DNA of 64,000 nucleotides from Neotamlana sargassicola. GTDB lineage: Bacteria; Bacteroidota; Bacteroidia; Flavobacteriales; Flavobacteriaceae. Location: the NCBI RefSeq assembly GCF_020523965.1, contig NZ_JAJAPX010000002.1:62001-126000 (forward strand). The letters run 5' to 3'. The translations under genes and the position numbers were made by a program. A model generated the notes under the pieces. That model was not told the DNA's origin and ran no database searches. It worked only from the letters and a program-made list of their open reading frames with translations. This document shows, piece by piece, positions 1 to 64,000 of the stretch (position 1 is its first letter; each line of letters opens with the position of its first letter).

Positions 1-163
1 AAAATTCTTCATACATATTAAATACAGGAAGAAATTTTACCAAAATTTTAAAGCTTTGTTGTACTATATTTAATAATTTATTCTTTTTTGTTATTAAGCT
101 ACGTTAATATTGGTTTTAAGTAATTAAGCTGTTAATTTTACACCAGAATTAAATACAGCAAAA

Positions 164-1372
164 ATGGCTAAACTATTTTTAGTAGAAGGACAAATACAAA
201 ACTACGCTTGGGGAGGTACACAATACATTCCTAATTTATTGGACGTTAAAACCAATGGCGAACAATGTGCCGAATATTGGCTAGGTGCGCACAATAAAGC
301 ACCATCAACAATAAAAACTGCTGAAGGCGATAAAACCTTAGATACTTATATTGCTAATAACTTAGCATCTGTTTTAGGCGATAATATTGCCAATGCTTTT
401 GGTCGCTTACCATTTTTGTTTAAGGTTTTAGATGTACGCGATATGTTATCTATACAAGTGCATCCTACAAAAGTTGAAGCTGAAAAAGGGTTTAAAAAAG
501 AAAATGAAGCAGGTATACCTTTAACCGCAAAACACCGTAATTATAAAGATGATAACCATAAGCCAGAAATAATGGTAGCTTTAAGTGAGTTTTGGTTATT
601 ACACGGTTTTTTAACGGAAGCCAAATTAAAAGCGGTTTTAGAGTCTGTTCCAGAATTTAAACATTTAATATCTGTTTTTAAAGCTGAAGGCTATTTTGGT
701 TTGTATAAAACGGTTATGGAAGAACCTCAAGAAGAAACCAACAAAGTACTACAGCCATTAGTTGATAGAATTTTACCATTATACAAAGCCGGAAAGCTAG
801 AAAAACAATCGCCAGATTATTGGGCTGCCAAAGCAGTAGATTCTGCCGATGATGCTTCGGTTTTAGATAAAGGTATTTACTCTATTTATTTTTTCAATAT
901 TGTAAAAGCAAATAAAGGTGAAGCGGTATTTCAAGATGCTGGTATTCCTCATGCTTATTTAGAAGGTCAAAATATGGAGCTTATGGCAAATTCAGATAAC
1001 GTGTTGCGTGGTGGTTTAACACCAAAACATGTAGATGTGCCAGAATTATTAAAACACGTGGCTTTTAACGAAACGGTTCCTAACGTTATGCAAGGCGATT
1101 TACAAGCCGATGGGATAGAACGTATTTATAAATCGCCAGCACCTGATTTCCAATTAAGTTTAATTTCTTTAGAAGCTTCAAAAACTTACAAAAACACCTC
1201 AAAAACAGCCGAAATTGTTATTGTAATTGAAGGTGAGGCTGAAGTAAACGAAGGGGAAACAACGGTTGGTTTAGCTAAGGGGCAAGCCGCTTTTTTAGCA
1301 GCAACAAGTCAATATACAATTCAAACAAAATCGAACGCAATTATATATAAAGCAACTGCGCCACAATCGTAG
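164..1372 (+). CDS. manA: Mannose-6-phosphate isomerase, class I
   Basis: Interconverts mannose 6-phosphate and fructose 6-phosphate in the cytoplasm, feeding GDP-mannose synthesis or mannose catabolism. The 402-residue length suits a class I zinc enzyme. Probable zinc ligands are visible as Q98 and H100 (IQVHP), E135 (NHKPEIMVAL) and H263 (GIPHAYLEGQNMEL), followed by the LRGGLTPKHVD active-site segment around R282. The C-terminal part is a second cupin-like domain. The ATG start is the first in frame after an AT-rich 163-base gap with no other gene. It sits before transketolase and transaldolase, so it may form a sugar-phosphate group with them, but a 130-base gap with its own hairpin separates them. 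Confidence 0.95.
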   Translation: MAKLFLVEGQIQNYAWGGTQYIPNLLDVKTNGEQCAEYWLGAHNKAPSTIKTAEGDKTLDTYIANNLASVLGDNIANAFGRLPFLFKVLDVRDMLSIQVHPTKVEAEKGFKKENEAGIPLTAKHRNYKDDNHKPEIMVALSEFWLLHGFLTEAKLKAVLESVPEFKHLISVFKAEGYFGLYKTVMEEPQEETNKVLQPLVDRILPLYKAGKLEKQSPDYWAAKAVDSADDASVLDKGIYSIYFFNIVKANKGEAVFQDAGIPHAYLEGQNMELMANSDNVLRGGLTPKHVDVPELLKHVAFNETVPNVMQGDLQADGIERIYKSPAPDFQLSLISLEASKTYKNTSKTAEIVIVIEGEAEVNEGETTVGLAKGQAAFLAATSQYTIQTKSNAIIYKATAPQS

Positions 1373-1418
1373 TTGTTAAAATCATTGTAAAAACTATTAA
1401 TATTAGTTTAATACGTGC

Positions 1419-1436
1419 TAAAAGCAACTGCTTTTA
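1419..1436 (+). terminator. Short hairpin after manA, weak terminator candidate
   Basis: Arms TAAAAGC (1419-1425) and GCTTTTA (1430-1436) pair around a 4-base loop, 47 bases past the manA stop. The following sequence is A-rich rather than U-rich, so termination efficiency on the plus strand is doubtful. Confidence 0.35.
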
Positions 1437-1449
1437 ACATAAAAAACCT

Positions 1450-1457
1450 TAGTTTTG
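1450..1457 (+). promoter_or_regulatory. Bacteroidetes -7 element for transketolase
   Basis: TAGTTTTG matches the TAnnTTTG consensus 45 bases before the transketolase ATG. No clear TTTG -33 box is present at the expected distance; only CTG at 1428-1430. Confidence 0.5.
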
Positions 1458-1502
1458 TGAGGTTAATTGTTACAACACCATTAAACTAGAACCTTTAAAA
1501 TA

Positions 1503-3536
1503 ATGAACAAGAAATTAGATCAACAAGCAGCAGATAATATACGTGCACTTGCCGTTGCTATGGTAGAAAAAGCAAATTCTGGACACCCGGGAGGACCAAT
1601 GGGTGGCGCAGATTTTATGCACATTTTATATTCGGAGTTTTTTAATTACGATCCTTCTGATATGGAATGGCCATTTAGAGATCGCTTTTTTATGGATGCA
1701 GGGCATTTATCAACATTAATGTATGCACAATATTATTTATTGGGTAACTACTCAAAAGAAGATGTTTCTAATTTCAGACAATGGGGTTCAATTACTCCAG
1801 GTCACCCAGAGGTCGATGTAAAACGTGGTATAGAAAACACGTCGGGACCACTAGGTCAAGGACACACCATGGGTGTTGGTGCAGCAATTGCTACTAAGTT
1901 TTTAGCAGCACGTTTTGGCGATTGGATTAACCATAAAGTTTATGGTTTTATTTCTGATGGTGGTATTCAAGAAGAAATATCGCAAGGTGCAGGTAGAATT
2001 GCAGGGCATTTAGGCTTAAGCAATTTTATTATGTTCTTCGATTCTAACGATATTCAATTATCAACGTCTACAGACGAGGTAACTACCGAAGATACAGCCA
2101 TGAAGTATGAAGCTTGGGGCTGGAAAGTAGTAACTATTGATGGTCACGACCACGATGCTATACGTAAAGCATTAACCGATGCTAATAACGAAACCGAGAA
2201 ACCAACTTTAATTATTGGTAAAACCATAATGGGTAAAGGGTGTGTAACTTCAAATGGCGATATGTACGAAGGTCATTGCGAATTACACGGTAAGCCAATT
2301 GGAGCAACCGGAGCCGATTACCATAAAACATTAGCTAATTTAGGTGCTGATGCTGAAAAACCTTTCGATATTTTTAGTGATGTTGAAGCGTTTTACAGAG
2401 ATTTAATCGTAGAAAAAACAAAACAAGCAGCAGCTAAAAAAGCGGAGATAGCTGCTTGGAAACAAGATAATTCAGAATTAGCCGAGAAATTAGACTTTTT
2501 CTTATCTGGAAAATTACCAGAATTAGATTTTGCTTCAATAGAGCATAAAGCCGGTTTAGCTACCAGAGCCGCATCATCAAATGTGTTAGCTTATTTAGCT
2601 GAAAATGTAGAAAATATGATTGTGTCTTCTGCAGATTTATCAAATTCAGATAAAACCGATGGTTTCTTAAAGAAAACATCTGCATTACAAAAAGGCGATT
2701 TTAGCGGTTCGTTTTTACAAGCTGGTGTTGCCGAATTAACTATGGCTTGTATTGCCAACGGTATTGCGTTACACGGTGGTGTAATTCCTGTTGTGGCAAC
2801 CTTCTTTGTATTTTCAGATTACATGAAACCAGCCATTCGTTTAAGTGCAATTCAAGAATTACCAGTAAAATACGTTTGGACGCACGATGCATTCCGTGTA
2901 GGAGAAGATGGGCCAACACACCAGCCAATTGAGCAAGAAGCTCAAATTCGTTTGCTAGAAAAAATGCAAAACCATAGCCATAAGCAAAGTTTCTTAGCCT
3001 TACGTCCTGCAGATTCTGCAGAAACTAGCGTAGCTTGGAAAATGGCTTTAGAAAATACAGATACGCCTTCTGGTTTAATTTTATCGCGCCAAGGTATAAA
3101 AGACGTTCCTGCTGAAGGTTCTCGTTACGAAGCCGCTTTAGCTGCCGAAAAAGGAGGTTATTTGGTAAAAGAAGTTGAAAATCCAGATGTTGTACTTGTG
3201 GCTAACGGATCGGAAGTTTCTACTTTAATCGCGGCTGCCGAAATTTTAGAAGCAGACCATAATTTAAAAGTGAGTATTGCTTCTGTAATTTCTGAAGGTT
3301 TATTTAAGCAACAACCTAAAGAATACCAAAATAGTGTTATTCCTAAAAACAAACCACTATTTGGTTTAACTGCTGGTTTACCTGTAAATTTAGAAGGTTT
3401 AGTTGGTGATGCAGGAAAAGTGTTTGGTTTAGAGCATTTTGGTTATTCTGCACCAGCCTCTGTACTTGATGATAAATTTGGATTTACCGGAGAGAAAGTA
3501 AGCAAAGAAGTATTAGCGTATTTACAAACAAAATAA
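1503..3536 (+). CDS. tkt: Transketolase
   Basis: A thiamine-diphosphate enzyme that moves two-carbon ketol units in the non-oxidative pentose phosphate pathway. All three domains are present in a single 677-residue chain. Visible marks are the N-terminal GHPGGPMGGADF segment, an SDGGIQEE...FDSNDIQ version of the ThDP/metal-binding GDG-N motif near residues 151-183, and the central THDAFRVGEDGPTHQPIEQ transketolase signature. The GDG motif starts with Ser rather than Gly, a small variation. Only 11 bases separate it from transaldolase, its pathway partner, so the two are very likely co-transcribed. Confidence 0.96.
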   Translation: MNKKLDQQAADNIRALAVAMVEKANSGHPGGPMGGADFMHILYSEFFNYDPSDMEWPFRDRFFMDAGHLSTLMYAQYYLLGNYSKEDVSNFRQWGSITPGHPEVDVKRGIENTSGPLGQGHTMGVGAAIATKFLAARFGDWINHKVYGFISDGGIQEEISQGAGRIAGHLGLSNFIMFFDSNDIQLSTSTDEVTTEDTAMKYEAWGWKVVTIDGHDHDAIRKALTDANNETEKPTLIIGKTIMGKGCVTSNGDMYEGHCELHGKPIGATGADYHKTLANLGADAEKPFDIFSDVEAFYRDLIVEKTKQAAAKKAEIAAWKQDNSELAEKLDFFLSGKLPELDFASIEHKAGLATRAASSNVLAYLAENVENMIVSSADLSNSDKTDGFLKKTSALQKGDFSGSFLQAGVAELTMACIANGIALHGGVIPVVATFFVFSDYMKPAIRLSAIQELPVKYVWTHDAFRVGEDGPTHQPIEQEAQIRLLEKMQNHSHKQSFLALRPADSAETSVAWKMALENTDTPSGLILSRQGIKDVPAEGSRYEAALAAEKGGYLVKEVENPDVVLVANGSEVSTLIAAAEILEADHNLKVSIASVISEGLFKQQPKEYQNSVIPKNKPLFGLTAGLPVNLEGLVGDAGKVFGLEHFGYSAPASVLDDKFGFTGEKVSKEVLAYLQTK

Positions 3537-3547
3537 AACATTAAACT

Positions 3548-4204
3548 ATGAAATTTTTTATTGATACTGCCAATTTAGATGAAATCGCAGAAGCACAAGC
3601 TTTAGGTGTATTAGATGGTGTTACAACAAACCCATCTTTAATGGCTAAAGAAGGTATTACTGGCGAAGAAAATATAATAAACCACTACAAAAAAATATGT
3701 GATATAGTTGAAGGTGACGTAAGCGCCGAAGTAATTTCAACAGATTTTGATGGTATGGTAAAAGAAGGTGAGGCTTTAGCGGCTTTAAACCCACAAATAG
3801 TTGTTAAATTACCTTTAATTGCCGATGGTATTAAAGCTTGTAAATATTTCTCAGATAAAGGAATAAAAACTAACGTAACATTAGTGTTTTCTGCTGGTCA
3901 AGCTTTATTAGCAGCTAAGGCAGGAGCAACTTATGTATCTCCGTTTTTAGGGCGTTTAGATGATATTTCAACAGATGGTTTAAACCTAATTGCAGAAATT
4001 CGTCAGATTTACGATAACTACGCTTTCGATACGCAAATTTTAGCTGCATCAATCCGTCACACAATGCACGTAATCGATTGTGCTAAGTTAGGAAGCGATG
4101 TTATGACAGGACCATTAAAATCAATTACTGGGTTATTAAAGCACCCATTAACAGATATTGGTTTGGCTAAATTTTTAGAAGACTACAAAAAAGGAAATTC
4201 TTAA
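3548..4204 (+). CDS. tal: Transaldolase, small TalC/MipB-type
   Basis: Transfers dihydroxyacetone units between sugar phosphates, next to transketolase in the pentose phosphate pathway. The 218-residue length is that of the single-domain fructose-6-phosphate aldolase/TalC family rather than the 315-residue TalA/B family. The N-terminal [13 protein letters not shown] and GVTTNPSL motifs are typical, and K87 in IVVKLPL is the probable Schiff-base lysine. Whether it acts as a transaldolase or a fructose-6-phosphate aldolase cannot be settled by eye; the co-transcription with tkt favours transaldolase. A hairpin terminator follows closely. Confidence 0.93.
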
Positions 4205-4230
4205 AACTAAGTTTTTTTAAAATATAATTA

Positions 4231-4262
4231 AAAGCTTCTCTTATAATTAGAGGAGCTTTTTT
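4231..4262 (+). terminator. Rho-independent terminator after transaldolase
   Basis: Arms AAAGCTTCTCT (4231-4241) and AGAGGAGCTTT (4249-4259) form an 11-pair stem with one G-T pair and a 7-base loop, running into a T-rich tail. It lies 27 bases after the stop codon and ends the manA/tkt/tal region. Confidence 0.85.
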
Positions 4263-4326
4263 CGTTTATTCCTGTAACTTTTGCATCGTAAGTTCGTCTA
4301 TTGGTTAACGACTTAAATATTATTGC

Positions 4327-4334
4327 TAACTTTG
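4327..4334 (+). promoter_or_regulatory. Bacteroidetes -7 element of the GAF-domain gene
   Basis: TAACTTTG fits TAnnTTTG, with TTGG at 4301-4304 as a weak -33 box 22 bases upstream. It lies 29 bases before the ATG at 4364, supporting that ATG over an in-frame TTG at 4301, which would fall inside the promoter. Confidence 0.6.
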
Positions 4335-4363
4335 TAAACTCTAATAAACTTAACGGTAGCCAA

Positions 4364-6739
4364 ATGAATATTAACGACAACATAGATTCGCCTTTAAAGC
4401 TAAACATAAGCTTTAATAAGCTTTTAGAGCAGTATGAAGTGTTGTCTGAAAGTAAAAGTGAACTCACCAATATTAGAGCTAAAAAAGTTTTAAAAATTGC
4501 AGAGCAATATCCAGAACTTCGTAGCGGTATTACAAATACAAAAGTTTTAAAAGAAAGAGAAAAAGAGATAGCGTTTTTATTAGAAGATACGTTTAGTCCT
4601 TTACTAACGCATAATGAAATAAAAACGGCTTCAATACCATTTCACAACTTTATATTTAATGCTTCACAACGTTTTAAGAATATTATAGAAATAGCAGGCG
4701 ACGATTTTCAGCTTCAAATTAAAAACATGGCTGAAGAAGATTCGTACATCATGTCTTGTGCCGTTATTTTAAATTATTTATTTGGTTACGAGTTAAATTT
4801 TAAACGTCCAATTTACTATCAAATACCAGACGAAAAAGGTATTATTCGATATTATAAAATTTTATATAATGCCGATTTTTGTGAAATAGAACCCAACGAT
4901 AATGCGCCTAAAATAACACCAGAAGATTATGATGAGCTTATCGATAATTTTGATAATATTGAGCTGTGGAAAGAAAAATTTCCGCCGCAAAGCTATAGTT
5001 TTAAAGGCTTTGTAATTTCTAATATTTTCGATGTTACTGCCGATCAATCTATTTCGAATATCAAATCAACATTAATAGGTGCCGATAAGCGAAATAGTAA
5101 AACCTTTATGGATGGTTTTCAAGATATTTTCAGGTCATTACTAGGTTTAAACAGTATTAAAGTTGGTTTTTCAATTTATTTAGAAGAAGAGAAAACTTTC
5201 GAACGTGTTTATGGTGAAGGCATGGAAAGTTTTTTATTAGCCAATTCAGATTCCGAAGCTTGTAATAGCGTGTTATGTGATTGGTCTTACAATAGATTGA
5301 TAAATGAAAAAAAGTTTTTTTCAATTTCAAATATAGATGAAGCTTTAAAAAAGTCTAAGGCGCCCCAAGTTAAATCGTTACATAAGCAAGGTGTAAAAAG
5401 TGCCATTTTTGCGCCAATAGCCAATGAGGGTCAACTCATGGGGATTTTAGAAATTGTTTCTCCAGAACCTAAAGTTTTAAATAGTATAAATGCCAATAAA
5501 CTGCACGATATAATGCCATTTATTGTATCTGCGGTAGAGCGCTCTAAAGTTGAAGAAGAAAACTTAATTGAGGCTATTATTCAACAAGAATGTACCTCCA
5601 TACATCCAAGTGTAGCTTGGAAATTTAAAAAAGCAGCACATAAATTTTTAAAAGAAAGTATTACAAATACAAACGGTAAACCGAGCTTTAGTAAAATAAG
5701 TTTTGATAATGTTTATCCGTTATTTGGGCAAATAGATGTAAAAGGTTCATCAGAAGCTAGAAATCTGGCAACTCAAAAAGATTTAGCCTTGCAGCTTACT
5801 TTGGTTAGTAAAATATTAGATGCTATTCCAGAAAATGAAAAATTGCCTATTTTCGAGCAACTTCTGTTTGAAATTGAAAACTTTACTACCGAAATAAAAA
5901 CCGATTTTAAAGTTGATACAGAACAACAATTAACACGGTTTTTCAAAGATGAAATTGAACCGCTATTTATATACTTTCTAGCGAAGCGAACTTTTGCTAA
6001 AGCTGAGATTGAAGATTATTTTAGTAAAGTTGATACTAATTTAGGTGTTATTTACTACTACAGAAAAAATTACGACGATACCATTGCACGTATTAACAAA
6101 AACATGTCTGCCATTATAGATGGTAAGCAAAAAGAAGCACAAAACATGTATCCGCACTTTTTCGAGCGTTTTAAAACCGATGGTGTAGAGCATAACATGT
6201 ACATAGGTGAATCTATAACTAAAGAAGATAGTTTTAATAAAATATATCTCTATAATTTAAGGTTGTGGCAATTACAGGCTATGTACGACATGGAAAATAG
6301 TTTTTATCAAAACCAAAACGAATACCCTGTAAGTTTAGATGTTGCTTCTATGATTTTGGTGTTTAATCAACCATTATCTATACGATTTCGAATGGACGAA
6401 AAGCAATTTGATGTAGATGGAACATACAATGCCCGTTACGAGGTCGTAAAAAAGCGTGTAGATAAAGCCTATATAAAAGGTACAAACGAACGTGTTACTG
6501 CTAAAGGAAAAATGAGTATTGTTTATTCTCAAAAAGAAGATGAAATAGAATACTTAAAATACATTCGCTTTATGCAGTCTAAAAACTTATTTGCAAACGA
6601 TGTTGAGGTTTTAGAACTTGAAGATTTACAAGGCGTAACTGGGTTAAAAGCCATAAGAGTAAGTATGAATTACCAAAAAACAAACGGTGATTCTGTATTT
6701 TACACTTATGAAGATTTAATGAATGAAATTAGATCTTAG
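4364..6739 (+). CDS. GAF-domain protein of unknown role
   Basis: A large cytoplasmic protein of 791 residues from the ATG chosen here (an upstream TTG would add 21 residues but overlaps the likely promoter). A GAF-like segment is readable around residues 330-420, with KSAIFAPIANEGQLMGILEIVSP, a fold used to bind small ligands or cyclic nucleotides. No histidine kinase, GGDEF or HTH output domain is recognisable; the C-terminal 350 residues are helical and of no family I know. There is no signal peptide or membrane segment. The gene converges on the PepSY gene, and the two coding ends overlap by 11 bases. Function unknown; a regulatory role is only suggested by the GAF fold. Confidence 0.85.
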   Translation: MNINDNIDSPLKLNISFNKLLEQYEVLSESKSELTNIRAKKVLKIAEQYPELRSGITNTKVLKEREKEIAFLLEDTFSPLLTHNEIKTASIPFHNFIFNASQRFKNIIEIAGDDFQLQIKNMAEEDSYIMSCAVILNYLFGYELNFKRPIYYQIPDEKGIIRYYKILYNADFCEIEPNDNAPKITPEDYDELIDNFDNIELWKEKFPPQSYSFKGFVISNIFDVTADQSISNIKSTLIGADKRNSKTFMDGFQDIFRSLLGLNSIKVGFSIYLEEEKTFERVYGEGMESFLLANSDSEACNSVLCDWSYNRLINEKKFFSISNIDEALKKSKAPQVKSLHKQGVKSAIFAPIANEGQLMGILEIVSPEPKVLNSINANKLHDIMPFIVSAVERSKVEEENLIEAIIQQECTSIHPSVAWKFKKAAHKFLKESITNTNGKPSFSKISFDNVYPLFGQIDVKGSSEARNLATQKDLALQLTLVSKILDAIPENEKLPIFEQLLFEIENFTTEIKTDFKVDTEQQLTRFFKDEIEPLFIYFLAKRTFAKAEIEDYFSKVDTNLGVIYYYRKNYDDTIARINKNMSAIIDGKQKEAQNMYPHFFERFKTDGVEHNMYIGESITKEDSFNKIYLYNLRLWQLQAMYDMENSFYQNQNEYPVSLDVASMILVFNQPLSIRFRMDEKQFDVDGTYNARYEVVKKRVDKAYIKGTNERVTAKGKMSIVYSQKEDEIEYLKYIRFMQSKNLFANDVEVLELEDLQGVTGLKAIRVSMNYQKTNGDSVFYTYEDLMNEIRS

Positions 6740-7856
6740 CTTTATTTTTATACTTTCTGCCATACCAAAGTAATCCACCAGTAACAGGAAGAGAAGCAAT
6801 AGTTAAACTCACTAAAAAGGCTATAATTTTACCAACAATTCCTCCAATAGCACCTACGTGAATGTCATAATTCATGCGTAAAATTTTATCTGGAACTTTG
6901 GCATCTTTATATTTTCCGTAAATGGCAGGAGTTTCAATTTCTTCTAGCGTATTTTGGTCGAAGAATCTGTAATCAGAGTTATAGTATAAACCTCTGCTAT
7001 TAGCTACTTCAATATAAATACTTGTGGTGTCGCTTTCAGGGTAGTGTAATTCGTAGCTTACAGCTTCAGGCGACTCTTTTCTTAACTTTTCAATTAAAAA
7101 ATCTATAGGCTTAACAGCATAAGCATCAGAAGGAGAATTACTCACATTTTCAGGTGTTATAAATGCAGGAACTTTATCGCCTCCGGTAGACATATAAACA
7201 ACATACTTTAACCAGTTATAAGAAATAACACTTCCTGTAAAAGCAATTATAAAAGCCAAAAAGGCAACATAAAAGCCAACAACGGTGTGTAAATCGAAAT
7301 TTTTACGTTTCCATCGGGTTGTTTTTTTCCAATCGAAAGTAACACGTTGCTTTAAGTTTTTGCGTTTTTTTGGCCACCATAAAATAAAACCAGAAATAAT
7401 AATTAATAGGAATATTAAAATTGAAGCGCCAACTATATTTTCGCCTATATCTTTAGGAAGCCATAAACGCATGTGGCCTTTTAAAATAAATGCAAAAAAA
7501 CCGGACAAATGATCGTCAACTTGAATTACTTCTCCAGAATACGGATTTAAAAATACACTTTGGTAAAATTCAGGTTCGCCGTCGTAAAAAATAACTTCAA
7601 CAGCTTCGTTAGGTTGTTTAAAAATAGTACCATGAACCGTATTATTAGGAAAAACACTTAATGCAATAGTTTTTGCTTCAGTTGGTGTAATAAATGCTCT
7701 GTCTTGTGGCGTAACATATTTATAATCGTCGTATAAACTTTCTATTTCATCTCTAAAAGCCCAACAGCACCCTGTTATAGCTACAACAAAAACAATAGCA
7801 CCAGTTACTAAACCTAAAATTTTGTGTAATTGAAATACGGTTTTTTTAAATCCCAT
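6729..7856 (-). CDS. PepSY-associated TM helix protein, iron-regulated membrane type
   Basis: A 375-residue inner-membrane protein of the PepSY_TM family often linked to siderophore uptake and proposed to reduce or release ferric siderophores. Four hydrophobic spans are visible: residues about 12-32 (LGLVTGAIVFVVAITG), 140-160, 195-215 (VGFYVAFLAFIIAFTG), and 340-365. Conserved features include HKILGL near the start, WWPKKRKN after the second span, and DLHTVVGFY before the third. It lies directly downstream of a TonB-dependent siderophore-type receptor on the same strand, separated by 54 bases that hold a perfect hairpin, so the pair probably serves one iron-uptake route. Confidence 0.9.
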   Translation of the reverse strand: MGFKKTVFQLHKILGLVTGAIVFVVAITGCCWAFRDEIESLYDDYKYVTPQDRAFITPTEAKTIALSVFPNNTVHGTIFKQPNEAVEVIFYDGEPEFYQSVFLNPYSGEVIQVDDHLSGFFAFILKGHMRLWLPKDIGENIVGASILIFLLIIISGFILWWPKKRKNLKQRVTFDWKKTTRWKRKNFDLHTVVGFYVAFLAFIIAFTGSVISYNWLKYVVYMSTGGDKVPAFITPENVSNSPSDAYAVKPIDFLIEKLRKESPEAVSYELHYPESDTTSIYIEVANSRGLYYNSDYRFFDQNTLEEIETPAIYGKYKDAKVPDKILRMNYDIHVGAIGGIVGKIIAFLVSLTIASLPVTGGLLWYGRKYKNKAKI

Positions 7857-7868
7857 GGTTAAAAGTGT

Positions 7869-7894
7869 AAAGGCAACCTTTAAAGGTTGCCTTT
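7869..7894. terminator. Perfect palindromic hairpin between receptor and PepSY gene
   Basis: The 26-base palindrome has arms AAAGGCAACCTTT (7869-7881) and AAAGGTTGCCTTT (7882-7894). Its strong T-tract is on the plus strand, yet both neighbours read leftward, where the tail is only ACACTTTT. It may partly terminate receptor transcripts or act as an RNA-stabilising hairpin. Confidence 0.6.
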
Positions 7895-7910
7895 TATTTT
7901 TTGGTGAAAG

Positions 7911-10316
7911 TTAAAATTTATAAGTAAAAGTACCAAGTAAAACACGTTGTTGTTGTGGTGTAATAGTACTCCAGCCCGAATAGTAAGTCTCGTCGGTTAA
8001 ATTATTTCCTTTAATACTAATTCTAAATGTATCATTTTCGTAATACGCAGATGCATTAAATATGGTGTAACCTGGAATATAAAAACTTCCTGTTGCAGCT
8101 TTGTATGCAACCATAGTATCATATTCTGTTTGGCCATTAAAACCAGCACCTATACCAAAGTTTTTAAAGAATTTGTAATCTGCCCAAAAGTTATACGTGA
8201 TTTCTGGACCAGATTCACCATAACGACTACCTTCTAAGTAAGTAGCTGAAGGAGAATTTGTAATTTCGGAGTCGTTATAACTAAAACCTGTATGAATGTT
8301 TAAGCCAGGAACTGGGTTGGTGTTAACTTCTAACTCTATACCTTGGCTATTAATTTCTAGATCCTGTGTTTGAGTGGCCCAGAAATATTTATTATCGACA
8401 GTAATGTTGTAATAACTTAAAGTAGCTTCTAGTTTGTTATTAAATAAGCTTGATTTTGCGCCAACTTCAAATTGGTCTGCTTGTTCAACATCAAAAGCTT
8501 GTAATGTAGTTGTAGCGTTATTATTCTCATCGTAAGTCGTGATATATTGCGGGTCAACGTAAGAGAAACCGTTTTGGTAGTTTGCAAATATTGACAGTTC
8601 ATCCATAATAGGTTGAAAAACAATTCCAAATTTTGGAGAAAGCGTTGTGTCGGTATATTCAGTTTCGTCATCGGTAGCATCATTTCTATCTCCTTGATAA
8701 TCGAATCTATCAAAACGCACACTAGCCATTAAAGATAAAGATGGTAAGATGTTTATAACATCAGAGATGTAAGCTCCAAATATATTTTGACGAACATCAC
8801 TATTTAAAAATCCTAGCCCAGATAAAGCAGTACTAAGGTTTTCTTCGTTAATTTCTGGCTCGCCAAAAACTAAGTCTCCGTTTATATTTATTGTATGTAA
8901 ATAGCCCCAGTTTGAGCTATTGTCTGTTATTTTGTAATCTAAATAATCAGCACCAACCAATAATTTATTTTGTATGTCGCCAATTTTAAATGTACCTGTA
9001 AAGTTTTGTTGTAAGTTTAATGTTTTAGTTTTCGAATTTGTGTCTTGCGCATACAAACTAAAATATTCGGTTCCTACTGGAGCAGTAGGATCTGTCCAAT
9101 CGGCAGCGTTCCATAAATACGTATAATAACCTAAAGATTTGGCTGTATTACCAGAGATTAATGTTTGAGAAGACCAGCTATCTGATAATTTCCAAGCTAC
9201 TTCACCGCGATAATTTTGTGTTACGTTGGTAATTGTAACATCGTTACTTGTAAACGATAATTCTTCGTTATACCCTAATTCTTCAATAGAATTAAACGCT
9301 AATGGCCCGTATCGGTTTAAGAATAAAAAGGTTTCGTTGGTTTGCTCGTTTTGAGAGGCTTCGTAAGAGAAGTTAAGCGTTAAATTATTGTTTACTCTAT
9401 ATGAAATAGATGGTGCTACAAACACTGATTTTTTTAAACCAGCATCTTGAAAACTATGTTGTTGTTGAAATCCGCCATTGAAGCGTAACGATAATTTATC
9501 GTTTGGGCTAATATTTACATCGGCATTTAGTTTGGCAAAATCGTAAGAACCACCAGAAACAGTTACTTCGCCACCTGTACCGCTGTAAGGCTTTTTAGTA
9601 ATAATGTTTATTAAACCACCGTAAGATGTAACTGTACTTCCAAATAAAGTTCCAGAAGGACCTTTAATAACTTCTACACGCTCTACATTCGATGGGTTTA
9701 TAAAACCATTAGTAATACCAGCAACACCATTTACTAATTGCGGTTGCACAGCAAAACCACGGCTAGAGTAATACCCAGCACCGTCACCACTTCTTCCTGT
9801 AGACGACCATAGCTTTGTAATACCAGCAGCGTTTTTTAAAGCGTCTTCAAAAGTATTAACCGATTGCGATATAAGTAATTGGTTCGTAATTGTGTTGTAA
9901 ACTTGTGAGTTTTCAATATTTTTTAATGGCATTTTAGATACGTATGCGCTTTGCTTTCTTGAGAATTTGTTTTGGCGTTCGGTATCTATTACAACTTCTT
10001 GTAAGAGTTCATTTCCTTCAAAAAGGGCAATGTCGCCAATATTAAAATCTGAATTGTTTATAGTAAAATCAATTTCTTTAGTTTTAAAACCGATAAAAGA
10101 AATGACTAAAGTGTAATCTCCATTTTCAAGATTTGAAATTTTAAACACACCATTTTCGTCTGTTTGTGCACCTTTAGTAGTGTTTTTTACAATGGCGTTC
10201 ACACCTAATAAGCTAGTTTGGTAATTGTCGGTAACCGTACCTTGAACAGAATAATCTTGAGAGAACCCTTTAAATGTTAATAATAACAAAAGGGTGATAA
10301 TAAATTTTGATTTCAT
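7911..10316 (-). CDS. TonB-dependent siderophore-type receptor
   Basis: An 801-residue outer-membrane receptor. A signal peptide (KFIITLLLLLTFKGFSQ) precedes a carboxypeptidase-regulatory-like domain (VQGTVTDNYQTSLLGVNAIVKNTTKGAQTD, about residues 23-105), a plug domain with INIITKKPYSG near residue 235, and a beta-barrel ending in the typical terminal aromatic (LLGTFTYKF). The plug pattern SRGFAVQPQLVNGV and VERVEVIKGPSGTLFG is that of siderophore receptors, so a ferric-siderophore ligand is the best guess. It is probably transcribed from a promoter about 40 bases upstream that is bracketed by inverted copies of a 19-base AT-rich sequence, and linked with the downstream PepSY protein. Confidence 0.92.
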   Translation of the reverse strand: MKSKFIITLLLLLTFKGFSQDYSVQGTVTDNYQTSLLGVNAIVKNTTKGAQTDENGVFKISNLENGDYTLVISFIGFKTKEIDFTINNSDFNIGDIALFEGNELLQEVVIDTERQNKFSRKQSAYVSKMPLKNIENSQVYNTITNQLLISQSVNTFEDALKNAAGITKLWSSTGRSGDGAGYYSSRGFAVQPQLVNGVAGITNGFINPSNVERVEVIKGPSGTLFGSTVTSYGGLINIITKKPYSGTGGEVTVSGGSYDFAKLNADVNISPNDKLSLRFNGGFQQQHSFQDAGLKKSVFVAPSISYRVNNNLTLNFSYEASQNEQTNETFLFLNRYGPLAFNSIEELGYNEELSFTSNDVTITNVTQNYRGEVAWKLSDSWSSQTLISGNTAKSLGYYTYLWNAADWTDPTAPVGTEYFSLYAQDTNSKTKTLNLQQNFTGTFKIGDIQNKLLVGADYLDYKITDNSSNWGYLHTININGDLVFGEPEINEENLSTALSGLGFLNSDVRQNIFGAYISDVINILPSLSLMASVRFDRFDYQGDRNDATDDETEYTDTTLSPKFGIVFQPIMDELSIFANYQNGFSYVDPQYITTYDENNNATTTLQAFDVEQADQFEVGAKSSLFNNKLEATLSYYNITVDNKYFWATQTQDLEINSQGIELEVNTNPVPGLNIHTGFSYNDSEITNSPSATYLEGSRYGESGPEITYNFWADYKFFKNFGIGAGFNGQTEYDTMVAYKAATGSFYIPGYTIFNASAYYENDTFRISIKGNNLTDETYYSGWSTITPQQQRVLLGTFTYKF

Positions 10317-10318
10317 TT

Positions 10319-10337
10319 ATTTAGACTAATTATAGAT
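10319..10337 (+). promoter_or_regulatory. Candidate operator, copy 1, upstream of receptor start
   Basis: A 19-base element, ATTTAGACTAATTATAGAT, lies just before the receptor start codon. An inverted copy with 16 of 19 identical positions lies 47 bases away, on the far side of the promoter. This arrangement suggests a repressor such as an iron regulator, but the regulator is not identified. Confidence 0.4.
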
Positions 10338-10349
10338 TGTTTTACTCGG

Positions 10350-10381
10350 CAAAAGTATATGCTAAGAATTAAACAAACAAA
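10350..10381 (-). promoter_or_regulatory. Promoter of the TonB receptor
   Basis: Read on the minus strand, TTTG (10381-10378) is followed after 20 bases by TACTTTTG (10357-10350), matching the Bacteroidetes TTTG/TAnnTTTG pattern, 33 bases before the start codon. Confidence 0.75.
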
Positions 10382-10383
10382 TT

Positions 10384-10402
10384 ATTTGTAATTAATCTAA
10401 AT
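10384..10402 (-). promoter_or_regulatory. Candidate operator, copy 2, inverted
   Basis: On the minus strand this reads ATTTAGATTAATTACAAAT, differing at three positions from the copy at 10319-10337. It lies directly upstream of the -33 box, so the two copies bracket the promoter. Confidence 0.4.
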
Positions 10403-10438
10403 AAATACAATATTAAATAACAATTTTGTAGCGTATAG

Positions 10439-11707
10439 TTAACATAACGTATTATTTACGTTGGCGTTTTTGTTGAAAAGCAAAGACGTTGTAGTAGAAT
10501 TATCGGGTAAAACATCGTTAAGTCTGGCGTTGTTTCCTTTTAAAGCCACACCAAAAGATATTACAGAAACAATCATTCCTATCATAAAAATGGTGTATGT
10601 AATTCTTAATATTCGGTATTTTCGCTCTAAAACTTTACCTAAAAAATAGAGGTCTTTGGTTAGGGAGCTATAAACGTAATTTTTGTCTTTAAGTAATTCC
10701 TTTACGGCCCAATCGTATTCTTCTAAGCTCATTTTATGAAAATTACCAAAAAAGGTTAAATTCACTTTTTTGTTAGCAACATCCTCTTTGGTAAACTCTC
10801 CACTTGTAATATTAGGTCGTGTAGCAATTATAGAAAGCACCATAGATATTACACATGATAGCGTAAAGATTGCAGTTGGATAAATTAAATAAGGATTAGA
10901 GTCTAATTTTGAAATTAAATTAGCTAACACTAACGAAATTATAATGGCATTTACAGAAAGTAAAATGTTTGCTTTAGTATCGGCAATATCACTAAGTTTA
11001 ATGTGGTTTCTTAACGCAACACGATAAAAAGTTTGAATACCACGTTCTGGACTCTCGTTTTTATATTGCGCTTTATATTTTGCTTTTAACTCTTCGGTTT
11101 TAAGCTTTGTTTTTCTTTTCTTTTTAGATTTTATAAGGCTAGCTAAATTTTTCTCTTTTCTAGGTTGCCAGTTTTTTAAAGCATAATCGGTATAAAACTC
11201 ATGCTTTTTTGTTAACACATTTATATTCTCGTTTTCCCATTCAATTGGGGTATAGTTTTTTATGCCTTGTAATTCTAATTCCTTTCTTAAAAACTCGCTA
11301 GCTTCGGTAAAATATTTTTTACCAAAGTGCGATGCATCGGCATCACGAATTATTTTATCAAGCTCAGTTTTTGGCGAATCTTTAAACTTTGTTGCCATTA
11401 TACAGTTGTTAACTGCTGTAATGGTTTCTTGGTTTACATCTTGTTCTTTTAAAAAAGCAGTTGCAATTTTTACACTTTCTTCTTCATGATTATCTATAGA
11501 TTTAGTGTAACCTGTATCGTGAAGTAAGACGGCGAGTTGCAATATTTCGGAGTCGGTGGTGCTAATTTCTGTGTTTTCAATAATTTCTCTAACACTTCTT
11601 AAAACACGTTCGGTATGGGTGTAATTATGATATAAAAAACTGTTGTCTAATTCATTTTTTAGTAAATCAAATACAAATTTTTCAGTTTTTTTAATGAGTT
11701 CTAACAT
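10439..11707 (-). CDS. HD-domain phosphohydrolase fused to a Pycsar-type membrane effector domain (PycTM, DUF5706)
   Basis: A 422-residue two-part protein. Residues 1-130 form an HD metal-dependent phosphohydrolase with H31 (YTHTERV), H63-D64 (LLHDTGY) and D122/D124 (RDADASHFG). A lysine-rich linker (about 180-215) leads to a domain with the SDIADTKANILLSVNAII signature and three membrane spans at about 247-266, 273-296 and 366-389. The second half matches the effector domain of Pycsar antiphage systems, in which a cyclic pyrimidine nucleotide made by a PycC cyclase triggers membrane damage. No cyclase gene lies near: neighbours are msrB and the TonB receptor. It may therefore be a housekeeping or orphan member whose HD domain degrades the signal. 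Assignment of domains is firm, biological role is not. Confidence 0.85.
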   Translation of the reverse strand: MLELIKKTEKFVFDLLKNELDNSFLYHNYTHTERVLRSVREIIENTEISTTDSEILQLAVLLHDTGYTKSIDNHEEESVKIATAFLKEQDVNQETITAVNNCIMATKFKDSPKTELDKIIRDADASHFGKKYFTEASEFLRKELELQGIKNYTPIEWENENINVLTKKHEFYTDYALKNWQPRKEKNLASLIKSKKKRKTKLKTEELKAKYKAQYKNESPERGIQTFYRVALRNHIKLSDIADTKANILLSVNAIIISLVLANLISKLDSNPYLIYPTAIFTLSCVISMVLSIIATRPNITSGEFTKEDVANKKVNLTFFGNFHKMSLEEYDWAVKELLKDKNYVYSSLTKDLYFLGKVLERKYRILRITYTIFMIGMIVSVISFGVALKGNNARLNDVLPDNSTTTSLLFNKNANVNNTLC

Positions 11708-11861
11708 AGAGATAAGTTCGCTTTTAAAGACACAAATTACTAAAATTTATGCGTATTTTTGGTATTTTATAAGTAAAGATTTTGGTCGTAAGGATATTCA
11801 CAAACTAACGACTTAATCTATTTCGAATTGTTTAAAAAAATCATAAAATTCCACCTTTATA

Positions 11862-12308
11862 ATGCTAACATGGAAAGATATTGTTAATTTTTCGGTAAAC
11901 GGAAATTTAAAACCAGATAAACGTATTGAAAAATCTGAAGCCCAATGGCAAAGTCAATTAACACCAGAACAATATAGAATTACCCGATTAAAAGGAACCG
12001 AAAGACCCCATAGTGGAGATATGTGTACAAGCCATGAAGCAGGTATTTACAGCTGCATTTGTTGTGGTACATTACTATTCGATTCTACCATAAAGTTTAG
12101 TTCAGGAACCGGTTGGCCCAGTTTTACCCAGCCAATAAAAGATAATGCGGTTAAATACGAAAAAGATACAACTTTAGGCATGGTTCGGGTAGAAATTATG
12201 TGTAACACTTGCGATTCGCATTTGGGACATGTTTTTCCAGATGGGCCAGAACCTAGTGGTTTACGATATTGTGTAAACTCAGAATCATTACAATTAGAAA
12301 AAAAATAA
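11862..12308 (+). CDS. msrB: Peptide-methionine (R)-S-oxide reductase
   Basis: Repairs the R-epimer of methionine sulfoxide in proteins. The 148-residue chain has the zinc-binding pairs C65/C68 (YSCICCG) and C114/C117 (MCNTCDSHLGHVFPDG), the SSGTGWPSF substrate segment, and catalytic C137 in LRYCVNS, with C55 as a possible resolving cysteine. There is no export signal, so it is probably cytoplasmic. Its stop codon is two bases from the msrA start, and the two surely form one operon covering both sulfoxide epimers. Confidence 0.96.
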   Translation: MLTWKDIVNFSVNGNLKPDKRIEKSEAQWQSQLTPEQYRITRLKGTERPHSGDMCTSHEAGIYSCICCGTLLFDSTIKFSSGTGWPSFTQPIKDNAVKYEKDTTLGMVRVEIMCNTCDSHLGHVFPDGPEPSGLRYCVNSESLQLEKK

Positions 12309-12310
12309 AT

Positions 12311-12850
12311 ATGAATAAAAATATAGAAATAGCAACGTTTGGTGGTGGCTGCTTTTGGTGTACACAAGCCATGTTTCAAGAACTTATAGGTATAGAAAAA
12401 GCAGTATCTGGTTATTCTGGAGGTACTGTACCAAGACATCCAACGTATAAAGAAGTTTGTTCTGGCTTAACAGGTCATGCCGAAGTAGTGCAAATTACTT
12501 TTGATGCCGATAAAATCTCATATAAAGAATTGGCTACTATTTTCATGACAACCCACGACCCTACAACATTAAATAGGCAAGGGGCCGATGTTGGAACGCA
12601 GTACCGATCTGTTATTTATTACCATAGCGAAACCCAAAAAGAAATTGCTGAGGCTGTTTTAAAAGAAGTAGCTTCTTATTTTGATGATCCAATTGTTACA
12701 GAGATAACAGAAGCAAGTACTTTTTATGAAGCCGAAGAATATCATCAAGATTATTACAACAATAATACAACACAAGGTTATTGTAATGCGGTAATTACAC
12801 CAAAATTAGCTAAATTTAGAAAGCTTTATGCATCCAAACTTAAATCGTAA
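12311..12850 (+). CDS. msrA: Peptide-methionine (S)-S-oxide reductase
   Basis: Repairs the S-epimer of methionine sulfoxide. From the ATG at 12311 the protein has 179 residues; a longer in-frame start at 12269 lies inside msrB and is rejected. The GGGCFWC motif holds the catalytic C14, and GYSGG, TGHAEVVQ, GTQYRS and HQDYYNN segments are typical of the family. Near the C-terminus, GYCNAVITPKLAKFRK supplies a cysteine that could resolve the disulfide. It follows msrB at two bases. Confidence 0.96.
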   Translation: MNKNIEIATFGGGCFWCTQAMFQELIGIEKAVSGYSGGTVPRHPTYKEVCSGLTGHAEVVQITFDADKISYKELATIFMTTHDPTTLNRQGADVGTQYRSVIYYHSETQKEIAEAVLKEVASYFDDPIVTEITEASTFYEAEEYHQDYYNNNTTQGYCNAVITPKLAKFRKLYASKLKS

Positions 12851-12887
12851 TATTTAAGTAAAAACAATTAATCTTCAACCCTCTCTA

Positions 12888-15800
12888 ATGAACATTCAAT
12901 TCAAGCGATTATCTATAGCTTTAAGTTTAATTCTTTTAAGTGCATGTGCAACCTATAAAACACAATACAATACAGACGTTATTTCGGGTAGCTTTAACGA
13001 GTCCGATATTGTGTATTCTTTTTACCTCATTGGTGATGCTGGAAACTCACCAATAGGCTCAAAATCTCAAGCGGTTCAAGCTTTAGAGGCTACTTTAAAA
13101 GAAGCTCCAAAGGCAAGTACAGTTTTGTTTTTAGGCGATAACATTTACCCTAAAGGCATGCCGGACAAAGATGAAAAAGGTAGAGAGTTTGCAGAGCATC
13201 AATTAAATGTTCAAACCGAAATAGTTAAAGATTTTAAAGGTGATGCTGTTTTTATTCCCGGAAATCACGATTGGTACAGTAACGGATTAAAGGGATTAAA
13301 ACGGCAAGAAAAATATATTGAAGATAAACTTGGCAAAAATACTTTTTTACCTGAAGATGGATGCCCAATTGAAAAAGTTGAAATTTCAGAAGATATAACA
13401 CTTTTAGTTGTAGATACAGAATGGTATTTAGTAAATTGGGACAAACACCCAACAATTAATGATGATTGCGATATAAAAACACGGTCTAAATTTTTAGATG
13501 AATTAGAAAGTGAAATTAAAAAGGCTCGAGGTAAAACTACAGTTATAGCTTTACATCATCCCATGTTTAGTAATGGGCCTCACGGTGGTAAATATTCTGT
13601 AAAACAACATTTAAAGCCCATACCTGTTTTAGGAACTTTAAAAAATATAGTGCGTAAAACAAGTGGCGTTTCTCCTGAAGATTTGCAGAACAAAAGGTAC
13701 AACGATTTAAAAAAGCGTGTAGTAACATTAGCTCAAGAAAACGATAAGGTAATTTTTGTTTCTGGCCATGAGCACAGTTTACAATATTTGGTTAAAGATA
13801 ATTTACCACAAATAATTAGCGGTGCCGGATCAAAATCTACACCAACCCGAAACGTTGCAGACGAGTTTTCATCTAGTAACCCAGGTTATGCAAGATTAGA
13901 TGTGCTTAAAAACGGATCATCTTTCGTGCGTTTTTATTCTGCTACCAATAAGGTTTTATTTCAAACTCAAGTGCATAAAAAAGACAGATCGGATGAAATT
14001 TTCGATTTCGATAGTAATTTCCCAGACCAAGTTTCAGCATCAATATACACGCAGGAAGAAATTGATAAATCTAAATTATACAAGGCTATTTGGGGCGAAC
14101 GTTATCGCGAAGTTTATGGAACAAATGTAGAAGCACCAACCGTAAATTTAGATACACTTTTTGGCGGTTTAAAACCTTTTAGAAAAGGAGGAGGGCATCA
14201 ATCAAAATCACTTCATTTAAAAGATAAAAATGGGGCGCGTTACGTTATGCGTGCTTTACGTAAAAGTGCTTTGGTTTACTTACAAGCAACGGTATTTTTA
14301 AATCAGTATATAGAAGGGCAGTTTGAAGATACTGCGCCGGCAAATTTAATTCAAGACTTTTTTACTGGGTCGCACCCATATGCTCCATTTGTTACCGCAA
14401 CATTATCCGATCCTTTAGGAATTTATCATACAAACCCAGTGCTTTATTATGTGCCTAAACAAAACGCTTTAGGATTGTTTAATGAAGATTTTGGAGATGA
14501 ATTATACATGATTGAAGAACATCCTTCCGATGGTCACGACGATATAAAAAGCTTTGGCTACGCAAAAGATATTGTAAGTACAGACGATTTAAGAGAGCAT
14601 TTAAGAAAAGATGAAAAATATAGCGTAGACGATATTGGATATTTAAGAGCTCGTTTATTTGATATGACTATTGGTGATTGGGATAGGCATACCGACCAAT
14701 GGCGTTGGGCAGAGTTTGAAATCAGTGATGATGAAGTAGTTTACAAAGCAGTGCCACGAGATCGTGACCAAGTATTTTCCATAATGGGAGATGGTGCATT
14801 TATGCAATACGGTACACGTTTTATACCAGCTTTAAAATTAATGGAAGGTTTTAATGATGATATTAGAAGTGTAAAAGGCTTCAACTTTAGCCCATTTGGG
14901 TTAGACAATATGTTGCTAAACAAAACCACAAAACAGCAGTGGAACGAACAGGTTGCTTTTATTCAAAAACATTTAACCGATGAAGTTATCGATGAAGCTT
15001 TAAACCAGTTTCCTAAAGAGGTTCAAAATCCAGAAACCTTAGCAAGAATAAAACGTGTTTTAAAAGCTCGACTTAAAAATTTACCAGAAATAGCCAATGC
15101 GTATTTTAAAGTTCTAAATAAAACGGTGGTAATAACAGGAACAGATAAAGATGATTTTTTCGATATAGAACGTTTGCCAAATGGTGAAACAAAAGTTTCT
15201 GCCTATAGAAATATTGATGGAAAAAGAGATAAACAATTCTATGAAAAAACCTTCAATAAAAATGATAATAAAGAAATCTGGATTTATGGTTTAGATGATA
15301 AAGATGTTTTTAATGTTTTTGGTGAAGGAAACAAATTCATAAAAGTTCGATTAATAGGTGGTCAAAATAAAGACACCTATAATATTGAAAATGGTAAAAA
15401 TCTTAAGTTTTACGATTATAAATCAAAAGAAAGTATAATTACAACAAACAAAGGAAGCAAGCATTTAACTAACGATTATAATACCAATGTTTACGATTTT
15501 ACCAAGCCTAAAAATAATACCAATCAAGTGGTGCCTTCAATTGGTTACAATCCAGACGACGGTGTAAAAATAGGAGCGGTAAACACTTTTACAACTTATG
15601 GGTTTAAACGAAGCCCGTTTACCACACAACATAGTTTTTCTGCGGCTTATTTTTTTGCAACAAGTGGTTTCGATTTAGGTTATAATGCAGAATTTGCTAA
15701 TGTTGTAAATAAATGGAATTTAGCCGTCGATACTAGGTTTACAAGCCCTAATTATGCAATAAATTACTTTGGTTACGGTAATAGCACAATCAATCCCGAA

Positions 15801-16595
15801 GCAGATAAAAATGATGGATTAGATGTCGATTTAGATTATAACCGTGTAAAAATACGTAAGTTTAAAATTGCGCCAGCTTTAGTTTGGCGAGGTGAATTAG
15901 GAGCCAGTTGGCAATTAGGGTTATCTTATGAAAATAATGAGGTAGATAACACTGCTGGTCGTTTTGTTAGTCAACCAAACGTGTTGCCAAATTCGGTATT
16001 TAATAATCAAAATTTTGTTGGTGTTAATGCTAAATATCAATTTGATAATGTAGATTATCCCACATTTCCAACAATGGGGATGCACATGGCTTTAGAAGCG
16101 GGTTATAAAAATAATACCGATAACTCGAATAGTTACGCTTATGTAATTCCAGAATTAGCCTTCGATTATAAAATTATACCAAGCGGTCAATTGGTATTTG
16201 CAACAAAATCCAGAGCACATTTTAATATAGGTGATGATTTTGAGTTTTACCAAGCCGCAAACATTGGTGCAAAAACGGGATTAAGAGGGTACAGAAACGA
16301 GCGTTTTATTGGTAAAACCGCTTTTACTCAAAGTTCTGATATTCGAGTGAACTTGCGTAGAGTTAGAACAGGATTATTGCCGTTAAATATTGGCGTTTAT
16401 GGTGGTTTTGATGTTGGTAGAGTTTGGGTAGATAATGATTTTGTTTTAAGTACAGAAAGTAATAGTGATACATGGAATACCTCTTTAGGAGGTGGTGTTT
16501 TTGCCGATTTATCTCAGCTTACAACCTTAAATGCATCATTATTTCATAGTGAAGATGGTGTGCGTTTTGCATTTAGACTAGGTTTCGCCTTTTAA
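12888..16595 (+). CDS. Lipoprotein metallophosphoesterase fused to an Omp85-like outer-membrane barrel
   Basis: A giant 1235-residue protein. A lipoprotein signal (LSLILLSACATY, Cys at residue 20) is followed by a complete calcineurin-like phosphoesterase domain, about residues 42-350, with the motifs GDAGNS, GDNIYPKG, GNHDWY, LHHPMFS and SGHEHSLQ. A long middle region of about 450 residues, rich in WDRHTDQWRW-type motifs, has no family I recognise. The last 360 residues are beta-strand rich and include LRGYRNERFIGKTAF, the signature loop of Omp85/BamA surface antigens, and end in aromatic FRLGFAF. The phosphatase probably faces the periplasm or surface while anchored by its own barrel. Substrate unknown. 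Confidence 0.87.
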   Translation: MNIQFKRLSIALSLILLSACATYKTQYNTDVISGSFNESDIVYSFYLIGDAGNSPIGSKSQAVQALEATLKEAPKASTVLFLGDNIYPKGMPDKDEKGREFAEHQLNVQTEIVKDFKGDAVFIPGNHDWYSNGLKGLKRQEKYIEDKLGKNTFLPEDGCPIEKVEISEDITLLVVDTEWYLVNWDKHPTINDDCDIKTRSKFLDELESEIKKARGKTTVIALHHPMFSNGPHGGKYSVKQHLKPIPVLGTLKNIVRKTSGVSPEDLQNKRYNDLKKRVVTLAQENDKVIFVSGHEHSLQYLVKDNLPQIISGAGSKSTPTRNVADEFSSSNPGYARLDVLKNGSSFVRFYSATNKVLFQTQVHKKDRSDEIFDFDSNFPDQVSASIYTQEEIDKSKLYKAIWGERYREVYGTNVEAPTVNLDTLFGGLKPFRKGGGHQSKSLHLKDKNGARYVMRALRKSALVYLQATVFLNQYIEGQFEDTAPANLIQDFFTGSHPYAPFVTATLSDPLGIYHTNPVLYYVPKQNALGLFNEDFGDELYMIEEHPSDGHDDIKSFGYAKDIVSTDDLREHLRKDEKYSVDDIGYLRARLFDMTIGDWDRHTDQWRWAEFEISDDEVVYKAVPRDRDQVFSIMGDGAFMQYGTRFIPALKLMEGFNDDIRSVKGFNFSPFGLDNMLLNKTTKQQWNEQVAFIQKHLTDEVIDEALNQFPKEVQNPETLARIKRVLKARLKNLPEIANAYFKVLNKTVVITGTDKDDFFDIERLPNGETKVSAYRNIDGKRDKQFYEKTFNKNDNKEIWIYGLDDKDVFNVFGEGNKFIKVRLIGGQNKDTYNIENGKNLKFYDYKSKESIITTNKGSKHLTNDYNTNVYDFTKPKNNTNQVVPSIGYNPDDGVKIGAVNTFTTYGFKRSPFTTQHSFSAAYFFATSGFDLGYNAEFANVVNKWNLAVDTRFTSPNYAINYFGYGNSTINPEADKNDGLDVDLDYNRVKIRKFKIAPALVWRGELGASWQLGLSYENNEVDNTAGRFVSQPNVLPNSVFNNQNFVGVNAKYQFDNVDYPTFPTMGMHMALEAGYKNNTDNSNSYAYVIPELAFDYKIIPSGQLVFATKSRAHFNIGDDFEFYQAANIGAKTGLRGYRNERFIGKTAFTQSSDIRVNLRRVRTGLLPLNIGVYGGFDVGRVWVDNDFVLSTESNSDTWNTSLGGGVFADLSQLTTLNASLFHSEDGVRFAFRLGFAF

Positions 16596-16695
16596 TATTT
16601 TATGTGACGAATTTACATTTTTGGTGTCTTATAAATAATTAAGTAATCCATGGTGTGTTTTTACGACTAATAATTCCCCCTAAAAAAAACATATT

Positions 16696-17007
16696 ATGAT
16701 TAATAGCTTTAATGAGATTGTAAACTCAAAAAAAACAGTTTTAGTAGATTTTTATGCCACTTGGTGTGGGCCTTGTCAAGCCCTAATGCCAATTTTAAAA
16801 GAGGTTAAAGATGAGGTAGGTGATGATGTTAAAATCGTAAAAATAGACATTGATAAAAACAATGAACTTGCCGTAAATTATCAAGTACGCAGTGTGCCAA
16901 CCATGATTTTATTTGTAGATGGTAAACCACGTTGGAGGCAATCTGGAGTGCTTCAAAAAAATGAAATACTTAACGTTTTAGATGTTCAGGCATCTGTAAA
17001 AGTCTAA
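16696..17007 (+). CDS. trxA: Thioredoxin
   Basis: A 103-residue single-domain thioredoxin. WCGPC at residues 23-27 is the redox motif, and the cis-proline loop VRSVPTMILFVDG is present. No signal peptide, so it is cytoplasmic and could reduce the nearby methionine sulfoxide reductases. The stop overlaps that of the opposing gene by four bases. A strong hairpin 55 bases beyond the stop, inside the opposing gene, probably terminates this transcript. Confidence 0.93.
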   Translation: MINSFNEIVNSKKTVLVDFYATWCGPCQALMPILKEVKDEVGDDVKIVKIDIDKNNELAVNYQVRSVPTMILFVDGKPRWRQSGVLQKNEILNVLDVQASVKV

Positions 17008-17837
17008 TCGATTTTAATAGTATAAAGTCGACCACCGGTGTCACCATTTTTTTCATCGGTTAAAAAGAGGGTATTGTTATTTTTATAGCAGATACCCTCT
17101 TTTTGTGTTATGGAATTAAATCCAATGGTTTGGTGTTTACCATTAAAAAAATTATCACTGGTAAAGTTGCTAAATAAGTGAATTTTATGTTGGGTTAAAA
17201 TAACAATTTCTTTGCCATCGTCACGAATATCGGCAGCAGTAACCCAATCGTAATCATTGTCTCCAAAATTATAATTGCCAATTAATTTAGCCTTTTGTTT
17301 ACCACTTTTGGCAGGGAGTTTATATACTTTAGTTTTGCCATGTTCGTTATTTACACGTGTTTTGGTAAATAAATAGAAGTTATTATTAAAGTAAAAAAAA
17401 GCTTCACAATCAAAATACAACTCGCTTTTTTTTGGTGAATAATCGTCTTGGTCTTCGTAAGTAAAAGAAATAGTTTCTACATCAATTTTGTCATCAGAAT
17501 CTAAATTAGAAGCATTTACTTTTAATATTTTTAAATGTTTACGGTCGCTGCCATTATTACCAAAATCACCTATGTAAATATTGCCTTTTTCATCTGATGT
17601 TATGTCTTCCCAATCATGGTTTTTTGCATCAATTTTTAATTTTTTTTCAATGTTTCCTTCTTCATTAACTAAAAATAAATGCGATTTGTTTCCACTGTCG
17701 TTAAGCATCCAAATACCATTGTTTTGAATAGTTGTTTCGTTACCAGAAACTTCATTTAAATCTTTTGGTAAATCTACACTTTGGTCTTGGCAGTTTGCCA
17801 CTAAAACAAGTAGAAATAAGTAAGCATGTTTAAGCAT
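17004..17837 (-). CDS. Secreted beta-propeller-like protein of unknown function
   Basis: A 277-residue protein with a lipoprotein-type signal (AYLFLLVLVANCQDQS, Cys at residue 16). The body reads like a repeated beta-sheet protein: GIWMLNDSGNKSHLFLVNEEGNIEKKL, DWEDITSDEKGNIYIGDFGNNG, and FYLFTKTRVNNEHGKTKVYKLP resemble SdiA-regulated or NHL/esterase-like propellers. I see no catalytic motif. The downstream end carries the thioredoxin terminator hairpin within its coding sequence. A role in binding or hydrolysis outside the inner membrane is only a guess. Confidence 0.75.
   Translation of the reverse strand: MLKHAYLFLLVLVANCQDQSVDLPKDLNEVSGNETTIQNNGIWMLNDSGNKSHLFLVNEEGNIEKKLKIDAKNHDWEDITSDEKGNIYIGDFGNNGSDRKHLKILKVNASNLDSDDKIDVETISFTYEDQDDYSPKKSELYFDCEAFFYFNNNFYLFTKTRVNNEHGKTKVYKLPAKSGKQKAKLIGNYNFGDNDYDWVTAADIRDDGKEIVILTQHKIHLFSNFTSDNFFNGKHQTIGFNSITQKEGICYKNNNTLFLTDEKNGDTGGRLYTIKID
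17062..17104 (+). terminator. Terminator of thioredoxin lying inside the opposing gene
   Basis: Arms AAAAAGAGGGTAT (17062-17074) and ATACCCTCTTTTT (17092-17104) form a 13-pair stem with a 17-base loop and built-in T-tract. On the other strand it is coding sequence for the C-terminal part of the secreted protein. Confidence 0.75.
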
Positions 17838-17881
17838 AAAACAAGTTTTAAATGCTAAATTTACAGCGTTTTTTTAACTCT

Positions 17882-19093
17882 ATGAATACATTTAACGTTA
17901 TTATAATAGGTGGTGGTGCCGCTGGTTTTTTTACGGCAATTAATGTTGCTAAGCAAAATCCAGATTTAAAAGTTGCTGTTTTAGAAAAGGCTAAAACGGG
18001 ATTGCAAAAGGTGAAAATTTCTGGTGGCGGACGTTGTAATGTTACGCATGCAGAATTTATTCCGCAGGAATTAGTAACTAATTACCCTAGAGGCGAAAAG
18101 GAGTTACTTGGGCCGTTTCATCAGTTCATGACGGGCGATACTATGGCGTGGTTTGAGGAACGCGGTGTTGCGTTAAAAATTGAAGATGACGGACGTATGT
18201 TTCCAGAATCAAATTCGTCTCAAACTATAATAGATTGCTTTTTAAAAGAAGCTGAAAAATATAAGGTTGAGGTTATTTATAGTTCGGGCGTATTAAATAT
18301 TGAGAAGCACGATAATGCTTGGGTGTTACAAACAAAAACTGAAGCATTTTATGCAGAAAAGATAGTAGTTGCTACGGGTAGTAGCGTAAAAATGTGGGAT
18401 ATTTTAAAAACCTTAAATCATACTATTATAAATCCTGTGCCGTCATTGTTTACATTTAATGTTACCGATAAACGTATAAAAAACATACCTGGGGTTGCGG
18501 TGCAAAATGTTACAGTTAAAGTATTAAATACAAATTTAGAATCTACTGGACCGCTTTTGGTAACACATGTTGGTTTTAGTGCGCCTTCAATTTTAAAACT
18601 ATCTGCTTTTGGCGCTGTTGAACTCGCCGAAATGAACTACGATTTTGATATTGAAATTAATTTTATTCAGCAAGAATTTAATCAATGTCTAGATGTGTTA
18701 AAGCAATTAAAACAGGAGTTAGCAAAAAAAACGGTGTTTAAATTTGCTCAGTTTGGTATTCCAAAGCGTTTGTGGCAAAAATTAGTTTTAGCTTCAAAAA
18801 TAGAAGAAAGTAAAACTTGGGCAGATATTAATAAAACTCAACTAGAAAATTTAGCCACACAACTTACAAAAGCAGTGTTTCAAGTAAAAGGAAAAAGCAC
18901 TTTTAAAGATGAGTTTGTAACTGCTGGTGGTGTAGATTTAAAAGAGATAAACTTTAAAACTTTTGAAAGTAAGCTTCATAAAAATCTGTTTTTTGCCGGA
19001 GAAGTTTTAAATATTGATGCCATAACAGGAGGTTTTAATTTCCAAAATGCTTGGACTAGTGGTTTTATTGCGGCTAGAAGTATAGCTGATTAA
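17882..19093 (+). CDS. NAD(P)/FAD-dependent oxidoreductase, HI0933/BaiN family
   Basis: A flavoprotein of 403 residues from the ATG at 17882; an ATG ten codons earlier is possible but the typical family N-terminus (NTFNVIIIGGGAAG) fits the later one. The dinucleotide fold is IIIGGGAAGFFTAINVAK, then the family marker GGGRCNVTHAEF near residue 47, and the C-terminal FAD motif FFAGEVLNIDAITGGFNFQNAWTSGF. Members are poorly characterised and are often misnamed as aminoacetone oxidases. The gene converges on the next, with stop codons overlapping by four bases. Confidence 0.88.
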   Translation: MNTFNVIIIGGGAAGFFTAINVAKQNPDLKVAVLEKAKTGLQKVKISGGGRCNVTHAEFIPQELVTNYPRGEKELLGPFHQFMTGDTMAWFEERGVALKIEDDGRMFPESNSSQTIIDCFLKEAEKYKVEVIYSSGVLNIEKHDNAWVLQTKTEAFYAEKIVVATGSSVKMWDILKTLNHTIINPVPSLFTFNVTDKRIKNIPGVAVQNVTVKVLNTNLESTGPLLVTHVGFSAPSILKLSAFGAVELAEMNYDFDIEINFIQQEFNQCLDVLKQLKQELAKKTVFKFAQFGIPKRLWQKLVLASKIEESKTWADINKTQLENLATQLTKAVFQVKGKSTFKDEFVTAGGVDLKEINFKTFESKLHKNLFFAGEVLNIDAITGGFNFQNAWTSGFIAARSIAD

Positions 19094-19854
19094 ATGTTCA
19101 ACAAATCAGAATATAAAAATTTGTAATCCAAAGTTTTAATAAGTTTTTCAGGACTTATTTTTTTGTATTGTAAAGGTTGCGAATTATTAAAAACAGGAAT
19201 TGGTTTTCCTAAGCTTTTTCTAGCTTGAATGTAAAATGCTTTTCTTGTTGGGTGATGGTTGGCACAAGCATTAAATACTTCTCCAAAAACATCAAACTCT
19301 ATTATTTTAGAAATAATAGCAATGCAATCGTTGCGATGAATCATGTTTACAAAACCGTTGGGCTGCGGTATTTCTTTATCTTTAAACCAATTCCCAGGTT
19401 GGCGTTGTCCACCAAATAAGCCAGCAAACCTAATAATTGTAGTTTTAAAAGTTGTGTTATCTCTAAATAAGGCTTCAACTTTTGTGAGTAAAGAATCTAT
19501 AGTTTCATCGGTTTCTGTGTAAGTTTTATTGCCTCGTGGGTAAACCGATGTGGAGCTAATAAAAATCACTTTTTTTACAGAAGATGTTTCAATAGCCTGA
19601 ACCAAATTTTGGTATGCTTCAAAACGTTTTGATGTTATCATGATAAGTAAAACATCAGTATTTAAAAAATCTTCAAAATCTGGGTTTTCCTCAATGTTTA
19701 CGGTATAAGGCGATATGCCTTCAGATTTAAAGTCGTTAACTTTTTCTAAAGAAGTTGTCGAGCCTTTAATGTTGTGGCCTTTAGCTATAAAGTGTTTTGC
19801 TAAAGGAAAACCTAACCAACCACAACCTAAAATGCTATATGTTTTTGTACTCAT
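19090..19854 (-). CDS. NAD(P)-dependent epimerase/dehydratase-like SDR, YeeZ type
   Basis: A 254-residue short atypical SDR. GCGWLGFPLAKHFIAKGH gives the glycine-rich nucleotide site at residues 10-15, and ISSTSVYPRGNKTYTETD (around 98-116) is the active-site strand typical of YeeZ-like NAD-dependent epimerases, although the usual YxxxK pair is not obvious. RFAGLFGGQRQPGNWF and MIHRNDCIAII are also family-like. Substrate unknown; single gene. Confidence 0.82.
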   Translation of the reverse strand: MSTKTYSILGCGWLGFPLAKHFIAKGHNIKGSTTSLEKVNDFKSEGISPYTVNIEENPDFEDFLNTDVLLIMITSKRFEAYQNLVQAIETSSVKKVIFISSTSVYPRGNKTYTETDETIDSLLTKVEALFRDNTTFKTTIIRFAGLFGGQRQPGNWFKDKEIPQPNGFVNMIHRNDCIAIISKIIEFDVFGEVFNACANHHPTRKAFYIQARKSLGKPIPVFNNSQPLQYKKISPEKLIKTLDYKFLYSDLLNI

Positions 19855-19922
19855 GCTTTTCTGTAAAAATACGGATAGTTTAATAATTTAAGTTTTATAT
19901 TGTAAACATAATTTAGCCTAAA

Positions 19923-20453
19923 ATGAAAACTTTTATTGCATTATTACGAGGTATAAACGTAAGCGGAAAAAATAAAATCCCGATGGCAGATTTGCGTGCA
20001 TTACTAACAGAATCTGGTTTAAAAAATGTACAAACCTATATACAGAGCGGAAATGTAGTTTTTGAATCTTCAGAAGAAAATAATAACATTTTAGAAACTT
20101 TAATTAGTCAAGCTATTGCCAAAAAGTTTAAATTTAATGTGCCAGTTTTAGTGCTTACTCCAGAAGAATTAAGTGTTATTTTTAATAACAGCCCTTTTCC
20201 GCAAGAGCAAAAAGAAGACAGCTATTTTACATTTTTGTTTCAAGCTCCTAATAACAGCTTGATTAAAGAAATTTCAGAGATAAATTACCCAAACGAAAGT
20301 TTTAAAATAACTTCTAATTGTGTTTACTTTTACTCGTCTATTGGTTATGGTAGAGCAAAGTGCAATAATAATTTTTTTGAGCGTAAATTACAGGTTACAG
20401 CTACGGCCAGAAACTACAAAACGACCTTAAAATTAATGGACTTATCAAATTAA
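19923..20453 (+). CDS. DUF1697 family protein
   Basis: A 176-residue cytoplasmic protein starting MKTFIALLRGINVSGKNKI, the hallmark of DUF1697 (LLRGINVGG). The motifs LRALLTESGLKNVQTYIQSGNVVF and C-terminal TATARNYKTTLKL are typical. Function is not established for the family. A hairpin terminator follows the stop. Confidence 0.9.
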   Translation: MKTFIALLRGINVSGKNKIPMADLRALLTESGLKNVQTYIQSGNVVFESSEENNNILETLISQAIAKKFKFNVPVLVLTPEELSVIFNNSPFPQEQKEDSYFTFLFQAPNNSLIKEISEINYPNESFKITSNCVYFYSSIGYGRAKCNNNFFERKLQVTATARNYKTTLKLMDLSN

Positions 20454-20459
20454 AAAACT

Positions 20460-20487
20460 ATTGCTTATTTTTGCAAGCAATTTTTTC
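20460..20487 (+). terminator. Terminator after the DUF1697 gene
   Basis: Arms ATTGCTT (20460-20466) and AAGCAAT (20475-20481) with an 8-base loop, followed by TTTTTCT. The loop region also contains TATTTTTG (20466-20473), a match to the -7 element that could serve the next gene. Confidence 0.65.
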
Positions 20488-20533
20488 TGTAAAGAGTCCG
20501 TTTTGTGGGAGTTGCACTCATAATTTTTATTGA

Positions 20534-21622
20534 ATGATAGTAGAAGAATTTATAACAAAATCTTACCCAAAAACCATTGAAGAAGGTAAAGTAGCTTGGG
20601 AATCGCCAAGTAACATTGCTTTGGTAAAATATTGGGGAAAAAAAGAACACCAAATACCAGCAAATCCCTCTATAAGCTTTACACTTAGTAAGTGCAAAAC
20701 CATAACGGTTTTAGAGTTTTCTGAAAAAGAAAATAAAACCGATTTTTCGTTTGATGTGTTTTTAAATAATGAGAAAAAAGACGATTTTAAACCAAAAATA
20801 GAAACGTTTTTTAAACGTGTTGAAGCGTATTTACCGTTTTTAAAAAACTATCATTTTGTTATAAAAACCGAAAATACATTTCCGCATAGTTCGGGCATTG
20901 CGTCATCGGCATCAGGAATGAGCGCTTTAGCTTTGTGTTTAACCAGTGTAGATAGAATGCTAAGCAAAAACCATGAGCATTTAAATAAGTCGTTTTTTAA
21001 TAAAAAGGCGTCGTTTTTAGCACGTTTGGGTTCTGGTAGCGCTTGCCGAAGTATTGAAGGTAATTTGGTTACGTGGGGAACACACGAAGCTTTTGCAGAA
21101 AGTTCAAATTTATACGGTGTTAAATACCCATTTGAAGTTCATGAAAACTTTAAAAACTACCACGATACTATTTTGTTGGTAGATAAAGGCGAAAAACAAG
21201 TTAGTAGCACAGTTGGGCACGGTTTAATGCATAACCACCCATTTGCAGAAGAGCGTTTTAAGCAAGCACATAAAAATTTAAATGATTTGATAGCTGTTTT
21301 TAAGTCAGGCAATTTAGATGCATTTATAAAAATTGTAGAAAGTGAAGCTTTAACCCTTCATGCTATGATGATGACTAGCATGCCGTATTTTATTTTGATG
21401 AAACCTAATACGTTACAAGTAATAAATAAAATATGGGCGTATCGCGAAAAAACAGATTCTAAAGTGTGTTTTACTTTAGATGCTGGAGCAAACGTACATA
21501 TGCTTTATCCAGAAAGTGAAGCTGAAAATATTAATCAATTTATTAACAATGAGTTGGTTGAGCATTGCCAAAATGGGCAATATATTAATGACAAAATAGG
21601 TTTGGGAGCAAAATTGTTGTAA
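20534..21622 (+). CDS. mvaD: Diphosphomevalonate decarboxylase
   Basis: Converts mevalonate diphosphate to isopentenyl diphosphate with ATP, the last step of the mevalonate route. The 362-residue GHMP-superfamily chain shows SPSNIALVKYWGKKE near residues 24-38, NPSISFTLS, the ATP-binding PHSSGIASSASGMSAL at 117-132, and GSGSACRSIEGNLVTWG. The catalytic Asp lies in the C-terminal TLDAGANVHML segment. It precedes a mevalonate-kinase-like gene by 28 bases and a prenyltransferase gene, forming an isoprenoid group. Confidence 0.95.
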   Translation: MIVEEFITKSYPKTIEEGKVAWESPSNIALVKYWGKKEHQIPANPSISFTLSKCKTITVLEFSEKENKTDFSFDVFLNNEKKDDFKPKIETFFKRVEAYLPFLKNYHFVIKTENTFPHSSGIASSASGMSALALCLTSVDRMLSKNHEHLNKSFFNKKASFLARLGSGSACRSIEGNLVTWGTHEAFAESSNLYGVKYPFEVHENFKNYHDTILLVDKGEKQVSSTVGHGLMHNHPFAEERFKQAHKNLNDLIAVFKSGNLDAFIKIVESEALTLHAMMMTSMPYFILMKPNTLQVINKIWAYREKTDSKVCFTLDAGANVHMLYPESEAENINQFINNELVEHCQNGQYINDKIGLGAKLL

Positions 21623-21650
21623 TTTTGCTAAACTATATAAGCTTCAAATC

Positions 21651-22577
21651 ATGAAAGGACCATTATTTTATTCTAAAATTTTACTTTTTGGTGAATACGG
21701 AATTATAAAAGATTCCAAAGGTTTATCTATACCATATAATTTTTACAATGGTGCTTTAAAAAAGAGCGAAAACCCAAGTGAAACGGCAATAAAATCGAAC
21801 GAAAGCTTAAAAAAATACGTAGATTATTTAGCAGCAATAAATCCAGAATTAGTTGTTTTTGATATTGAAACACTAAAATCTGATGTTGCAGATGGCATGT
21901 ATTTCGATTCTTCAATTCCGCAAGGGTATGGTGTTGGTAGTAGCGGAGCGCTAGTAGCTGCGATTTACGATAAATACGCTAAAAACAAAATAACAGTTCT
22001 TGAAAATTTAACTAGAGAAAAATTATTAGAATTAAAAGCTATTTTTTCTGAAATGGAATCGTTTTTTCACGGAAAATCGTCTGGTCTCGATCCTTTAAAT
22101 AGTTATTTAAGCATTCCTATTCTTATAAATTCTAAAGATAATATTGAAGCAACCGGTATTCCTGCACAACAAAATGGTAAAGGTGCTGTGTTTTTAATAG
22201 ATAGTGGTATCGTTGGCGAAACAGCGCCAATGGTTAGTATTTTTATGGAAAACATGAAGCAAGAAGGTTTCCGTAATATGCTTAAAGATAAGTTTATAAA
22301 ACATACCGATGCTTGTGTTGAAGATTTTTTAAGCGGAAACATAAAATCGTTATTCAGTAATACAAAACAACTATCAAAAGTGGTGTTAAGCCATTTTAAA
22401 CCTATGATTCCTAAGCAATTTCATGAGCTTTGGAAAAAAGGTTTAGAAACCAACGAGTATTACTTAAAACTTTGTGGTTCTGGTGGTGGTGGCTATATTT
22501 TAGGGTTTACCGAAGATATAGAAAAAGCAAAACAATCTTTATCAAATTATAAACTAGAAGTGGTTTACAATTTTTAA
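21651..22577 (+). CDS. GHMP kinase, probable mevalonate kinase
   Basis: A 308-residue GHMP kinase with KILLFGEYGI at the start (substrate loop), the phosphate-binding IPQGYGVGSSGAL at residues 89-101, and the C-terminal motif LCGSGGGGYILGF. Its place after mvaD makes it the likely mevalonate kinase or phosphomevalonate kinase of the pathway; the sequence alone cannot separate the two. TAATTTTG at 21620-21627 might give it a secondary promoter. The end of the gene is followed by a short palindromic repeat. Confidence 0.88.
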   Translation: MKGPLFYSKILLFGEYGIIKDSKGLSIPYNFYNGALKKSENPSETAIKSNESLKKYVDYLAAINPELVVFDIETLKSDVADGMYFDSSIPQGYGVGSSGALVAAIYDKYAKNKITVLENLTREKLLELKAIFSEMESFFHGKSSGLDPLNSYLSIPILINSKDNIEATGIPAQQNGKGAVFLIDSGIVGETAPMVSIFMENMKQEGFRNMLKDKFIKHTDACVEDFLSGNIKSLFSNTKQLSKVVLSHFKPMIPKQFHELWKKGLETNEYYLKLCGSGGGGYILGFTEDIEKAKQSLSNYKLEVVYNF

Positions 22578-22587
22578 TTAAATTTTC

Positions 22588-22614
22588 TGTCACCCTGAGC
22601 GTAGTCGAAGGGTC
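22588..22614. repeat. Short palindromic intergenic repeat, CACCCTGAGCGTAGTCGAAGGGT type
   Basis: Arms ACCCT (22592-22596) and AGGGT (22609-22613) enclose GAGCGTAGTCGA. This is a sequence type I recognise as scattered in many flavobacterial genomes, often paired with GTCATGCTGAA...TTCAG units such as those near 25400. It sits between the kinase and prenyltransferase genes. Confidence 0.7.
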
Positions 22615-22634
22615 AAAACATTTTTAACTTCTTT

Positions 22635-23537
22635 ATGCTAAATAGAAGACAGAAACATATTCTACTTAAGTTTTTTAGTATGTTTTCTGTAGTGCGTGGT
22701 TACAATATTTTGGTTATTGTAATAGCACAATACTTAACAGCAAATTACATATTAGCTTACAATTTACCAATTCGCCAAGTTTTACTAGATATTAATTTGT
22801 TTTTACTTGTGTTAGCCTCGGCAGCAACTATAGCCGGAGGTTACATTATAAATAACTTTTACGACTCCGAGAAAGATTTAATTAACAAGCCAATAAAATC
22901 GAAACTAGATAAATTGGTAAGTCAAAATACAAAGTTGTCATTTTACTTTGTACTTAATTTTTTAGCTGTTGTTTTTGCAAGTTATGTGGCATTTAATGCT
23001 GTACTCTTTTTTGCATGTTACATATTTGCCATTTGGTTGTATTCGCATAAATTAAAAAAACTACCAATAGTTGGTAATCTAGTGTCTGCAATACTAACTA
23101 TTTTGCCATTTTTTGCCATATTTATGTATTATAAAAATTACGAAACAGTAATTTTTGTACATGCAACATTTTTGTTTTTAATAATATCTATGCGGGAACT
23201 GACAAAAGATTTAGAAAATATAAAAGGTGATTTACTTCAAGATTACCACACCATACCCGTTGTATATGGCGAAAAGGCATCAAAAATAATGCTTGCTTTT
23301 CTAGCTGTTTTAACGTTAGTGCCAACCTATTTACTACTTTTTAAATACCAAATAGGATATATGAATTTGTATTTTTATGCTAGCATTTTTTTATTGATTG
23401 TCTTCGTTGCAATGCTTTGGTACTCAAAAGATAAGTTGCATTATTTAATACTTCATAATATTTTAAAAATTATATTATTAACAGGAGTTTTGAGTATATT
23501 ATTAATAGACGTAAGTGTTATTTTAAACAGAATTTAA
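22635..23537 (+). CDS. UbiA-family prenyltransferase, GGGP geranylgeranyltransferase-like
   Basis: A 300-residue polytopic membrane enzyme with about eight hydrophobic spans. The two Asp-rich prenyl-diphosphate motifs are NNFYDSEKD (residues 73-81) and DLENIKGD (about 191-198). The family is annotated in flavobacteria as geranylgeranylglycerol-phosphate geranylgeranyltransferase, an archaeal ether-lipid enzyme name; whether ether lipids or a different prenylated product is made here is unknown. Neighbouring mevalonate genes fit supply of the prenyl donor. Confidence 0.85.
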   Translation: MLNRRQKHILLKFFSMFSVVRGYNILVIVIAQYLTANYILAYNLPIRQVLLDINLFLLVLASAATIAGGYIINNFYDSEKDLINKPIKSKLDKLVSQNTKLSFYFVLNFLAVVFASYVAFNAVLFFACYIFAIWLYSHKLKKLPIVGNLVSAILTILPFFAIFMYYKNYETVIFVHATFLFLIISMRELTKDLENIKGDLLQDYHTIPVVYGEKASKIMLAFLAVLTLVPTYLLLFKYQIGYMNLYFYASIFLLIVFVAMLWYSKDKLHYLILHNILKIILLTGVLSILLIDVSVILNRI

Positions 23538-23544
23538 TGGTTTT

Positions 23545-23647
23545 GGGCGTTTTTACAACTTTTTATGAAGTTGTAAACCGCGCTTTCGCAAGTCGCTGTG
23601 CCAAATACATTTTGCACGAGCTCCAACAATTGCTCAATCGCTAACGC
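23545..23647 (-). repeat. Flavobacterial intergenic repeat, copy A, inverted
   Basis: Read on the minus strand it starts GCGTTAGCGATTG (23647-23635), runs through GCGACTTGCGAAAGCGCGG and ends with ACGCCC (23550-23545). An internal hairpin has arms TTTACAACTT (23552-23561) and AAGTTGTAAA (23568-23577). The same block order occurs in copies at 25495 and 33345. Confidence 0.65.
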
Positions 23648-23692
23648 AAAAAAATCGTAAATTAAAAAGTCTAAATCGTTAATTTTAAAGTA

Positions 23693-23700
23693 TATCTTTG
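23693..23700 (+). promoter_or_regulatory. -7 element of the pseudouridine-synthase-like gene
   Basis: TATCTTTG matches TAnnTTTG and lies 18 bases before the ATG, implying a very short leader. No convincing -33 box. Confidence 0.5.
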
Positions 23701-23718
23701 CACAAAAATTAAAATACT

Positions 23719-24591
23719 ATGAGCAGGAACCAAGGCAGAGGCAGTAATAAAAATACATCAAGAGGTGGAAGCAGTTCTAATAAACGAACTAGTTATTCAC
23801 GAGGTAATTCACCAATTAAAAATCAAGGTGGTTTTACAAAGCCCTCGAATAGCACAAAACCAAAAGCGCCAAAAAAATCTAACCCAGAGGAAGTTAGGTT
23901 AAATAAATATATTGCTAATTCTGGTATTTGTTCTCGTAGAGAGGCCGATGTGCATATAGCCACAGGTTTAGTAAGTGTAAATGGTAAGGTTGTAACCGAA
24001 ATGGGTTACAAAGTAAAACCAGGAGACGAGGTGCGTTACGATGGTTCGCGTGTAAACCCAGAACAAAAAGCTTATGTGTTATTAAACAAACCAAAAGGTT
24101 TTGCAACCACAAATAGCGAAGGAAAGGGCAGAACAGTAATGGATTTAGTTGCCAATGCTACAAATGCTAATATTAGGCCAATTGGTCGTTTAGGTAGAAA
24201 TTCTAAAGGCTTAATATTGTTTACTAACGATGAGGCTGTGGTAAAAAAGTTTACCAATTCTAAAAATGGTGTACCTAGGCTATTTCATATAGAATTAGAT
24301 AGAAATTTAAAACATGAAGATTTTAAAAAGATTCAAAGCGGTTTTAAAGTTGATGGTTCACTTATTGAAGTAGAGGAGATTAGCTACATCGATGGATCAA
24401 GCAAAAAGGAAATTGGTTTAAAAATAAAAAATACAGGAAATACTATTATCCGAACCATTTTCGAGCATTTTAGTTATGATATAGTAAGTATAGATTGTGT
24501 AGCTATAGCACATTTAACTAAAAAAGATATTCCGCGAGGACATTGGAAGCATTTAACTACTCAAGAGCTTAATAATTTAAAGATGCTTTAG
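23719..24591 (+). CDS. RsuA/RluB-type pseudouridine synthase homologue lacking the catalytic Asp
   Basis: A 290-residue protein. Residues 1-55 are a low-complexity Ser/Gly/Asn/Lys tail, probably RNA-binding. An S4 domain follows (EEVRLNKYIANSGICSRREADVHI, residues 57-80), then the synthase fold. Active members carry GRLD, where Asp attacks the uridine; here residues 154-164 read PIGRLGRNSKG, so the Asp is Gly at position 159. The later conserved segment is also altered (IIRTIFEHFSYDIVSIDCV, normally VRRxFEHxGYxVxxLxRV). It may be an RNA-binding, non-catalytic paralogue; a sequencing error in one codon cannot be excluded. Confidence 0.85.
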   Translation: MSRNQGRGSNKNTSRGGSSSNKRTSYSRGNSPIKNQGGFTKPSNSTKPKAPKKSNPEEVRLNKYIANSGICSRREADVHIATGLVSVNGKVVTEMGYKVKPGDEVRYDGSRVNPEQKAYVLLNKPKGFATTNSEGKGRTVMDLVANATNANIRPIGRLGRNSKGLILFTNDEAVVKKFTNSKNGVPRLFHIELDRNLKHEDFKKIQSGFKVDGSLIEVEEISYIDGSSKKEIGLKIKNTGNTIIRTIFEHFSYDIVSIDCVAIAHLTKKDIPRGHWKHLTTQELNNLKML

Positions 24592-24665
24592 TGAGATTCC
24601 GTAAAACAGTCTCGGCTATAGGTAGTTGCATTGGTTAGTGCTTAATTTTGCAAGTACATGCCAAA

Positions 24666-24689
24666 CTGAAAATCTGCGAGGATTTTCAG
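24666..24689. repeat. Strong hairpin in a relic intergenic repeat
   Basis: Arms CTGAAAATC (24666-24674) and GATTTTCAG (24681-24689) form a perfect 9-pair stem with a 6-base loop. It lies 3' of the toxin gene (minus strand), within about 140 bases that show no gene. No T-tract follows on either strand, so it is more likely part of a dispersed repeat than a terminator. Confidence 0.5.
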
Positions 24690-24739
24690 AAGTAGGCGAT
24701 AACGAGCAATTACTTATAGTCATGGTAGGTAATCAGGCT

Positions 24740-25057
24740 TTATTTAGTTCGTTTCATTTTCGGTGGATTTTGTCGAGTATCAAAAACATCAGCAATTTTT
24801 ATAAATCCGTTTTGTTCATCAACCGAATATATCAGTTTGTAGTTTTTGAAAACCAAATAACGATATTGTATTTCTCTATCTTTAAGTAATTCCTCTTCTT
24901 GTCCTATGAAAGACGATTTAATTAATTTTTCCGATTCTTTAATTATTCCAGTTACAATTTTAGTAGCAACTTTTAAACTAGCTTTCTTTTCGTAATATTC
25001 ATAAATTTCATCAAGTTGAGTTTCCGAAAAGTCAGACCAAATAATTTTAAAATTCAT
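24740..25057 (-). CDS. RelE/ParE-family toxin
   Basis: A 105-residue basic protein starting FKIIWSDFSETQLDEIYEYYEKKAS, the standard N-terminal helix of RelE/ParE toxins, with the strand-rich C-terminal REIQYRYLVFKNYKLIYSVDE and VFDTRQNPPK segments. The latter ends the family (D/T-R-P). RelE members cut mRNA on ribosomes and ParE members poison gyrase; which applies here is unclear. Its start overlaps the antitoxin stop by one base, as in co-translated pairs. Confidence 0.88.
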   Translation of the reverse strand: MNFKIIWSDFSETQLDEIYEYYEKKASLKVATKIVTGIIKESEKLIKSSFIGQEEELLKDREIQYRYLVFKNYKLIYSVDEQNGFIKIADVFDTRQNPPKMKRTK

Positions 25058-25290
25058 TATTCGTATTTGGCCAAAAGTTCAGAACTTGTTTTAAATCGAT
25101 TGTTTTTGAAATCCGATTCTGATTTGTCAATTCGTCTGTTTAACTCATCAATACTCATAGGCTTAATTAGCCTTTCGTCAGGAGTGTCTTTTTCCTTTTT
25201 CAATATTTTCTCAAGCTTGGAAATTGCTTCTTCGTTTTGAAGTTTTAGGAATTCTTGAATAAATTCTATTTTTCGAGCTTCTAAATTCAT
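25057..25290 (-). CDS. Antitoxin of the RelE/ParE pair
   Basis: A 77-residue, highly charged, helical protein (NLEARKIEFIQEFLKLQNEEAISKLEKILKK), followed by a segment with DERLIKPMSIDELNRRIDKSESD that is usual in small Bacteroidetes antitoxins. No helix-turn-helix is obvious, so autoregulation would depend on a different DNA-binding form. It lies directly upstream of the toxin. Downstream-independent expression cannot be judged. Confidence 0.85.
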   Translation of the reverse strand: MNLEARKIEFIQEFLKLQNEEAISKLEKILKKEKDTPDERLIKPMSIDELNRRIDKSESDFKNNRFKTSSELLAKYE

Positions 25291-25394
25291 TTCGAGTTTC
25301 TTTTTATCAAAGATACTAAATTATCAAATTCAATCAATATCGTTCTTGGTTTAACGAATCTTTCAGCTTGTTGCCAACTTCGGAATAATATTGA

Positions 25395-25470
25395 TTTGTC
25401 ATGCTGAATTAATTTCTTTATTTCAGAATTAATATAAATTAAAGATTCCGAAACAAGTTCGGAATTACAA
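25395..25470. repeat. Degenerate GTCATGCTGAA / CCGAAACAAGTTCGG intergenic repeat
   Basis: TTGTCATGCTGAA begins near 25396, and a perfect hairpin with arms ATTCCGAA (25445-25452) and TTCGGAAT (25458-25465) closes it. The pattern resembles the mirrored repeat pairs common in flavobacterial intergenic DNA. It lies upstream of the toxin-antitoxin genes. Confidence 0.6.
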
Positions 25471-25494
25471 TAAAATTTAATTAAATCCCTAAAC

Positions 25495-25590
25495 CCGCGT
25501 TAGGGATAGCAGCAGAAAGCCCACAGCAACCCCATGGTAATTGGGTTGCGAGGACTTGTCGCGTATAGCCCGACCCTTGTGGTAACGCCC
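25495..25590 (+). repeat. Flavobacterial intergenic repeat, copy B
   Basis: Starts CGCGTTAGGGATAGC and ends GGTAACGCCC (to 25590), the same order of blocks as copies A and C. An inner hairpin has arms GCAACCC (25526-25532) and GGGTTGC (25543-25549), and TATAGCCCGACCC lies near the end. It lies about 50 bases upstream of the polyamine promoter. Confidence 0.65.
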
Positions 25591-25636
25591 AATAACATAC
25601 GTGTTTAAATTTTTTTTCATTTTTTTTAAAAAAATA

Positions 25637-25666
25637 TTTGCTGTATTAAAAAATAAATTACATTTG
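25637..25666 (+). promoter_or_regulatory. Promoter of the polyamine operon
   Basis: TTTG (25637-25640), 18 bases, then TACATTTG (25659-25666) is a near-ideal Bacteroidetes promoter. Transcription should begin about 25672, leaving a 257-base leader to the arginine decarboxylase start. Confidence 0.8.
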
Positions 25667-25703
25667 CCGCACTTATTAGCTGAACAATTTGAAACCTGTT
25701 TCT

Positions 25704-25856
25704 ATGTTCGGGCTTTTGAAAATTAGGAAGTCATACTCAAAAGCAGCTTACAGATTAAGCAACCGAATTTTAAAGCTAACTTCCGTTTCTCCAATTTATG
25801 CTGTACAGCATGAGTATGCCTTTGTGCCAACCACACAGAGCCAGTTTCGTATTTGA
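25704..25856 (+). CDS. Small upstream ORF, candidate leader peptide of arginine decarboxylase
   Basis: A 50-codon ATG-to-TGA frame beginning about 32 bases after the predicted transcription start, in the leader of the arginine decarboxylase gene. The peptide starts MFGLLKIRKS, has eight basic residues (K6, R8, K9, K13, R17, R21, K24, R49) against one acidic, and ends VPTTQSQFRI. In DNA this AT-rich a 50-codon stop-free frame is not expected often. No family is recognised. The frame lies in a region that can also fold into a pseudoknot-like RNA. It may be an arrest peptide sensing arginine or polyamines, in the manner of speFL in E. coli, or a true small protein. Confidence 0.55.
   Translation: MFGLLKIRKSYSKAAYRLSNRILKLTSVSPIYAVQHEYAFVPTTQSQFRI
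25711..25818 (+). promoter_or_regulatory. Pseudoknot-like structured leader RNA
   Basis: P1 pairs GGCTTT (25711-25716) with AAAGCT (25772-25777), and AAAATT (25719-25724) with AATTTT (25766-25771), around a 2-base bulge. A hairpin GCTTA/TAAGC (25746-25750 / 25756-25760) sits inside. GGAAGT (25726-25731) in the P1 loop can pair with ACTTCC (25779-25784) just outside P1, and CATACTCA (25732-25739) with TGAGTATG (25811-25818), giving crossing helices. A short hairpin TGTAGT/ACTACA (25884-25889 / 25893-25898) lies nearer the start codon. Structure is by eye only and overlaps the 50-codon frame. Confidence 0.45.
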
Positions 25857-25928
25857 TATTATTTTGTTCTTATTGGCTTAACATGTAGTTAAACTACAAT
25901 TCTCAATTTTAACATTTTAATAGAATAA

Positions 25929-27326
25929 ATGAATACTAAATATATTGATTTAATCAATCAAACTTTTGATTTTCCTCAAGAGGAATTCGCTTTAAAAAAT
26001 AAAACATTGGAGTTTCATGGTATTAACCTTATGGAACTTGTCGAGCAATATGGTGCACCGTTAAAATTCACCTATTTGCCACAAATATCGAACAATATTC
26101 AACGTGCAAAACACTGGTTTGCTAAAGCTATTGAAAACAATAATTATGCTGGTAAATACAACTATTGCTATTGTACAAAAAGTTCGCATTTTAAGCATGT
26201 TTTAAATGAAGCCTTAAAAAACGACATCCATATTGAAACCTCGTCGGCTTTCGATATTGATATTGTAGAATCGTTAAAGGCTGAAGGCAAAATTACAGAC
26301 GAAACCTTTGTAATTAGCAATGGCTTTAAACGTGCACAATACGTAACTAATATTGCTAGATTAATAAATAATGGGCATAAAAATGCTATTCCTATTATTG
26401 ATAATTATGAAGAAATAGACTTATTATCTGAAGAAATTAACGATACCTTTAAAGTAGGCATTCGTATTGCTTCGGAAGAAGAGCCTAAGTTCGAGTTTTA
26501 TACCTCACGATTAGGAATTGGCTACAAAAACATTGTACCTTTTTATAAAGAACAAATAAAGGATAATAAAAAGGTTGAGCTTAAAATGCTACACTTTTTT
26601 ATAAACACAGGCATTCGCGATAACGCGTATTACTGGAACGAACTTACAAAATGTTTAAAGGTTTATACCAGTTTAAAAAAGATTTGCCCAAGTTTAGATA
26701 GTTTAAATATTGGAGGTGGTTTTCCTATAAAAAACTCTTTAGCTTTCGAGTTCGATTATGAATATATGGTCGATGAGATTGTAAACCAAATTAAACTAGT
26801 TTGCGATGAAGAAGGCGTAGATGTACCAAACATTTTCACCGAGTTTGGTAGTTTTACCGTTGGCGAAAGCGGTGGTGCTATATACGAAGTATTGTACCAA
26901 AAGCAACAAAACGATCGTGAAAAATGGAACATGATTAACTCATCTTTCATTACAACATTACCAGATACCTGGGCCATAAATAAACGTTTTGTTATGTTAC
27001 CAGTAAACCGTTGGCAAGATAGTTACGAGCGTGTTTTATTGGGTGGTTTAACTTGCGATAGTGACGATTATTACAACAGTGAACAGCACATGAATGCTAT
27101 TTATTTGCCAAAATATAATAAAGACAAACCGTTATATATTGGTTTTTTTAACACTGGCGCATACCAAGAAACTATTGGTGGTTTTGGCGGGTTACAACAC
27201 TGCCTAATACCATCGCCTAAACATCTTTTAATAGATAGAGATGAAGCGGGTAACTTACAAACAAAATTATTTAGCGAACAACAAAAAAGTGAAGACTTAC
27301 TTAAAATATTAGGTTATGCAAAATAG
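25929..27326 (+). CDS. speA: Biosynthetic arginine decarboxylase, PLP fold III
   Basis: Converts arginine to agmatine, first step of putrescine synthesis by the agmatine route. The 465-residue length is short beside the 630-residue E. coli SpeA. The fold-III PLP enzyme shows the PLP-lysine region YNYCYCTKSSHF near residue 80, the phosphate-binding glycine loop LNIGGGFPIKN (about 260), and the dimer-interface catalytic C376 in GGLTCDSDDYY. The family also includes close relatives of ornithine/diaminopimelate decarboxylases. Agmatinase follows with an 11-base overlap, so agmatine is the expected product. Regulation by the leader is likely. Confidence 0.9.
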   Translation: MNTKYIDLINQTFDFPQEEFALKNKTLEFHGINLMELVEQYGAPLKFTYLPQISNNIQRAKHWFAKAIENNNYAGKYNYCYCTKSSHFKHVLNEALKNDIHIETSSAFDIDIVESLKAEGKITDETFVISNGFKRAQYVTNIARLINNGHKNAIPIIDNYEEIDLLSEEINDTFKVGIRIASEEEPKFEFYTSRLGIGYKNIVPFYKEQIKDNKKVELKMLHFFINTGIRDNAYYWNELTKCLKVYTSLKKICPSLDSLNIGGGFPIKNSLAFEFDYEYMVDEIVNQIKLVCDEEGVDVPNIFTEFGSFTVGESGGAIYEVLYQKQQNDREKWNMINSSFITTLPDTWAINKRFVMLPVNRWQDSYERVLLGGLTCDSDDYYNSEQHMNAIYLPKYNKDKPLYIGFFNTGAYQETIGGFGGLQHCLIPSPKHLLIDRDEAGNLQTKLFSEQQKSEDLLKILGYAK

Positions 27327-28251
27327 AACCTACGCAGGTATTCCAGAAGAATACGCAAAATTAGAGCAAGCGAAAATTGTTTTAATTCCTGTGCCTTACG
27401 ATGGTACAAGTACATGGCAAAAAGGAGCAGATAAAGGTCCAGAGGCATTTTTAGATGCTTCTGAAAATATGGAACTTTTTGATATTGAAACCAGAACCGA
27501 AGTTTACAAACAAGGTGTGTTTTTAGCGCCTGCAGTTACCGAAAATAGCTCACCAGAAGCTATGGTTGAAGCTGTGCATGAAGCGACTAAAAAATACATT
27601 AAAAAAAATAAGTTTGTAACCCTTTTTGGTGGCGAGCATTCTATTTCTATTGGTACAATTCGTGCGTTTAACGAAATGTATAATAACCTAACCGTTTTAC
27701 AGTTAGATGCTCATGCCGATTTACGCGAAAGTTACGAAGGTTCAACCTGTAACCATGCATGTGCGGTTTACGAGGCTAGCCAAACTACCAATTTAATTCA
27801 GGTTGGTATTCGCTCAATGGATGTTATTGAAACTACCGTTTTAAACGAAGACAAAACCTATTTTGCACACGATATGGCTGTTGATGATTCTTGGATGGAT
27901 TCGTCAATAGACCAAATGACAGATAATGTGTTTATAACTATAGATCTTGATGCTTTCGATCCGTCAATACTACCAAGTACAGGAACTCCAGAACCTGGCG
28001 GTTTATTATGGTACGAAACCTTAGATTTTTTAAAGCAAGTATTCGAAGAAAAAAATGTAGTAGGGTTCGATATTGTTGAACTTTGCCCTAATAAAAATGA
28101 AAAATCTTCAGATTTTCTTGCAGCAAAACTATATTACAAAATGCTTAGCTATAAGTTTCAAAACGATGATTTTGATGATGATTTTGATAATGCCAACAAT
28201 AACAAATCAGTAAATAAAACCACTAAATTTAAAGATAACGATGCGTACTAA
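27316..28251 (+). CDS. speB: Agmatinase
   Basis: Hydrolyses agmatine to putrescine and urea. The 311-residue ureohydrolase has all manganese-binding motifs: GGEHSIS, QLDAHADLRE and ITIDLDAFDPS. Residues about 285-311 form an extra Asp/Asn-rich tail (FDDDFDNANNN) not needed for catalysis. It overlaps arginine decarboxylase at its start and the deoxyhypusine-synthase-like gene at its end, each by 11 bases, showing tight translational coupling. Confidence 0.94.
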   Translation: MQNRTYAGIPEEYAKLEQAKIVLIPVPYDGTSTWQKGADKGPEAFLDASENMELFDIETRTEVYKQGVFLAPAVTENSSPEAMVEAVHEATKKYIKKNKFVTLFGGEHSISIGTIRAFNEMYNNLTVLQLDAHADLRESYEGSTCNHACAVYEASQTTNLIQVGIRSMDVIETTVLNEDKTYFAHDMAVDDSWMDSSIDQMTDNVFITIDLDAFDPSILPSTGTPEPGGLLWYETLDFLKQVFEEKNVVGFDIVELCPNKNEKSSDFLAAKLYYKMLSYKFQNDDFDDDFDNANNNKSVNKTTKFKDNDAY

Positions 28252-29215
28252 AGGTCCAATATCTCAATTTATAGAACACAACTATTTGCATTTTAATGCA
28301 GCAGCTTTGGTTGATGCAGCAAAAGGTTACGAAGCTCAATTAGAAAATGGGGCTAAAATGTTAGTATCGCTTGCAGGTGCTATGAGTACTGCCGAACTTG
28401 GTAAAAGTTTTGCAGAAATGATTCGTCAAGATAAAGTCCAAATCATATCATGTACAGGTGCAAATTTAGAAGAAGATATCATGAATTTAGTGGCGCATTC
28501 GCATTATAAACGTGTGCCAAACTATCGCGATTTAACACCGCAGGAAGAATGGGATTTACTTGAAAAAGGATTAAATCGTGTTACAGATACTTGTATTCCA
28601 GAAGAAGAAGCTTTTCGTCGTTTACAAGAGCATATTTTTAAAATTTGGAAAGATGCTGATGATAAAGGTGAACGTTATTTACCACACGAGTACATGTACA
28701 AAATGTTACTTTCTGGTGTGTTAGAGCAGTATTACGAAATAGATTTAAAAGATTCGTGGATGTACGCAGCAGCCGAAAAAAACCTGCCAATTGTTTGCCC
28801 AGGTTGGGAAGACAGCACCATGGGGAATATTTTTGCAAGCTACGTTTTAAAGGGCGAGCTTAAAGCAAGTACCATGAAATCGGGTATTGAGTATATGACG
28901 TTTTTAGCAGATTGGTATACCGATAATTCAACAAATGGTATAGGTTTCTTTCAAATAGGTGGCGGTATTGCAGGCGATTTTCCTATATGTGTAGTGCCAA
29001 TGTTATACCAAGATATGGAACGTACCGATACACCATTCTGGAGTTATTTTTGTCAAATAAGCGATTCAACAACGAGTTATGGTTCGTATTCGGGAGCTGT
29101 ACCAAACGAAAAAATAACTTGGGGTAAATTAGATATCGATACGCCAAAATTTATTGTAGAAAGTGATGCAACTATTGTTGCGCCTTTAATTTTTGCTTAT
29201 CTTTTAGGTCTGTAA
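28241..29215 (+). CDS. Deoxyhypusine-synthase-like aminobutyltransferase, probable homospermidine synthase
   Basis: A 324-residue member of the deoxyhypusine synthase fold. The catalytic lysine of the family is present as K296 in EKITWGKLD (eukaryotic enzyme: WGK). NAD-binding and spermidine-binding segments such as SLAGAMSTAELG, IISCTGANLEED and FFQIGGGIAGDFPI are also visible. Bacteria lack eIF5A, so the acceptor cannot be eIF5A; transfer of an aminobutyl group to putrescine would give homospermidine. The gene's place after speA-speB supports that. Flavobacteria are known to contain homospermidine as a major polyamine, though I cannot show the activity here. Confidence 0.85.
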   Translation: MRTKGPISQFIEHNYLHFNAAALVDAAKGYEAQLENGAKMLVSLAGAMSTAELGKSFAEMIRQDKVQIISCTGANLEEDIMNLVAHSHYKRVPNYRDLTPQEEWDLLEKGLNRVTDTCIPEEEAFRRLQEHIFKIWKDADDKGERYLPHEYMYKMLLSGVLEQYYEIDLKDSWMYAAAEKNLPIVCPGWEDSTMGNIFASYVLKGELKASTMKSGIEYMTFLADWYTDNSTNGIGFFQIGGGIAGDFPICVVPMLYQDMERTDTPFWSYFCQISDSTTSYGSYSGAVPNEKITWGKLDIDTPKFIVESDATIVAPLIFAYLLGL

Positions 29216-29247
29216 ATTAGATCAATCTATCTAAATTTTTAAAAAAC

Positions 29248-29559
29248 ATGAAAAATAGAAACGATAACTTAAAACGTGTGATAGTTGATTTTAAAAAACT
29301 AACACCAGAAATTTTAGCTTTACTTGTTGAAAAATATCCCGATGGTTATGATGATGATCATGTTATTTCGTTTAGAAATCAACATAACGAAATTATTGAA
29401 GCCGTAGAGGTTACAACAGAGGATACTAAATATTTGGTTAAAGTAAGTTCTAAGCTTGCGGTTACTATGGAAAACTATGATGAAGACGATTATGACGATT
29501 TCGATAGTGACGATCCAGAGGCAGTACAACCTCCAGATACGGAAGATACAGACGACTAA
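29248..29559 (+). CDS. Small acidic protein of the polyamine operon
   Basis: A 103-residue cytoplasmic protein of no known family. The N-terminal half (KRVIVDFKKLTPEILALLVEKYPDGY) is helical, followed by a beta-rich part, and a C-terminal tail almost entirely Asp/Glu (from about residue 78). It is 32 bases after the deoxyhypusine-synthase-like gene and 17 bases before the next small gene, so it is in the same transcript. An acidic tail could bind the polyamine product; this is inference. Confidence 0.75.
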   Translation: MKNRNDNLKRVIVDFKKLTPEILALLVEKYPDGYDDDHVISFRNQHNEIIEAVEVTTEDTKYLVKVSSKLAVTMENYDEDDYDDFDSDDPEAVQPPDTEDTDD

Positions 29560-29576
29560 TCACAAATAAATATATT

Positions 29577-29798
29577 ATGAGAACAGCTGTTTTTAAATCT
29601 TACGAAAACGGTTATTACAATTTTTGGTTTGAAAATGGAGAAGAATTAGCTTTTGAAGATGTACACCCTAGGGTTTTAAAGCAATTCGATTTAAAAAATG
29701 ATGAAAGTTTAATAGACAAAGACTTTAAAATAACATTTATTGAAGAAGACGATGGTGATGATGTTATTTATATTGTACAAAGCCTAAAACCACTATAA
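29577..29798 (+). CDS. Small hypothetical protein, paralogue of the secreted one downstream
   Basis: A 73-residue cytoplasmic protein. Its second half (QFDLKNDESLIDKDFKITF...EDDGDDVIYIVQSLKPL) matches the C-terminal half of the 115-residue protein encoded at 30741 (SFDLNSDKLIGTKFKITY...EEEINTIKKLQKL), so the two are duplicates of a shared domain, one cytoplasmic and one exported. It lies 17 bases after the acidic small protein. Function unknown. Confidence 0.72.
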   Translation: MRTAVFKSYENGYYNFWFENGEELAFEDVHPRVLKQFDLKNDESLIDKDFKITFIEEDDGDDVIYIVQSLKPL

Positions 29799-29817
29799 AA
29801 GGTATTTAAAAAAATAA

Positions 29818-30603
29818 ATGTACACCGTAGTTGCTTACCAAGTAGCTAGTGCTATCAATATAAAATCTAGCAAACAACAGTTGCCGTGGCAGCTGTTGTT
29901 TCAAGATAGCGACGAACTGTATTATACCAGTTCACCAAACAAATTTATTTACATATTTCAGTATGGCATGGTTAGTTTTTTTAACATGACTAGTACTGAA
30001 ATAAACCATGCATTGCAAAAACTTAAACCGCAATGCACAAACTATTTTTCAGAAAAATTATCAGATTCGGTAGAAGTTGTTATTAAACCAAACATCTTAA
30101 AGGTGGAGTTCGATAATGTTATTTTACCTAATTTAGACGAAGAAATGATTCGTTTAGTTATGCTAAACGCGTCGCAATCTGTAGCCTTAAACCGTTATAC
30201 CGAAATAACCGAAGAGTTGTTAGCCGAAACAAATAAACATACTTCATATTTAGAAGCTAACGGTAAACTCGATATTTCTGGTAACAAGTTAAAGCGTTTT
30301 ATAGGCAAGGTTTTAAATATTAAAAACAAGATTTCTGAAAATTTGTACATTTTTGATTCGCCCGAAATTACTTGGGAAAAAGAAGAATTTAACAGATTAA
30401 ATCAGGAATTAAAACAAGCCTTCGATTTAAAAGATAGATATCGCGTAATTCACGATCGTATTGAAATTATAAAAGAAAACCTCGAGCTTTTTAAAGATAT
30501 AATGGACCATAACGAAAGCAGCCGTTTAGAATGGATTATTATTATTTTAATTGTAATTGAGGTTATCGATTTATTTATAGCAAAACTTTCAAATATTATT
30601 TAA
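29818..30603 (+). CDS. DUF155/RMD1-family membrane protein
   Basis: A 261-residue protein of the RMD1/RMND1 (Sif2) family. Visible marks are the N-terminal IFQYGMVSFFNMT strand, LYIFDSPEITWEKEEFNRLNQEL, LKDRYRVIHDRIEIIKENLELFKDIMDHNESSRLEW and a final membrane span IIIILIVIEVIDLFIAKL at about 240-257. Eukaryotic relatives sit in mitochondria and affect translation; the bacterial role is unknown. It lies 19 bases after the small paralogue gene. The C-terminal anchor places it in the inner membrane. Confidence 0.88.
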   Translation: MYTVVAYQVASAINIKSSKQQLPWQLLFQDSDELYYTSSPNKFIYIFQYGMVSFFNMTSTEINHALQKLKPQCTNYFSEKLSDSVEVVIKPNILKVEFDNVILPNLDEEMIRLVMLNASQSVALNRYTEITEELLAETNKHTSYLEANGKLDISGNKLKRFIGKVLNIKNKISENLYIFDSPEITWEKEEFNRLNQELKQAFDLKDRYRVIHDRIEIIKENLELFKDIMDHNESSRLEWIIIILIVIEVIDLFIAKLSNII

Positions 30604-30740
30604 CGACACAGATAGTACATTATAATAACTTAAAATACCAGCAGCTTTAAGGATAAAGTTGTATTAAGTTAAACCGAAACTTTGGTAGATTTTTTCCGGT
30701 TAAAAATGTGTCACAAAAAAATCAAATTTTAAATATTATT

Positions 30741-31088
30741 ATGAAAGCAAAGCATTCAATTTTAGGTTTAGTAGCTATATTCAGCTTTATTTTAACAGGT
30801 TTTACTCCTTTAAAAGCTCAAGAAGATACTATTGTTATTACTGCAATTTTTGATGGTAAAGAAGATTATGGATACAATTTTATTACAACAAGCGATGATT
30901 TAGAGTATACCGTAACATTCCACAAAATAAGTGATGAAGTTGCAAAAAGTTTCGATTTAAACTCAGATAAATTAATAGGAACTAAGTTTAAAATCACCTA
31001 CACCTCTAAAATAGTTGTAACTAAAGATGAAGATGGTTACGATTACGAAGAAGAGATTAATACCATAAAAAAATTACAAAAATTGTAA
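30741..31088 (+). CDS. Exported small protein, paralogue of the 73-residue protein
   Basis: A 115-residue protein with a cleavable signal (HSILGLVAIFSFILTGFTPLKAQ, cut near residue 28), followed by the domain shared with the cytoplasmic protein encoded at 29577. The ATG at 30741 is chosen because an earlier ATG (30708) would add an N-terminal stretch that breaks the signal peptide pattern. A perfect hairpin terminator follows, ending the polyamine region. Function unknown. Confidence 0.72.
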   Translation: MKAKHSILGLVAIFSFILTGFTPLKAQEDTIVITAIFDGKEDYGYNFITTSDDLEYTVTFHKISDEVAKSFDLNSDKLIGTKFKITYTSKIVVTKDEDGYDYEEEINTIKKLQKL

Positions 31089-31101
31089 TAAAATTTAAAA
31101 G

Positions 31102-31132
31102 CTGCCTTAATTTAAATTAAGGCAGTTTTTTT
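31102..31132. terminator. Strong bidirectional terminator
   Basis: Arms CTGCCTTAATTT (31102-31113) and AAATTAAGGCAG (31114-31125) are perfectly inverted, with seven T's after the stem. It ends the plus-strand polyamine block and also faces the end of the leftward hydrolase gene. Confidence 0.88.
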
Positions 31133-31988
31133 ATAAAACGGTTTTTAATAAATCGTAATATTGTTTGGTAATATGCAAACCATTGTGGCCAGCATCTGTA
31201 ATATAATACAAAGTGGTTTGCTCTGGTTTTATGGCTTGTAATTTTTCGGCATTTGTTTTTGGGTTAACCAAAAAATCGCGTGTGCCACAAAAAATAGTTA
31301 TTGGGCAAGACACGGTTTTAAGGTATTCGTAAGATTTAATATCGTATTTCATAATCCATTTTGGTACTGGAGGCGCAATTTCGTCTGCAATTAAGGTCTG
31401 CCAAGAATAATAAGGAGCGCCTAAAATAAGTTGTTTGGGCTTGTTTTTAGAAGCAACATAACTTGCTAAACCCGAACCAAGCGAAAAACCAAAAACAATA
31501 ATTTCAGATTCTTTATAGTCTTTTTTTACAAAATTGTATACCTGTTGTGCATCGCTTAAAAGTTCGTTGCTATTGGTGTACGCGCCGTCGCTTTTTCCGT
31601 AACCACGATAGTCAACAAAAAGCACATCGTAATTATTTTCTAGATACAAATGTGCACGTGTTCCCCATTCGTGTATGGCGCCAGCATTACCATGAAAGTA
31701 TAAAATAATGCCTTTAGAGTTATTGGCTTTAAATTTTACGGCGTTTAAATTTATATTAGCATCAACGGGAATATTTAATTCTTCAAAGGGTTCTTTAAAG
31801 CTATATTTATAATTTTTATCTAAAACTTTAGGGTTGAAGAAAAAGCGTTCTTGTTTAAAATATAGAAATATTAAAGAAGCTACATAGAGTACAACAAGGG
31901 TTATAATGAAGCGTTTTAAAAATCTGAAAATTTTATAGAAGTTGATGCTCAATGGGTTTCTTTTTAAAAATTTCGAATAAAAATACAC
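31131..31988 (-). CDS. Membrane-anchored alpha/beta hydrolase
   Basis: A 285-residue hydrolase with one N-terminal membrane span (FIITLVVLYVASLIFLYF, about residues 30-47) and its catalytic domain outside it. The oxyanion HGNAG, nucleophile S in GFSLGSGLAS, acid D in GTRDFLVNP and histidine in DAGHNGLH are in order. The gene start overlaps the end of the upstream glycosyltransferase by 56 bases; a TTG at 31952 would reduce this and is also possible. It belongs to the bem46/YqiA-like group; substrate unknown. Confidence 0.85.
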   Translation of the reverse strand: MYFYSKFLKRNPLSINFYKIFRFLKRFIITLVVLYVASLIFLYFKQERFFFNPKVLDKNYKYSFKEPFEELNIPVDANINLNAVKFKANNSKGIILYFHGNAGAIHEWGTRAHLYLENNYDVLFVDYRGYGKSDGAYTNSNELLSDAQQVYNFVKKDYKESEIIVFGFSLGSGLASYVASKNKPKQLILGAPYYSWQTLIADEIAPPVPKWIMKYDIKSYEYLKTVSCPITIFCGTRDFLVNPKTNAEKLQAIKPEQTTLYYITDAGHNGLHITKQYYDLLKTVL

Positions 31989-33324
31989 TAAAAACGATAA
32001 TATATTCTAAAGCTATAACCCATAAATTTTCAGATTTATCCATGGAGTTTAAATTTAAATAAGCCAAATAGCTTAAAATAATAACAAAACTCCAAACCAA
32101 CGGAAATTTATATTTAGTAAACACCGATAAAATTAATAGCATAGCCAAATACCAAGGATGCACTGTTGTTGCTGTAAAATAATAGAAAGATAAAGCTATT
32201 AACATGGCGCTAATTAGTTGTACAAATGTTTTGTTTTTTCTGAAAAAAGTAATGATTAAAACAAAGAGTACAACTAGTAGCGAACTTACTTTTCCTATTA
32301 TGGCAATTTCGTTGTAACCTCGAAATGCATAACCTATTTCTCGCGCTATGTAATATAAACTGGCATTAAACTCGAAATTACTAAACCATAGCGCTACTGT
32401 TTTACTGTAATTATTTATAAATTCTGAAGAATAAAACGGAATGAAAAGTAAAACCGTTGTAGCTAATATAATAGTGTAAAAAGCGGTTAATTTTAATAGT
32501 TTTGAAATTAATGATTTATTAGATGATTTGTTGTTTACAAACCACTGAAAAAACAAGGGTAAAAATAACAAAGGAATGAGTTTGGTTGCTATCGAGCATG
32601 CAAATATTATGGCGGCTAAAATCCATTTTTTTGAGTAAAGTAGGTGTAAACTCCAAACTAAGAAGCATATCATGACACCTTCAAAATGTAAGTTTCCTGT
32701 GAGTTCTATTATTATAAACGGATTTAAAATAAACCAGAATATGTTATACTCTGGAAGATTTAGTTTTGCTAATAGTTTTTTTCCAAAATGTAAGGTGCCA
32801 AAATCTGCAATAATTATTAAAATACGCAAAACTACAACAGAGCCTAAAATGCTTTTATTAGCCAAAAATGCCGCAATTACAAAGCATAATTGATTTATTG
32901 GTGGGTAGTTTGTAAAATGGCTAGCGTTTAAACCGCCCATGCCTTCACGGAGTTCTTGAGCTTGAGCTACTGGAAATTGGTTGTTTTGAATAAAATATTC
33001 AACGGTATTTAGGTAAGGGTTATAGCCTTGAAAAAGCATACGGCCGTCCCAAATAAAACGGTAAAAATCTTGTGATAGGTTTGGAATGGCGAGTATAAAC
33101 AAAGCACGAAAACTAAAAGCGAAAACGGTTAAGGCTTTAGTGTTGTGTTTAAAAATGTTTACTATTTTGTAAAATAGGTAAAATAATGCCGAGTATAGTG
33201 TTACTAGTTTTATATAATCGGTGCGGACTAAATTGTATGCAAACGACCAATAAAATAACATGGAAGCAAGTACTAACAATAACGGAATTTTATAAGTTGT
33301 TATAAAGTTTTTGTTTAGTAACAT
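31933..33324 (-). CDS. Polytopic glycosyltransferase, GT87/mannosyltransferase-like
   Basis: A 463-residue multi-span membrane protein with about ten hydrophobic segments. An early loop with DFYRFIWDGRMLFQGYNPY and a later TTVHPWYLAMLLILSVFTKYKF are reminiscent of GT-C fold mannosyltransferases (GT87), which use polyprenyl-phosphate sugars. The following hydrolase overlaps it. Two further glycosyltransferase genes lie upstream on the same strand, so a surface polysaccharide or lipid-linked sugar pathway is plausible. Confidence 0.78.
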   Translation of the reverse strand: MLLNKNFITTYKIPLLLVLASMLFYWSFAYNLVRTDYIKLVTLYSALFYLFYKIVNIFKHNTKALTVFAFSFRALFILAIPNLSQDFYRFIWDGRMLFQGYNPYLNTVEYFIQNNQFPVAQAQELREGMGGLNASHFTNYPPINQLCFVIAAFLANKSILGSVVVLRILIIIADFGTLHFGKKLLAKLNLPEYNIFWFILNPFIIIELTGNLHFEGVMICFLVWSLHLLYSKKWILAAIIFACSIATKLIPLLFLPLFFQWFVNNKSSNKSLISKLLKLTAFYTIILATTVLLFIPFYSSEFINNYSKTVALWFSNFEFNASLYYIAREIGYAFRGYNEIAIIGKVSSLLVVLFVLIITFFRKNKTFVQLISAMLIALSFYYFTATTVHPWYLAMLLILSVFTKYKFPLVWSFVIILSYLAYLNLNSMDKSENLWVIALEYIIVFSVFLFEIFKKKPIEHQLL

Positions 33325-33344
33325 ACTTTAATTTTTGTTGTTAG

Positions 33345-33441
33345 CCGCGTTAGCGATTGCAACGGTTAGCTTTTGGCGAGGCGTGCATCGAGCCAAAACT
33401 ATTAGTGTAAAGCGCGACCCCGAAGCTTCGGGGTAACGTCC
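33345..33441 (+). repeat. Flavobacterial intergenic repeat, copy C
   Basis: Begins CCGCGTTAGCGATTGCAAC and ends GGGGTAACGTCC. It has hairpin arms TTTTGGC/GCCAAAA (33371-33377 / 33392-33398) and a second 18-base palindrome ACCCCGAAG/CTTCGGGGT (33417-33434). It lies between two genes that are otherwise in a tight leftward series. Confidence 0.7.
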
Positions 33442-33462
33442 AAAAAAGTGTTAAACCTAAAT

Positions 33463-34953
33463 TTATACTTTTGAGGCTAACGATTTAAAAAACACATAGC
33501 CAAAACCTACAAATAGCATGAGGTGGAATGGGAATAACCCAAAATCGCCACCTTGGTTACCTACTATAAAGGCGCTATACATACCAAACCCGAAATAGAG
33601 CATGAGTAAACCTTCGAAAACTACATGAATGGATAGGTTTTTTTTCATGTATTTGTTGTTTTTCCAGTTGTCTTTAAATTTGGTAATGTTGAATTTTGGT
33701 GTTCTTACAAATTCGCTTTTTTTACCAAAATGACCTTCTAGAACGGCAATGGAATTGTGCAGTGAAAAGCCCATGGCTATCGAGAAAAACACGAAAAACA
33801 TGCCTATGTATTTAAAGAAATTTTTAAAACCAGCGCCATAAATATTTTTATACATGTGCCAATAGCAAACAAAAAATATTATGGTACTTAACACAAAAAA
33901 GCTCATAACGTAAAAGTATGGTTTTAAGTGTGCATATTCATTTTTTATGTAAAGCATTGGGATGCTTAAAATACCAACAATAAGCACGTTCAAAAACATG
34001 GTACTGTTTAGTAAATGCAGCAAGCCGTGTACTTTGGTTTTAGCAGAAATATTGTTGGATTTTAGTACGCGACCAAGCATTTTCTGAAAGTTTTCTGCAC
34101 CACCTTTGTTCCAACGGAATTGTTGCGAACGTGCGGCACTAATTACAACAGGTAATTCGGCTGGTGTCTCGACGTCTTCTAGGTATTTAAATTTCCAGTT
34201 TTTAAGTTGTGCACGGTAACTTAGATCTAAATCTTCGGTTAAAGTATCGCCTTCCCAATTGCCTGCATCTACAATACATTGTTTACGCCATACACCTGCG
34301 GTACCATTAAAATTTATAAAATGACCTTTACTGTTGCGTCCTACTTGCTCTAATGTAAAGTGCGCATCTAAGGCGAAAGCTTGAATTTTAGTAAGTATGG
34401 AGTAATTTCGGTTTATGTGCCCCCAACGCGTTTGCACAACACCAATTTCCGGGTTTTTAAAGTAAGGCACGGTACGTTTTAACCAGTCCTTTTTTGGAAG
34501 AAAGTCGGAATCGAAAATAGCAATAAATTCGCCTTTTGCAATTTCTAAACCTTCTTTAAGTGCTCCGGCTTTAAAACCTTTTCTATCGGTTCTGGTTATG
34601 TGTTTTATATCTAAACCGGTGGCTTGAAGTTTTTCTATATGTGCTTTGGTGGTAATTACAGTTTCGTCGGTTGAGTCGTCTAAAACTTGAATTTCTAGTT
34701 TGTTATTAGGGTAGTCAATTTCAGCAATATTGTCTAGTAAGCGTTCCATAACGTACATTTCGTTGTACACAGGAAGTTGTATAGTAACAACTGGTATTTC
34801 GTTAGGATTGGATAAATCGAATTTCTCTGAAGTGTCTGTCGCTTTTTTAGATCTAAGATAATTAAACAGTAAATTTAACTGAGCTAATGCATACATGAAA
34901 ATAAGTAGCAAAGAAACCGAGTAAATAAATATAATAACAGATTCTAAAATCAT
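33463..34953 (-). CDS. Processive-type family 2 glycosyltransferase
   Basis: A 496-residue membrane glycosyltransferase of the cellulose/hyaluronan synthase-like group. The catalytic domain has DDSTDET, FDSDFLP (DxD), TEDLDLSYR, and QQFRWNKGG (Q-x-x-R-W), in that order, flanked by an N-terminal span (VSLLLIFMYALAQLNLLF) and about five C-terminal spans. It could build a beta-linked glycan or a glycolipid. It overlaps the DPM-like glycosyltransferase at its start. Confidence 0.88.
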   Translation of the reverse strand: MILESVIIFIYSVSLLLIFMYALAQLNLLFNYLRSKKATDTSEKFDLSNPNEIPVVTIQLPVYNEMYVMERLLDNIAEIDYPNNKLEIQVLDDSTDETVITTKAHIEKLQATGLDIKHITRTDRKGFKAGALKEGLEIAKGEFIAIFDSDFLPKKDWLKRTVPYFKNPEIGVVQTRWGHINRNYSILTKIQAFALDAHFTLEQVGRNSKGHFINFNGTAGVWRKQCIVDAGNWEGDTLTEDLDLSYRAQLKNWKFKYLEDVETPAELPVVISAARSQQFRWNKGGAENFQKMLGRVLKSNNISAKTKVHGLLHLLNSTMFLNVLIVGILSIPMLYIKNEYAHLKPYFYVMSFFVLSTIIFFVCYWHMYKNIYGAGFKNFFKYIGMFFVFFSIAMGFSLHNSIAVLEGHFGKKSEFVRTPKFNITKFKDNWKNNKYMKKNLSIHVVFEGLLMLYFGFGMYSAFIVGNQGGDFGLFPFHLMLFVGFGYVFFKSLASKV

Positions 34954-35645
34954 TTTTTAACGCTGTATTTAAAAATCCAACCAAGTATTTTTACGCCTGC
35001 AAATATAGCACCTTTTATGGTTCCTGAAACTTTAGATTTACCTATTCTATTTCTATAATTTACTGGAATTTCGGTGTAAGACAAATTTTGCTTTAATGCT
35101 TTAAGTTGCATTTCTATGGTCCAGCCATAGGTTTTGTCTTCCATTTTTAAAGCCAAAAGTTTGTTGTACTTTATGGCTCTAAACGGACCAAGATCGGTAA
35201 AATTTGCATTGAAAAATAAAGACATAAGATTGGTTGCGAGCCAGTTACCAAATATTTGTGGTAAAGTCATAGCGCCTTGTTCTCGTAGTTTTTTAACACG
35301 GGCACCTATTACTAGGTCTATATTTTGGCTGGTTATTGGTTCTACTATTTTAGTTAATTCTTGGGGGTAATCACTATAATCACCGTCTAAAAATACAATA
35401 ATATCTGGTTTTTTAGTTTTTTTTGCGATATAATCTAAACCTTTTAGACAAGCGTAGCCATAACCCTTCAAATTTTCGGTTAATACCGTTGCACCAGCTT
35501 TTCGTGCATTTTCTTCGGTAGCATCGGTAGAATTGTTGCTTACTACTATAATTTCGCTAACAATATTTGGTACATCGTTAACTACATGAGCTATAGATTC
35601 TGCTTCGTTAAAAGCAGGGATAATTACATTTATAATTGGTGTCAT
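34950..35645 (-). CDS. Family 2 glycosyltransferase, DPM1-like
   Basis: A 231-residue soluble glycosyltransferase related to dolichol-phosphate mannose synthase. IIPAFNEAESIAHVVNDVP opens the nucleotide fold and FLDGDYSDYPQEL is the metal-binding motif. The C-terminus lacks membrane spans. It could supply polyprenyl-phosphate sugar to the GT87-like enzyme; this is inference. It abuts the YwqK gene by one base and overlaps the next glycosyltransferase by four bases. Confidence 0.88.
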   Translation of the reverse strand: MTPIINVIIPAFNEAESIAHVVNDVPNIVSEIIVVSNNSTDATEENARKAGATVLTENLKGYGYACLKGLDYIAKKTKKPDIIVFLDGDYSDYPQELTKIVEPITSQNIDLVIGARVKKLREQGAMTLPQIFGNWLATNLMSLFFNANFTDLGPFRAIKYNKLLALKMEDKTYGWTIEMQLKALKQNLSYTEIPVNYRNRIGKSKVSGTIKGAIFAGVKILGWIFKYSVKK

Positions 35646-36118
35646 TACTCTAGATCGCTTAGGCTATTCTCTTTAGTGAACGATTTAAAATCGGTCCATT
35701 CCTTAATTTTTTTTCCAAGCGAATATTTAGCGGCAGATGTTAGTTTTTTATTTTTATACATGAGGCAATAGCCGTTTTTTTTATTGTTTTTTAGTTGGCA
35801 TTTATGATTGATGTTTCCGTTTTCATCATAAAACACCCACCAATCTATTTTTTGGTTGTTTTTAAAATGTCCTTCGCTAGTTTTTTTACCTTGTTGATTG
35901 TAAAACACCCAAAATTTTGCACGCATATTGTTTTTAAAATGCCCGCTTTCTTTTAATTTTCCATTTCGGTAGAAGGTTTTCCAATATCCAATTTTGTTGT
36001 TAGAACTATCTTGCCATCCGCATGATTTTAATTTTCCATTATCAAAGTAATTTCTTTGATACTGTTTTTGTGCGACTGCAATATTACAAATAAGACAAAT
36101 AAAAACTATAAAACGCAT
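35645..36118 (-). CDS. YwqK-type MORN-variant repeat protein
   Basis: A 157-residue protein with a signal peptide (IVFICLICNIAVAQKQ). At least five YwqK-type repeats of about 20 residues follow, such as NGKLKSCGWQDSS, NGKLKESGHFKNNMRAKFW, QGKKTSEGHFKNNQKIDWW and NGNINHKCQLKNNKKNGYC. The name YwqK antitoxin used in some databases is not supported here, since no toxin lies beside it. It is a single base from both neighbours. Outside-membrane scaffold is the best guess. Confidence 0.8.
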   Translation of the reverse strand: MRFIVFICLICNIAVAQKQYQRNYFDNGKLKSCGWQDSSNNKIGYWKTFYRNGKLKESGHFKNNMRAKFWVFYNQQGKKTSEGHFKNNQKIDWWVFYDENGNINHKCQLKNNKKNGYCLMYKNKKLTSAAKYSLGKKIKEWTDFKSFTKENSLSDLE

Positions 36119-37707
36119 TACTTTTGATTAACATAATTCATTAAATCGACATCGTTGCCTAATAAAATGTCGTTAGAATTTATGCGACCTTTCATGCTGT
36201 CGTTTTCTAATTTTAAAACACCTCTTGGGCAAACTGCGCTACAAATACCACAACCAACACAGCTTGAGCGTACAATATTTTCACCTTTTTGGGCATAATG
36301 CCTAACATCAATTCCCATTTCGCAACTATTGGAGCAGTTACCGCAAGAAATACATTGTCCGCCGTTAGTTGTAATTCTAAATTTTGAAAATAAGCGTTGT
36401 TGAAAACCCAGTATTGCGGCCATTGGGCAACCAAAACGACACCAAGAACGACTACCAAGAATAGGGTAAAACCCCGTACCAATTACTCCAGAGAATATAG
36501 AACCAATGTAAATACCGTATGCCGATCTTAAAGCGCTGCCTTTTACAAAAAACAAATGATCTGTAGTACTGGTAAAATGCATAACAAGTAATAATGTAAT
36601 AACAGCAAATAAACTAATGGCGCCATATTTAGCATCTTTAGCTAATTCTTTACCTTTAAAATACATTACGCCAGCAAAAACTAGAGTTAAAAAAGCAATA
36701 ACTAAGCTAATAAAAACGCCTTTTGTAAGCCAATATTTGGAGCTATCGGTGCCCAAATAAGAATATACCATTGCCGTAGTCATCACTACAGAAAATACCA
36801 GTACTAAATGAATTAACCAACGTTCAATTTTCCAAGCATATAATTTTTTAGATGATAATTGTCTAAACGAATCACCAGCAGTTTCGGCTAATCCGCCACA
36901 ACCACAAACCCATGAACAATACCAACGTTTACCGTATTTGTAGGTTAAAAATGGAGTGATTACAAAAATAGATATAATACCAAATAGTAATAAAGCTAAA
37001 CCAATTGTGCCGTTTGAAATAAAACCTTTAACCGACCATTGATCGAAAATATAATAGTTTAGTGGCCAGATGCTTTTTAAGTCGTAATACGGTAAATCGT
37101 TGTTCATTACATACATGAACTCCGGAATTAAAAAGGCAAAACCTAATTGAAAAAACATGACCGAAATGGTTCGTAATTGTTGATAACGATTATGCCTGTA
37201 CTTTAAAATAAATTTATAACCAAATGCTAATATGGCAATGGTATACAAAGTTCCGTAAACAAACCATTGGCTCGCATCTCTACCGCTTAATAATTTACTT
37301 AACGGATCGAAAAGCGCAATTAAACCAGTGTTTGCTTCACCATTTTGCCCAAGTCCTAAATATTTAGGAAAGAAGTAAAGCACAATATAAAATGAAGTTA
37401 AAACAACGCCTAAAATCCAGCCACCAATACCACGAGATGAAATTGATTTAAACCATACACCATCATTTTTAATACCCTCTAATTTTGTTAAATAGGCCTC
37501 ACGAGAATAAAAAACTGTGCCCACCGTTATTAATCCTAACGCTAGCGTTAAAAACAAGCCTTTATTTGGGAAATTCGTGTTAAATAATGCTAAGGCTAAA
37601 ATAACTAGACCAATTGAGCCTATGGCTAAAGCTATTTTTTGTTTAGTGGTTATGTTTAATGCATCTGGTTTTGCTAACGACATGCTTGAATTTAATTTAT
37701 TGCTCAT
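36118..37707 (-). CDS. NosR/NapH-like membrane polyferredoxin
   Basis: A 529-residue protein with about ten hydrophobic segments and four cysteine clusters: RWYCSWVCGCGG near 261-272, SWCRFGCPM near 422, and two 4Fe-4S sites in the C-terminal part (CISCGNCSNSCEMG and CVGCGICSAVCPRG). This is the build of NosR/NapH/RdxA membrane electron-transfer proteins. It is two bases downstream of an FAD-dependent reductase gene, so the pair is probably a quinol or NAD(P)H-dependent electron conduit to a periplasmic acceptor. No terminal reductase is visible alongside. Confidence 0.85.
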   Translation of the reverse strand: MSNKLNSSMSLAKPDALNITTKQKIALAIGSIGLVILALALFNTNFPNKGLFLTLALGLITVGTVFYSREAYLTKLEGIKNDGVWFKSISSRGIGGWILGVVLTSFYIVLYFFPKYLGLGQNGEANTGLIALFDPLSKLLSGRDASQWFVYGTLYTIAILAFGYKFILKYRHNRYQQLRTISVMFFQLGFAFLIPEFMYVMNNDLPYYDLKSIWPLNYYIFDQWSVKGFISNGTIGLALLLFGIISIFVITPFLTYKYGKRWYCSWVCGCGGLAETAGDSFRQLSSKKLYAWKIERWLIHLVLVFSVVMTTAMVYSYLGTDSSKYWLTKGVFISLVIAFLTLVFAGVMYFKGKELAKDAKYGAISLFAVITLLLVMHFTSTTDHLFFVKGSALRSAYGIYIGSIFSGVIGTGFYPILGSRSWCRFGCPMAAILGFQQRLFSKFRITTNGGQCISCGNCSNSCEMGIDVRHYAQKGENIVRSSCVGCGICSAVCPRGVLKLENDSMKGRINSNDILLGNDVDLMNYVNQK

Positions 37708-37709
37708 GG

Positions 37710-39014
37710 TTATGCTATTGTTAATTGGTTATTGTAGGCTTTTAAAATGTCTTTTTCGAATCGTTTGTAAAATTCTGGGTCAAAATTGGCTTCAGCTAAA
37801 TGGTTCATTACATAGTCAATATCCCGTTTTTCGGTAAGCCAATTATCAAAAGTTTCGTGGCGCATTCTAATGCCAAAAGTATTTATGCCTAAAAATTCGT
37901 TTGTGTTTTTGTTGTATGCTACGGTAATGCATTTGGTGTCGTCGTCGTGTTTCCAGTGGAAATGAGCTTCGAAGTCTTTTTTACTACGTTCGCTAAACAC
38001 CCAACCATAGGTTTGGTATTCAATATCCATAAATTTGGCAGAGTTAAACCAATGTCCGGGCTTGTATTCTAGTTTATTTCCGCAAATGGTTTGTGCTAGA
38101 GTTTCTCCCATCATTCGGCCGGTGTACCAAACCGCTTCAATAGGTCTGCGATTTCCAATGGCTTCATGCTGTTCGGCGCAATCGCCTATGGCGTAAACAT
38201 CTTTTAAGTTAGTTTCTAAAAAACGGTTTACTTTAACACCACGGCCTACTTCAATTTTAGAATCTTTTAAAAATGAAATATTAGGTGTAACTCCCGCTGT
38301 TAGTCCAACCACCTTGCATTCAATTTCTTCACCTGTTTCATCAATAATTATCGATTTTACTTGTCCGTTTTCATCGGCTTTAATTTCTCTTAAATTACTA
38401 GAAAGGCGTAAATCGATATGATGATTTTTTATGTGTCTATTAATCATTTCACTTTCACCAGAGGGTAAAACGCCATTCCAGAAACTATCTTCCCGAACTA
38501 AAAAGGTAACCGGAATGCTTCGGCTATTTAGCATTTCTGCTAGTTCAATACCAATTAAACCACCGCCAACAATTACGGCACGTTTACAAACTTTATTATT
38601 TGGTGCATATTTTTCTAGGTTCTCTAAATCTTGCTTGTGGTACATGCCTAAAACACCCTTTAGGTCTTGCCCTGGCCAACCAAATTTATTTGGTTTACTA
38701 CCAGTTGCTATTACCAATTTATCATAAGTAAGCGAATCGCCTTCGGTAAAATGAAGTGTTTTGTTATCGGTGTCTATTTGGTTTACATAACCTTTTTTTA
38801 AGTTGATTCTGTTTTTCTCCCAAAACCAATTTTCGTAAGGTTGCGTATGTTCAAATTTCATGTGGCCCATATACACATACATTAATGCAGTACGTGAGAA
38901 AAAATATTCGGTCTCGGCAGAAATAATCGTGATTTTTTTATCGGATAGTTTTCTAATATGTCTGGCAAGCGTAACGCCCGAAATGCCGTTACCAATAATT
39001 GCGATATGTTCCAT
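37710..39014 (-). CDS. NAD(P)/FAD-dependent oxidoreductase
   Basis: A 434-residue disulfide-reductase-fold flavoprotein of the NirB/rubredoxin reductase group. Two dinucleotide sites are seen: IAIIGNGISGVTLARHI (FAD, residue about 4-20) and AVIVGGGLIGIELAEML (NAD(P), about 146-162), and the C-terminal FAD motif DVYAIGDCAEQ. The C-terminal 80 residues include a His/Asp-rich stretch (FHWKHDDDTKC). Upstream of the membrane polyferredoxin, it probably feeds electrons to it. The region upstream carries an 18-base palindrome. Confidence 0.88.
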   Translation of the reverse strand: MEHIAIIGNGISGVTLARHIRKLSDKKITIISAETEYFFSRTALMYVYMGHMKFEHTQPYENWFWEKNRINLKKGYVNQIDTDNKTLHFTEGDSLTYDKLVIATGSKPNKFGWPGQDLKGVLGMYHKQDLENLEKYAPNNKVCKRAVIVGGGLIGIELAEMLNSRSIPVTFLVREDSFWNGVLPSGESEMINRHIKNHHIDLRLSSNLREIKADENGQVKSIIIDETGEEIECKVVGLTAGVTPNISFLKDSKIEVGRGVKVNRFLETNLKDVYAIGDCAEQHEAIGNRRPIEAVWYTGRMMGETLAQTICGNKLEYKPGHWFNSAKFMDIEYQTYGWVFSERSKKDFEAHFHWKHDDDTKCITVAYNKNTNEFLGINTFGIRMRHETFDNWLTEKRDIDYVMNHLAEANFDPEFYKRFEKDILKAYNNQLTIA

Positions 39015-39041
39015 TTTTGTGTTTTTGATGAATTTTAGGTC

Positions 39042-39059
39042 GTTATTAAAGTTAATAAC
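39042..39059. promoter_or_regulatory. Palindrome between two divergent operons, candidate operator
   Basis: GTTATTAA (39042-39049) and TTAATAAC (39052-39059) are perfect inverted arms separated by AG. It sits 28 bases upstream of the oxidoreductase gene start and 146 bases before the DUF547 gene, a common site for a dimeric regulator of the Crp/Fnr type. The regulator is unknown. Confidence 0.4.
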
Positions 39060-39204
39060 TTAACGACTAGAATTAATTTAGAAACCTTATAAATTAAGCG
39101 CCAAGTGTAAGGTTTAATACTTTTATAGTTCTTAAAATTATTTTAAAATTTTTGTAAGACAACAATTTTAGCTTCGACAGAATGCCTGAATTAAACTAGA
39201 AATT

Positions 39205-39915
39205 ATGAGAATTTTAAAATTTATTATTGTATTTGTTATAACATCTTCAGTGTATGCTCAAAATGTTGAAAGTTTTTTTAAAGAAACAAATACTTTTTTA
39301 CAAACCTATGTTAAGGATGGTAAAGTAAATTATAAAGCTATTAATAACGATCCTTCTAAATTAAATAGCATTTTAGAACTTGCTAAAAACACATCGATTG
39401 ATGCAAAAGATGCCAATAACTATCAAGCCTTTTGGATTAACGCTTATAACTTATCGGTTATAAAAGGAATAATAGATGTGTACCCTACAAAATCGCCATT
39501 AGATAATGATGGGTTTTTCGATAAAAAAACTCACGAATTAGCAGGGAAAAGCATCACTTTAAACGATATAGAGCACAAGTTACTTCGAGCAAAGTTTAAA
39601 GATCCTAGATTTCATTTTGTATTAGTTTGTGGCGCATTAGGTTGTCCGCCATTAATTAATAAGGCTTATTTACCAAATACGCTAAATGCGCAATTAGAAG
39701 CACAAACTAAATTAGCAATAAACGGTTCGTTTTTAATGGTAAATGTAAAAAAGAAGCGTGTTCAAGCTTCAGAAATAATGAAATGGTATAAAGAAGATTT
39801 TACCATGAATGGCACTACAGAAATTGACTTTATAAACAAATACAGAACAGAGGCCGTACCAGCAAACTCAAAAATTAGCTACTTCCCGTATAACTGGACA
39901 TTAAATCAGCAATAA
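39205..39915 (+). CDS. DUF547 exported protein, copy 1
   Basis: A 236-residue protein with a signal peptide (LKFIIVFVITSSVYAQ). The DUF547 domain shows YQAFWINAYNLSVIKGII, RFHFVLVCGALGCPP and the final FPYNWTLNQ motif. A second copy occurs in the arsenosugar-type locus at 47188. Family function is not established. It leads a five-gene rightward operon and faces the electron-transfer block. Confidence 0.88.
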   Translation: MRILKFIIVFVITSSVYAQNVESFFKETNTFLQTYVKDGKVNYKAINNDPSKLNSILELAKNTSIDAKDANNYQAFWINAYNLSVIKGIIDVYPTKSPLDNDGFFDKKTHELAGKSITLNDIEHKLLRAKFKDPRFHFVLVCGALGCPPLINKAYLPNTLNAQLEAQTKLAINGSFLMVNVKKKRVQASEIMKWYKEDFTMNGTTEIDFINKYRTEAVPANSKISYFPYNWTLNQQ

Positions 39916-39958
39916 GAAAAGCAAAAAGAAAAATAAAAAGAACAATAAATAAAAAACT

Positions 39959-40864
39959 ATGAAAAAACTATCCACCTTATTATTAGCATTAAGTATTTCC
40001 TTTTTAGGATTTTCTCAAGAGGATGAATCGCAAAAAAGTGTAATTCAAGAATATACACCATCAAAATTATTAAAAAAAGGGCAGTGGGATATTAAGTTTT
40101 TTAACAGCTTGTACACGCAAACAGAGCAAACCGATGCAGGAAGTACTTCTGGTAAAATAGCAAGACAAAACTTTTTTACAAATACCACCGAAATTTATAC
40201 AGGCGTTAGTAATAATTCAAGAATAAACGTTGGTGTTATTTTTCAAGTACGTGCCAATACTTATAATGGTCAAGGTGCCTTTAGTGTGTTTAATTTTGAA
40301 AATAATGGTGTAGATGCCAGAAGTGGTGTAACAACTATAGCGCCATCTATACGTGTACAACCAATTGCAAGTGTGCCTAACTTTTCTTTTACAAGTTCGC
40401 TATATTTTGCAGTGTTTGAAGACGAACCAGGTGTTTACTTAGATAAAAGAAGTACGTTTTGGGAAACCAAGTTCTTTTACGATAAAACATTTGGTGGTGG
40501 CAAATGGCAAATTTTTACAGAAGCCGATTTTGGGTTTAACTTTGGTGAAAGTTCATCTGATGCAGATACTTTAACAGAAAACCAAGGCGAACGTTTTGCA
40601 AATAATAGTATGTTTTTACCTGTAAGTGCATTTTTAAGTTATTTTCCTTCGGCAAAATCTACAGTATTTGTAAATGCCCAACAAGCGTTTTTAATCGATT
40701 TAGGGAACAACTTTTCACAACGTTATACGCAATTAGGTTTAGGCGGAAAATACCAATTAACACAAGCTTTAAATTTAGAGGCATCGTTTGGTAAAATTGT
40801 AACTGGAAATAATTTTCAAGGTTTAGGGCAAACATTTAGTTTAGGCTTACGTGCTTTGTTTTAA
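39959..40864 (+). CDS. Outer-membrane beta-barrel protein of unknown role
   Basis: A 301-residue protein with a signal peptide (LSTLLLALSISFLGFSQ) and alternating hydrophobic strands (NSRINVGVIFQVRANTY, LNLEASFGKIVTGNNFQGLGQTFSLGLRALF) ending in a C-terminal Phe. This is the pattern of a transporter-like barrel. No named family is recognised. It is 43 bases after the DUF547 gene and shares its operon. Confidence 0.75.
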   Translation: MKKLSTLLLALSISFLGFSQEDESQKSVIQEYTPSKLLKKGQWDIKFFNSLYTQTEQTDAGSTSGKIARQNFFTNTTEIYTGVSNNSRINVGVIFQVRANTYNGQGAFSVFNFENNGVDARSGVTTIAPSIRVQPIASVPNFSFTSSLYFAVFEDEPGVYLDKRSTFWETKFFYDKTFGGGKWQIFTEADFGFNFGESSSDADTLTENQGERFANNSMFLPVSAFLSYFPSAKSTVFVNAQQAFLIDLGNNFSQRYTQLGLGGKYQLTQALNLEASFGKIVTGNNFQGLGQTFSLGLRALF

Positions 40865-40898
40865 TAATTACTAAATTGGTGCATAAACAAAGATGTAA

Positions 40899-41909
40899 AT
40901 GCAGTATTTAAAAGGTAATTTTTTTGGTGTTATTCTATTAATTCTAACGGCTTGTAATGGTCAAGCAGAAAAAATAAACGGTGTAAGTTTTGTGTCTTCT
41001 AGAGAATCTATAAACACGAGCCACACGCTTCCAGTTGTACAAGTAAATGCTAATTACGCAGCCGTAATGCCTTTTGGTTTTATTAGAGATTTAAGTACAC
41101 CAGAAATAAGGTTTAATGGAGAACGACAATGGTTTGGCGAACGAAAAGCAGGCGTAGAACAATACATAAATGAGTTGCGAAAGCATAGTATAAATATTAT
41201 GCTAAAACCGCAAATATGGATTGGTCGTGGTGAGTTTACAGGATACATTAAAATGCAAAGTGAAGCCAATTGGAAAACACTTGAAAATTCTTATTCTAAA
41301 TTTATTTTAGAGTATGCAGTGTTAGCTCAGGCATTAAAAGTCGACATATTTTGTATTGGCACCGAATTACAACAATTTATTGAGCACCGACCGCAATATT
41401 GGGAGCAATTAATAAATGAAATAAAAAAAGTTTACAGTGGCAAACTAACTTATGCCGCAAATTGGGACGAGTTTAAAACAACGCCATTTTGGGATAAGTT
41501 AGATTTTATTGGAATTGATGCTTATTTTCCAGTTAGCGATATGCAAACACCAACATTTGAAGCTTGTTTGGAAGGTTGGAAAGCTCATAAGCCAACCATA
41601 AAGTCGATTTCAGAAAAACACAATAAACCCATTTTGTTTACCGAATTTGGGTATAGAAGTGTAGACTTTGCAGGTAAAAAACCTTGGGTTTTTAGTAGAA
41701 GCATGACAGAAGTTAACTTAGAAGCACAAGTAAACACCACAAAAGCACTTTTTGAAATGTTTTGGAGAGAAGATTGGTTTGCTGGCGGATTTGTTTGGAA
41801 GTGGTTTCATAAACACAACGAAGTTGGTGGCGAAAATAATAATCAGTTTACACCACAAAATAAACCGGCAGAAGCCGTAATTAAACAGTATTACAACACT
41901 ATAAAATGA
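40899..41909 (+). CDS. GH113-like glycoside hydrolase
   Basis: A 336-residue TIM-barrel protein with an apparent lipoprotein signal (VILLILTACNGQ, Cys at 19). Probable acid/base Glu lies in FCIGTELQQF and nucleophile Glu in ILFTEFGYRS, the two-Glu pattern of clan GH-A. The family is closest to GH113, which contains beta-mannanases, but linkage specificity cannot be told. It overlaps the next lipoprotein gene by four bases. Confidence 0.8.
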   Translation: MQYLKGNFFGVILLILTACNGQAEKINGVSFVSSRESINTSHTLPVVQVNANYAAVMPFGFIRDLSTPEIRFNGERQWFGERKAGVEQYINELRKHSINIMLKPQIWIGRGEFTGYIKMQSEANWKTLENSYSKFILEYAVLAQALKVDIFCIGTELQQFIEHRPQYWEQLINEIKKVYSGKLTYAANWDEFKTTPFWDKLDFIGIDAYFPVSDMQTPTFEACLEGWKAHKPTIKSISEKHNKPILFTEFGYRSVDFAGKKPWVFSRSMTEVNLEAQVNTTKALFEMFWREDWFAGGFVWKWFHKHNEVGGENNNQFTPQNKPAEAVIKQYYNTIK

Positions 41910-42640
41910 AAATAATAAAAGCGTTATGTTTATTGGTTTTAGTCGCATCTTGTGCTTCAAATGACAACATAACAGAACAGACTTTAGATTTAACAAGTTA
42001 TATTGAAAATAAAACCTATGAAACCGGAGCTGTTATAGCTTGCGCTGGAAATGTAAGTGAAATCTCGAATGCGGCGGCTGTTTATTTTTATCCTGAAGGC
42101 GATGCCGAAAATTTTATACTTTTTGAAACGGCTTCAAATAACGTCGACCCTAATAATTTTGAGAATTACACCCGTTTACAAGTTGAAGATTTTCCCGTTT
42201 TTAATGGCTATTTAAGAAAGTTTGAAAATAATATTACAGAAGAACGTTGGTTTATTGTTTCTTTTGAAATGGATGGCGAAATAAAACTTTCAAATCCAAT
42301 TCTTATAAAAAACCAATCGCAACCTACTATTTTTTCTAACGACATTACTATAAATCAAGATACTTCGCAGATGCCGTTGTTTACTTGGGAAGTGAATTCG
42401 GAGGCAGATAATGCTATTTTTTTCGAGGTGGTTTCAAACACCAATAACGACTTAATTTCTGGGACTTATACTTTCGAAACGCAGTTTCAATATTACAATA
42501 CAGCCAATGTGGTTTTAAATATTACAAATGGCACTCCGCCGGATTTAACATTGGGCGAAACTTACAACATAACCATTATGGATGTGAGTGAAGATAACTG
42601 GATAAACGAATTTTTCATCAATCAATTTACAGTACAATGA
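41906..42640 (+). CDS. Hypothetical lipoprotein
   Basis: A 244-residue protein with a lipobox (LCLLVLVASCASNDN, Cys at residue 16). The rest is a beta-sandwich-like sequence, with no known family, containing DAENFILFETASNNVDPNNF and a C-terminal FINQFTVQ. It overlaps the hydrolase upstream and the barrel gene downstream by four bases each, so the three are translated together. Confidence 0.72.
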   Translation: MKIIKALCLLVLVASCASNDNITEQTLDLTSYIENKTYETGAVIACAGNVSEISNAAAVYFYPEGDAENFILFETASNNVDPNNFENYTRLQVEDFPVFNGYLRKFENNITEERWFIVSFEMDGEIKLSNPILIKNQSQPTIFSNDITINQDTSQMPLFTWEVNSEADNAIFFEVVSNTNNDLISGTYTFETQFQYYNTANVVLNITNGTPPDLTLGETYNITIMDVSEDNWINEFFINQFTVQ

Positions 42641-43905
42641 AGCAACTATTACGTTTTCTTTTTTTAAGTTTTACCTGCGTTACATTTTCGCAAAACACAG
42701 TTGCCGATTTAAAAGTGCAAGGCAATAAAAAATTAAAATCTGGTTTTGTAAAAAAAATATCGAATATAAAACCTGGTGTGGTTTTAGACTCTGCTGTTAT
42801 AGAAAGCGACATTAAATTGTTAAAACGTTTGCCATCTATCGCACACGCTTATTATCAGGTGTTTCCAACAGGAAAAGAAAACGAGTATAATGTGTTTTAT
42901 AACATTGAAGAGAACTTTACAATTATACCTTCTGCAAATGTTTATACTACAAATAACGACGAATTTGCATATCGTTTAGGGCTTTACGAGTTTAATTTGT
43001 TTGGGCAAAATATAGCTTTTGGTGGGTTTTACCAAAAGGATATTTACGACTCGTATGCTATAAATTTTAGGGCGCCTTATTTGTTTTCAAGACAATTAGG
43101 TTTAGCCGTAAATTATCAAAATTTAACTACTTTGGAGCCTGTTTTTTTCGAAAGTAACACAGCAGATTATCGTTATAACAATAATTCGTTAGAGGTTTTG
43201 GGCTTATATCAGTTTAATTTTACCAATAGAATTGAAGCTGGTGTAAATATTTTTAGCGAAGACTATAAATACGTATCAGGAGCTACTAGCAATAGTGTTC
43301 CGTTGAGTTTAGATGTAGATAAAATCCTTTATAAGTTAATTTACGAGTACAACAATTTAAATTACGATTATCAATACGTCGAAGGCTTTAGGAGTGTGTT
43401 TAATTTTCAGTATGTGCATTCACGGGCAGGAGACCGTAAAAAGTTTCCCGATTTTTTAATTGGATGGAACGATTTTATGTACTTTAAACGTGTTGGGCAA
43501 CGTGGTAACTGGGCGAGTAGATTTCACATTGGTACTGCAACTAATAACGAAACACCATTTGCGCCATTTGCAGTAGATAATAATAAAAATTTAAGAGGTG
43601 TTGGTAATTTAATTGATAGAGGAACAGCCGCTTTAGTTTTAAATACAGAATACCGATATACCCTTTACGAAAAAGGATGGTTTGCATTACAAGGAAATGC
43701 TTTTATTGATGCCGGTACATGGCGAAACCCTGGTGGCGATTATGGCGATTTTACCGATTCGAAAAATATGCGCCTATTTCCGGGTGCAGGGTTAAGATTT
43801 ATTCATAAAAAAATATTTAATGCCATTTTTAGAATAGATTATGGTGTTGGTTTAACCAAAAATGCCAGTCGCGGTTTTGTGTTTGGTATTGGGCAATACT
43901 TTTAG
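42637..43905 (+). CDS. Omp85/TamA-like outer-membrane protein
   Basis: A 422-residue protein with a signal peptide (FLFLSFTCVTFSQ). One POTRA-like domain (VADLKVQGNKKLKSGFV...LLKRLPSIAHAYYQV, residues about 22-90) precedes a 16-strand-type barrel with NLRGVGNLIDRGTAAL and LFPGAGLRFIHKKIF, ending RGFVFGIGQYF. It is shorter than BamA and looks like a TamA-type or surface-antigen member. Final gene of the five-gene operon. Confidence 0.8.
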   Translation: MKQLLRFLFLSFTCVTFSQNTVADLKVQGNKKLKSGFVKKISNIKPGVVLDSAVIESDIKLLKRLPSIAHAYYQVFPTGKENEYNVFYNIEENFTIIPSANVYTTNNDEFAYRLGLYEFNLFGQNIAFGGFYQKDIYDSYAINFRAPYLFSRQLGLAVNYQNLTTLEPVFFESNTADYRYNNNSLEVLGLYQFNFTNRIEAGVNIFSEDYKYVSGATSNSVPLSLDVDKILYKLIYEYNNLNYDYQYVEGFRSVFNFQYVHSRAGDRKKFPDFLIGWNDFMYFKRVGQRGNWASRFHIGTATNNETPFAPFAVDNNKNLRGVGNLIDRGTAALVLNTEYRYTLYEKGWFALQGNAFIDAGTWRNPGGDYGDFTDSKNMRLFPGAGLRFIHKKIFNAIFRIDYGVGLTKNASRGFVFGIGQYF

Positions 43906-44042
43906 CTATTAAAAAGCAAATTGAAGGCTATTTTAAGGAACAAAATTTTGTGTTAATTAATTATGTTTATAGTAAAACTTATAAATTGTAACTTTTAATC
44001 TTAATTTAATATACTTTAAATTTTTTTTGACAAACAAAGACC

Positions 44043-44050
44043 TAATTTTG
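44043..44050 (+). promoter_or_regulatory. -7 element before the phosphatase gene
   Basis: TAATTTTG fits TAnnTTTG, 21 bases before the start codon. A TTTG at 44026-44029 is only 13 bases upstream, so the -33 box is poor. Confidence 0.45.
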
Positions 44051-44071
44051 TAGGAAATTAAACTTTTACAT

Positions 44072-44800
44072 ATGCGAACCTTTGCTATTGGAGATATTCA
44101 TGGCGGTCTTAAAGCCTTAACTCAAGTCTTAAATAAATTAGAATTAAAAGATGATGATACCCTAATTTTTATGGGCGATTATGTTGATGGCTGGAGTGAA
44201 TCGGCGCAGGTAATAGATTTACTATTAGATTTAGCAGAAACATTTAAGTGTATTTTTATAAAAGGAAACCACGATTTCTGGTGCGAAGAGTGGTTAAGGG
44301 ATAAAACGGTTAATCCAACCTGGTACATGCATGGTGGTAAGGAAACTATGGAAAGTTACGAAGGTTTTTCTGAAGCAGAAAAGGCAGAGCATTTAGAGTT
44401 TTTCGAAAACTTAAAAATGTATTATATCGATAGCGAAAACCGTTTATTTTTACATGCGGGGTTTACATCGATGCATGGCGTAGAAAAGGAAGTTGTTAAA
44501 GAAACTTTATATTACGATAGAACACTTTGGGAAATGGCCTTAGGTTTAGATAAGAATATAAGTAAAACCGATATTTCTTACCCAAAACGGTTAGTGCATT
44601 ATAGCGAAATATTTATTGGGCACACTCCAACAACTAATTTTAATGTTGATGTACCAATGAATGCCGCAAACGTTTGGAATATAGATACTGGTGCCGCGTT
44701 TAAAGGTAAAGTAACGGGTATGAATATTGAAACTAAAGCTTTTGTGCAAAGCGATAATTTACCTGGTTTATACCCTAACGAAAAAGGTAGGAACAAATAA
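44072..44800 (+). CDS. Metallophosphoesterase, PPP-like
   Basis: A 242-residue cytoplasmic phosphatase of the serine/threonine-phosphatase type. The metal motifs are complete: GDIHGG (residues 7-12), MGDYVDGW, KGNHDFW, LHAGF and IGHTPT. It is convergent with the CPR-domain gene, with stops three bases apart. Substrate may be phosphoprotein or a dinucleoside polyphosphate. Confidence 0.9.
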   Translation: MRTFAIGDIHGGLKALTQVLNKLELKDDDTLIFMGDYVDGWSESAQVIDLLLDLAETFKCIFIKGNHDFWCEEWLRDKTVNPTWYMHGGKETMESYEGFSEAEKAEHLEFFENLKMYYIDSENRLFLHAGFTSMHGVEKEVVKETLYYDRTLWEMALGLDKNISKTDISYPKRLVHYSEIFIGHTPTTNFNVDVPMNAANVWNIDTGAAFKGKVTGMNIETKAFVQSDNLPGLYPNEKGRNK

Positions 44801-44802
44801 AC

Positions 44803-46341
44803 TTAATCTATGCTTTTAAACGATTTAATAGCTTCGTTAGGTTCAATAACATTGTAGCCTTCCCAAAAAGTAGGATCGTAATCTGGTAAATAAGTTGGTT
44901 TAACATCTGGTTTTTCCGCAAAATTATTAAAACTAGACTCGGTTAAAATGCTGTTTTCGAAAACTACAAGCTCTCGTTTTTCACTGTTAGACATTATAAA
45001 ATGAATATCTGTAGATATTTCGTTTTGTTTTCTACGACCTCTAGTGTGCTTGTTTTTTTCAATAATTTTTAATGGGCGTTTTATACCAAAGTCGGTGCCT
45101 TCAACCGATTCGGCATATTTTAATTTATAGCTTTTAGCATCATCTTGTTCGTAAATAAAAACGCCTTTTAATAGGTTTTTTTCATACGAAATACCTAAAA
45201 GATTAAAGCTTTTTAATTGCTTTACGTTTTGGTAATCGGCTCTAATAACAGCAAAGTCATCGGTGTTTATGTATAAAACGCCTTTGTAATCGGCACCTCT
45301 TTTTGGTTTAAAGGTTATTTTATAAACAAAGGCTTCGTTTAAAAATAAATGATCTACTATTTCAAATTCATATTTATTAGGTTTATAAATAAAATTTAAG
45401 TCGGAATCTTCAAAAATAAAACTAGATTCCTGTAAATCGATTAAATCACTTTTTCTGTAAGATAAAAATTGCTTTTTTCGGGCTTCTTCTTTCTTTTTTT
45501 GAGCTTGCAGAAATTCATCTGTTTGTTTTTCTTCTTTTGTTGGTTTGTCATTAAAAATGGTAGTGTCAACTTCTGTTTTGGTACCAAATAATCCAGATTT
45601 CACCTTAAAATATGAGTCGCGTTTTACACGCTTTTGTAAAATAGTATTGAGTCTTTTTTCAACACCTTCAAAAGAAACTTCGTTGTTTTTGTCGTACAAA
45701 TGCGAGGCTTTAATAATGTCTAGTTTAGCATCATCGATAACATCGCTTTTGGCCGTGTAAAAATCACCTAAAATTTCTGTGTAATCGGCATTTGTATTGG
45801 GTAAAATGTTTAATATGCTATCAGCAAATTTTTGATTGAGTTCTGGAATTGTCGTTTTTTTTACATCAACGTGTTTTTTCAGCATTTTATTAAAATAGGA
45901 AACCCGATAAAACAACCTGCTTTTATTAAACGGGGCGCTGTAATTTTGTTCTAAATTTTCATGCACCTTTTCAATAATTTCCTCTGCGGTGTAATGTTTA
46001 TTTGAAACTAAAACTTCATCTAACTCTATAGAGCTCGGGCTTAAAAGTAAAAGGCTATCCTTAAATTTTAAAACAGGAATGGTTTTGTTTTCATAGCCTA
46101 AACAGCTTATTGTTAGCGAGTCTTGTGGGGATGGATTTTTTTTAAAATGAATTTGAAAAACACCATCGGCATTACTTATTACGCCTAATTTTTTACCAAG
46201 TGTAATGTTTGCAAACGGAATGGGTTTTTGGCTTACCGAATCGATAAGTCGGGCGTTTATGGAATGTTGTTGAGCAACAACAGAAGTAATGGATAAAGAA
46301 AATACGAGAATAAGTAAGTAAGCTTGTTTCATGTTTTTCAA
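44803..46341 (-). CDS. Carboxypeptidase-like regulatory-domain exported protein
   Basis: A 512-residue protein with a signal peptide (YLLILVFSLSITSVVAQQ). A CPR domain (SINARLIDSVSQKPIPFANI...ISNADGVFQIHF, about residues 24-120) is followed by a charged helical region (EEKQTDEFLQAQKKKEEARKK) and a beta-rich C-terminal domain. No barrel end motif is visible. It may sit at the outer membrane or periplasm. It is downstream of the arsenosugar-type locus, past an inverted repeat, so joint control is possible but unproven. Confidence 0.78.
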   Translation of the reverse strand: MKNMKQAYLLILVFSLSITSVVAQQHSINARLIDSVSQKPIPFANITLGKKLGVISNADGVFQIHFKKNPSPQDSLTISCLGYENKTIPVLKFKDSLLLLSPSSIELDEVLVSNKHYTAEEIIEKVHENLEQNYSAPFNKSRLFYRVSYFNKMLKKHVDVKKTTIPELNQKFADSILNILPNTNADYTEILGDFYTAKSDVIDDAKLDIIKASHLYDKNNEVSFEGVEKRLNTILQKRVKRDSYFKVKSGLFGTKTEVDTTIFNDKPTKEEKQTDEFLQAQKKKEEARKKQFLSYRKSDLIDLQESSFIFEDSDLNFIYKPNKYEFEIVDHLFLNEAFVYKITFKPKRGADYKGVLYINTDDFAVIRADYQNVKQLKSFNLLGISYEKNLLKGVFIYEQDDAKSYKLKYAESVEGTDFGIKRPLKIIEKNKHTRGRRKQNEISTDIHFIMSNSEKRELVVFENSILTESSFNNFAEKPDVKPTYLPDYDPTFWEGYNVIEPNEAIKSFKSID

Positions 46342-46378
46342 TTTAGCTATGAAGATATAGTATTACATGAAAAAAGAC

Positions 46379-46422
46379 TTAAAAATTAACATTTTGTTAC
46401 ATGCAGTTTGGTTAATTTTTAA
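46379..46422. terminator. 12-base inverted repeat after the TIGR04283-like gene
   Basis: Arms TTAAAAATTAAC (46379-46390) and GTTAATTTTTAA (46411-46422) with a 20-base loop. It lies between the glycosyltransferase stop and the CPR gene. AT-only stem, so weak as a terminator; an operator is possible. Confidence 0.35.
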
Positions 46423-46432
46423 CACATTTTAT

Positions 46433-47155
46433 TTAAGCAATAGATTTTTTGTAGTATTTATGAAGCTCTTCTGCCGATGCGCCTAAATAGCGTTTTATAT
46501 AAATTTGTAAGAAATGATATTGCAATTTAAAAACCCCCACTTTTTTATAAAGTCGCGATGAGGTGGTAAGTTTTTTATTAATTACAACAAAGCTTTTGCG
46601 CTCGTATAATTCGTTTATAAGCATATTGTCTTCGTAAATAATATAACTTTCATCGTAGCCACCAATAGCGTTAAACAGTGTTTTTGTAATAAATTGGCTT
46701 TGGTCGCCGCCTCGGCAAGCGCGCCATGAAAATTGGGTAAACCAACCAGCTAGTGTTAGCCACCAATGGTCACTATCAAATTGCATTCTAAAACAGCCGG
46801 CTTGGTTTCCTTTTTGTATTTCGTTTAAAATAAATACATCGAAATGTTCTGGTGGAAAGGAATCGGCATGTAAAAAATAAAGCACCTTGCCTTTGGCGTT
46901 TTTAGCACCAAAATTCATTTGTTTGGCACGTCCTTTTTTCGAATTTAATATTTTAATTTCAGGGCGTGCCGCTTGGTCGCTATTTCCTATAAAATTAATA
47001 AAGCGGTTAACACTAGCTATAGTGCCATCGGTACTGCCACCATCAACAATTAAAATTTCGGAAACATTTTTAGCTGTCGAATTTTTTAATAAATGCTGAA
47101 GTAAAACCGTTATGTTATTTACTTCGTTTAAAACTGGAATAATAATACTAATCAT
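46433..47155 (-). CDS. TIGR04283-type arsenosugar/rSAM-associated glycosyltransferase
   Basis: A 240-residue family 2 glycosyltransferase. IIIPVLNEVNNI opens the fold, VDGGSTDGT and KGRAKQMNFGA are the marks of the family once called rSAM/selenodomain-associated transferase 2, now linked to arsenosugar synthesis. FLHADSFPPEHF supplies the metal site and FRWRA... style WRACRGGDQSQF supports the assignment. It is the last gene of the leftward operon from the MFS gene. Confidence 0.87.
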   Translation of the reverse strand: MISIIIPVLNEVNNITVLLQHLLKNSTAKNVSEILIVDGGSTDGTIASVNRFINFIGNSDQAARPEIKILNSKKGRAKQMNFGAKNAKGKVLYFLHADSFPPEHFDVFILNEIQKGNQAGCFRMQFDSDHWWLTLAGWFTQFSWRACRGGDQSQFITKTLFNAIGGYDESYIIYEDNMLINELYERKSFVVINKKLTTSSRLYKKVGVFKLQYHFLQIYIKRYLGASAEELHKYYKKSIA

Positions 47156-47187
47156 ACTTAATCTACGATGTTTTTATAGTATTGGTT

Positions 47188-48072
47188 TTACTCGTTTAAA
47201 TTCCAGTTGTAATCTAAGTAGCTTTTTGATGCATTCGGAGCTATTTTTACCTGGGAATACTTGTTTAAAAAATCGATTAAATCAGAATCGTTGGTTTTAA
47301 AATCTTTAGAAAACCATTTAAATATTTTCGATAGTTTTAAGGTGTTTGCCGAAATTTGGTTTTTAGAGATATCGGTTAAAAATTGTTTTGTTGCACTTGT
47401 TAATTGCGACCCTAAATTAGAAGCATTAAAAGCTTGGTTTTGTAATTTAGGGCAAGATATTGATGCGCAAACTATGGCAAAATGTATGCGTGGTTCGTCC
47501 ATTTTTCTTAAAATATTGTGCTCGATATCATTTAAGTTATACCATTTTTCTCCTAATTTCCAAAGGCGTTCATCCCACGGATTTTTTATGTCTTTAATAC
47601 TTTTTACGGGATAGTTTCTAAGGATTAAATCAATTGTAAAAGCATTATACGCATTAATCCAAAAGGCTAATTTTTGGTTTTTAGAAAAATTAGAGAACTC
47701 ATTGGTAGCATAAATGGCTTGTAAACTTTTTATGTAATTATTTAATAGTTTTTTGTCTGTTTTAAATCCGTCATAATTAACATTTCCAGCAAGCGTAACG
47801 TGTTTTTGTAATAATGTATCCCAAGCGCTATGAAGGTTTGACGGCGGATTGCTTTGGGTTGGTGTTGAAGGTGTTTGTTTTGTGTTGTTTTCGGCTGTTT
47901 TAACCGAGTCTACTATTATTGTTGGTTTATTTGTAAGTGTTGAATCTATTACAGTTTCGGGTGTTTTATCAATAACGGTGGTTATCGTTTTTTTTGATGA
48001 TTCGGAAGTGCTTTTAGTTCCAGAACATGTTATAAATATAAGGCCAATACAAATAATAGTAAATTGTTTCAT
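47188..48072 (-). CDS. DUF547 lipoprotein, copy 2
   Basis: A 294-residue protein with a lipobox (CIGLIFITCSGTK, Cys at residue 16), a long Thr/Ser-rich linker (to about residue 80), and a DUF547 domain with KLAFWINAYNAFTIDLIL, RIHFAIVCASISCPK and the terminal YNWNLNE. The first copy lies in the operon at 39205. The gene overlaps the upstream sterol desaturase gene by four bases. Function unknown. Confidence 0.88.
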   Translation of the reverse strand: MKQFTIICIGLIFITCSGTKSTSESSKKTITTVIDKTPETVIDSTLTNKPTIIVDSVKTAENNTKQTPSTPTQSNPPSNLHSAWDTLLQKHVTLAGNVNYDGFKTDKKLLNNYIKSLQAIYATNEFSNFSKNQKLAFWINAYNAFTIDLILRNYPVKSIKDIKNPWDERLWKLGEKWYNLNDIEHNILRKMDEPRIHFAIVCASISCPKLQNQAFNASNLGSQLTSATKQFLTDISKNQISANTLKLSKIFKWFSKDFKTNDSDLIDFLNKYSQVKIAPNASKSYLDYNWNLNE

Positions 48073-48950
48073 TTTTTTAGAGGATATATTTCTTGGTGTA
48101 AAAAATCTTTTGGAAAATTTTCGTCGCCTTCAAATCCTAATTCAATATCTCTGCCGTTATGCGGAATGTAATTGGTTTTAAAAATATAGTCCCAAAGGCT
48201 TAAGGTTAGTCCGTAATTAACACCATACCTTACATGTTTTGGTAAGTGTTTTACATGATGCCAAATATGCATTTTAGGATTGTTAAAAACATACTTTAAA
48301 ACACCGTAATCCCATCCTAAGTTAGCATGGTTTAAATGCCCAATGGTAATATTAAAAAAGTGAACAATGGCAACATCTTGAGCATCAAAACCACCAATAA
48401 TAGCTAGAGGTATGTAAAGTATCGATTTATAAACCACAGGTTCCATCCAGTGGTAGCGTAGGTGAGCGGCAAAACCCATTTCTTTTACACTGTGATGCAC
48501 TTTATGAAAATTCCATAAAAACTGAAACCGGTGTAATAATCTATGGGTGTTCCATTGCACAAAATCTGAAACAATAAAGAAAATAAATAGACCTAAAGCT
48601 TTGGGTAATTGGTCGACATCGAAAAGCTGAAAGCTTGAAATCGATAAATTAACTACACTTAAAATATCATTAAAAAAATGAGCTGCGGTATTCGATAAAG
48701 CTATGAGAATAATAAGATTTAATAGAAAAAAATTAAAGAACATATAAAACGTATCTAACCAGAAATCTTTACGAAAAACAGATTGGTTTTTACGCCAAGG
48801 AAATATAATTTCTAAACCCCAAACCACAAGTGAAATAGCAATTAGGCCATAAAAATAATTATCCCAATGGTTTATGTTAACTAATTCGTTTTTAAGATAG
48901 TTCCAGTAGCCGGAATACGATTTTTTAATAATGTCGAAATACCTTTCCAT
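48069..48950 (-). CDS. Sterol-desaturase-superfamily membrane oxygenase
   Basis: A 293-residue integral-membrane di-iron hydroxylase. Three histidine motifs are present: HRLLH (about residues 135-139), HKVHHS (149-153) and HIWHHVKH (about 229). Family reactions include hydroxylation, desaturation and ether-lipid cleavage. It may modify the lipid part or an organic product of the arsenosugar-type locus; this is inference. It follows the MFS gene by three bases. Confidence 0.88.
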   Translation of the reverse strand: MERYFDIIKKSYSGYWNYLKNELVNINHWDNYFYGLIAISLVVWGLEIIFPWRKNQSVFRKDFWLDTFYMFFNFFLLNLIILIALSNTAAHFFNDILSVVNLSISSFQLFDVDQLPKALGLFIFFIVSDFVQWNTHRLLHRFQFLWNFHKVHHSVKEMGFAAHLRYHWMEPVVYKSILYIPLAIIGGFDAQDVAIVHFFNITIGHLNHANLGWDYGVLKYVFNNPKMHIWHHVKHLPKHVRYGVNYGLTLSLWDYIFKTNYIPHNGRDIELGFEGDENFPKDFLHQEIYPLKK

Positions 48951-48953
48951 GGT

Positions 48954-50117
48954 TTAATTTTTTATTTTTAAAAGAGATATTACGCCTATAATAGGACCTA
49001 TAGATAATATTACGAAAATGTACTTTATGCTAATGTGTTGCGATAATAAGGCCAGTAGCTGTATGCTTAAAATGGTTAAACTATAACCTATGCAGTTTAC
49101 AATAGTTAAAGCTGTTCCTCTAGTTTTTGCCGATGCATTTTGGGCAACCATGGTAGATAATAACGGGGAATCGATAATGACCACCATGCCCCAAAAAATT
49201 AAAAATACCATGACAAATAAAACAGAGGAGGTTGATAGTATTATTGGCGAAATTAAACAGCAAAAGCCCGATAAAGCTAAAGCAACTAACGTAGTAGATT
49301 TAGTTGATGTTCTCTCTGAGATATAACCGCCAAAAACACAGGCTAAACTGCCAGAAGCTATAATTATAAACGACCATAATGAAACATTTATTGGAATATT
49401 TTGCGAATTGGAGTAGTAGCTTAATATTACGGGAACAAAAGCCCAAAAAGTATAGAGTTCCCACATGTGGCCAAAATAACCAAAAGCCGTTTGTTTAAAT
49501 TTTGTCGACTTAAAAATAGTTGTAAACAGCGATAGTTTTACTGAAGAACTAGCAATTCTGTAAGGGCCATCGGGAACTAAAAATAACATTAAAGTTCCGC
49601 CTAAAGTGGCTAACAGCGACGTGTAAATTATAACTTGTTTCCAAAGCGTTGCGTTAATTGTATTGCTTATTATATGTGGAAATGCGGTTCCTAAAACTAG
49701 GGCGCCAACTAAAAAGCTTAACGATTTACCTAAGCCTGCTTCAAAATAATCTGAGGCTATTTTCATACCAATAGGATAAATTCCAGCTAGTAAAATACCT
49801 ATGCTAAATCGTAAGCCAATTAAATTAAACAAAGTGTTTTGAGGTAAAGTAATACCCAAGTTTAAAATAGCAGCAAGAAAAGCACAAACAAAAAATACTT
49901 TCGACGGCGAAAACCTATCCGCAACATTAAAAATGGCAAACAAAAGTGTGCCTGTTATAAAACCTAATTGTATAGCCGAAGTTAAAATACTTAAAGCGTT
50001 AACGGGTAAACCAAACGACTCAATTATTGGGTTAATAACCGCATTACTGGCAAACCATAACGATGTACAGCAAAATTGAGCGAACACAATTATGGTTAAA
50101 ATACGTTTACTATTCAT
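48954..50117 (-). CDS. MFS transporter
   Basis: A 387-residue protein with about 12 hydrophobic spans. It starts with FAQFCCTSLWFASNAVINPI and shows the CynX/NimT-like pattern of export or uptake of small organic compounds. It starts a leftward operon of four genes, 128 bases after purine nucleoside phosphorylase. It may export the arsenosugar product; no direct evidence. Confidence 0.85.
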   Translation of the reverse strand: MNSKRILTIIVFAQFCCTSLWFASNAVINPIIESFGLPVNALSILTSAIQLGFITGTLLFAIFNVADRFSPSKVFFVCAFLAAILNLGITLPQNTLFNLIGLRFSIGILLAGIYPIGMKIASDYFEAGLGKSLSFLVGALVLGTAFPHIISNTINATLWKQVIIYTSLLATLGGTLMLFLVPDGPYRIASSSVKLSLFTTIFKSTKFKQTAFGYFGHMWELYTFWAFVPVILSYYSNSQNIPINVSLWSFIIIASGSLACVFGGYISERTSTKSTTLVALALSGFCCLISPIILSTSSVLFVMVFLIFWGMVVIIDSPLLSTMVAQNASAKTRGTALTIVNCIGYSLTILSIQLLALLSQHISIKYIFVILSIGPIIGVISLLKIKN

Positions 50118-50245
50118 ATTAACTTTAAAATTAGCTTAGTACAATACCAATAATTGGTTTTAAAACTTTAAAAAACCGGAGACGACTCAATATACCTGAC
50201 GTTATAAGCGTATTGCTGTTGCTTACTAAGGCTGTTTAAAATGAA

Positions 50246-51058
50246 TTAAATGCTTTTTAATAATTCTTTAAATAACAAAATCATGTTAGGTTCTGCCTTG
50301 GTAGCGTGTGCAATTATATCATCGATGTTTACCGGCTCTAGGTTGTCTGGATCACATTCGTCGGTTAAAACTGAAATAGCAGCTACTTTTAAGTTTAAAT
50401 GGTTTGCTACAATAATTTCGGGTACGGTACTCATACCAACGGCATCGGCACCAATAATTTTTAGCATGCGGTATTCGGCACGGGTTTCTAATTGTGGGCC
50501 AACCACACTAGCATAAACACCTTTATGAAGTGTTATGTTATGTTTTAAAGCAATGTTTTTAAATTTAGAATTAATCTCGGCATCGTAAGGAGCGCTCATA
50601 TCTGTAAATCGTTCACCAAGTTCCGAAACACCTTTAAAAGCTAAAGGCGAACTACCTTGAAGATTTATATGATCGTCAATAAGCATTAATTCTCCCTTTT
50701 TAAAGTTTAAATTGATTGCTCCAGCCGCATTTGAAACTAAAAGTGCTTTAATACCTAATTTTTCCATTATTCTTACCGGGAAAGTAACATCTTGCAAGGT
50801 GTAACCTTCGTAAATATGAAAACGGCCTTGCATAACAACAACCTTTTTACCTTCAATGGTGCCATAAATTAGTTTGCCTTTATGAAACTCAACCGTAGCT
50901 GTTGGAAAGTTAGGAATATGGTTATAGCTAACTTGTGCAATAATTTCTATTTCATTAATTAATTGCCCTAAACCAGTGCCTAAAATTATCCCAATTTCTG
51001 GGGTGTCGAATCCTTTTTCTTTTAAGTAATCAACTGTTTCTTCAATAAATTTAATCAT
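50246..51058 (-). CDS. Purine nucleoside phosphorylase with Asp at the base-specificity position
   Basis: A 270-residue trimeric-type PNP (NP-II). ILGTGLGQL, VVVMQGRFHIYEGY, LLVSNAAGAIN and VGMSTVPEIIVANH are all present. The human base-contact Asn243 aligns with D233 in ISVLTDECDPDNL, the same change that lets N243D human PNP or MTAP accept 6-aminopurines. Cleavage of adenine from a 5'-substituted adenosine would therefore suit. It overlaps the upstream glycosyltransferase by eight bases, fixing it in the ArsS locus. Confidence 0.92.
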   Translation of the reverse strand: MIKFIEETVDYLKEKGFDTPEIGIILGTGLGQLINEIEIIAQVSYNHIPNFPTATVEFHKGKLIYGTIEGKKVVVMQGRFHIYEGYTLQDVTFPVRIMEKLGIKALLVSNAAGAINLNFKKGELMLIDDHINLQGSSPLAFKGVSELGERFTDMSAPYDAEINSKFKNIALKHNITLHKGVYASVVGPQLETRAEYRMLKIIGADAVGMSTVPEIIVANHLNLKVAAISVLTDECDPDNLEPVNIDDIIAHATKAEPNMILLFKELLKSI

Positions 51059-51680
51059 TTAATTGCTGTATTTTTTCCTGTAATGTTTTGTTGTTTTTGT
51101 AAAATTTAGAGGCGATTAAATCGTCGTAAGTATCAATGTCGTTTAATGTTTTTAATGTGCTAAACGTATTATTGTTTTGGGTTAAAGTTTTTAGTGTTTC
51201 GTTTAAAAGTGATGGCTGACTCCAAGGTTTATTACTAAATACTTCAGGAATAAGTTTTGATAAGCCAACGAGATAATAACCACCGTCTTCAGCAGGTCCA
51301 AAAACTGCATCGTTAGTTTTTAGGGCTTCAAAGGCTTCATTAATTTCGGTTTCGCTAATATCTGGTAAATCCGACCCAATTAATACAATGTTTTCGTAAC
51401 CCGCGTTAAAACCATCTGTAAAAGCATTAAGCATGCGTTCGCCTAAATCCTCACCATTTTGAATGGTTTTAATATGATTTCCCCAAGTGTTTTCTTCAAC
51501 CCTGTTAGAAAAATATATGCGCTTGTTATAAGGAACCTTATTGGCAACTTTTTCGGTAATTTTTAAAAGCTCGGTATATACCTCAAAAGCGCCATAATCG
51601 CCAATAGTTCTAGCGAGTCTGGTTTTTACAGTGCCTAATGTTTTGTTTTTAACAAATACTATTAAAAGGGTATTAGTCAT
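51051..51680 (-). CDS. TIGR04282-type arsenosugar/rSAM-associated glycosyltransferase
   Basis: A 209-residue nucleotidyl/glycosyltransferase (DUF2064). The LGTVKTRLART loop, residues 15-25, binds the nucleotide; GSDLPDI and FGPAEDGGYYLVGL are the metal/substrate motifs. Family members sit beside ArsS and TIGR04283 glycosyltransferases. It overlaps rhodanese and the PNP gene by eight bases each. Confidence 0.88.
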   Translation of the reverse strand: MTNTLLIVFVKNKTLGTVKTRLARTIGDYGAFEVYTELLKITEKVANKVPYNKRIYFSNRVEENTWGNHIKTIQNGEDLGERMLNAFTDGFNAGYENIVLIGSDLPDISETEINEAFEALKTNDAVFGPAEDGGYYLVGLSKLIPEVFSNKPWSQPSLLNETLKTLTQNNNTFSTLKTLNDIDTYDDLIASKFYKNNKTLQEKIQQLND

Positions 51681-52167
51681 AAATTTTATTGCCTTTTGTT
51701 AACCATTTACTCCATGGTTTTGAGAATGTATGAATATTGTCGGTTTCTTTTTCATTCGAGTCGTAAACTGGATTTCCTTTGTTTTTCCATTCAAAAATAC
51801 CGCCATATAAATTATGAACGTTGGTATAGCCAGCTTTTTTTAGCTTTTCGCCAATATCTTCCGATCGAATACCAATAGAACAATACACAATTATTTTAGC
51901 ATCTTTATTTGGAAGGTTTCCCGAAATTGAATCTACATTAAAAAAGTCGTAACCTACGCAAATGGCATTTTTTATATGGCTTGTTTTAAATTCCTTAGGT
52001 TCTCTAGAGTCTAGCAGTATAAAGCTTGCGGTTTCCGATTTTAATGAATCGACCGATATGTACGGAATACTATTCGTGTTTTCTTTTTTTAGTAACGCTT
52101 TTAGTTTTTTTTGACTAAAACTGTACATGGTAAAAAAAAGAAGGGATAATGTTACATAAATTCTCAT
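51673..52167 (-). CDS. Exported rhodanese-like protein
   Basis: A 164-residue protein with a signal peptide (YVTLSLLFFTMYSFSQK). The rhodanese domain shows LLDSREPKEFKTSHIKNAICVG and the catalytic Cys in IVYCSIGIRSED (C near 112). It may act as a sulfur or selenium/arsenic thiol carrier in the periplasm. It lies in the core of the ArsS locus. Confidence 0.88.
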   Translation of the reverse strand: MRIYVTLSLLFFTMYSFSQKKLKALLKKENTNSIPYISVDSLKSETASFILLDSREPKEFKTSHIKNAICVGYDFFNVDSISGNLPNKDAKIIVYCSIGIRSEDIGEKLKKAGYTNVHNLYGGIFEWKNKGNPVYDSNEKETDNIHTFSKPWSKWLTKGNKIYD

Positions 52168-52197
52168 ATTCTGTTAGTTGAATGATTTTTTTTATCC

Positions 52198-53025
52198 TTA
52201 CAATACAATTGGTTTTCCTTGTAATTGTTGTTCCATTTCTGGTAAAATTTCCATGTTATCCCAAATACCGTTTGCTATGGTTTTTGCATAAGATTCAGGA
52301 AGAATACCATTAAGCATTAACTTATTTGTAAAATTATGGTTGTATGCTAACTTACGGAAATTTATATGAAATGGTTTTACACTATCATCTAAAATAGCAT
52401 ACCAAACTTCGGTGTTTCCATCGTTGGCAGGCATACCAATTACGCCTGGATTTATCCAATGTTTATTGGCTTTTTTATCTAAAAAAGGTAATCCAGAATG
52501 GCCTGCAATAATGTTGGCGCTTTTTGTAGCTTTAAAAACCTCTTGTTTTATTTGCCAAGGTGTTGATTTAAAAATGTATTCTGAAATATTTGAAAACGAA
52601 CCATGAACCACAAAAAAAGTAGAGTCATTGTAGTTAAATTGAATATGATCGGGAAGCGTTGCTAAATAGTTTAAAGCAGAGTTTGAAACTCGACTTTTAG
52701 CATAAGGATACCATTGCTGTGAAAAGCTATCGCATCGCGAACCAGACTTAAAATCGCAACCGCAATCGTCTTCATTATTTATTAATTGTACTTCAATGTT
52801 ACCTAAAATACTCTGTGCTTTCCAATTTTTAAATGTTTGAATAGTTTCTTCGGGTTGGGCACAATAACCAACAATATCGCCAGTGCAAATACAGTTTTCT
52901 GGCGGAATTCCTTCCTGTTTTGCAACATCAATTAAAGCCTCTAAAGCTTGAAGGTTACTGTAAACACCACCAAAAATTAAAAGCTTACCTGTTAAGGTTC
53001 CTAAGTCTTTTATTTTTTTATCCAT
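52198..53025 (-). CDS. Metallophosphoesterase-fold protein with degenerate metal site
   Basis: A 275-residue protein from the ATG at 53025; an earlier in-frame start lies inside the symporter gene. The fold is calcineurin-like but the first motif, normally DxHGN, reads FGGVYSN (residues 18-24), losing both Asp and His; GNHE reads GNIE (about 75-78); the final GHTH reads GHSG. D50 in TGDIVGY and H in VVHGSF remain. It also has clustered cysteines in DDCGCDFKSGSRCDSF. It overlaps the symporter gene by 16 bases. Different metal use or non-catalytic function is possible. Confidence 0.82.
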   Translation of the reverse strand: MDKKIKDLGTLTGKLLIFGGVYSNLQALEALIDVAKQEGIPPENCICTGDIVGYCAQPEETIQTFKNWKAQSILGNIEVQLINNEDDCGCDFKSGSRCDSFSQQWYPYAKSRVSNSALNYLATLPDHIQFNYNDSTFFVVHGSFSNISEYIFKSTPWQIKQEVFKATKSANIIAGHSGLPFLDKKANKHWINPGVIGMPANDGNTEVWYAILDDSVKPFHINFRKLAYNHNFTNKLMLNGILPESYAKTIANGIWDNMEILPEMEQQLQGKPIVL

Positions 53026-54344
53026 GATGGTATTAAGTATAAAATAATACAACAAGAAATACCCCAAACATTTACCCAAAGCAAATCGGCATATTTTCCT
53101 GTTGTAAAGATTAAACTAGTCGGAAAACTTTTAAAAACTAACAAGAAACCAAAAATAACACCCGTAATTACACTTAAAAAGAAACTAATTTTCGGCACGC
53201 TTTTCTTCCAAAAAATAAAAACAGGAGTTAAGCCAATAACCATGGTTCCAGAAATGGTTGTAGCCGATAAAATTTCGGCATCTAAAAAAACGGGTAAGGT
53301 ACCTAGTATGGCAACGGCAATCATTACCGCTCGACCAAAGGTTAAGCTGTTTTTTGCACCCAAATCTAAAACCAAGAGTTTAGAAAAGGATGAGAATGTA
53401 GAGTCTAAGGTTGATGCGGCCGAGGTAATCATTATAAAATTAATAACGAGTAATACTAATACTCCAAAAAATTTCCCAACCTGCACTGCAGCTTGCCCGC
53501 TTAAACCTTGTTGCTGCGCAAAAACACCTATTATGCTAAACAAAATAATACATAATGCGCCTAACACACTGGCCCATAAAAAACTTTTTCGAGTCACTTT
53601 TGGGGAGCTTATAAATGCACGATCGGTTAAGACTGGATCATGAAACGGATAGCTAAACGACTGAATTATAGCTGCAAAAAGTAAATTTAGTCCTAAGTCG
53701 AAACTCCAAGTGCCAGATTGTACTACATTGGAAACGTTAAAGTCTTCCACCGAAAAAATATTCCAAAGAATAACGCAGAGTAAAATGCTAAATAACACCA
53801 TTTGAATGACATCGGTAAAAATAGAACTGCTTAATCCGCCCTTTACAGCGTACGATAAAGTTAAAAAGGTAAAAATAACTATGGCCCAATAATAATTGGA
53901 GCTTCCTGTTTCGCCAAAATAACTTCCAATAACCATGGTATTACTCCAAACTTCATTAAACAACCTAAAGGCTATTAAAAGCGAAAAAATAGTCATGGCA
54001 CTTTTGCCAAATTTAGATGTTAAAAAATGATGGATGCTTTCGTATTTACCATCGACTCTAATTTTATAAAGCACCACTCCAGCAACTGCAAAAGACAGGT
54101 AGTATCCAGCATACGCAACGCCACCAACTAAACCGTAACTTAGTCCAAGGTTGGCTGCAATGGTTATACTTTTTGCAAAAATCCAGGAAATAATAAGGCT
54201 GCCCGTTAACATTAAGGTGTTTGGGGCTTTGTTTTTATGTGTTGCCTTAAAAAATTCATCTGTAGTTTTTGCTAAAGGCGATAAAAAAAAGAAAATAAGA
54301 CTAGATGAAATTACCAGTAGCCATTGCCAATTAATTACACTCAT
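53010..54344 (-). CDS. Sodium:solute symporter family transporter
   Basis: A 444-residue protein with about 12-13 spans. GLSYGLVGGVAYAGYYLSFAVAGVVLY and ITSAASTLDSTFSSFSKLLVLD are the typical SSS motifs, the latter in the sodium-site helix. The chain is slightly shorter than most family members. Substrate is unknown; in this locus uptake of an arsenic-containing or purine compound is possible. It lies six bases after SusD. Confidence 0.85.
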   Translation of the reverse strand: MSVINWQWLLVISSSLIFFFLSPLAKTTDEFFKATHKNKAPNTLMLTGSLIISWIFAKSITIAANLGLSYGLVGGVAYAGYYLSFAVAGVVLYKIRVDGKYESIHHFLTSKFGKSAMTIFSLLIAFRLFNEVWSNTMVIGSYFGETGSSNYYWAIVIFTFLTLSYAVKGGLSSSIFTDVIQMVLFSILLCVILWNIFSVEDFNVSNVVQSGTWSFDLGLNLLFAAIIQSFSYPFHDPVLTDRAFISSPKVTRKSFLWASVLGALCIILFSIIGVFAQQQGLSGQAAVQVGKFFGVLVLLVINFIMITSAASTLDSTFSSFSKLLVLDLGAKNSLTFGRAVMIAVAILGTLPVFLDAEILSATTISGTMVIGLTPVFIFWKKSVPKISFFLSVITGVIFGFLLVFKSFPTSLIFTTGKYADLLWVNVWGISCCIILYLIPSWIKK

Positions 54345-54350
54345 ATATTT

Positions 54351-55793
54351 TTAATTATTCCACCAAACTGGCACATTAATACTATTGTCGTTAGTTGCAG
54401 ATGCGGCTTCTGCATAATTTTCAGAATTTAAAGCTTCTTCTTCAGCAGGATACGGCATTCTTACCGGAATAAGGTTGTTGTTTAAACTTGCAGAAATAGT
54501 TTTTAATTCTGGGAAACCTGTGCGTCTATATTCTATCCAACCTTCGTAACCGTTAATTACATTTGCTATCCATTTTTGAGTAATAATTTGTTCTAATGGA
54601 CTAGAATCAATGGCATTGTAAGCTGCGGTTCCGGTAAGGTAAGTTGCCGGTAATTCGGTGTTCCAGTATTCAAAAGCTAAAGCAACACCAGTTTCGTAAA
54701 GCGTTTGAGCATCTGCAGAAATGAGTTCTTTTTCGGCAGCCTCGGCTAAAGCAAAGTGTACTTCCCATGCAGTAATAAAATTAGCATCAAGTGTTGAGGT
54801 GTCTTCTCTAAAAGCGGTGCTTGCTAAGGAGTAATCGGCTAAAGCAATAGAGGTTGAAGAAGCATCAATACCGTTTAAAAGTCCGTTGAAAGCATTGGAA
54901 TCTGAATTCGAAAAAGGTCTAAATAAACTGCTTAATCTAGGGTCGTTAAGGTTGTTTAAAATGTCTTCCATGGTTTCAGATAATACAAAATTATTAAAAT
55001 CACCAACTCTAAGTTGTGCCAACCTAAAGCTATTTGGATCGGTGTTTGTAAAGTTGAAAATAGCATTTTCGGCGTTTGTAATGATGTAATTAGCTTCATC
55101 AAAAATCGTTTGTAATTCTGCTGAAACATCTGTTTTTCCGGAAATACGAACCAGGTGTTTTATTTTTAGGGCATTTGCAAACTTTATCCAAGATTGAAGA
55201 TTGCCGTTAAACAAAATATCGCCTTCCAGTGGAATAACATCGCTGTAAGCTTCAATAGCAGCAATGCCTTTGTTTAAATTATCTAAGATGCCGTTTTCGT
55301 TTAGGTAGATTGCTTCTTGCGTATCGTAGGCTGGGGTTACAGTGCCTTCAACGCCATTAAAAGCTTCAAAATAGGGCACATCGCCAAATAAATCGGTTAA
55401 TCCTGCGGCCATATAAGCTTTTAATATAAGTGCAGGACCTTCGTAAACTGCATAGGTTTCTATGGCTCTCGATTGGTTTAAAATAATTTCGTTATCTCTT
55501 AAATTAGTGTAAAACACAGGCCATGGATTACCACCTAGTTGAGGTGATTTTAAATCGTGGCGATCAAAAAGATTAAAATCTAAAGCCGTTCTGTGTTGTG
55601 CTAACAAATCTCCGGCTACAAAACCTTCGTAGCTCATGTTTTCACCAAAGTTGTAAATTACTTGTCGTAATAGTAAACTTGGTTGAACTGTGCTTGGGGC
55701 GTTTGGGTTGGTGTTAATTTCCTCAAAGTTTTTAGTGCAACTGGTAATTACCAAAACACAAAACACGGAAAATATATATTGTAAAATTTTCAT
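54351..55793 (-). CDS. susD: SusD/RagB-family surface lipoprotein
   Basis: A 480-residue lipoprotein from the ATG at 55793. The lipobox is FCVLVITSCTKNF with Cys at 19. SusD-like repeats follow (NTNPNAPSTVQPSLLLRQVIYNFG and later AYMAAGLTDLFGDVPYFEAF). This protein caps the SusC barrel and supplies the first surface contact with the substrate. SusC lies 10 bases upstream, giving the usual pair. Confidence 0.93.
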   Translation of the reverse strand: MKILQYIFSVFCVLVITSCTKNFEEINTNPNAPSTVQPSLLLRQVIYNFGENMSYEGFVAGDLLAQHRTALDFNLFDRHDLKSPQLGGNPWPVFYTNLRDNEIILNQSRAIETYAVYEGPALILKAYMAAGLTDLFGDVPYFEAFNGVEGTVTPAYDTQEAIYLNENGILDNLNKGIAAIEAYSDVIPLEGDILFNGNLQSWIKFANALKIKHLVRISGKTDVSAELQTIFDEANYIITNAENAIFNFTNTDPNSFRLAQLRVGDFNNFVLSETMEDILNNLNDPRLSSLFRPFSNSDSNAFNGLLNGIDASSTSIALADYSLASTAFREDTSTLDANFITAWEVHFALAEAAEKELISADAQTLYETGVALAFEYWNTELPATYLTGTAAYNAIDSSPLEQIITQKWIANVINGYEGWIEYRRTGFPELKTISASLNNNLIPVRMPYPAEEEALNSENYAEAASATNDNSINVPVWWNN

Positions 55794-55803
55794 TGTTGAT
55801 AAT

Positions 55804-58800
55804 TTAAAAGTTAAATCCGGCTTTAAAACCAATACTTCTTGTAGTTGCATAACTCATATCTTCTACACCATTTACAAAGCCGTTACCTTGTACAGCAAGT
55901 TGCTCGGGATCGAAATGTGGGTTTTCGGTTATTGCAAAAAGGTTGTTGCCCACTAAGCTTAGTTTTATATCCATACCATCTTTTAGCCCAAAAAAGCCAT
56001 TGTTTAAGTTAAACGTATAACCAACGGCAAATTGCCTCAATTTTAAAAATGAAGCGTCGTAAACATTGTTTTCTTCATGGTTACGATCGTAAAACTGGCG
56101 GTAATAACTTTCGGCGGTAATAGCAACTGTATTTGGTTCGCCAGTGTTTATATTTACACCTTCTGCTATAATGCCTTCTGTTGGCCTGTAGCTGGTTTCG
56201 GCAAGTTGACCGCCAACATTACCAAGAGCGCTTGTTCGCGATACTATTTCGCCACCTTGTCTCCAATCGAATAGAAAATTAAGGTTCCAATTTTTATAGG
56301 TGAAATTGTTATTCCAACCAAGTGTGAAATCAGGATTATAGTTGCCTAATTTCTTTAGGTTGTTATCGGCAATGTAATTACCGTTATCGTCTAGAACAAA
56401 ATCGCCATCGTCGTTACGTTGGTAGCCTGTGCCGTAAAAATCGCCAATACGTCCGCCTTCTTCAACTTGAAACCAAACGGTTTGGTTTGCACTGTCGTAA
56501 ATTCTACTGTATGCTAGGGTTAGTCTACCATCCGCTTGCGGTAAATCTTGAATTACAGATCGGTTCGATGCAAAATTTAGAGTGCTATTCCAACTAAAAT
56601 TATCGTTTTGAATGGGTGAGAAGCCCAGAATAATTTCAACACCTTGTGTGTTTACTTTTCCGCCGTTAACCACTTGCTGATTGTAACCAGACGAGATAGC
56701 AATAGGTAATGAAATAATCTGGTCGGTAGTTGTGGCATTGTAATAGGTAAAATCGAATCGTAACTTATTATTTAAAAATCGTAAATCGGTACCTAATTCG
56801 TACGACGTAATTTGTTCCGGTTTTAAGTTAGAATTTGCAATAAAATCTTGGTTGCTAAATGTTGGTTGACTATCGAAAGGGGTTTGCGATACAAAGGCAC
56901 TAGAGGTTTGGTATGCGCTAGTGTCGTTACCAACTTGAGCAATACTGGCTCTAAATTTAGCGAAAGAAATAGCTTCTGGAAACTCAAAAATATTCGATAA
57001 AATTAAACCTGAGGAAATAGAAGGATAGAAAAAGGAGCTATTATCGGCCGAAAATGGTGTTGCCAATGCACTCGACCAATCGTTTCGTGCTGTAATATCT
57101 AAAAATAGAAAATCTTTATATCCTAATTTTGCAATTCCGTAAAGCGAGTTTATTCGTTTTTCGCTTTTAAATTGAAAGACCTCAATAGGTGAAGCTGCGT
57201 TATTTAAGTTGAAAATTCCGGGTTGTGCTAAACTTACCGTTTGCGATTGTTTGTTAGATGCGGTTTGATTTAAACGATTACCACCAAAATAAACATCGAC
57301 CGAAACATCACTAAAATTATTTTTATAGTTGAGTAAAAAATCGGTGTTTACTTCCCTAAACATGACATCGTGTTCGGCATAAGCACCATTTTGAAAACGA
57401 TTACTACTATAGGCACGACGTAATGTTCTGGTTTCACTGCTATAATCTAAACCAGAACGAACGGTGAGGCTTAATTTTGGTGTGATATTTTGTTTTAAAG
57501 CTAGGTTACCAAAAACTCTATCGCGATTAAAAGCGTTGGTGTTTTCGTTAAGGATAAAATACGGATTATCGAAAAATGTATAGTTAAACGAATATTGTTG
57601 AACATCTTCCAGCCCCGGTTGCCAGTAATTTTTAAGGTTGTTAATATTTAACGATCGTGGTCCCCAAGCCACTAAAGAGTAATTGGCATTTTCGCTACCA
57701 TAGCCATTCGATGGTCTGTTGTCGCTACTAGAATTAATATAACTTATTGCGGCGTTAACCTCGGTTTTTTCGGTTGGTTTAAAGTTGAGCTTTGTGTTAA
57801 TAGTTTGTCTATCTAAATTAACACCAGGAATAATAGCTTCACTTCTTAAATCGGTGAAAGACAGTCTGTAATTGCCTGTTTCGAATCCATTAGCAATAGA
57901 TAGATTATTTATAGTTGTAATTCCTGTTTGATAAAAATCTTTTAAATTATCGGGGTTAGAAACAAAGGGTGTTGCTGTAATATCTAAACCAGAATATAAT
58001 GCGGTATCGCCACCACGCACAACCGAGCCGTTTGCAAGTTGCACAGGACTATCGAATTGCGGAATAAGCAAGCCGCTGTCTAAACGTGGTCCCCAAGAAT
58101 AGGTAATGTTGTCGTTAATACCACCACCAAGACCATCAACATATTCAAATTGTCCAGAGTTTCCTTGTCCGTAACTATTTTGAAAATCGGGTAGTTTAAA
58201 AGCGGTGTCAACAAAAATGGACGTGTTGTAGCTAATGCCAAGTCCTTTAGCATTGCTTCCGTTTTTGGTTTCAATAACAATGACACCATTTGATGCTCTT
58301 GTGCCATAAAGCGCCGCAGCACTTGGTCCTTTTAATACGGTAACCGATGAAATATCGTCTGGATTTACCTCCATGGCGCCATTTCCAAAGTCAATTTCTT
58401 GAAAACCAGCGGCAGCTTCGTTAGTAAAGTTAAAAACAGTTTCGTTATTAATAGGGACGCCATCGACCACAAAAAGCGGATTGTTGTTTGAAAACGATGC
58501 CTCGCCTCGTATAGTAATTTTAGACGACGAACCCACGCCGGTTGCCCCTTGAGTAACGGTTACGCCAGCAAGTTTACCTTGTAAATTATCAAGAAAATTT
58601 ACCGTTTTTACTGTGGTTAGTTTTTTAGAACTTATGGCTTGTACAGCGTAACCTAATTCTTTGGTGTCGCGCTCTAAACCTAAAGCAGTAACAACAACTT
58701 CGTCGAGAGCCGAAGAATCTTCTAAAAAAGATATATTAATTGTTGTTTGTTCGCCAACAATAACCGTTTCAGTTTTATATCCTAAAAACGAAAAAATAAG

Positions 58801-58998
58801 TTGGTCTTGTTTGTTAGAAACGATGATGCTGTACGTGCCATCATCATTAGTTGTTGTTCCTTTTCCGCTAGAACTTATAATATTCGCGAACGGAACTGGT
58901 TCTTTAGTGTTGGCATCTGTAACTATGCCAGAAACAGTAATTTGTGCATTGCCAAAAATACACAGCATCGTAATAATGCAAGTGTAAAAGTACTTCAT
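55804..58998 (-). CDS. susC: SusC/RagA-family TonB-linked outer-membrane transporter
   Basis: A 1064-residue receptor from the ATG at 58998. Signal peptide (FYTCIITMLCIFGNAQ), a CPR domain (ITVSGIVTDANTKEPVPFANI), the plug with the SusC segment DEVVVTALGLERDTKELGYAVQ and NPLFVVDGVPINNE, then the barrel. Paired with SusD. Unlike most SusC/D pairs, no carbohydrate hydrolase lies beside it; instead the arsenosugar-type genes flank it, suggesting an organoarsenic or nucleoside-like ligand. Confidence 0.94.
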   Translation of the reverse strand: MKYFYTCIITMLCIFGNAQITVSGIVTDANTKEPVPFANIISSSGKGTTTNDDGTYSIIVSNKQDQLIFSFLGYKTETVIVGEQTTINISFLEDSSALDEVVVTALGLERDTKELGYAVQAISSKKLTTVKTVNFLDNLQGKLAGVTVTQGATGVGSSSKITIRGEASFSNNNPLFVVDGVPINNETVFNFTNEAAAGFQEIDFGNGAMEVNPDDISSVTVLKGPSAAALYGTRASNGVIVIETKNGSNAKGLGISYNTSIFVDTAFKLPDFQNSYGQGNSGQFEYVDGLGGGINDNITYSWGPRLDSGLLIPQFDSPVQLANGSVVRGGDTALYSGLDITATPFVSNPDNLKDFYQTGITTINNLSIANGFETGNYRLSFTDLRSEAIIPGVNLDRQTINTKLNFKPTEKTEVNAAISYINSSSDNRPSNGYGSENANYSLVAWGPRSLNINNLKNYWQPGLEDVQQYSFNYTFFDNPYFILNENTNAFNRDRVFGNLALKQNITPKLSLTVRSGLDYSSETRTLRRAYSSNRFQNGAYAEHDVMFREVNTDFLLNYKNNFSDVSVDVYFGGNRLNQTASNKQSQTVSLAQPGIFNLNNAASPIEVFQFKSEKRINSLYGIAKLGYKDFLFLDITARNDWSSALATPFSADNSSFFYPSISSGLILSNIFEFPEAISFAKFRASIAQVGNDTSAYQTSSAFVSQTPFDSQPTFSNQDFIANSNLKPEQITSYELGTDLRFLNNKLRFDFTYYNATTTDQIISLPIAISSGYNQQVVNGGKVNTQGVEIILGFSPIQNDNFSWNSTLNFASNRSVIQDLPQADGRLTLAYSRIYDSANQTVWFQVEEGGRIGDFYGTGYQRNDDGDFVLDDNGNYIADNNLKKLGNYNPDFTLGWNNNFTYKNWNLNFLFDWRQGGEIVSRTSALGNVGGQLAETSYRPTEGIIAEGVNINTGEPNTVAITAESYYRQFYDRNHEENNVYDASFLKLRQFAVGYTFNLNNGFFGLKDGMDIKLSLVGNNLFAITENPHFDPEQLAVQGNGFVNGVEDMSYATTRSIGFKAGFNF

Positions 58999-59076
58999 AT
59001 GTTGTTTCCACAAATGTGGATTATTGTTATTTTTTTAATTTGAATTTATGTGGTTTTTAATTGTTTTAGAAATCGT

Positions 59077-59757
59077 TTAGTTGGAAAGAATAATAGGAGA
59101 ACCTTTGTTAAACAGTTTGCTTACACCGAATAAACTGTGGTGCATTTTGTTTGGTGAGAAGATATGTTTTGTAAGCGTTAAGAGCTTAGAAAATAATCGT
59201 TTTAAAGATTTTGGTAATGGTCTAGATGATTTTAAGGCAAGTATAATATCTTCTGAAGAATCAATATCAGATAATGGCTCTAAAAGTGAAAACTCCAGAT
59301 TTCTCGATGTTAAATCACCAATAAAATTTTGCTTTAGTGTTTTAGTTTCCCAAGGTAAAGCCGCAAAGGATTCTTTGTTAAAATCGTTTTTATTAAAACT
59401 CATTAAATAAAAGCCACCATCTGTTGAGGGGCCTAAAACACAAGATTTATTTTGAAGACGACTTGAAGCTGTTTTAAGAATTCTGGTATTTATATGCGGA
59501 ATATCGCTGCCAATGGTGATAATATTTTGAAAGCCTTTTTCAAAAACTGAAGCAATAGCATTCGAAAAGCGCTCTCCAAAACTTAAACCGTTTTGTAAAC
59601 TTTCTGGAAAATGAAAATATGGCAGCCCGGTTTTTTGTACAGTTTTAAGTGTTTTGGCCTCAATAATATTAAAAAACTCCGCAGAAGTTATCACTTTATT
59701 GTGTAATATCTTTTTTGCAGAGTTAGTAAAAATTAATATGGCCGTTCCTTGTTTCAT
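59077..59757 (-). CDS. TIGR04282-like glycosyltransferase with altered N-terminus
   Basis: A 226-residue DUF2064 protein. GSDIPHI and GPSTDGGFYLM match the sister gene at 51051, but the KTRL nucleotide-binding loop is missing: the start reads AILIFTNSAKKILHNKV. The C-terminal 30 residues (FSPNKMHHSLFGVSKLF) are extra. It follows ArsS by five bases. Either divergent specificity or loss of catalytic function is possible. Confidence 0.83.
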   Translation of the reverse strand: MKQGTAILIFTNSAKKILHNKVITSAEFFNIIEAKTLKTVQKTGLPYFHFPESLQNGLSFGERFSNAIASVFEKGFQNIITIGSDIPHINTRILKTASSRLQNKSCVLGPSTDGGFYLMSFNKNDFNKESFAALPWETKTLKQNFIGDLTSRNLEFSLLEPLSDIDSSEDIILALKSSRPLPKSLKRLFSKLLTLTKHIFSPNKMHHSLFGVSKLFNKGSPIILSN

Positions 59758-59762
59758 CTATA

Positions 59763-60815
59763 TTAAGCTACGCTTCCTTGGCAACTGCTTCCTGCTCCAG
59801 CAGTACAACCGTAACAGTGTTGCGAAATTACAATATTTCTTCCTTCTAGTAGTTCTTCGTTATATTCTGATATATGTTTGACTTTACTATTTACTGGCAA
59901 CGCTAACATTTGATTAAAATCGCAATCGTACAAATAACCATCCCAACTTATGGAAAGAGTATTAGTGCACATAACATTTGCAACAGCAGAAGGGTTGTAA
60001 GCTTCGACGAGTTGATACATGTATTCTTCGTAATTTTCGGAAGCAATAAGAAAGTCTAAAAATCGAGCTATTGGTAAATTGGTTATGGCAAACAAGTTAT
60101 GAAATTGAATGCTAAAGTCTTCCATTAAAGCCTTTTTAAAATCTTTTTCCATTGAAGCTTGGTCGCCAGGTAAAAATGCACCCGACGGATTGTAAACCAA
60201 ATCTAATCGTAAATCGCTACCAGGCATACCATAACCTACGGCATTAAGTTCTTGCAATGCTTTAATAGATTTGTCGAAAACGCCATTACCGCGTTGTTTG
60301 TCGGTTTTTCCACGAGTCCAGTGCGGCATAGAACTTACAACATGAACATTATGCTTCTTAAAAAACTCGGGTAAATCGTAATATTTTTTGTTAGCTCTTA
60401 TTATGGTTAAGTTAGAACGCACAATAAAATCTTTAATTCCGGCTTTGGCAGCTTCTTCTACAAACCATCTAAAATCAGGATTCATTTCTGGGGCACCTCC
60501 TGTTAAATCTAAAGTATGCGCACCTGTATTTTTAATAACGTTTAGGCATTGCTGCATAGTTTCGCGCGTCATTATTTCCTTTCGGTCTGGACCAGCATCA
60601 ACGTGGCAATGGTCGCAAACTTGGTTGCACATATAGCCAACATTAATTTGTAATATTTCTAGTTTTTTTGCTTTTAAAGGAAACTGATTGGTTTCGGCAA
60701 TCTTTTTTTTAAATGTAGGTAGTTCACCACTTTTAAAAATGCCATTGGATAAAATTTCTAACTGCCTGTTGCTTTTTGCTAAGTCGCTTTCTCGTTTTTT
60801 TAAGGATTTTAACAT
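59763..60815 (-). CDS. arsS: Arsenosugar biosynthesis radical SAM protein ArsS
   Basis: A 350-residue radical SAM enzyme with CNQVCDHC at C63/C67/C70 and LDLTGGAPEMN for SAM binding. The C-terminal Cys-rich end reads CYGCTAGAGSSCQGSVA, the signature of the radical SAM/Cys-rich family. In cyanobacteria ArsS acts on dimethylated arsenic to give a 5'-deoxyadenosyl arsenic compound. Here no ArsM methyltransferase is found in the window. It leads the main leftward operon after the CMD-like gene. Confidence 0.92.
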   Translation of the reverse strand: MLKSLKKRESDLAKSNRQLEILSNGIFKSGELPTFKKKIAETNQFPLKAKKLEILQINVGYMCNQVCDHCHVDAGPDRKEIMTRETMQQCLNVIKNTGAHTLDLTGGAPEMNPDFRWFVEEAAKAGIKDFIVRSNLTIIRANKKYYDLPEFFKKHNVHVVSSMPHWTRGKTDKQRGNGVFDKSIKALQELNAVGYGMPGSDLRLDLVYNPSGAFLPGDQASMEKDFKKALMEDFSIQFHNLFAITNLPIARFLDFLIASENYEEYMYQLVEAYNPSAVANVMCTNTLSISWDGYLYDCDFNQMLALPVNSKVKHISEYNEELLEGRNIVISQHCYGCTAGAGSSCQGSVA

Positions 60816-60867
60816 CTTTTGTTTTTAAATACAATAGTTACGATAAATCGTTAGGGGCGGTTTTATT

Positions 60868-61203
60868 TTATCCGTCTAACTTATTTACCTTATTCATCAT
60901 TTGTACACCATGAACAAGGGTTGCGCCACTTTTTATGGCAGCACCAACATGTATGGCTTCCATCATTTCTTCTTTGGTTACCCCGCGTTGTAAACCGTCT
61001 TTTGTGTAAGCATCAATACAATACGGGCATTGTTCGGTATGTGCAACAGCTAAAGCGATAAGCGATTTTTCGCGAGCTGTTAAAGCGCCTTCTTCGAATA
61101 CTTTTCCGTAGTACTCGAAAAATTTGTTGCCAAGTTCCTCGCTCCAATCGGTAATTTTTCCAAATTTTCTTAAATCTGCAGGGTCGTAATAAGTTTTTGA
61201 CAT
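60868..61203 (-). CDS. Arsenosugar-associated peroxidase-like CMD-family protein
   Basis: A 111-residue carboxymuconolactone decarboxylase/AhpD-fold protein. From the ATG at 61203 the start is MSKTYYDPADLRKFG, the family's usual N-terminus; an earlier ATG at 61275 gives an atypical extension. The redox pair C59/C62 lies in HTEQCPYCIDA. It occurs next to ArsS in other genomes and may protect or reduce thiol/arsenic intermediates. First gene of the locus. Confidence 0.88.
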   Translation of the reverse strand: MSKTYYDPADLRKFGKITDWSEELGNKFFEYYGKVFEEGALTAREKSLIALAVAHTEQCPYCIDAYTKDGLQRGVTKEEMMEAIHVGAAIKSGATLVHGVQMMNKVNKLDG

Positions 61204-61273
61204 TTTCGAAATATTTTTTACTAAATATAAAAATGTATATGACAATAGGTCGTAATGTTTAAAAATTCTTAAC

Positions 61274-61306
61274 AAAAAAGGTTCGATTTTATATCGAACC
61301 TTTTTT
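61274..61306. terminator. Bidirectional terminator after acyl-CoA dehydrogenase
   Basis: Arms AAAAAAGGTTCGAT (61274-61287) and ATCGAACCTTTTTT (61293-61306) form a 14-pair stem with a 5-base loop and T-runs on both strands. It separates the acyl-CoA dehydrogenase transcript from the ArsS locus, which must therefore have its own promoter. Confidence 0.9.
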
Positions 61307-61339
61307 ATTTTATTGTTGTTTAAGTATTTATGAGTTGAG

Positions 61340-62482
61340 TTAATTTCGTAATAAACTTCTGGAGATTACAATTTTTTGAATTTCGCTAGTGCCTTCGTAA
61401 ATCTGGGTGATTTTAGCATCGCGCATTAATCGTTCTACATGGTATTCTTTTACAAAACCATTACCACCATGAATTTGCACAGCTTCAACTGTATGTTCCA
61501 TAGCCACTTTGCTGGCGTATAATTTAGCCATGGCACTCGAGGTGTCGTAGTTTTCACCTTGGTCTTTATCGAAAGCCGATTTCATAACTAACATTCTTGC
61601 GGCTTCAATATCGGTATACATATCGGCCAATTTAAAAGCAATGGCTTGATGATTGCTTATTTCGGTGCCAAAAGCTTTACGTTCCTTGCTGTATTTTAAT
61701 GCTAATTCGTAAGCCCCAGAAGCTATGCCTAAAGCTTGAGCCGCAATACCAATGCGCCCTCCAGATAATGTTTTCATGGCAAATTTAAATCCGAAACCAT
61801 CATCTCCAATCCTATTTTCTTTAGGGACTTTTACATCGTTAAACTGTAGTGTGTGTGTATCGCTTCCGCGAATTCCTAGCTTGTCTTCTTTTGGACCAAC
61901 ATGGAAGCCTTCCATGCTTTTTTCAACAATAAACACATTAATTCCTTTGTGGCCTTTGTCTTTATCGGTTTGGGCAATAACTAAATAAATATCGGCTCTT
62001 CCGCCATTTGTAATCCAGTTTTTAGTGCCGTTTATTACGTAATGGTCACCATGATCTATGGCGGTTGTTTTTTGCGAAGTCGCATCGCTTCCAGCTTCTG
62101 GCTCGCTTAAACAAAAGGCGCCAACAAACTCTCCTGTAGCTAGTTTGGTTAAGTATTTTTGTTTTTGTGCCTCGGTGCCATAAGCTTCTAACCCGTAACA
62201 AACCAACGAGTTGTTTACCGAAACAATTACAGAAGCAGAAGCATCTATTTTAGATAATTCTTCCATAATTAATACGTACGAAATGGTGTCCATACCACTT
62301 CCGCCATATTTTGGGTCTACCATGATGCCCAAAAAACCTAGGTTGCCCATTTTTTTTACTAATTCGGTTGGGAACTCTTGTTTGTTGTCTCGTTCTATAA
62401 CTCCTGGTAGTAACTCGGTTTGTGCAAAATCGCGAGCAGCATCGCGAATTAATTTATGTTCTTCGGTAAGTTCAAAATTCAT
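61340..62482 (-). CDS. Acyl-CoA dehydrogenase
   Basis: A 380-residue FAD enzyme from the ATG at 62482 (MNFELTEEHKLIRDAA), the canonical start; a longer ATG at 62524 adds an atypical stretch. Motifs include AFCLSEPEAGSDATSQKTTA, YVINGTKNWITNGG, FGTEISNHQAIAFKLADM, and the catalytic Glu in QIYEGTSEIQKIVISR, where the usual short-chain dehydrogenase base lies. Probably acts in fatty-acid or branched-chain amino-acid oxidation. Transcribed leftward from the 300-base gap shared with the next gene. Confidence 0.94.
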   Translation of the reverse strand: MNFELTEEHKLIRDAARDFAQTELLPGVIERDNKQEFPTELVKKMGNLGFLGIMVDPKYGGSGMDTISYVLIMEELSKIDASASVIVSVNNSLVCYGLEAYGTEAQKQKYLTKLATGEFVGAFCLSEPEAGSDATSQKTTAIDHGDHYVINGTKNWITNGGRADIYLVIAQTDKDKGHKGINVFIVEKSMEGFHVGPKEDKLGIRGSDTHTLQFNDVKVPKENRIGDDGFGFKFAMKTLSGGRIGIAAQALGIASGAYELALKYSKERKAFGTEISNHQAIAFKLADMYTDIEAARMLVMKSAFDKDQGENYDTSSAMAKLYASKVAMEHTVEAVQIHGGNGFVKEYHVERLMRDAKITQIYEGTSEIQKIVISRSLLRN

Positions 62483-62663
62483 TTTTCTTAATAATTCGTT
62501 TAGTTTAGTAAGGATTTTTTTCAAATATAGTTTTTTGGTGTGAATTTATCAATTGGAATGTTGTTTTAAATAGATTTTTAGCGAAGTGGAAAAACTGCGG
62601 ATTTTTAAAAATTCACCTCTCTTAAAAATAACACAAAATTAATCTTAAAGATTTTTAGTTTTT

Positions 62664-62671
62664 TATATTTG
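62664..62671 (+). promoter_or_regulatory. -7 element of the Glu/Leu/Phe/Val dehydrogenase gene
   Basis: TATATTTG fits TAnnTTTG, 112 bases before the ATG, in a 300-base divergent gap that otherwise holds no gene or clear structure. No TTTG box at the right spacing. Confidence 0.45.
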
Positions 62672-62782
62672 TTACCTTACAATAAAATGGTTTTGTTATG
62701 ACGCAACTTTAGCTATAATTTATTTTCACTTTAGTCTTCCCCGAATGTAAATTTTAGTTTAAACTAAGTCATAATTTTAACA

Positions 62783-64000
62783 ATGAAAGCATTACTTAAA
62801 AAGTACGAGAATAAAGAACCTGAAATCGTTTTTAACTGGAAAGACGCCGAAACCGAAGCCGAAGGATGGGTGGTGATAAACTCTTTACGAGGTGGAGCAG
62901 CTGGTGGAGGAACGCGCATGCGGTTGGGGCTAGATGTTAATGAAGTTTTATCGTTAGCAAAAACCATGGAAATTAAATTTACGGTTTCAGGTCCTTCAAT
63001 TGGAGGCGCAAAATCGGGCATAAATTTTAATCCGCAAGACCCAAGAAAAAAAGGTGTTTTAGAGCGCTGGTATAAAGTGGTGTCGCCATTGCTAAAAAGT
63101 TATTATGGAACAGGTGGCGATTTAAATGTAGATGAAATTCACGAAGTTATTCCAATAACCGAAGAAAGTGGTGTTTGGCATCCGCAAGAAGGTGTTTTTA
63201 ACGGCCATTTTAAACCTACCGAAGCCGATAAAATTAATCGAATTGGTCAATTACGTCATGGTGTTATAAAAGTTATTGAAAATCCAGAATTCTCTCCAAA
63301 TGTAACTAGAAAGTATACGGTAGCCGATATGATAACTGGTTATGGCGTTGCAGAAGCTGTAAAACAGTATTATAATATTTATGGCGGAAGTATATCTGGT
63401 AAACGAGCTGTAGTTCAGGGGTTTGGAAATGTGGGTTCGTCAGCGGCTTTTTATTTGTCGCAGATGGGAGCTAAAATTGTTGGTATTATTGATGTAGTTG
63501 GTGGTTTAATAAACGAAGATGGATTTTCCTTTGAAGAAATTACAAATCTATTTTTAAATAAATCGGGAAATACATTAAATGCTGAAAATTTAATACCTTT
63601 CGACGAAATTAATGAGAAAATTTGGGGATTAAATACTGAAATTTTTGCACCTTGTGCAGCATCTCGATTAATTACAAAAAAGCAAATAGATACAATGATA
63701 AATAGTGGGTTAGAAGTAGTTTCTTGTGGAGCAAATGTGCCGTTTGCCGATAAGGAAATTTTCTTTGGCCCTATTATGGAATATACCGACGATCGCGTAA
63801 GTTTAATTCCGGACTTTATTTCAAATTGCGGTATGGCTAGAGTTTTTGCCTATTTTATGGAGCGAAAAGTGCAAATGACCGACGAGGCTATTTTTAGCGA
63901 TACTTCAAAAATTATTAATTCAGCTTTACAGAATATTCACAATAAAAATAAATTAAAATCAAAAATAAGTGCAACAGCTTTCGAAATTGCACTAAACCAA
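62783..64000 (+). CDS. Glu/Leu/Phe/Val dehydrogenase (cut by the window edge)
   Basis: The frame opens at the ATG at 62783 and stays open for 406 codons to the window end. It carries RGGAAGGGTRMRLG, GPSIGGAKSGI with the catalytic-type Lys, YGTGGDLNVDE, and the Rossmann segment VVQGFGNVGSSAAFY. This is the amino-acid dehydrogenase family; the early GGAAGGGTR pattern is closer to leucine/valine dehydrogenases than to the hexameric glutamate dehydrogenases. The stop codon lies beyond this sequence. Confidence 0.9.
   Translation, partial: MKALLKKYENKEPEIVFNWKDAETEAEGWVVINSLRGGAAGGGTRMRLGLDVNEVLSLAKTMEIKFTVSGPSIGGAKSGINFNPQDPRKKGVLERWYKVVSPLLKSYYGTGGDLNVDEIHEVIPITEESGVWHPQEGVFNGHFKPTEADKINRIGQLRHGVIKVIENPEFSPNVTRKYTVADMITGYGVAEAVKQYYNIYGGSISGKRAVVQGFGNVGSSAAFYLSQMGAKIVGIIDVVGGLINEDGFSFEEITNLFLNKSGNTLNAENLIPFDEINEKIWGLNTEIFAPCAASRLITKKQIDTMINSGLEVVSCGANVPFADKEIFFGPIMEYTDDRVSLIPDFISNCGMARVFAYFMERKVQMTDEAIFSDTSKIINSALQNIHNKNKLKSKISATAFEIALNQ

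Follow-up and report, generated by a model that had tools for sequence, protein, structure and literature searches.

The window, a stretch of 64,000 nucleotides of Neotamlana sargassicola DNA, contains a polyamine operon in the order promoter, leader, speA, agmatinase, deoxyhypusine-synthase-like (DHS-like) gene and two small proteins. The features of the locus, with the evidence for each in brackets, are as follows.

25637-25666, + strand: Bacteroidetes-type promoter TTTG-N18-TACATTTG (sequence; conservation of the TTTG position)
25673-25795, + strand: conserved structured RNA, covariance model R1 with 123 positions, overlapping the leader open reading frame (ORF) (covariation)
25689-25856, + strand: leader ORF of 55 codons with a TTG start and a TGA stop at 25854-25856 (conservation of start and frame, pN/pS of the tail)
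25803-25856, + strand: ORF tail under peptide constraint, comprising the 17 final codons plus the stop, VQHEYAFVPTTQSQFRI-stop (pN/pS, codon-position entropy, relatives)
25857-25922, + strand: predicted stop-proximal stem, its 5' arm starting 1 nt after the stop (fold prediction and cross-species test)
25929-27326, + strand: speA-type arginine decarboxylase, the presumed regulated gene (NCBIfam/Pfam profile matches)
27316-28251, + strand: agmatinase, speB (TIGR01230 above cut-off)
28241-29215, + strand: DHS-like enzyme (PF01916)
29248-29559, + strand: small acidic operon protein without Pfam or NCBIfam family

The best NCBIfam models for the product of 25929-27326 are PRK05354 and speA, each below its curated cut-off, and Pfam Orn_Arg_deC_N scores above its cut-off. 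No Pfam family was found for the second small operon protein (29577-29798). Among 249 genomes of the Flavobacteriaceae, a large family of marine bacteria, speA, with which polyamine synthesis begins, was detected in 190 (E ≤ 1e-100), and the named relatives include Bizionia, Lacinutrix, Olleya and Winogradskyella.

Immediately 5' of the leader promoter lies a degenerate dispersed repeat (25485-25602) with 19 matches genome-wide, its own place included (E ≤ 0.001). Between a pseudouridine synthase gene and the speA leader, the minus strand at 24740-25290 encodes a ParE-type toxin (PF05016) and, upstream of it, a small partner for which no convincing family was found; together they are a probable toxin-antitoxin pair.

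Conservation of the leader reading frame

The sequence-only reading had proposed a 50-codon frame running from an ATG at 25704 to the TGA at 25854-25856. This frame exists, with 8 Lys/Arg and 1 Glu. On its own it is unremarkable, with 57 ORFs of at least 30 aa overlapping 22000-30000, and it is conservation, not ORF length, that makes it more than chance. We gathered 138 places by homology searches, positioned them with the covariance model R1 and read the frame from the alignment; because these leaders share ancestry, the counts below are not of independent events.

The frame is open across 49 tested codons in 137 of the 138 places, and the other two frames in 0 and 3. An in-frame start codon is found in 137 of 138 places (TTG 84, ATG 44, GTG 9, CTG 0), the sole exception being L141, a second copy. 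In 136 of these 137 it is positioned exactly 18 bases 5' of the conserved FG codons; single-base length changes were observed 5' of the start codon. In the window this conserved initiator is the TTG at 25689, 15 bases 5' of the ATG at 25704. The latter is codon 6 of the longer frame and is not conserved, with Met in 37, Thr in 14 and Val in 8 of the 67 ORFs of the PTT class, and the start had to be moved. The length is exactly 55 codons in 71 of 134 ORFs, a set which leaves out L141, L144 (no start found), L145 and L148. Downstream of the leader, speA is present in 131 of 138 places; in the other 7 none lies within the fetched stretch.

Searched with tblastn, the 50-residue peptide had matches in 24 of 60 genomes at E ≤ 1, including its own genome. 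Among the 29 fetched loci speA is present in 18, and in those 18 the peptide match lies just 5' of it. A consensus-like query matched 134 of 249 Flavobacteriaceae genomes at E ≤ 0.05, where five near-threshold matches contain internal stops and are probably spurious. Thus the peptide is kept 5' of speA in relatives, and frameshifts and stops are almost absent, the two points on which the earlier proposal had staked itself. The leader peptide has no family in PHROGs, Pfam or NCBIfam, and tblastn of its consensus against plasmids gave no match. Start and frame are under selection of the translation type, and we conclude from their conservation that the short ORF is real, and longer than first described.

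The promoter elements named in the sequence-only reading, TTTG at 25637-25640, an 18-base spacer and TACATTTG at 25659-25666, are all present. A TTTG ends 6-12 nt 5' of the RNA in 87 of 138 places, compared with 9-38 of 138 in shifted windows, and a strict TAnnTTTG occurs within 120 bases upstream in 38 of 138 places, compared with 3 in control windows. An E. coli-type promoter scan of 24500-27800 remained at chance level. The same region has no intrinsic-terminator-like site on the + strand, the 2 sites found both being on the - strand.

A structured RNA inside the reading frame

The R1 region covers approximately the first 33 codons of the ORF and folds around its start codon. Its elements are listed below, in each case with the type of support.

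25676-25681, + strand: P0 5' strand UUAGCU, pairing with 25774-25779 (covariation)
25774-25779, + strand: P0 3' strand AGCUAA (as for the 5' strand)
25682-25701, + strand: hairpin Pa, GAACA/UGUUU, with the start codon in its loop (divergent set)
25706-25711, + strand: P1 5' strand GUUCGG, pairing with 25763-25768 (2 of 6 pairs changed on both sides)
25763-25768, + strand: P1 3' strand CCGAAU (as for the 5' strand)
25712-25719, + strand: P2 5' strand GCUUUUGA, pairing with 25737-25744 (7 of 8 pairs changed on both sides)
25737-25744, + strand: P2 3' strand UCAAAAGC (as for the 5' strand)
25746-25760, + strand: hairpin P3, GCUUA/UAAGC (5 of 5 pairs changed on both sides)
25726-25730, + strand: pseudoknot 5' strand GGAAG in the P2 loop, pairing with 25780-25784 (covariation)
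25780-25784, + strand: pseudoknot 3' strand CUUCC, directly after P0 (covariation)

The RNA covaries. For the whole fold with the pseudoknot, 96.5% of cells are paired in 95 model-fitted sequences and 19 of 35 pairs are changed on both sides, and none of 500 shuffles was as high on any covariation measure. In 30 sequences aligned without the model, 95.2% are paired and 15 of 35 pairs are changed on both sides; none of 500 shuffles was as high for four of five measures, and one was for the fifth. The pseudoknot is paired in 99.4% of cells, with 3 of 5 pairs changed on both sides. In a divergent set of 45 rows all five nested helices are changed on both sides, again with none of 500 shuffles as high; this alignment was model-fitted, was counted for the nested helices, and includes two chance rows. 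Two chance matches on L121 (E 0.21 and 0.29) stay in alignment A4 and are outside the ORF counts.

For P0, 2 of 6 pairs are changed on both sides in the 95-sequence set, in one cell each, and 6 of 6 in the divergent set. Pa is conserved without a compensatory pair in the 95-sequence set and has 4 of 5 pairs changed on both sides in the divergent set. Judged by covariation, P2, P3 and the pseudoknot can be taken as secure. The evidence for P0 and Pa, the helices that would enclose the start codon in a hairpin loop, comes mainly from the divergent set.

The succession P0-Pa-P1-P2-P3 is also the minimum-energy fold of the window's sequence alone, with ordinary stability (z -0.47). RNAalifold favours a rival pairing, GUUU/AAGC, which competes for the P0 and Pa strands; one may speculate that the two pairings are alternative states, suited to a switch. 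The unpaired islands UUUA (95-99%) and UCA (91-100%) are strongly conserved. A conserved structured RNA within the leader is also one feature of the riboswitch class. No Rfam family reached its gathering score in the leader, and none had an E-value below 2.6 in a permissive scan.

R1 matches were found in at least 131 of 249 Flavobacteriaceae genomes, a lower bound because strict filters were used. At 66 of 80 named speA loci R1 matches with E ≤ 0.01, and in three of these cases the score is under 40 bits; marine relatives with the element include Olleya namhaensis and Winogradskyella. In the order sample R1 was detected in 5 of the 196 genomes listed, all five of them Flavobacteriaceae; many of the listed genomes are from a single genus (g134) without the element. 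In the class sample it was detected in 1 of 247 genomes, the window's own. The element is therefore likely, but not proven, to be absent outside Flavobacteriaceae, since the strict filters used for both samples lose weak matches.

Selection on the peptide tail and the stop codon

Selection of the translation type extends to the tail. In 72 ORFs with P-T near the end, the tail has a pS of 0.748 and a pN of 0.251 (ratio 0.34, Nei-Gojobori), compared with ratios of 1.5 and 1.7 for the frame controls. The head of the same ORFs has a pS of 0.272 and a pN of 0.217 (Nei-Gojobori proportions). With pS so low in the head, its silent sites are held by the RNA, and the tail by the peptide. In two smaller peptide classes the tail ratio is 0.22 (six ORFs, frame controls 1.53 and 0.95) and 0.37 (eleven ORFs, frame controls 1.17 and 1.16). 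When all ORFs are pooled (n=132, with L142 left out as well), the pN/pS of the last four codons is just 0.51, because the peptide classes differ.

The entropy at codon positions 1/2/3 was compared in 67 ORFs selected for P-T-T near the end. It is 0.63/0.59/0.60 in the first 33 codons and 0.70/0.59/1.31 in the last 19 codons including the stop. At the invariant tail codons Q, F, P, T and T, variation is confined to the third base; P-T-T served to pick this class, and Q and F did not.

The sequence-only reading had stressed a strongly basic peptide. The Lys/Arg count stands, but the weight placed on the basic N-terminal half does not: this half is mostly a by-product of the overlapping RNA, as its entropy is equal at all three codon positions. 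The clear peptide selection falls on the less basic C-terminal third, which adjoins the stop.

In most relatives the leader peptide ends with I-x-[IV]-stop, and the window's own end is QFRI-UGA. The C-terminal classes SQHxYGFxPTTQSQIxI, YKLCFVPKxQYQIMI, RLAYWLNPIRI and LRKKVWALLPIIV have little in common beyond their three final positions. Of 134 leaders, 115 stop at UGA, 16 at UAA and 3 at UAG; the 48 window ORFs of at least 150 aa use UGA 4 times, UAA 38 times and UAG 6 times. UGA is read by release factor 2. Peptide selection beside the stop and a preferred stop codon, UGA, are features of the class of stop-codon arrest, and the conservation of tail and stop is what one would expect if the peptide halts the ribosome.

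The spacer between leader and speA

From the leader stop to speA the distance has a median of 77 nt and is 50-100 nt in 115 of 130 places. These 130 spacers include those of the misread ORFs L145 and L148, and length limits left 111 for the folding test. In 102 of the 111 predicted folds, the 5' arm of a stem begins at a median of 5 nt after the stop and the 3' arm ends at a median of 8.5 nt before the speA start. The expected number of arm-to-arm pairs is 9.6, compared with 5.6 in local dinucleotide shuffles (highest of 40 replicate means 6.27). The mean energy z is -1.54; taken singly, only 36% of the spacers exceed 90% of the shuffles made from them. The predicted accessibility of the speA start, 0.625 compared with 0.655 in shuffles (replicate range 0.618-0.684), is not clearly lower. 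In the window, the 3' arm of the predicted stem ends 6 nt before speA, and the fold has a z of -1.27, with 18 of 200 shuffles folding as well. The predicted spacer stem is thus supported statistically across species.

Tail and RNA as separable modules

When the tables are compared, speA is present in 128 of 131 RNA-positive genomes and absent from three (G022, G084 and G241). At the three RNA-positive loci without speA (L083, L014 and L115) the RNA is followed by what looks by eye like the small acidic protein. L083 and L014, both of genus g20, keep the RNA and the frame and have lost the I-x-[IV] end, which fits a tail tied to speA and shows that the RNA is also used otherwise; L115 keeps an FRI end. 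In three genomes a second copy (L141, L142 and L143) precedes a small protein that resembles, by eye, the one at 29577-29798. Both small operon proteins may belong to the same response.

At L142 (G180:C3) two leader copies stand back to back, at 2331-2453 (-) and 2684-2806 (+), one before speA and the other before a small protein gene on the opposite strand.

From the 62 speA genomes without a strict-filter R1 match, 32 RNA-negative leaders were fetched. In 18 of them an ORF of at least 30 codons stops at a distance of 50-110 nt 5' of speA, compared with a mean of 6.5 and a maximum of 13 in shuffles. An ORF ending with [IL][RQ][IV]-stop at this distance was found in 9 (mean of 100 shuffles 0.01), and the ending is missing from the other 23. 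Once the filters are relaxed, R1 matches four of the 32 (E ≤ 0.01), including L154, L157 and L183 of the nine, and L183 is a strong match with 64.6 bits. This leaves 28 leaders that R1 does not match at this threshold, and six of them have the [IL][RQ][IV] ending. Furthermore, the tail is retained at seven Arenibacter loci, with the exact sequence SQHDYFFIPTTEKQIIV at four. Of the seven, three have R1 scores of 30-38 bits and four have no R1 match. Tails without a clear R1 match and RNAs without speA show that tail and RNA are separable modules, and across these sequences the tail tends to follow speA.

Six speA leaders without a clear R1 match (L161, L162, L172, L174, L176 and L179) have in common, by eye, a stretch of roughly FLTNIYQSIFL close before speA, perhaps a further class of leader peptide.

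Comparison with known leaders

Metabolite-dependent arrest at the stop codon of an upstream ORF (uORF) is known from arginine and polyamine genes, in the arginine attenuator peptide and the AdoMetDC MAGDIS uORF. Both are eukaryotic and repress rather than free the main ORF, and to our knowledge their sequences are unrelated to the leader described here. TnaC, which senses tryptophan, arrests at a UGA stop and controls Rho-dependent transcription termination. We know of no overlapping structured RNA of such a kind in TnaC, and no homology between TnaC and our leader peptide is apparent by eye. According to excerpts of PMC8429421, TnaC is a case in which a free amino acid stalls ribosomes on the leader peptide of a catabolic operon. 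Many Rfam riboswitches are likewise compact, multi-helix, pseudoknotted elements in metabolic leaders; here the body of the element is translated.

SpeFL, or orf34, resembles this leader in being a short ORF near the transcript start, 5' of a polyamine decarboxylase. In Salmonella the orf34 leader RNA hides the ribosome-binding site of the enzyme, and translation of the ORF helps to unfold it (both from excerpts of PMC6386406). The claim that the two sequences are unrelated was borne out by BLASTP, which gave no alignment at E ≤ 100. SpeFL has 34 codons and ends with FFNAR-stop, compared with 55 codons and QFRI-UGA here. Unlike in SpeFL, a pseudoknotted RNA is written inside the ORF, and R1 finds no match in the speF leader of E. 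coli. The leader-to-gene distance also differs, with the median of 77 nt here compared with 257 nt for speF in K-12 and roughly 380 nt for the Salmonella leader (positions +32 and +516; excerpts of PMC6386406). By analogy, the leader most likely works like SpeFL, without detectable similarity to it.

A narrow search of the open-access literature found no description of the element or of the control of arginine decarboxylase in Bacteroidetes. The main text of PMC2864571 does not mention arginine or speA, and excerpts of PMC9723704 refer to a supplement with 64 structured 5' regions of a Flavobacterium. The best reading by comparison is that the leader belongs to no known family and is of the arrest-type leader peptide kind. 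Its new trait compared with the known peptides of this kind is that most of the ORF is covarying RNA.

Proposed mechanism and alternatives

Our preferred reading, to which we assign a probability of about 0.6, is that a composite leader with stop-codon arrest and a gating RNA controls the polyamine operon speA-speB-DHS-like. The element would probably be a two-part control switch hitherto undescribed. The transcript would begin a few bases 5' of the pseudoknotted RNA, which would present the weak start codon of the 55-codon ORF, mostly UUG, in its first hairpin loop. Initiating ribosomes would unfold the RNA while reading the leader ORF. In the presence of a signal, with arginine, agmatine or a polyamine as candidates, the C-terminal residues would delay release at the UGA, the final I-x-[IV] then lying at the P site and in the upper exit tunnel. 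The halted ribosome would cover the first dozen spacer bases, otherwise the 5' arm of the stem that reaches the speA start; the stem would open and speA would be translated. Since about 70 nt separate the end of the RNA from the stop, the RNA could refold behind the halted ribosome, which would limit further initiation.

In this scheme we infer the arrest, its ligand, the ON direction of control and the role of the RNA. The regulatory speA leader peptide of the sequence-only reading thus survives in its conservation, with another start codon and without the N-terminal emphasis, and arrest would be its presumed mode of action. The several motifs at the C-terminus are odd for a single arrest mechanism.

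Tentatively, the element may even be a translated riboswitch, in which a ligand-binding pseudoknot gates its own start codon and the same stretch codes for an arrest peptide. If true, two signals, for example a product sensed by the RNA and arginine sensed by the nascent chain, would be combined before speA is made.

It is rather unlikely that the RNA is the only sensor, as a riboswitch or protein-binding site, with the ORF coupling its state to speA and the tail conserved for some other purpose, for instance ribosome release or reinitiation. The conserved unpaired islands UUUA and UCA would suit such a sensor, and the second copy L141 is a recognisable RNA with a broken ORF. However, the tail is under strong peptide selection and is still present where the RNA has degenerated or escapes detection, at the seven Arenibacter loci and in the 6 of 28 leaders.

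Transcription attenuation, where translation of the leader or a stall within it would control Rho or RNA polymerase in the leader and not speA initiation, is unlikely. The spacer stem extends to the speA start, as needed for translational control, and the + strand of 24500-27800 lacks an intrinsic-terminator-like site; on the other side, the spacers are AU-rich, and translation of orf34 keeps Rho from terminating in the Salmonella speF leader (excerpts of PMC6386406).

A small protein acting in trans, for example on SpeA, beside an independent RNA control element could account for the stable length of about 55 codons, the clustered basic residues and the conserved C-terminus. We regard it as very improbable: the N-terminal part is shaped more by the RNA than by the peptide, the C-terminus swaps between unlike classes, and such a reading leaves the UGA bias and the spacer stem unaccounted for.

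Finally, a chance ORF or by-product of a conserved RNA leader, as the many short ORFs in the region might suggest, was rejected as having practically no probability, with 137 of 138 places open in one frame, no CTG start and third-base variation in the tail.

If the preferred reading, the composite leader, is correct, the element would represent at once a new family of structured RNAs and a new family of leader peptides that share the same bases, in about half of the sampled Flavobacteriaceae genomes (at least 131 of 249). An ORF that folds as a pseudoknot around its own start would be a clean natural case for the trade-off between RNA and peptide constraints. Moreover, peptide ends are swapped from lineage to lineage while the final residues and the UGA stay the same, which would provide many natural variants for finding the features sensed by the ribosome.

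Elsewhere in the window, a known flavobacterial RNA, Flavo-1 (RF01705), was detected at 33339-33423 with 45.7 bits.
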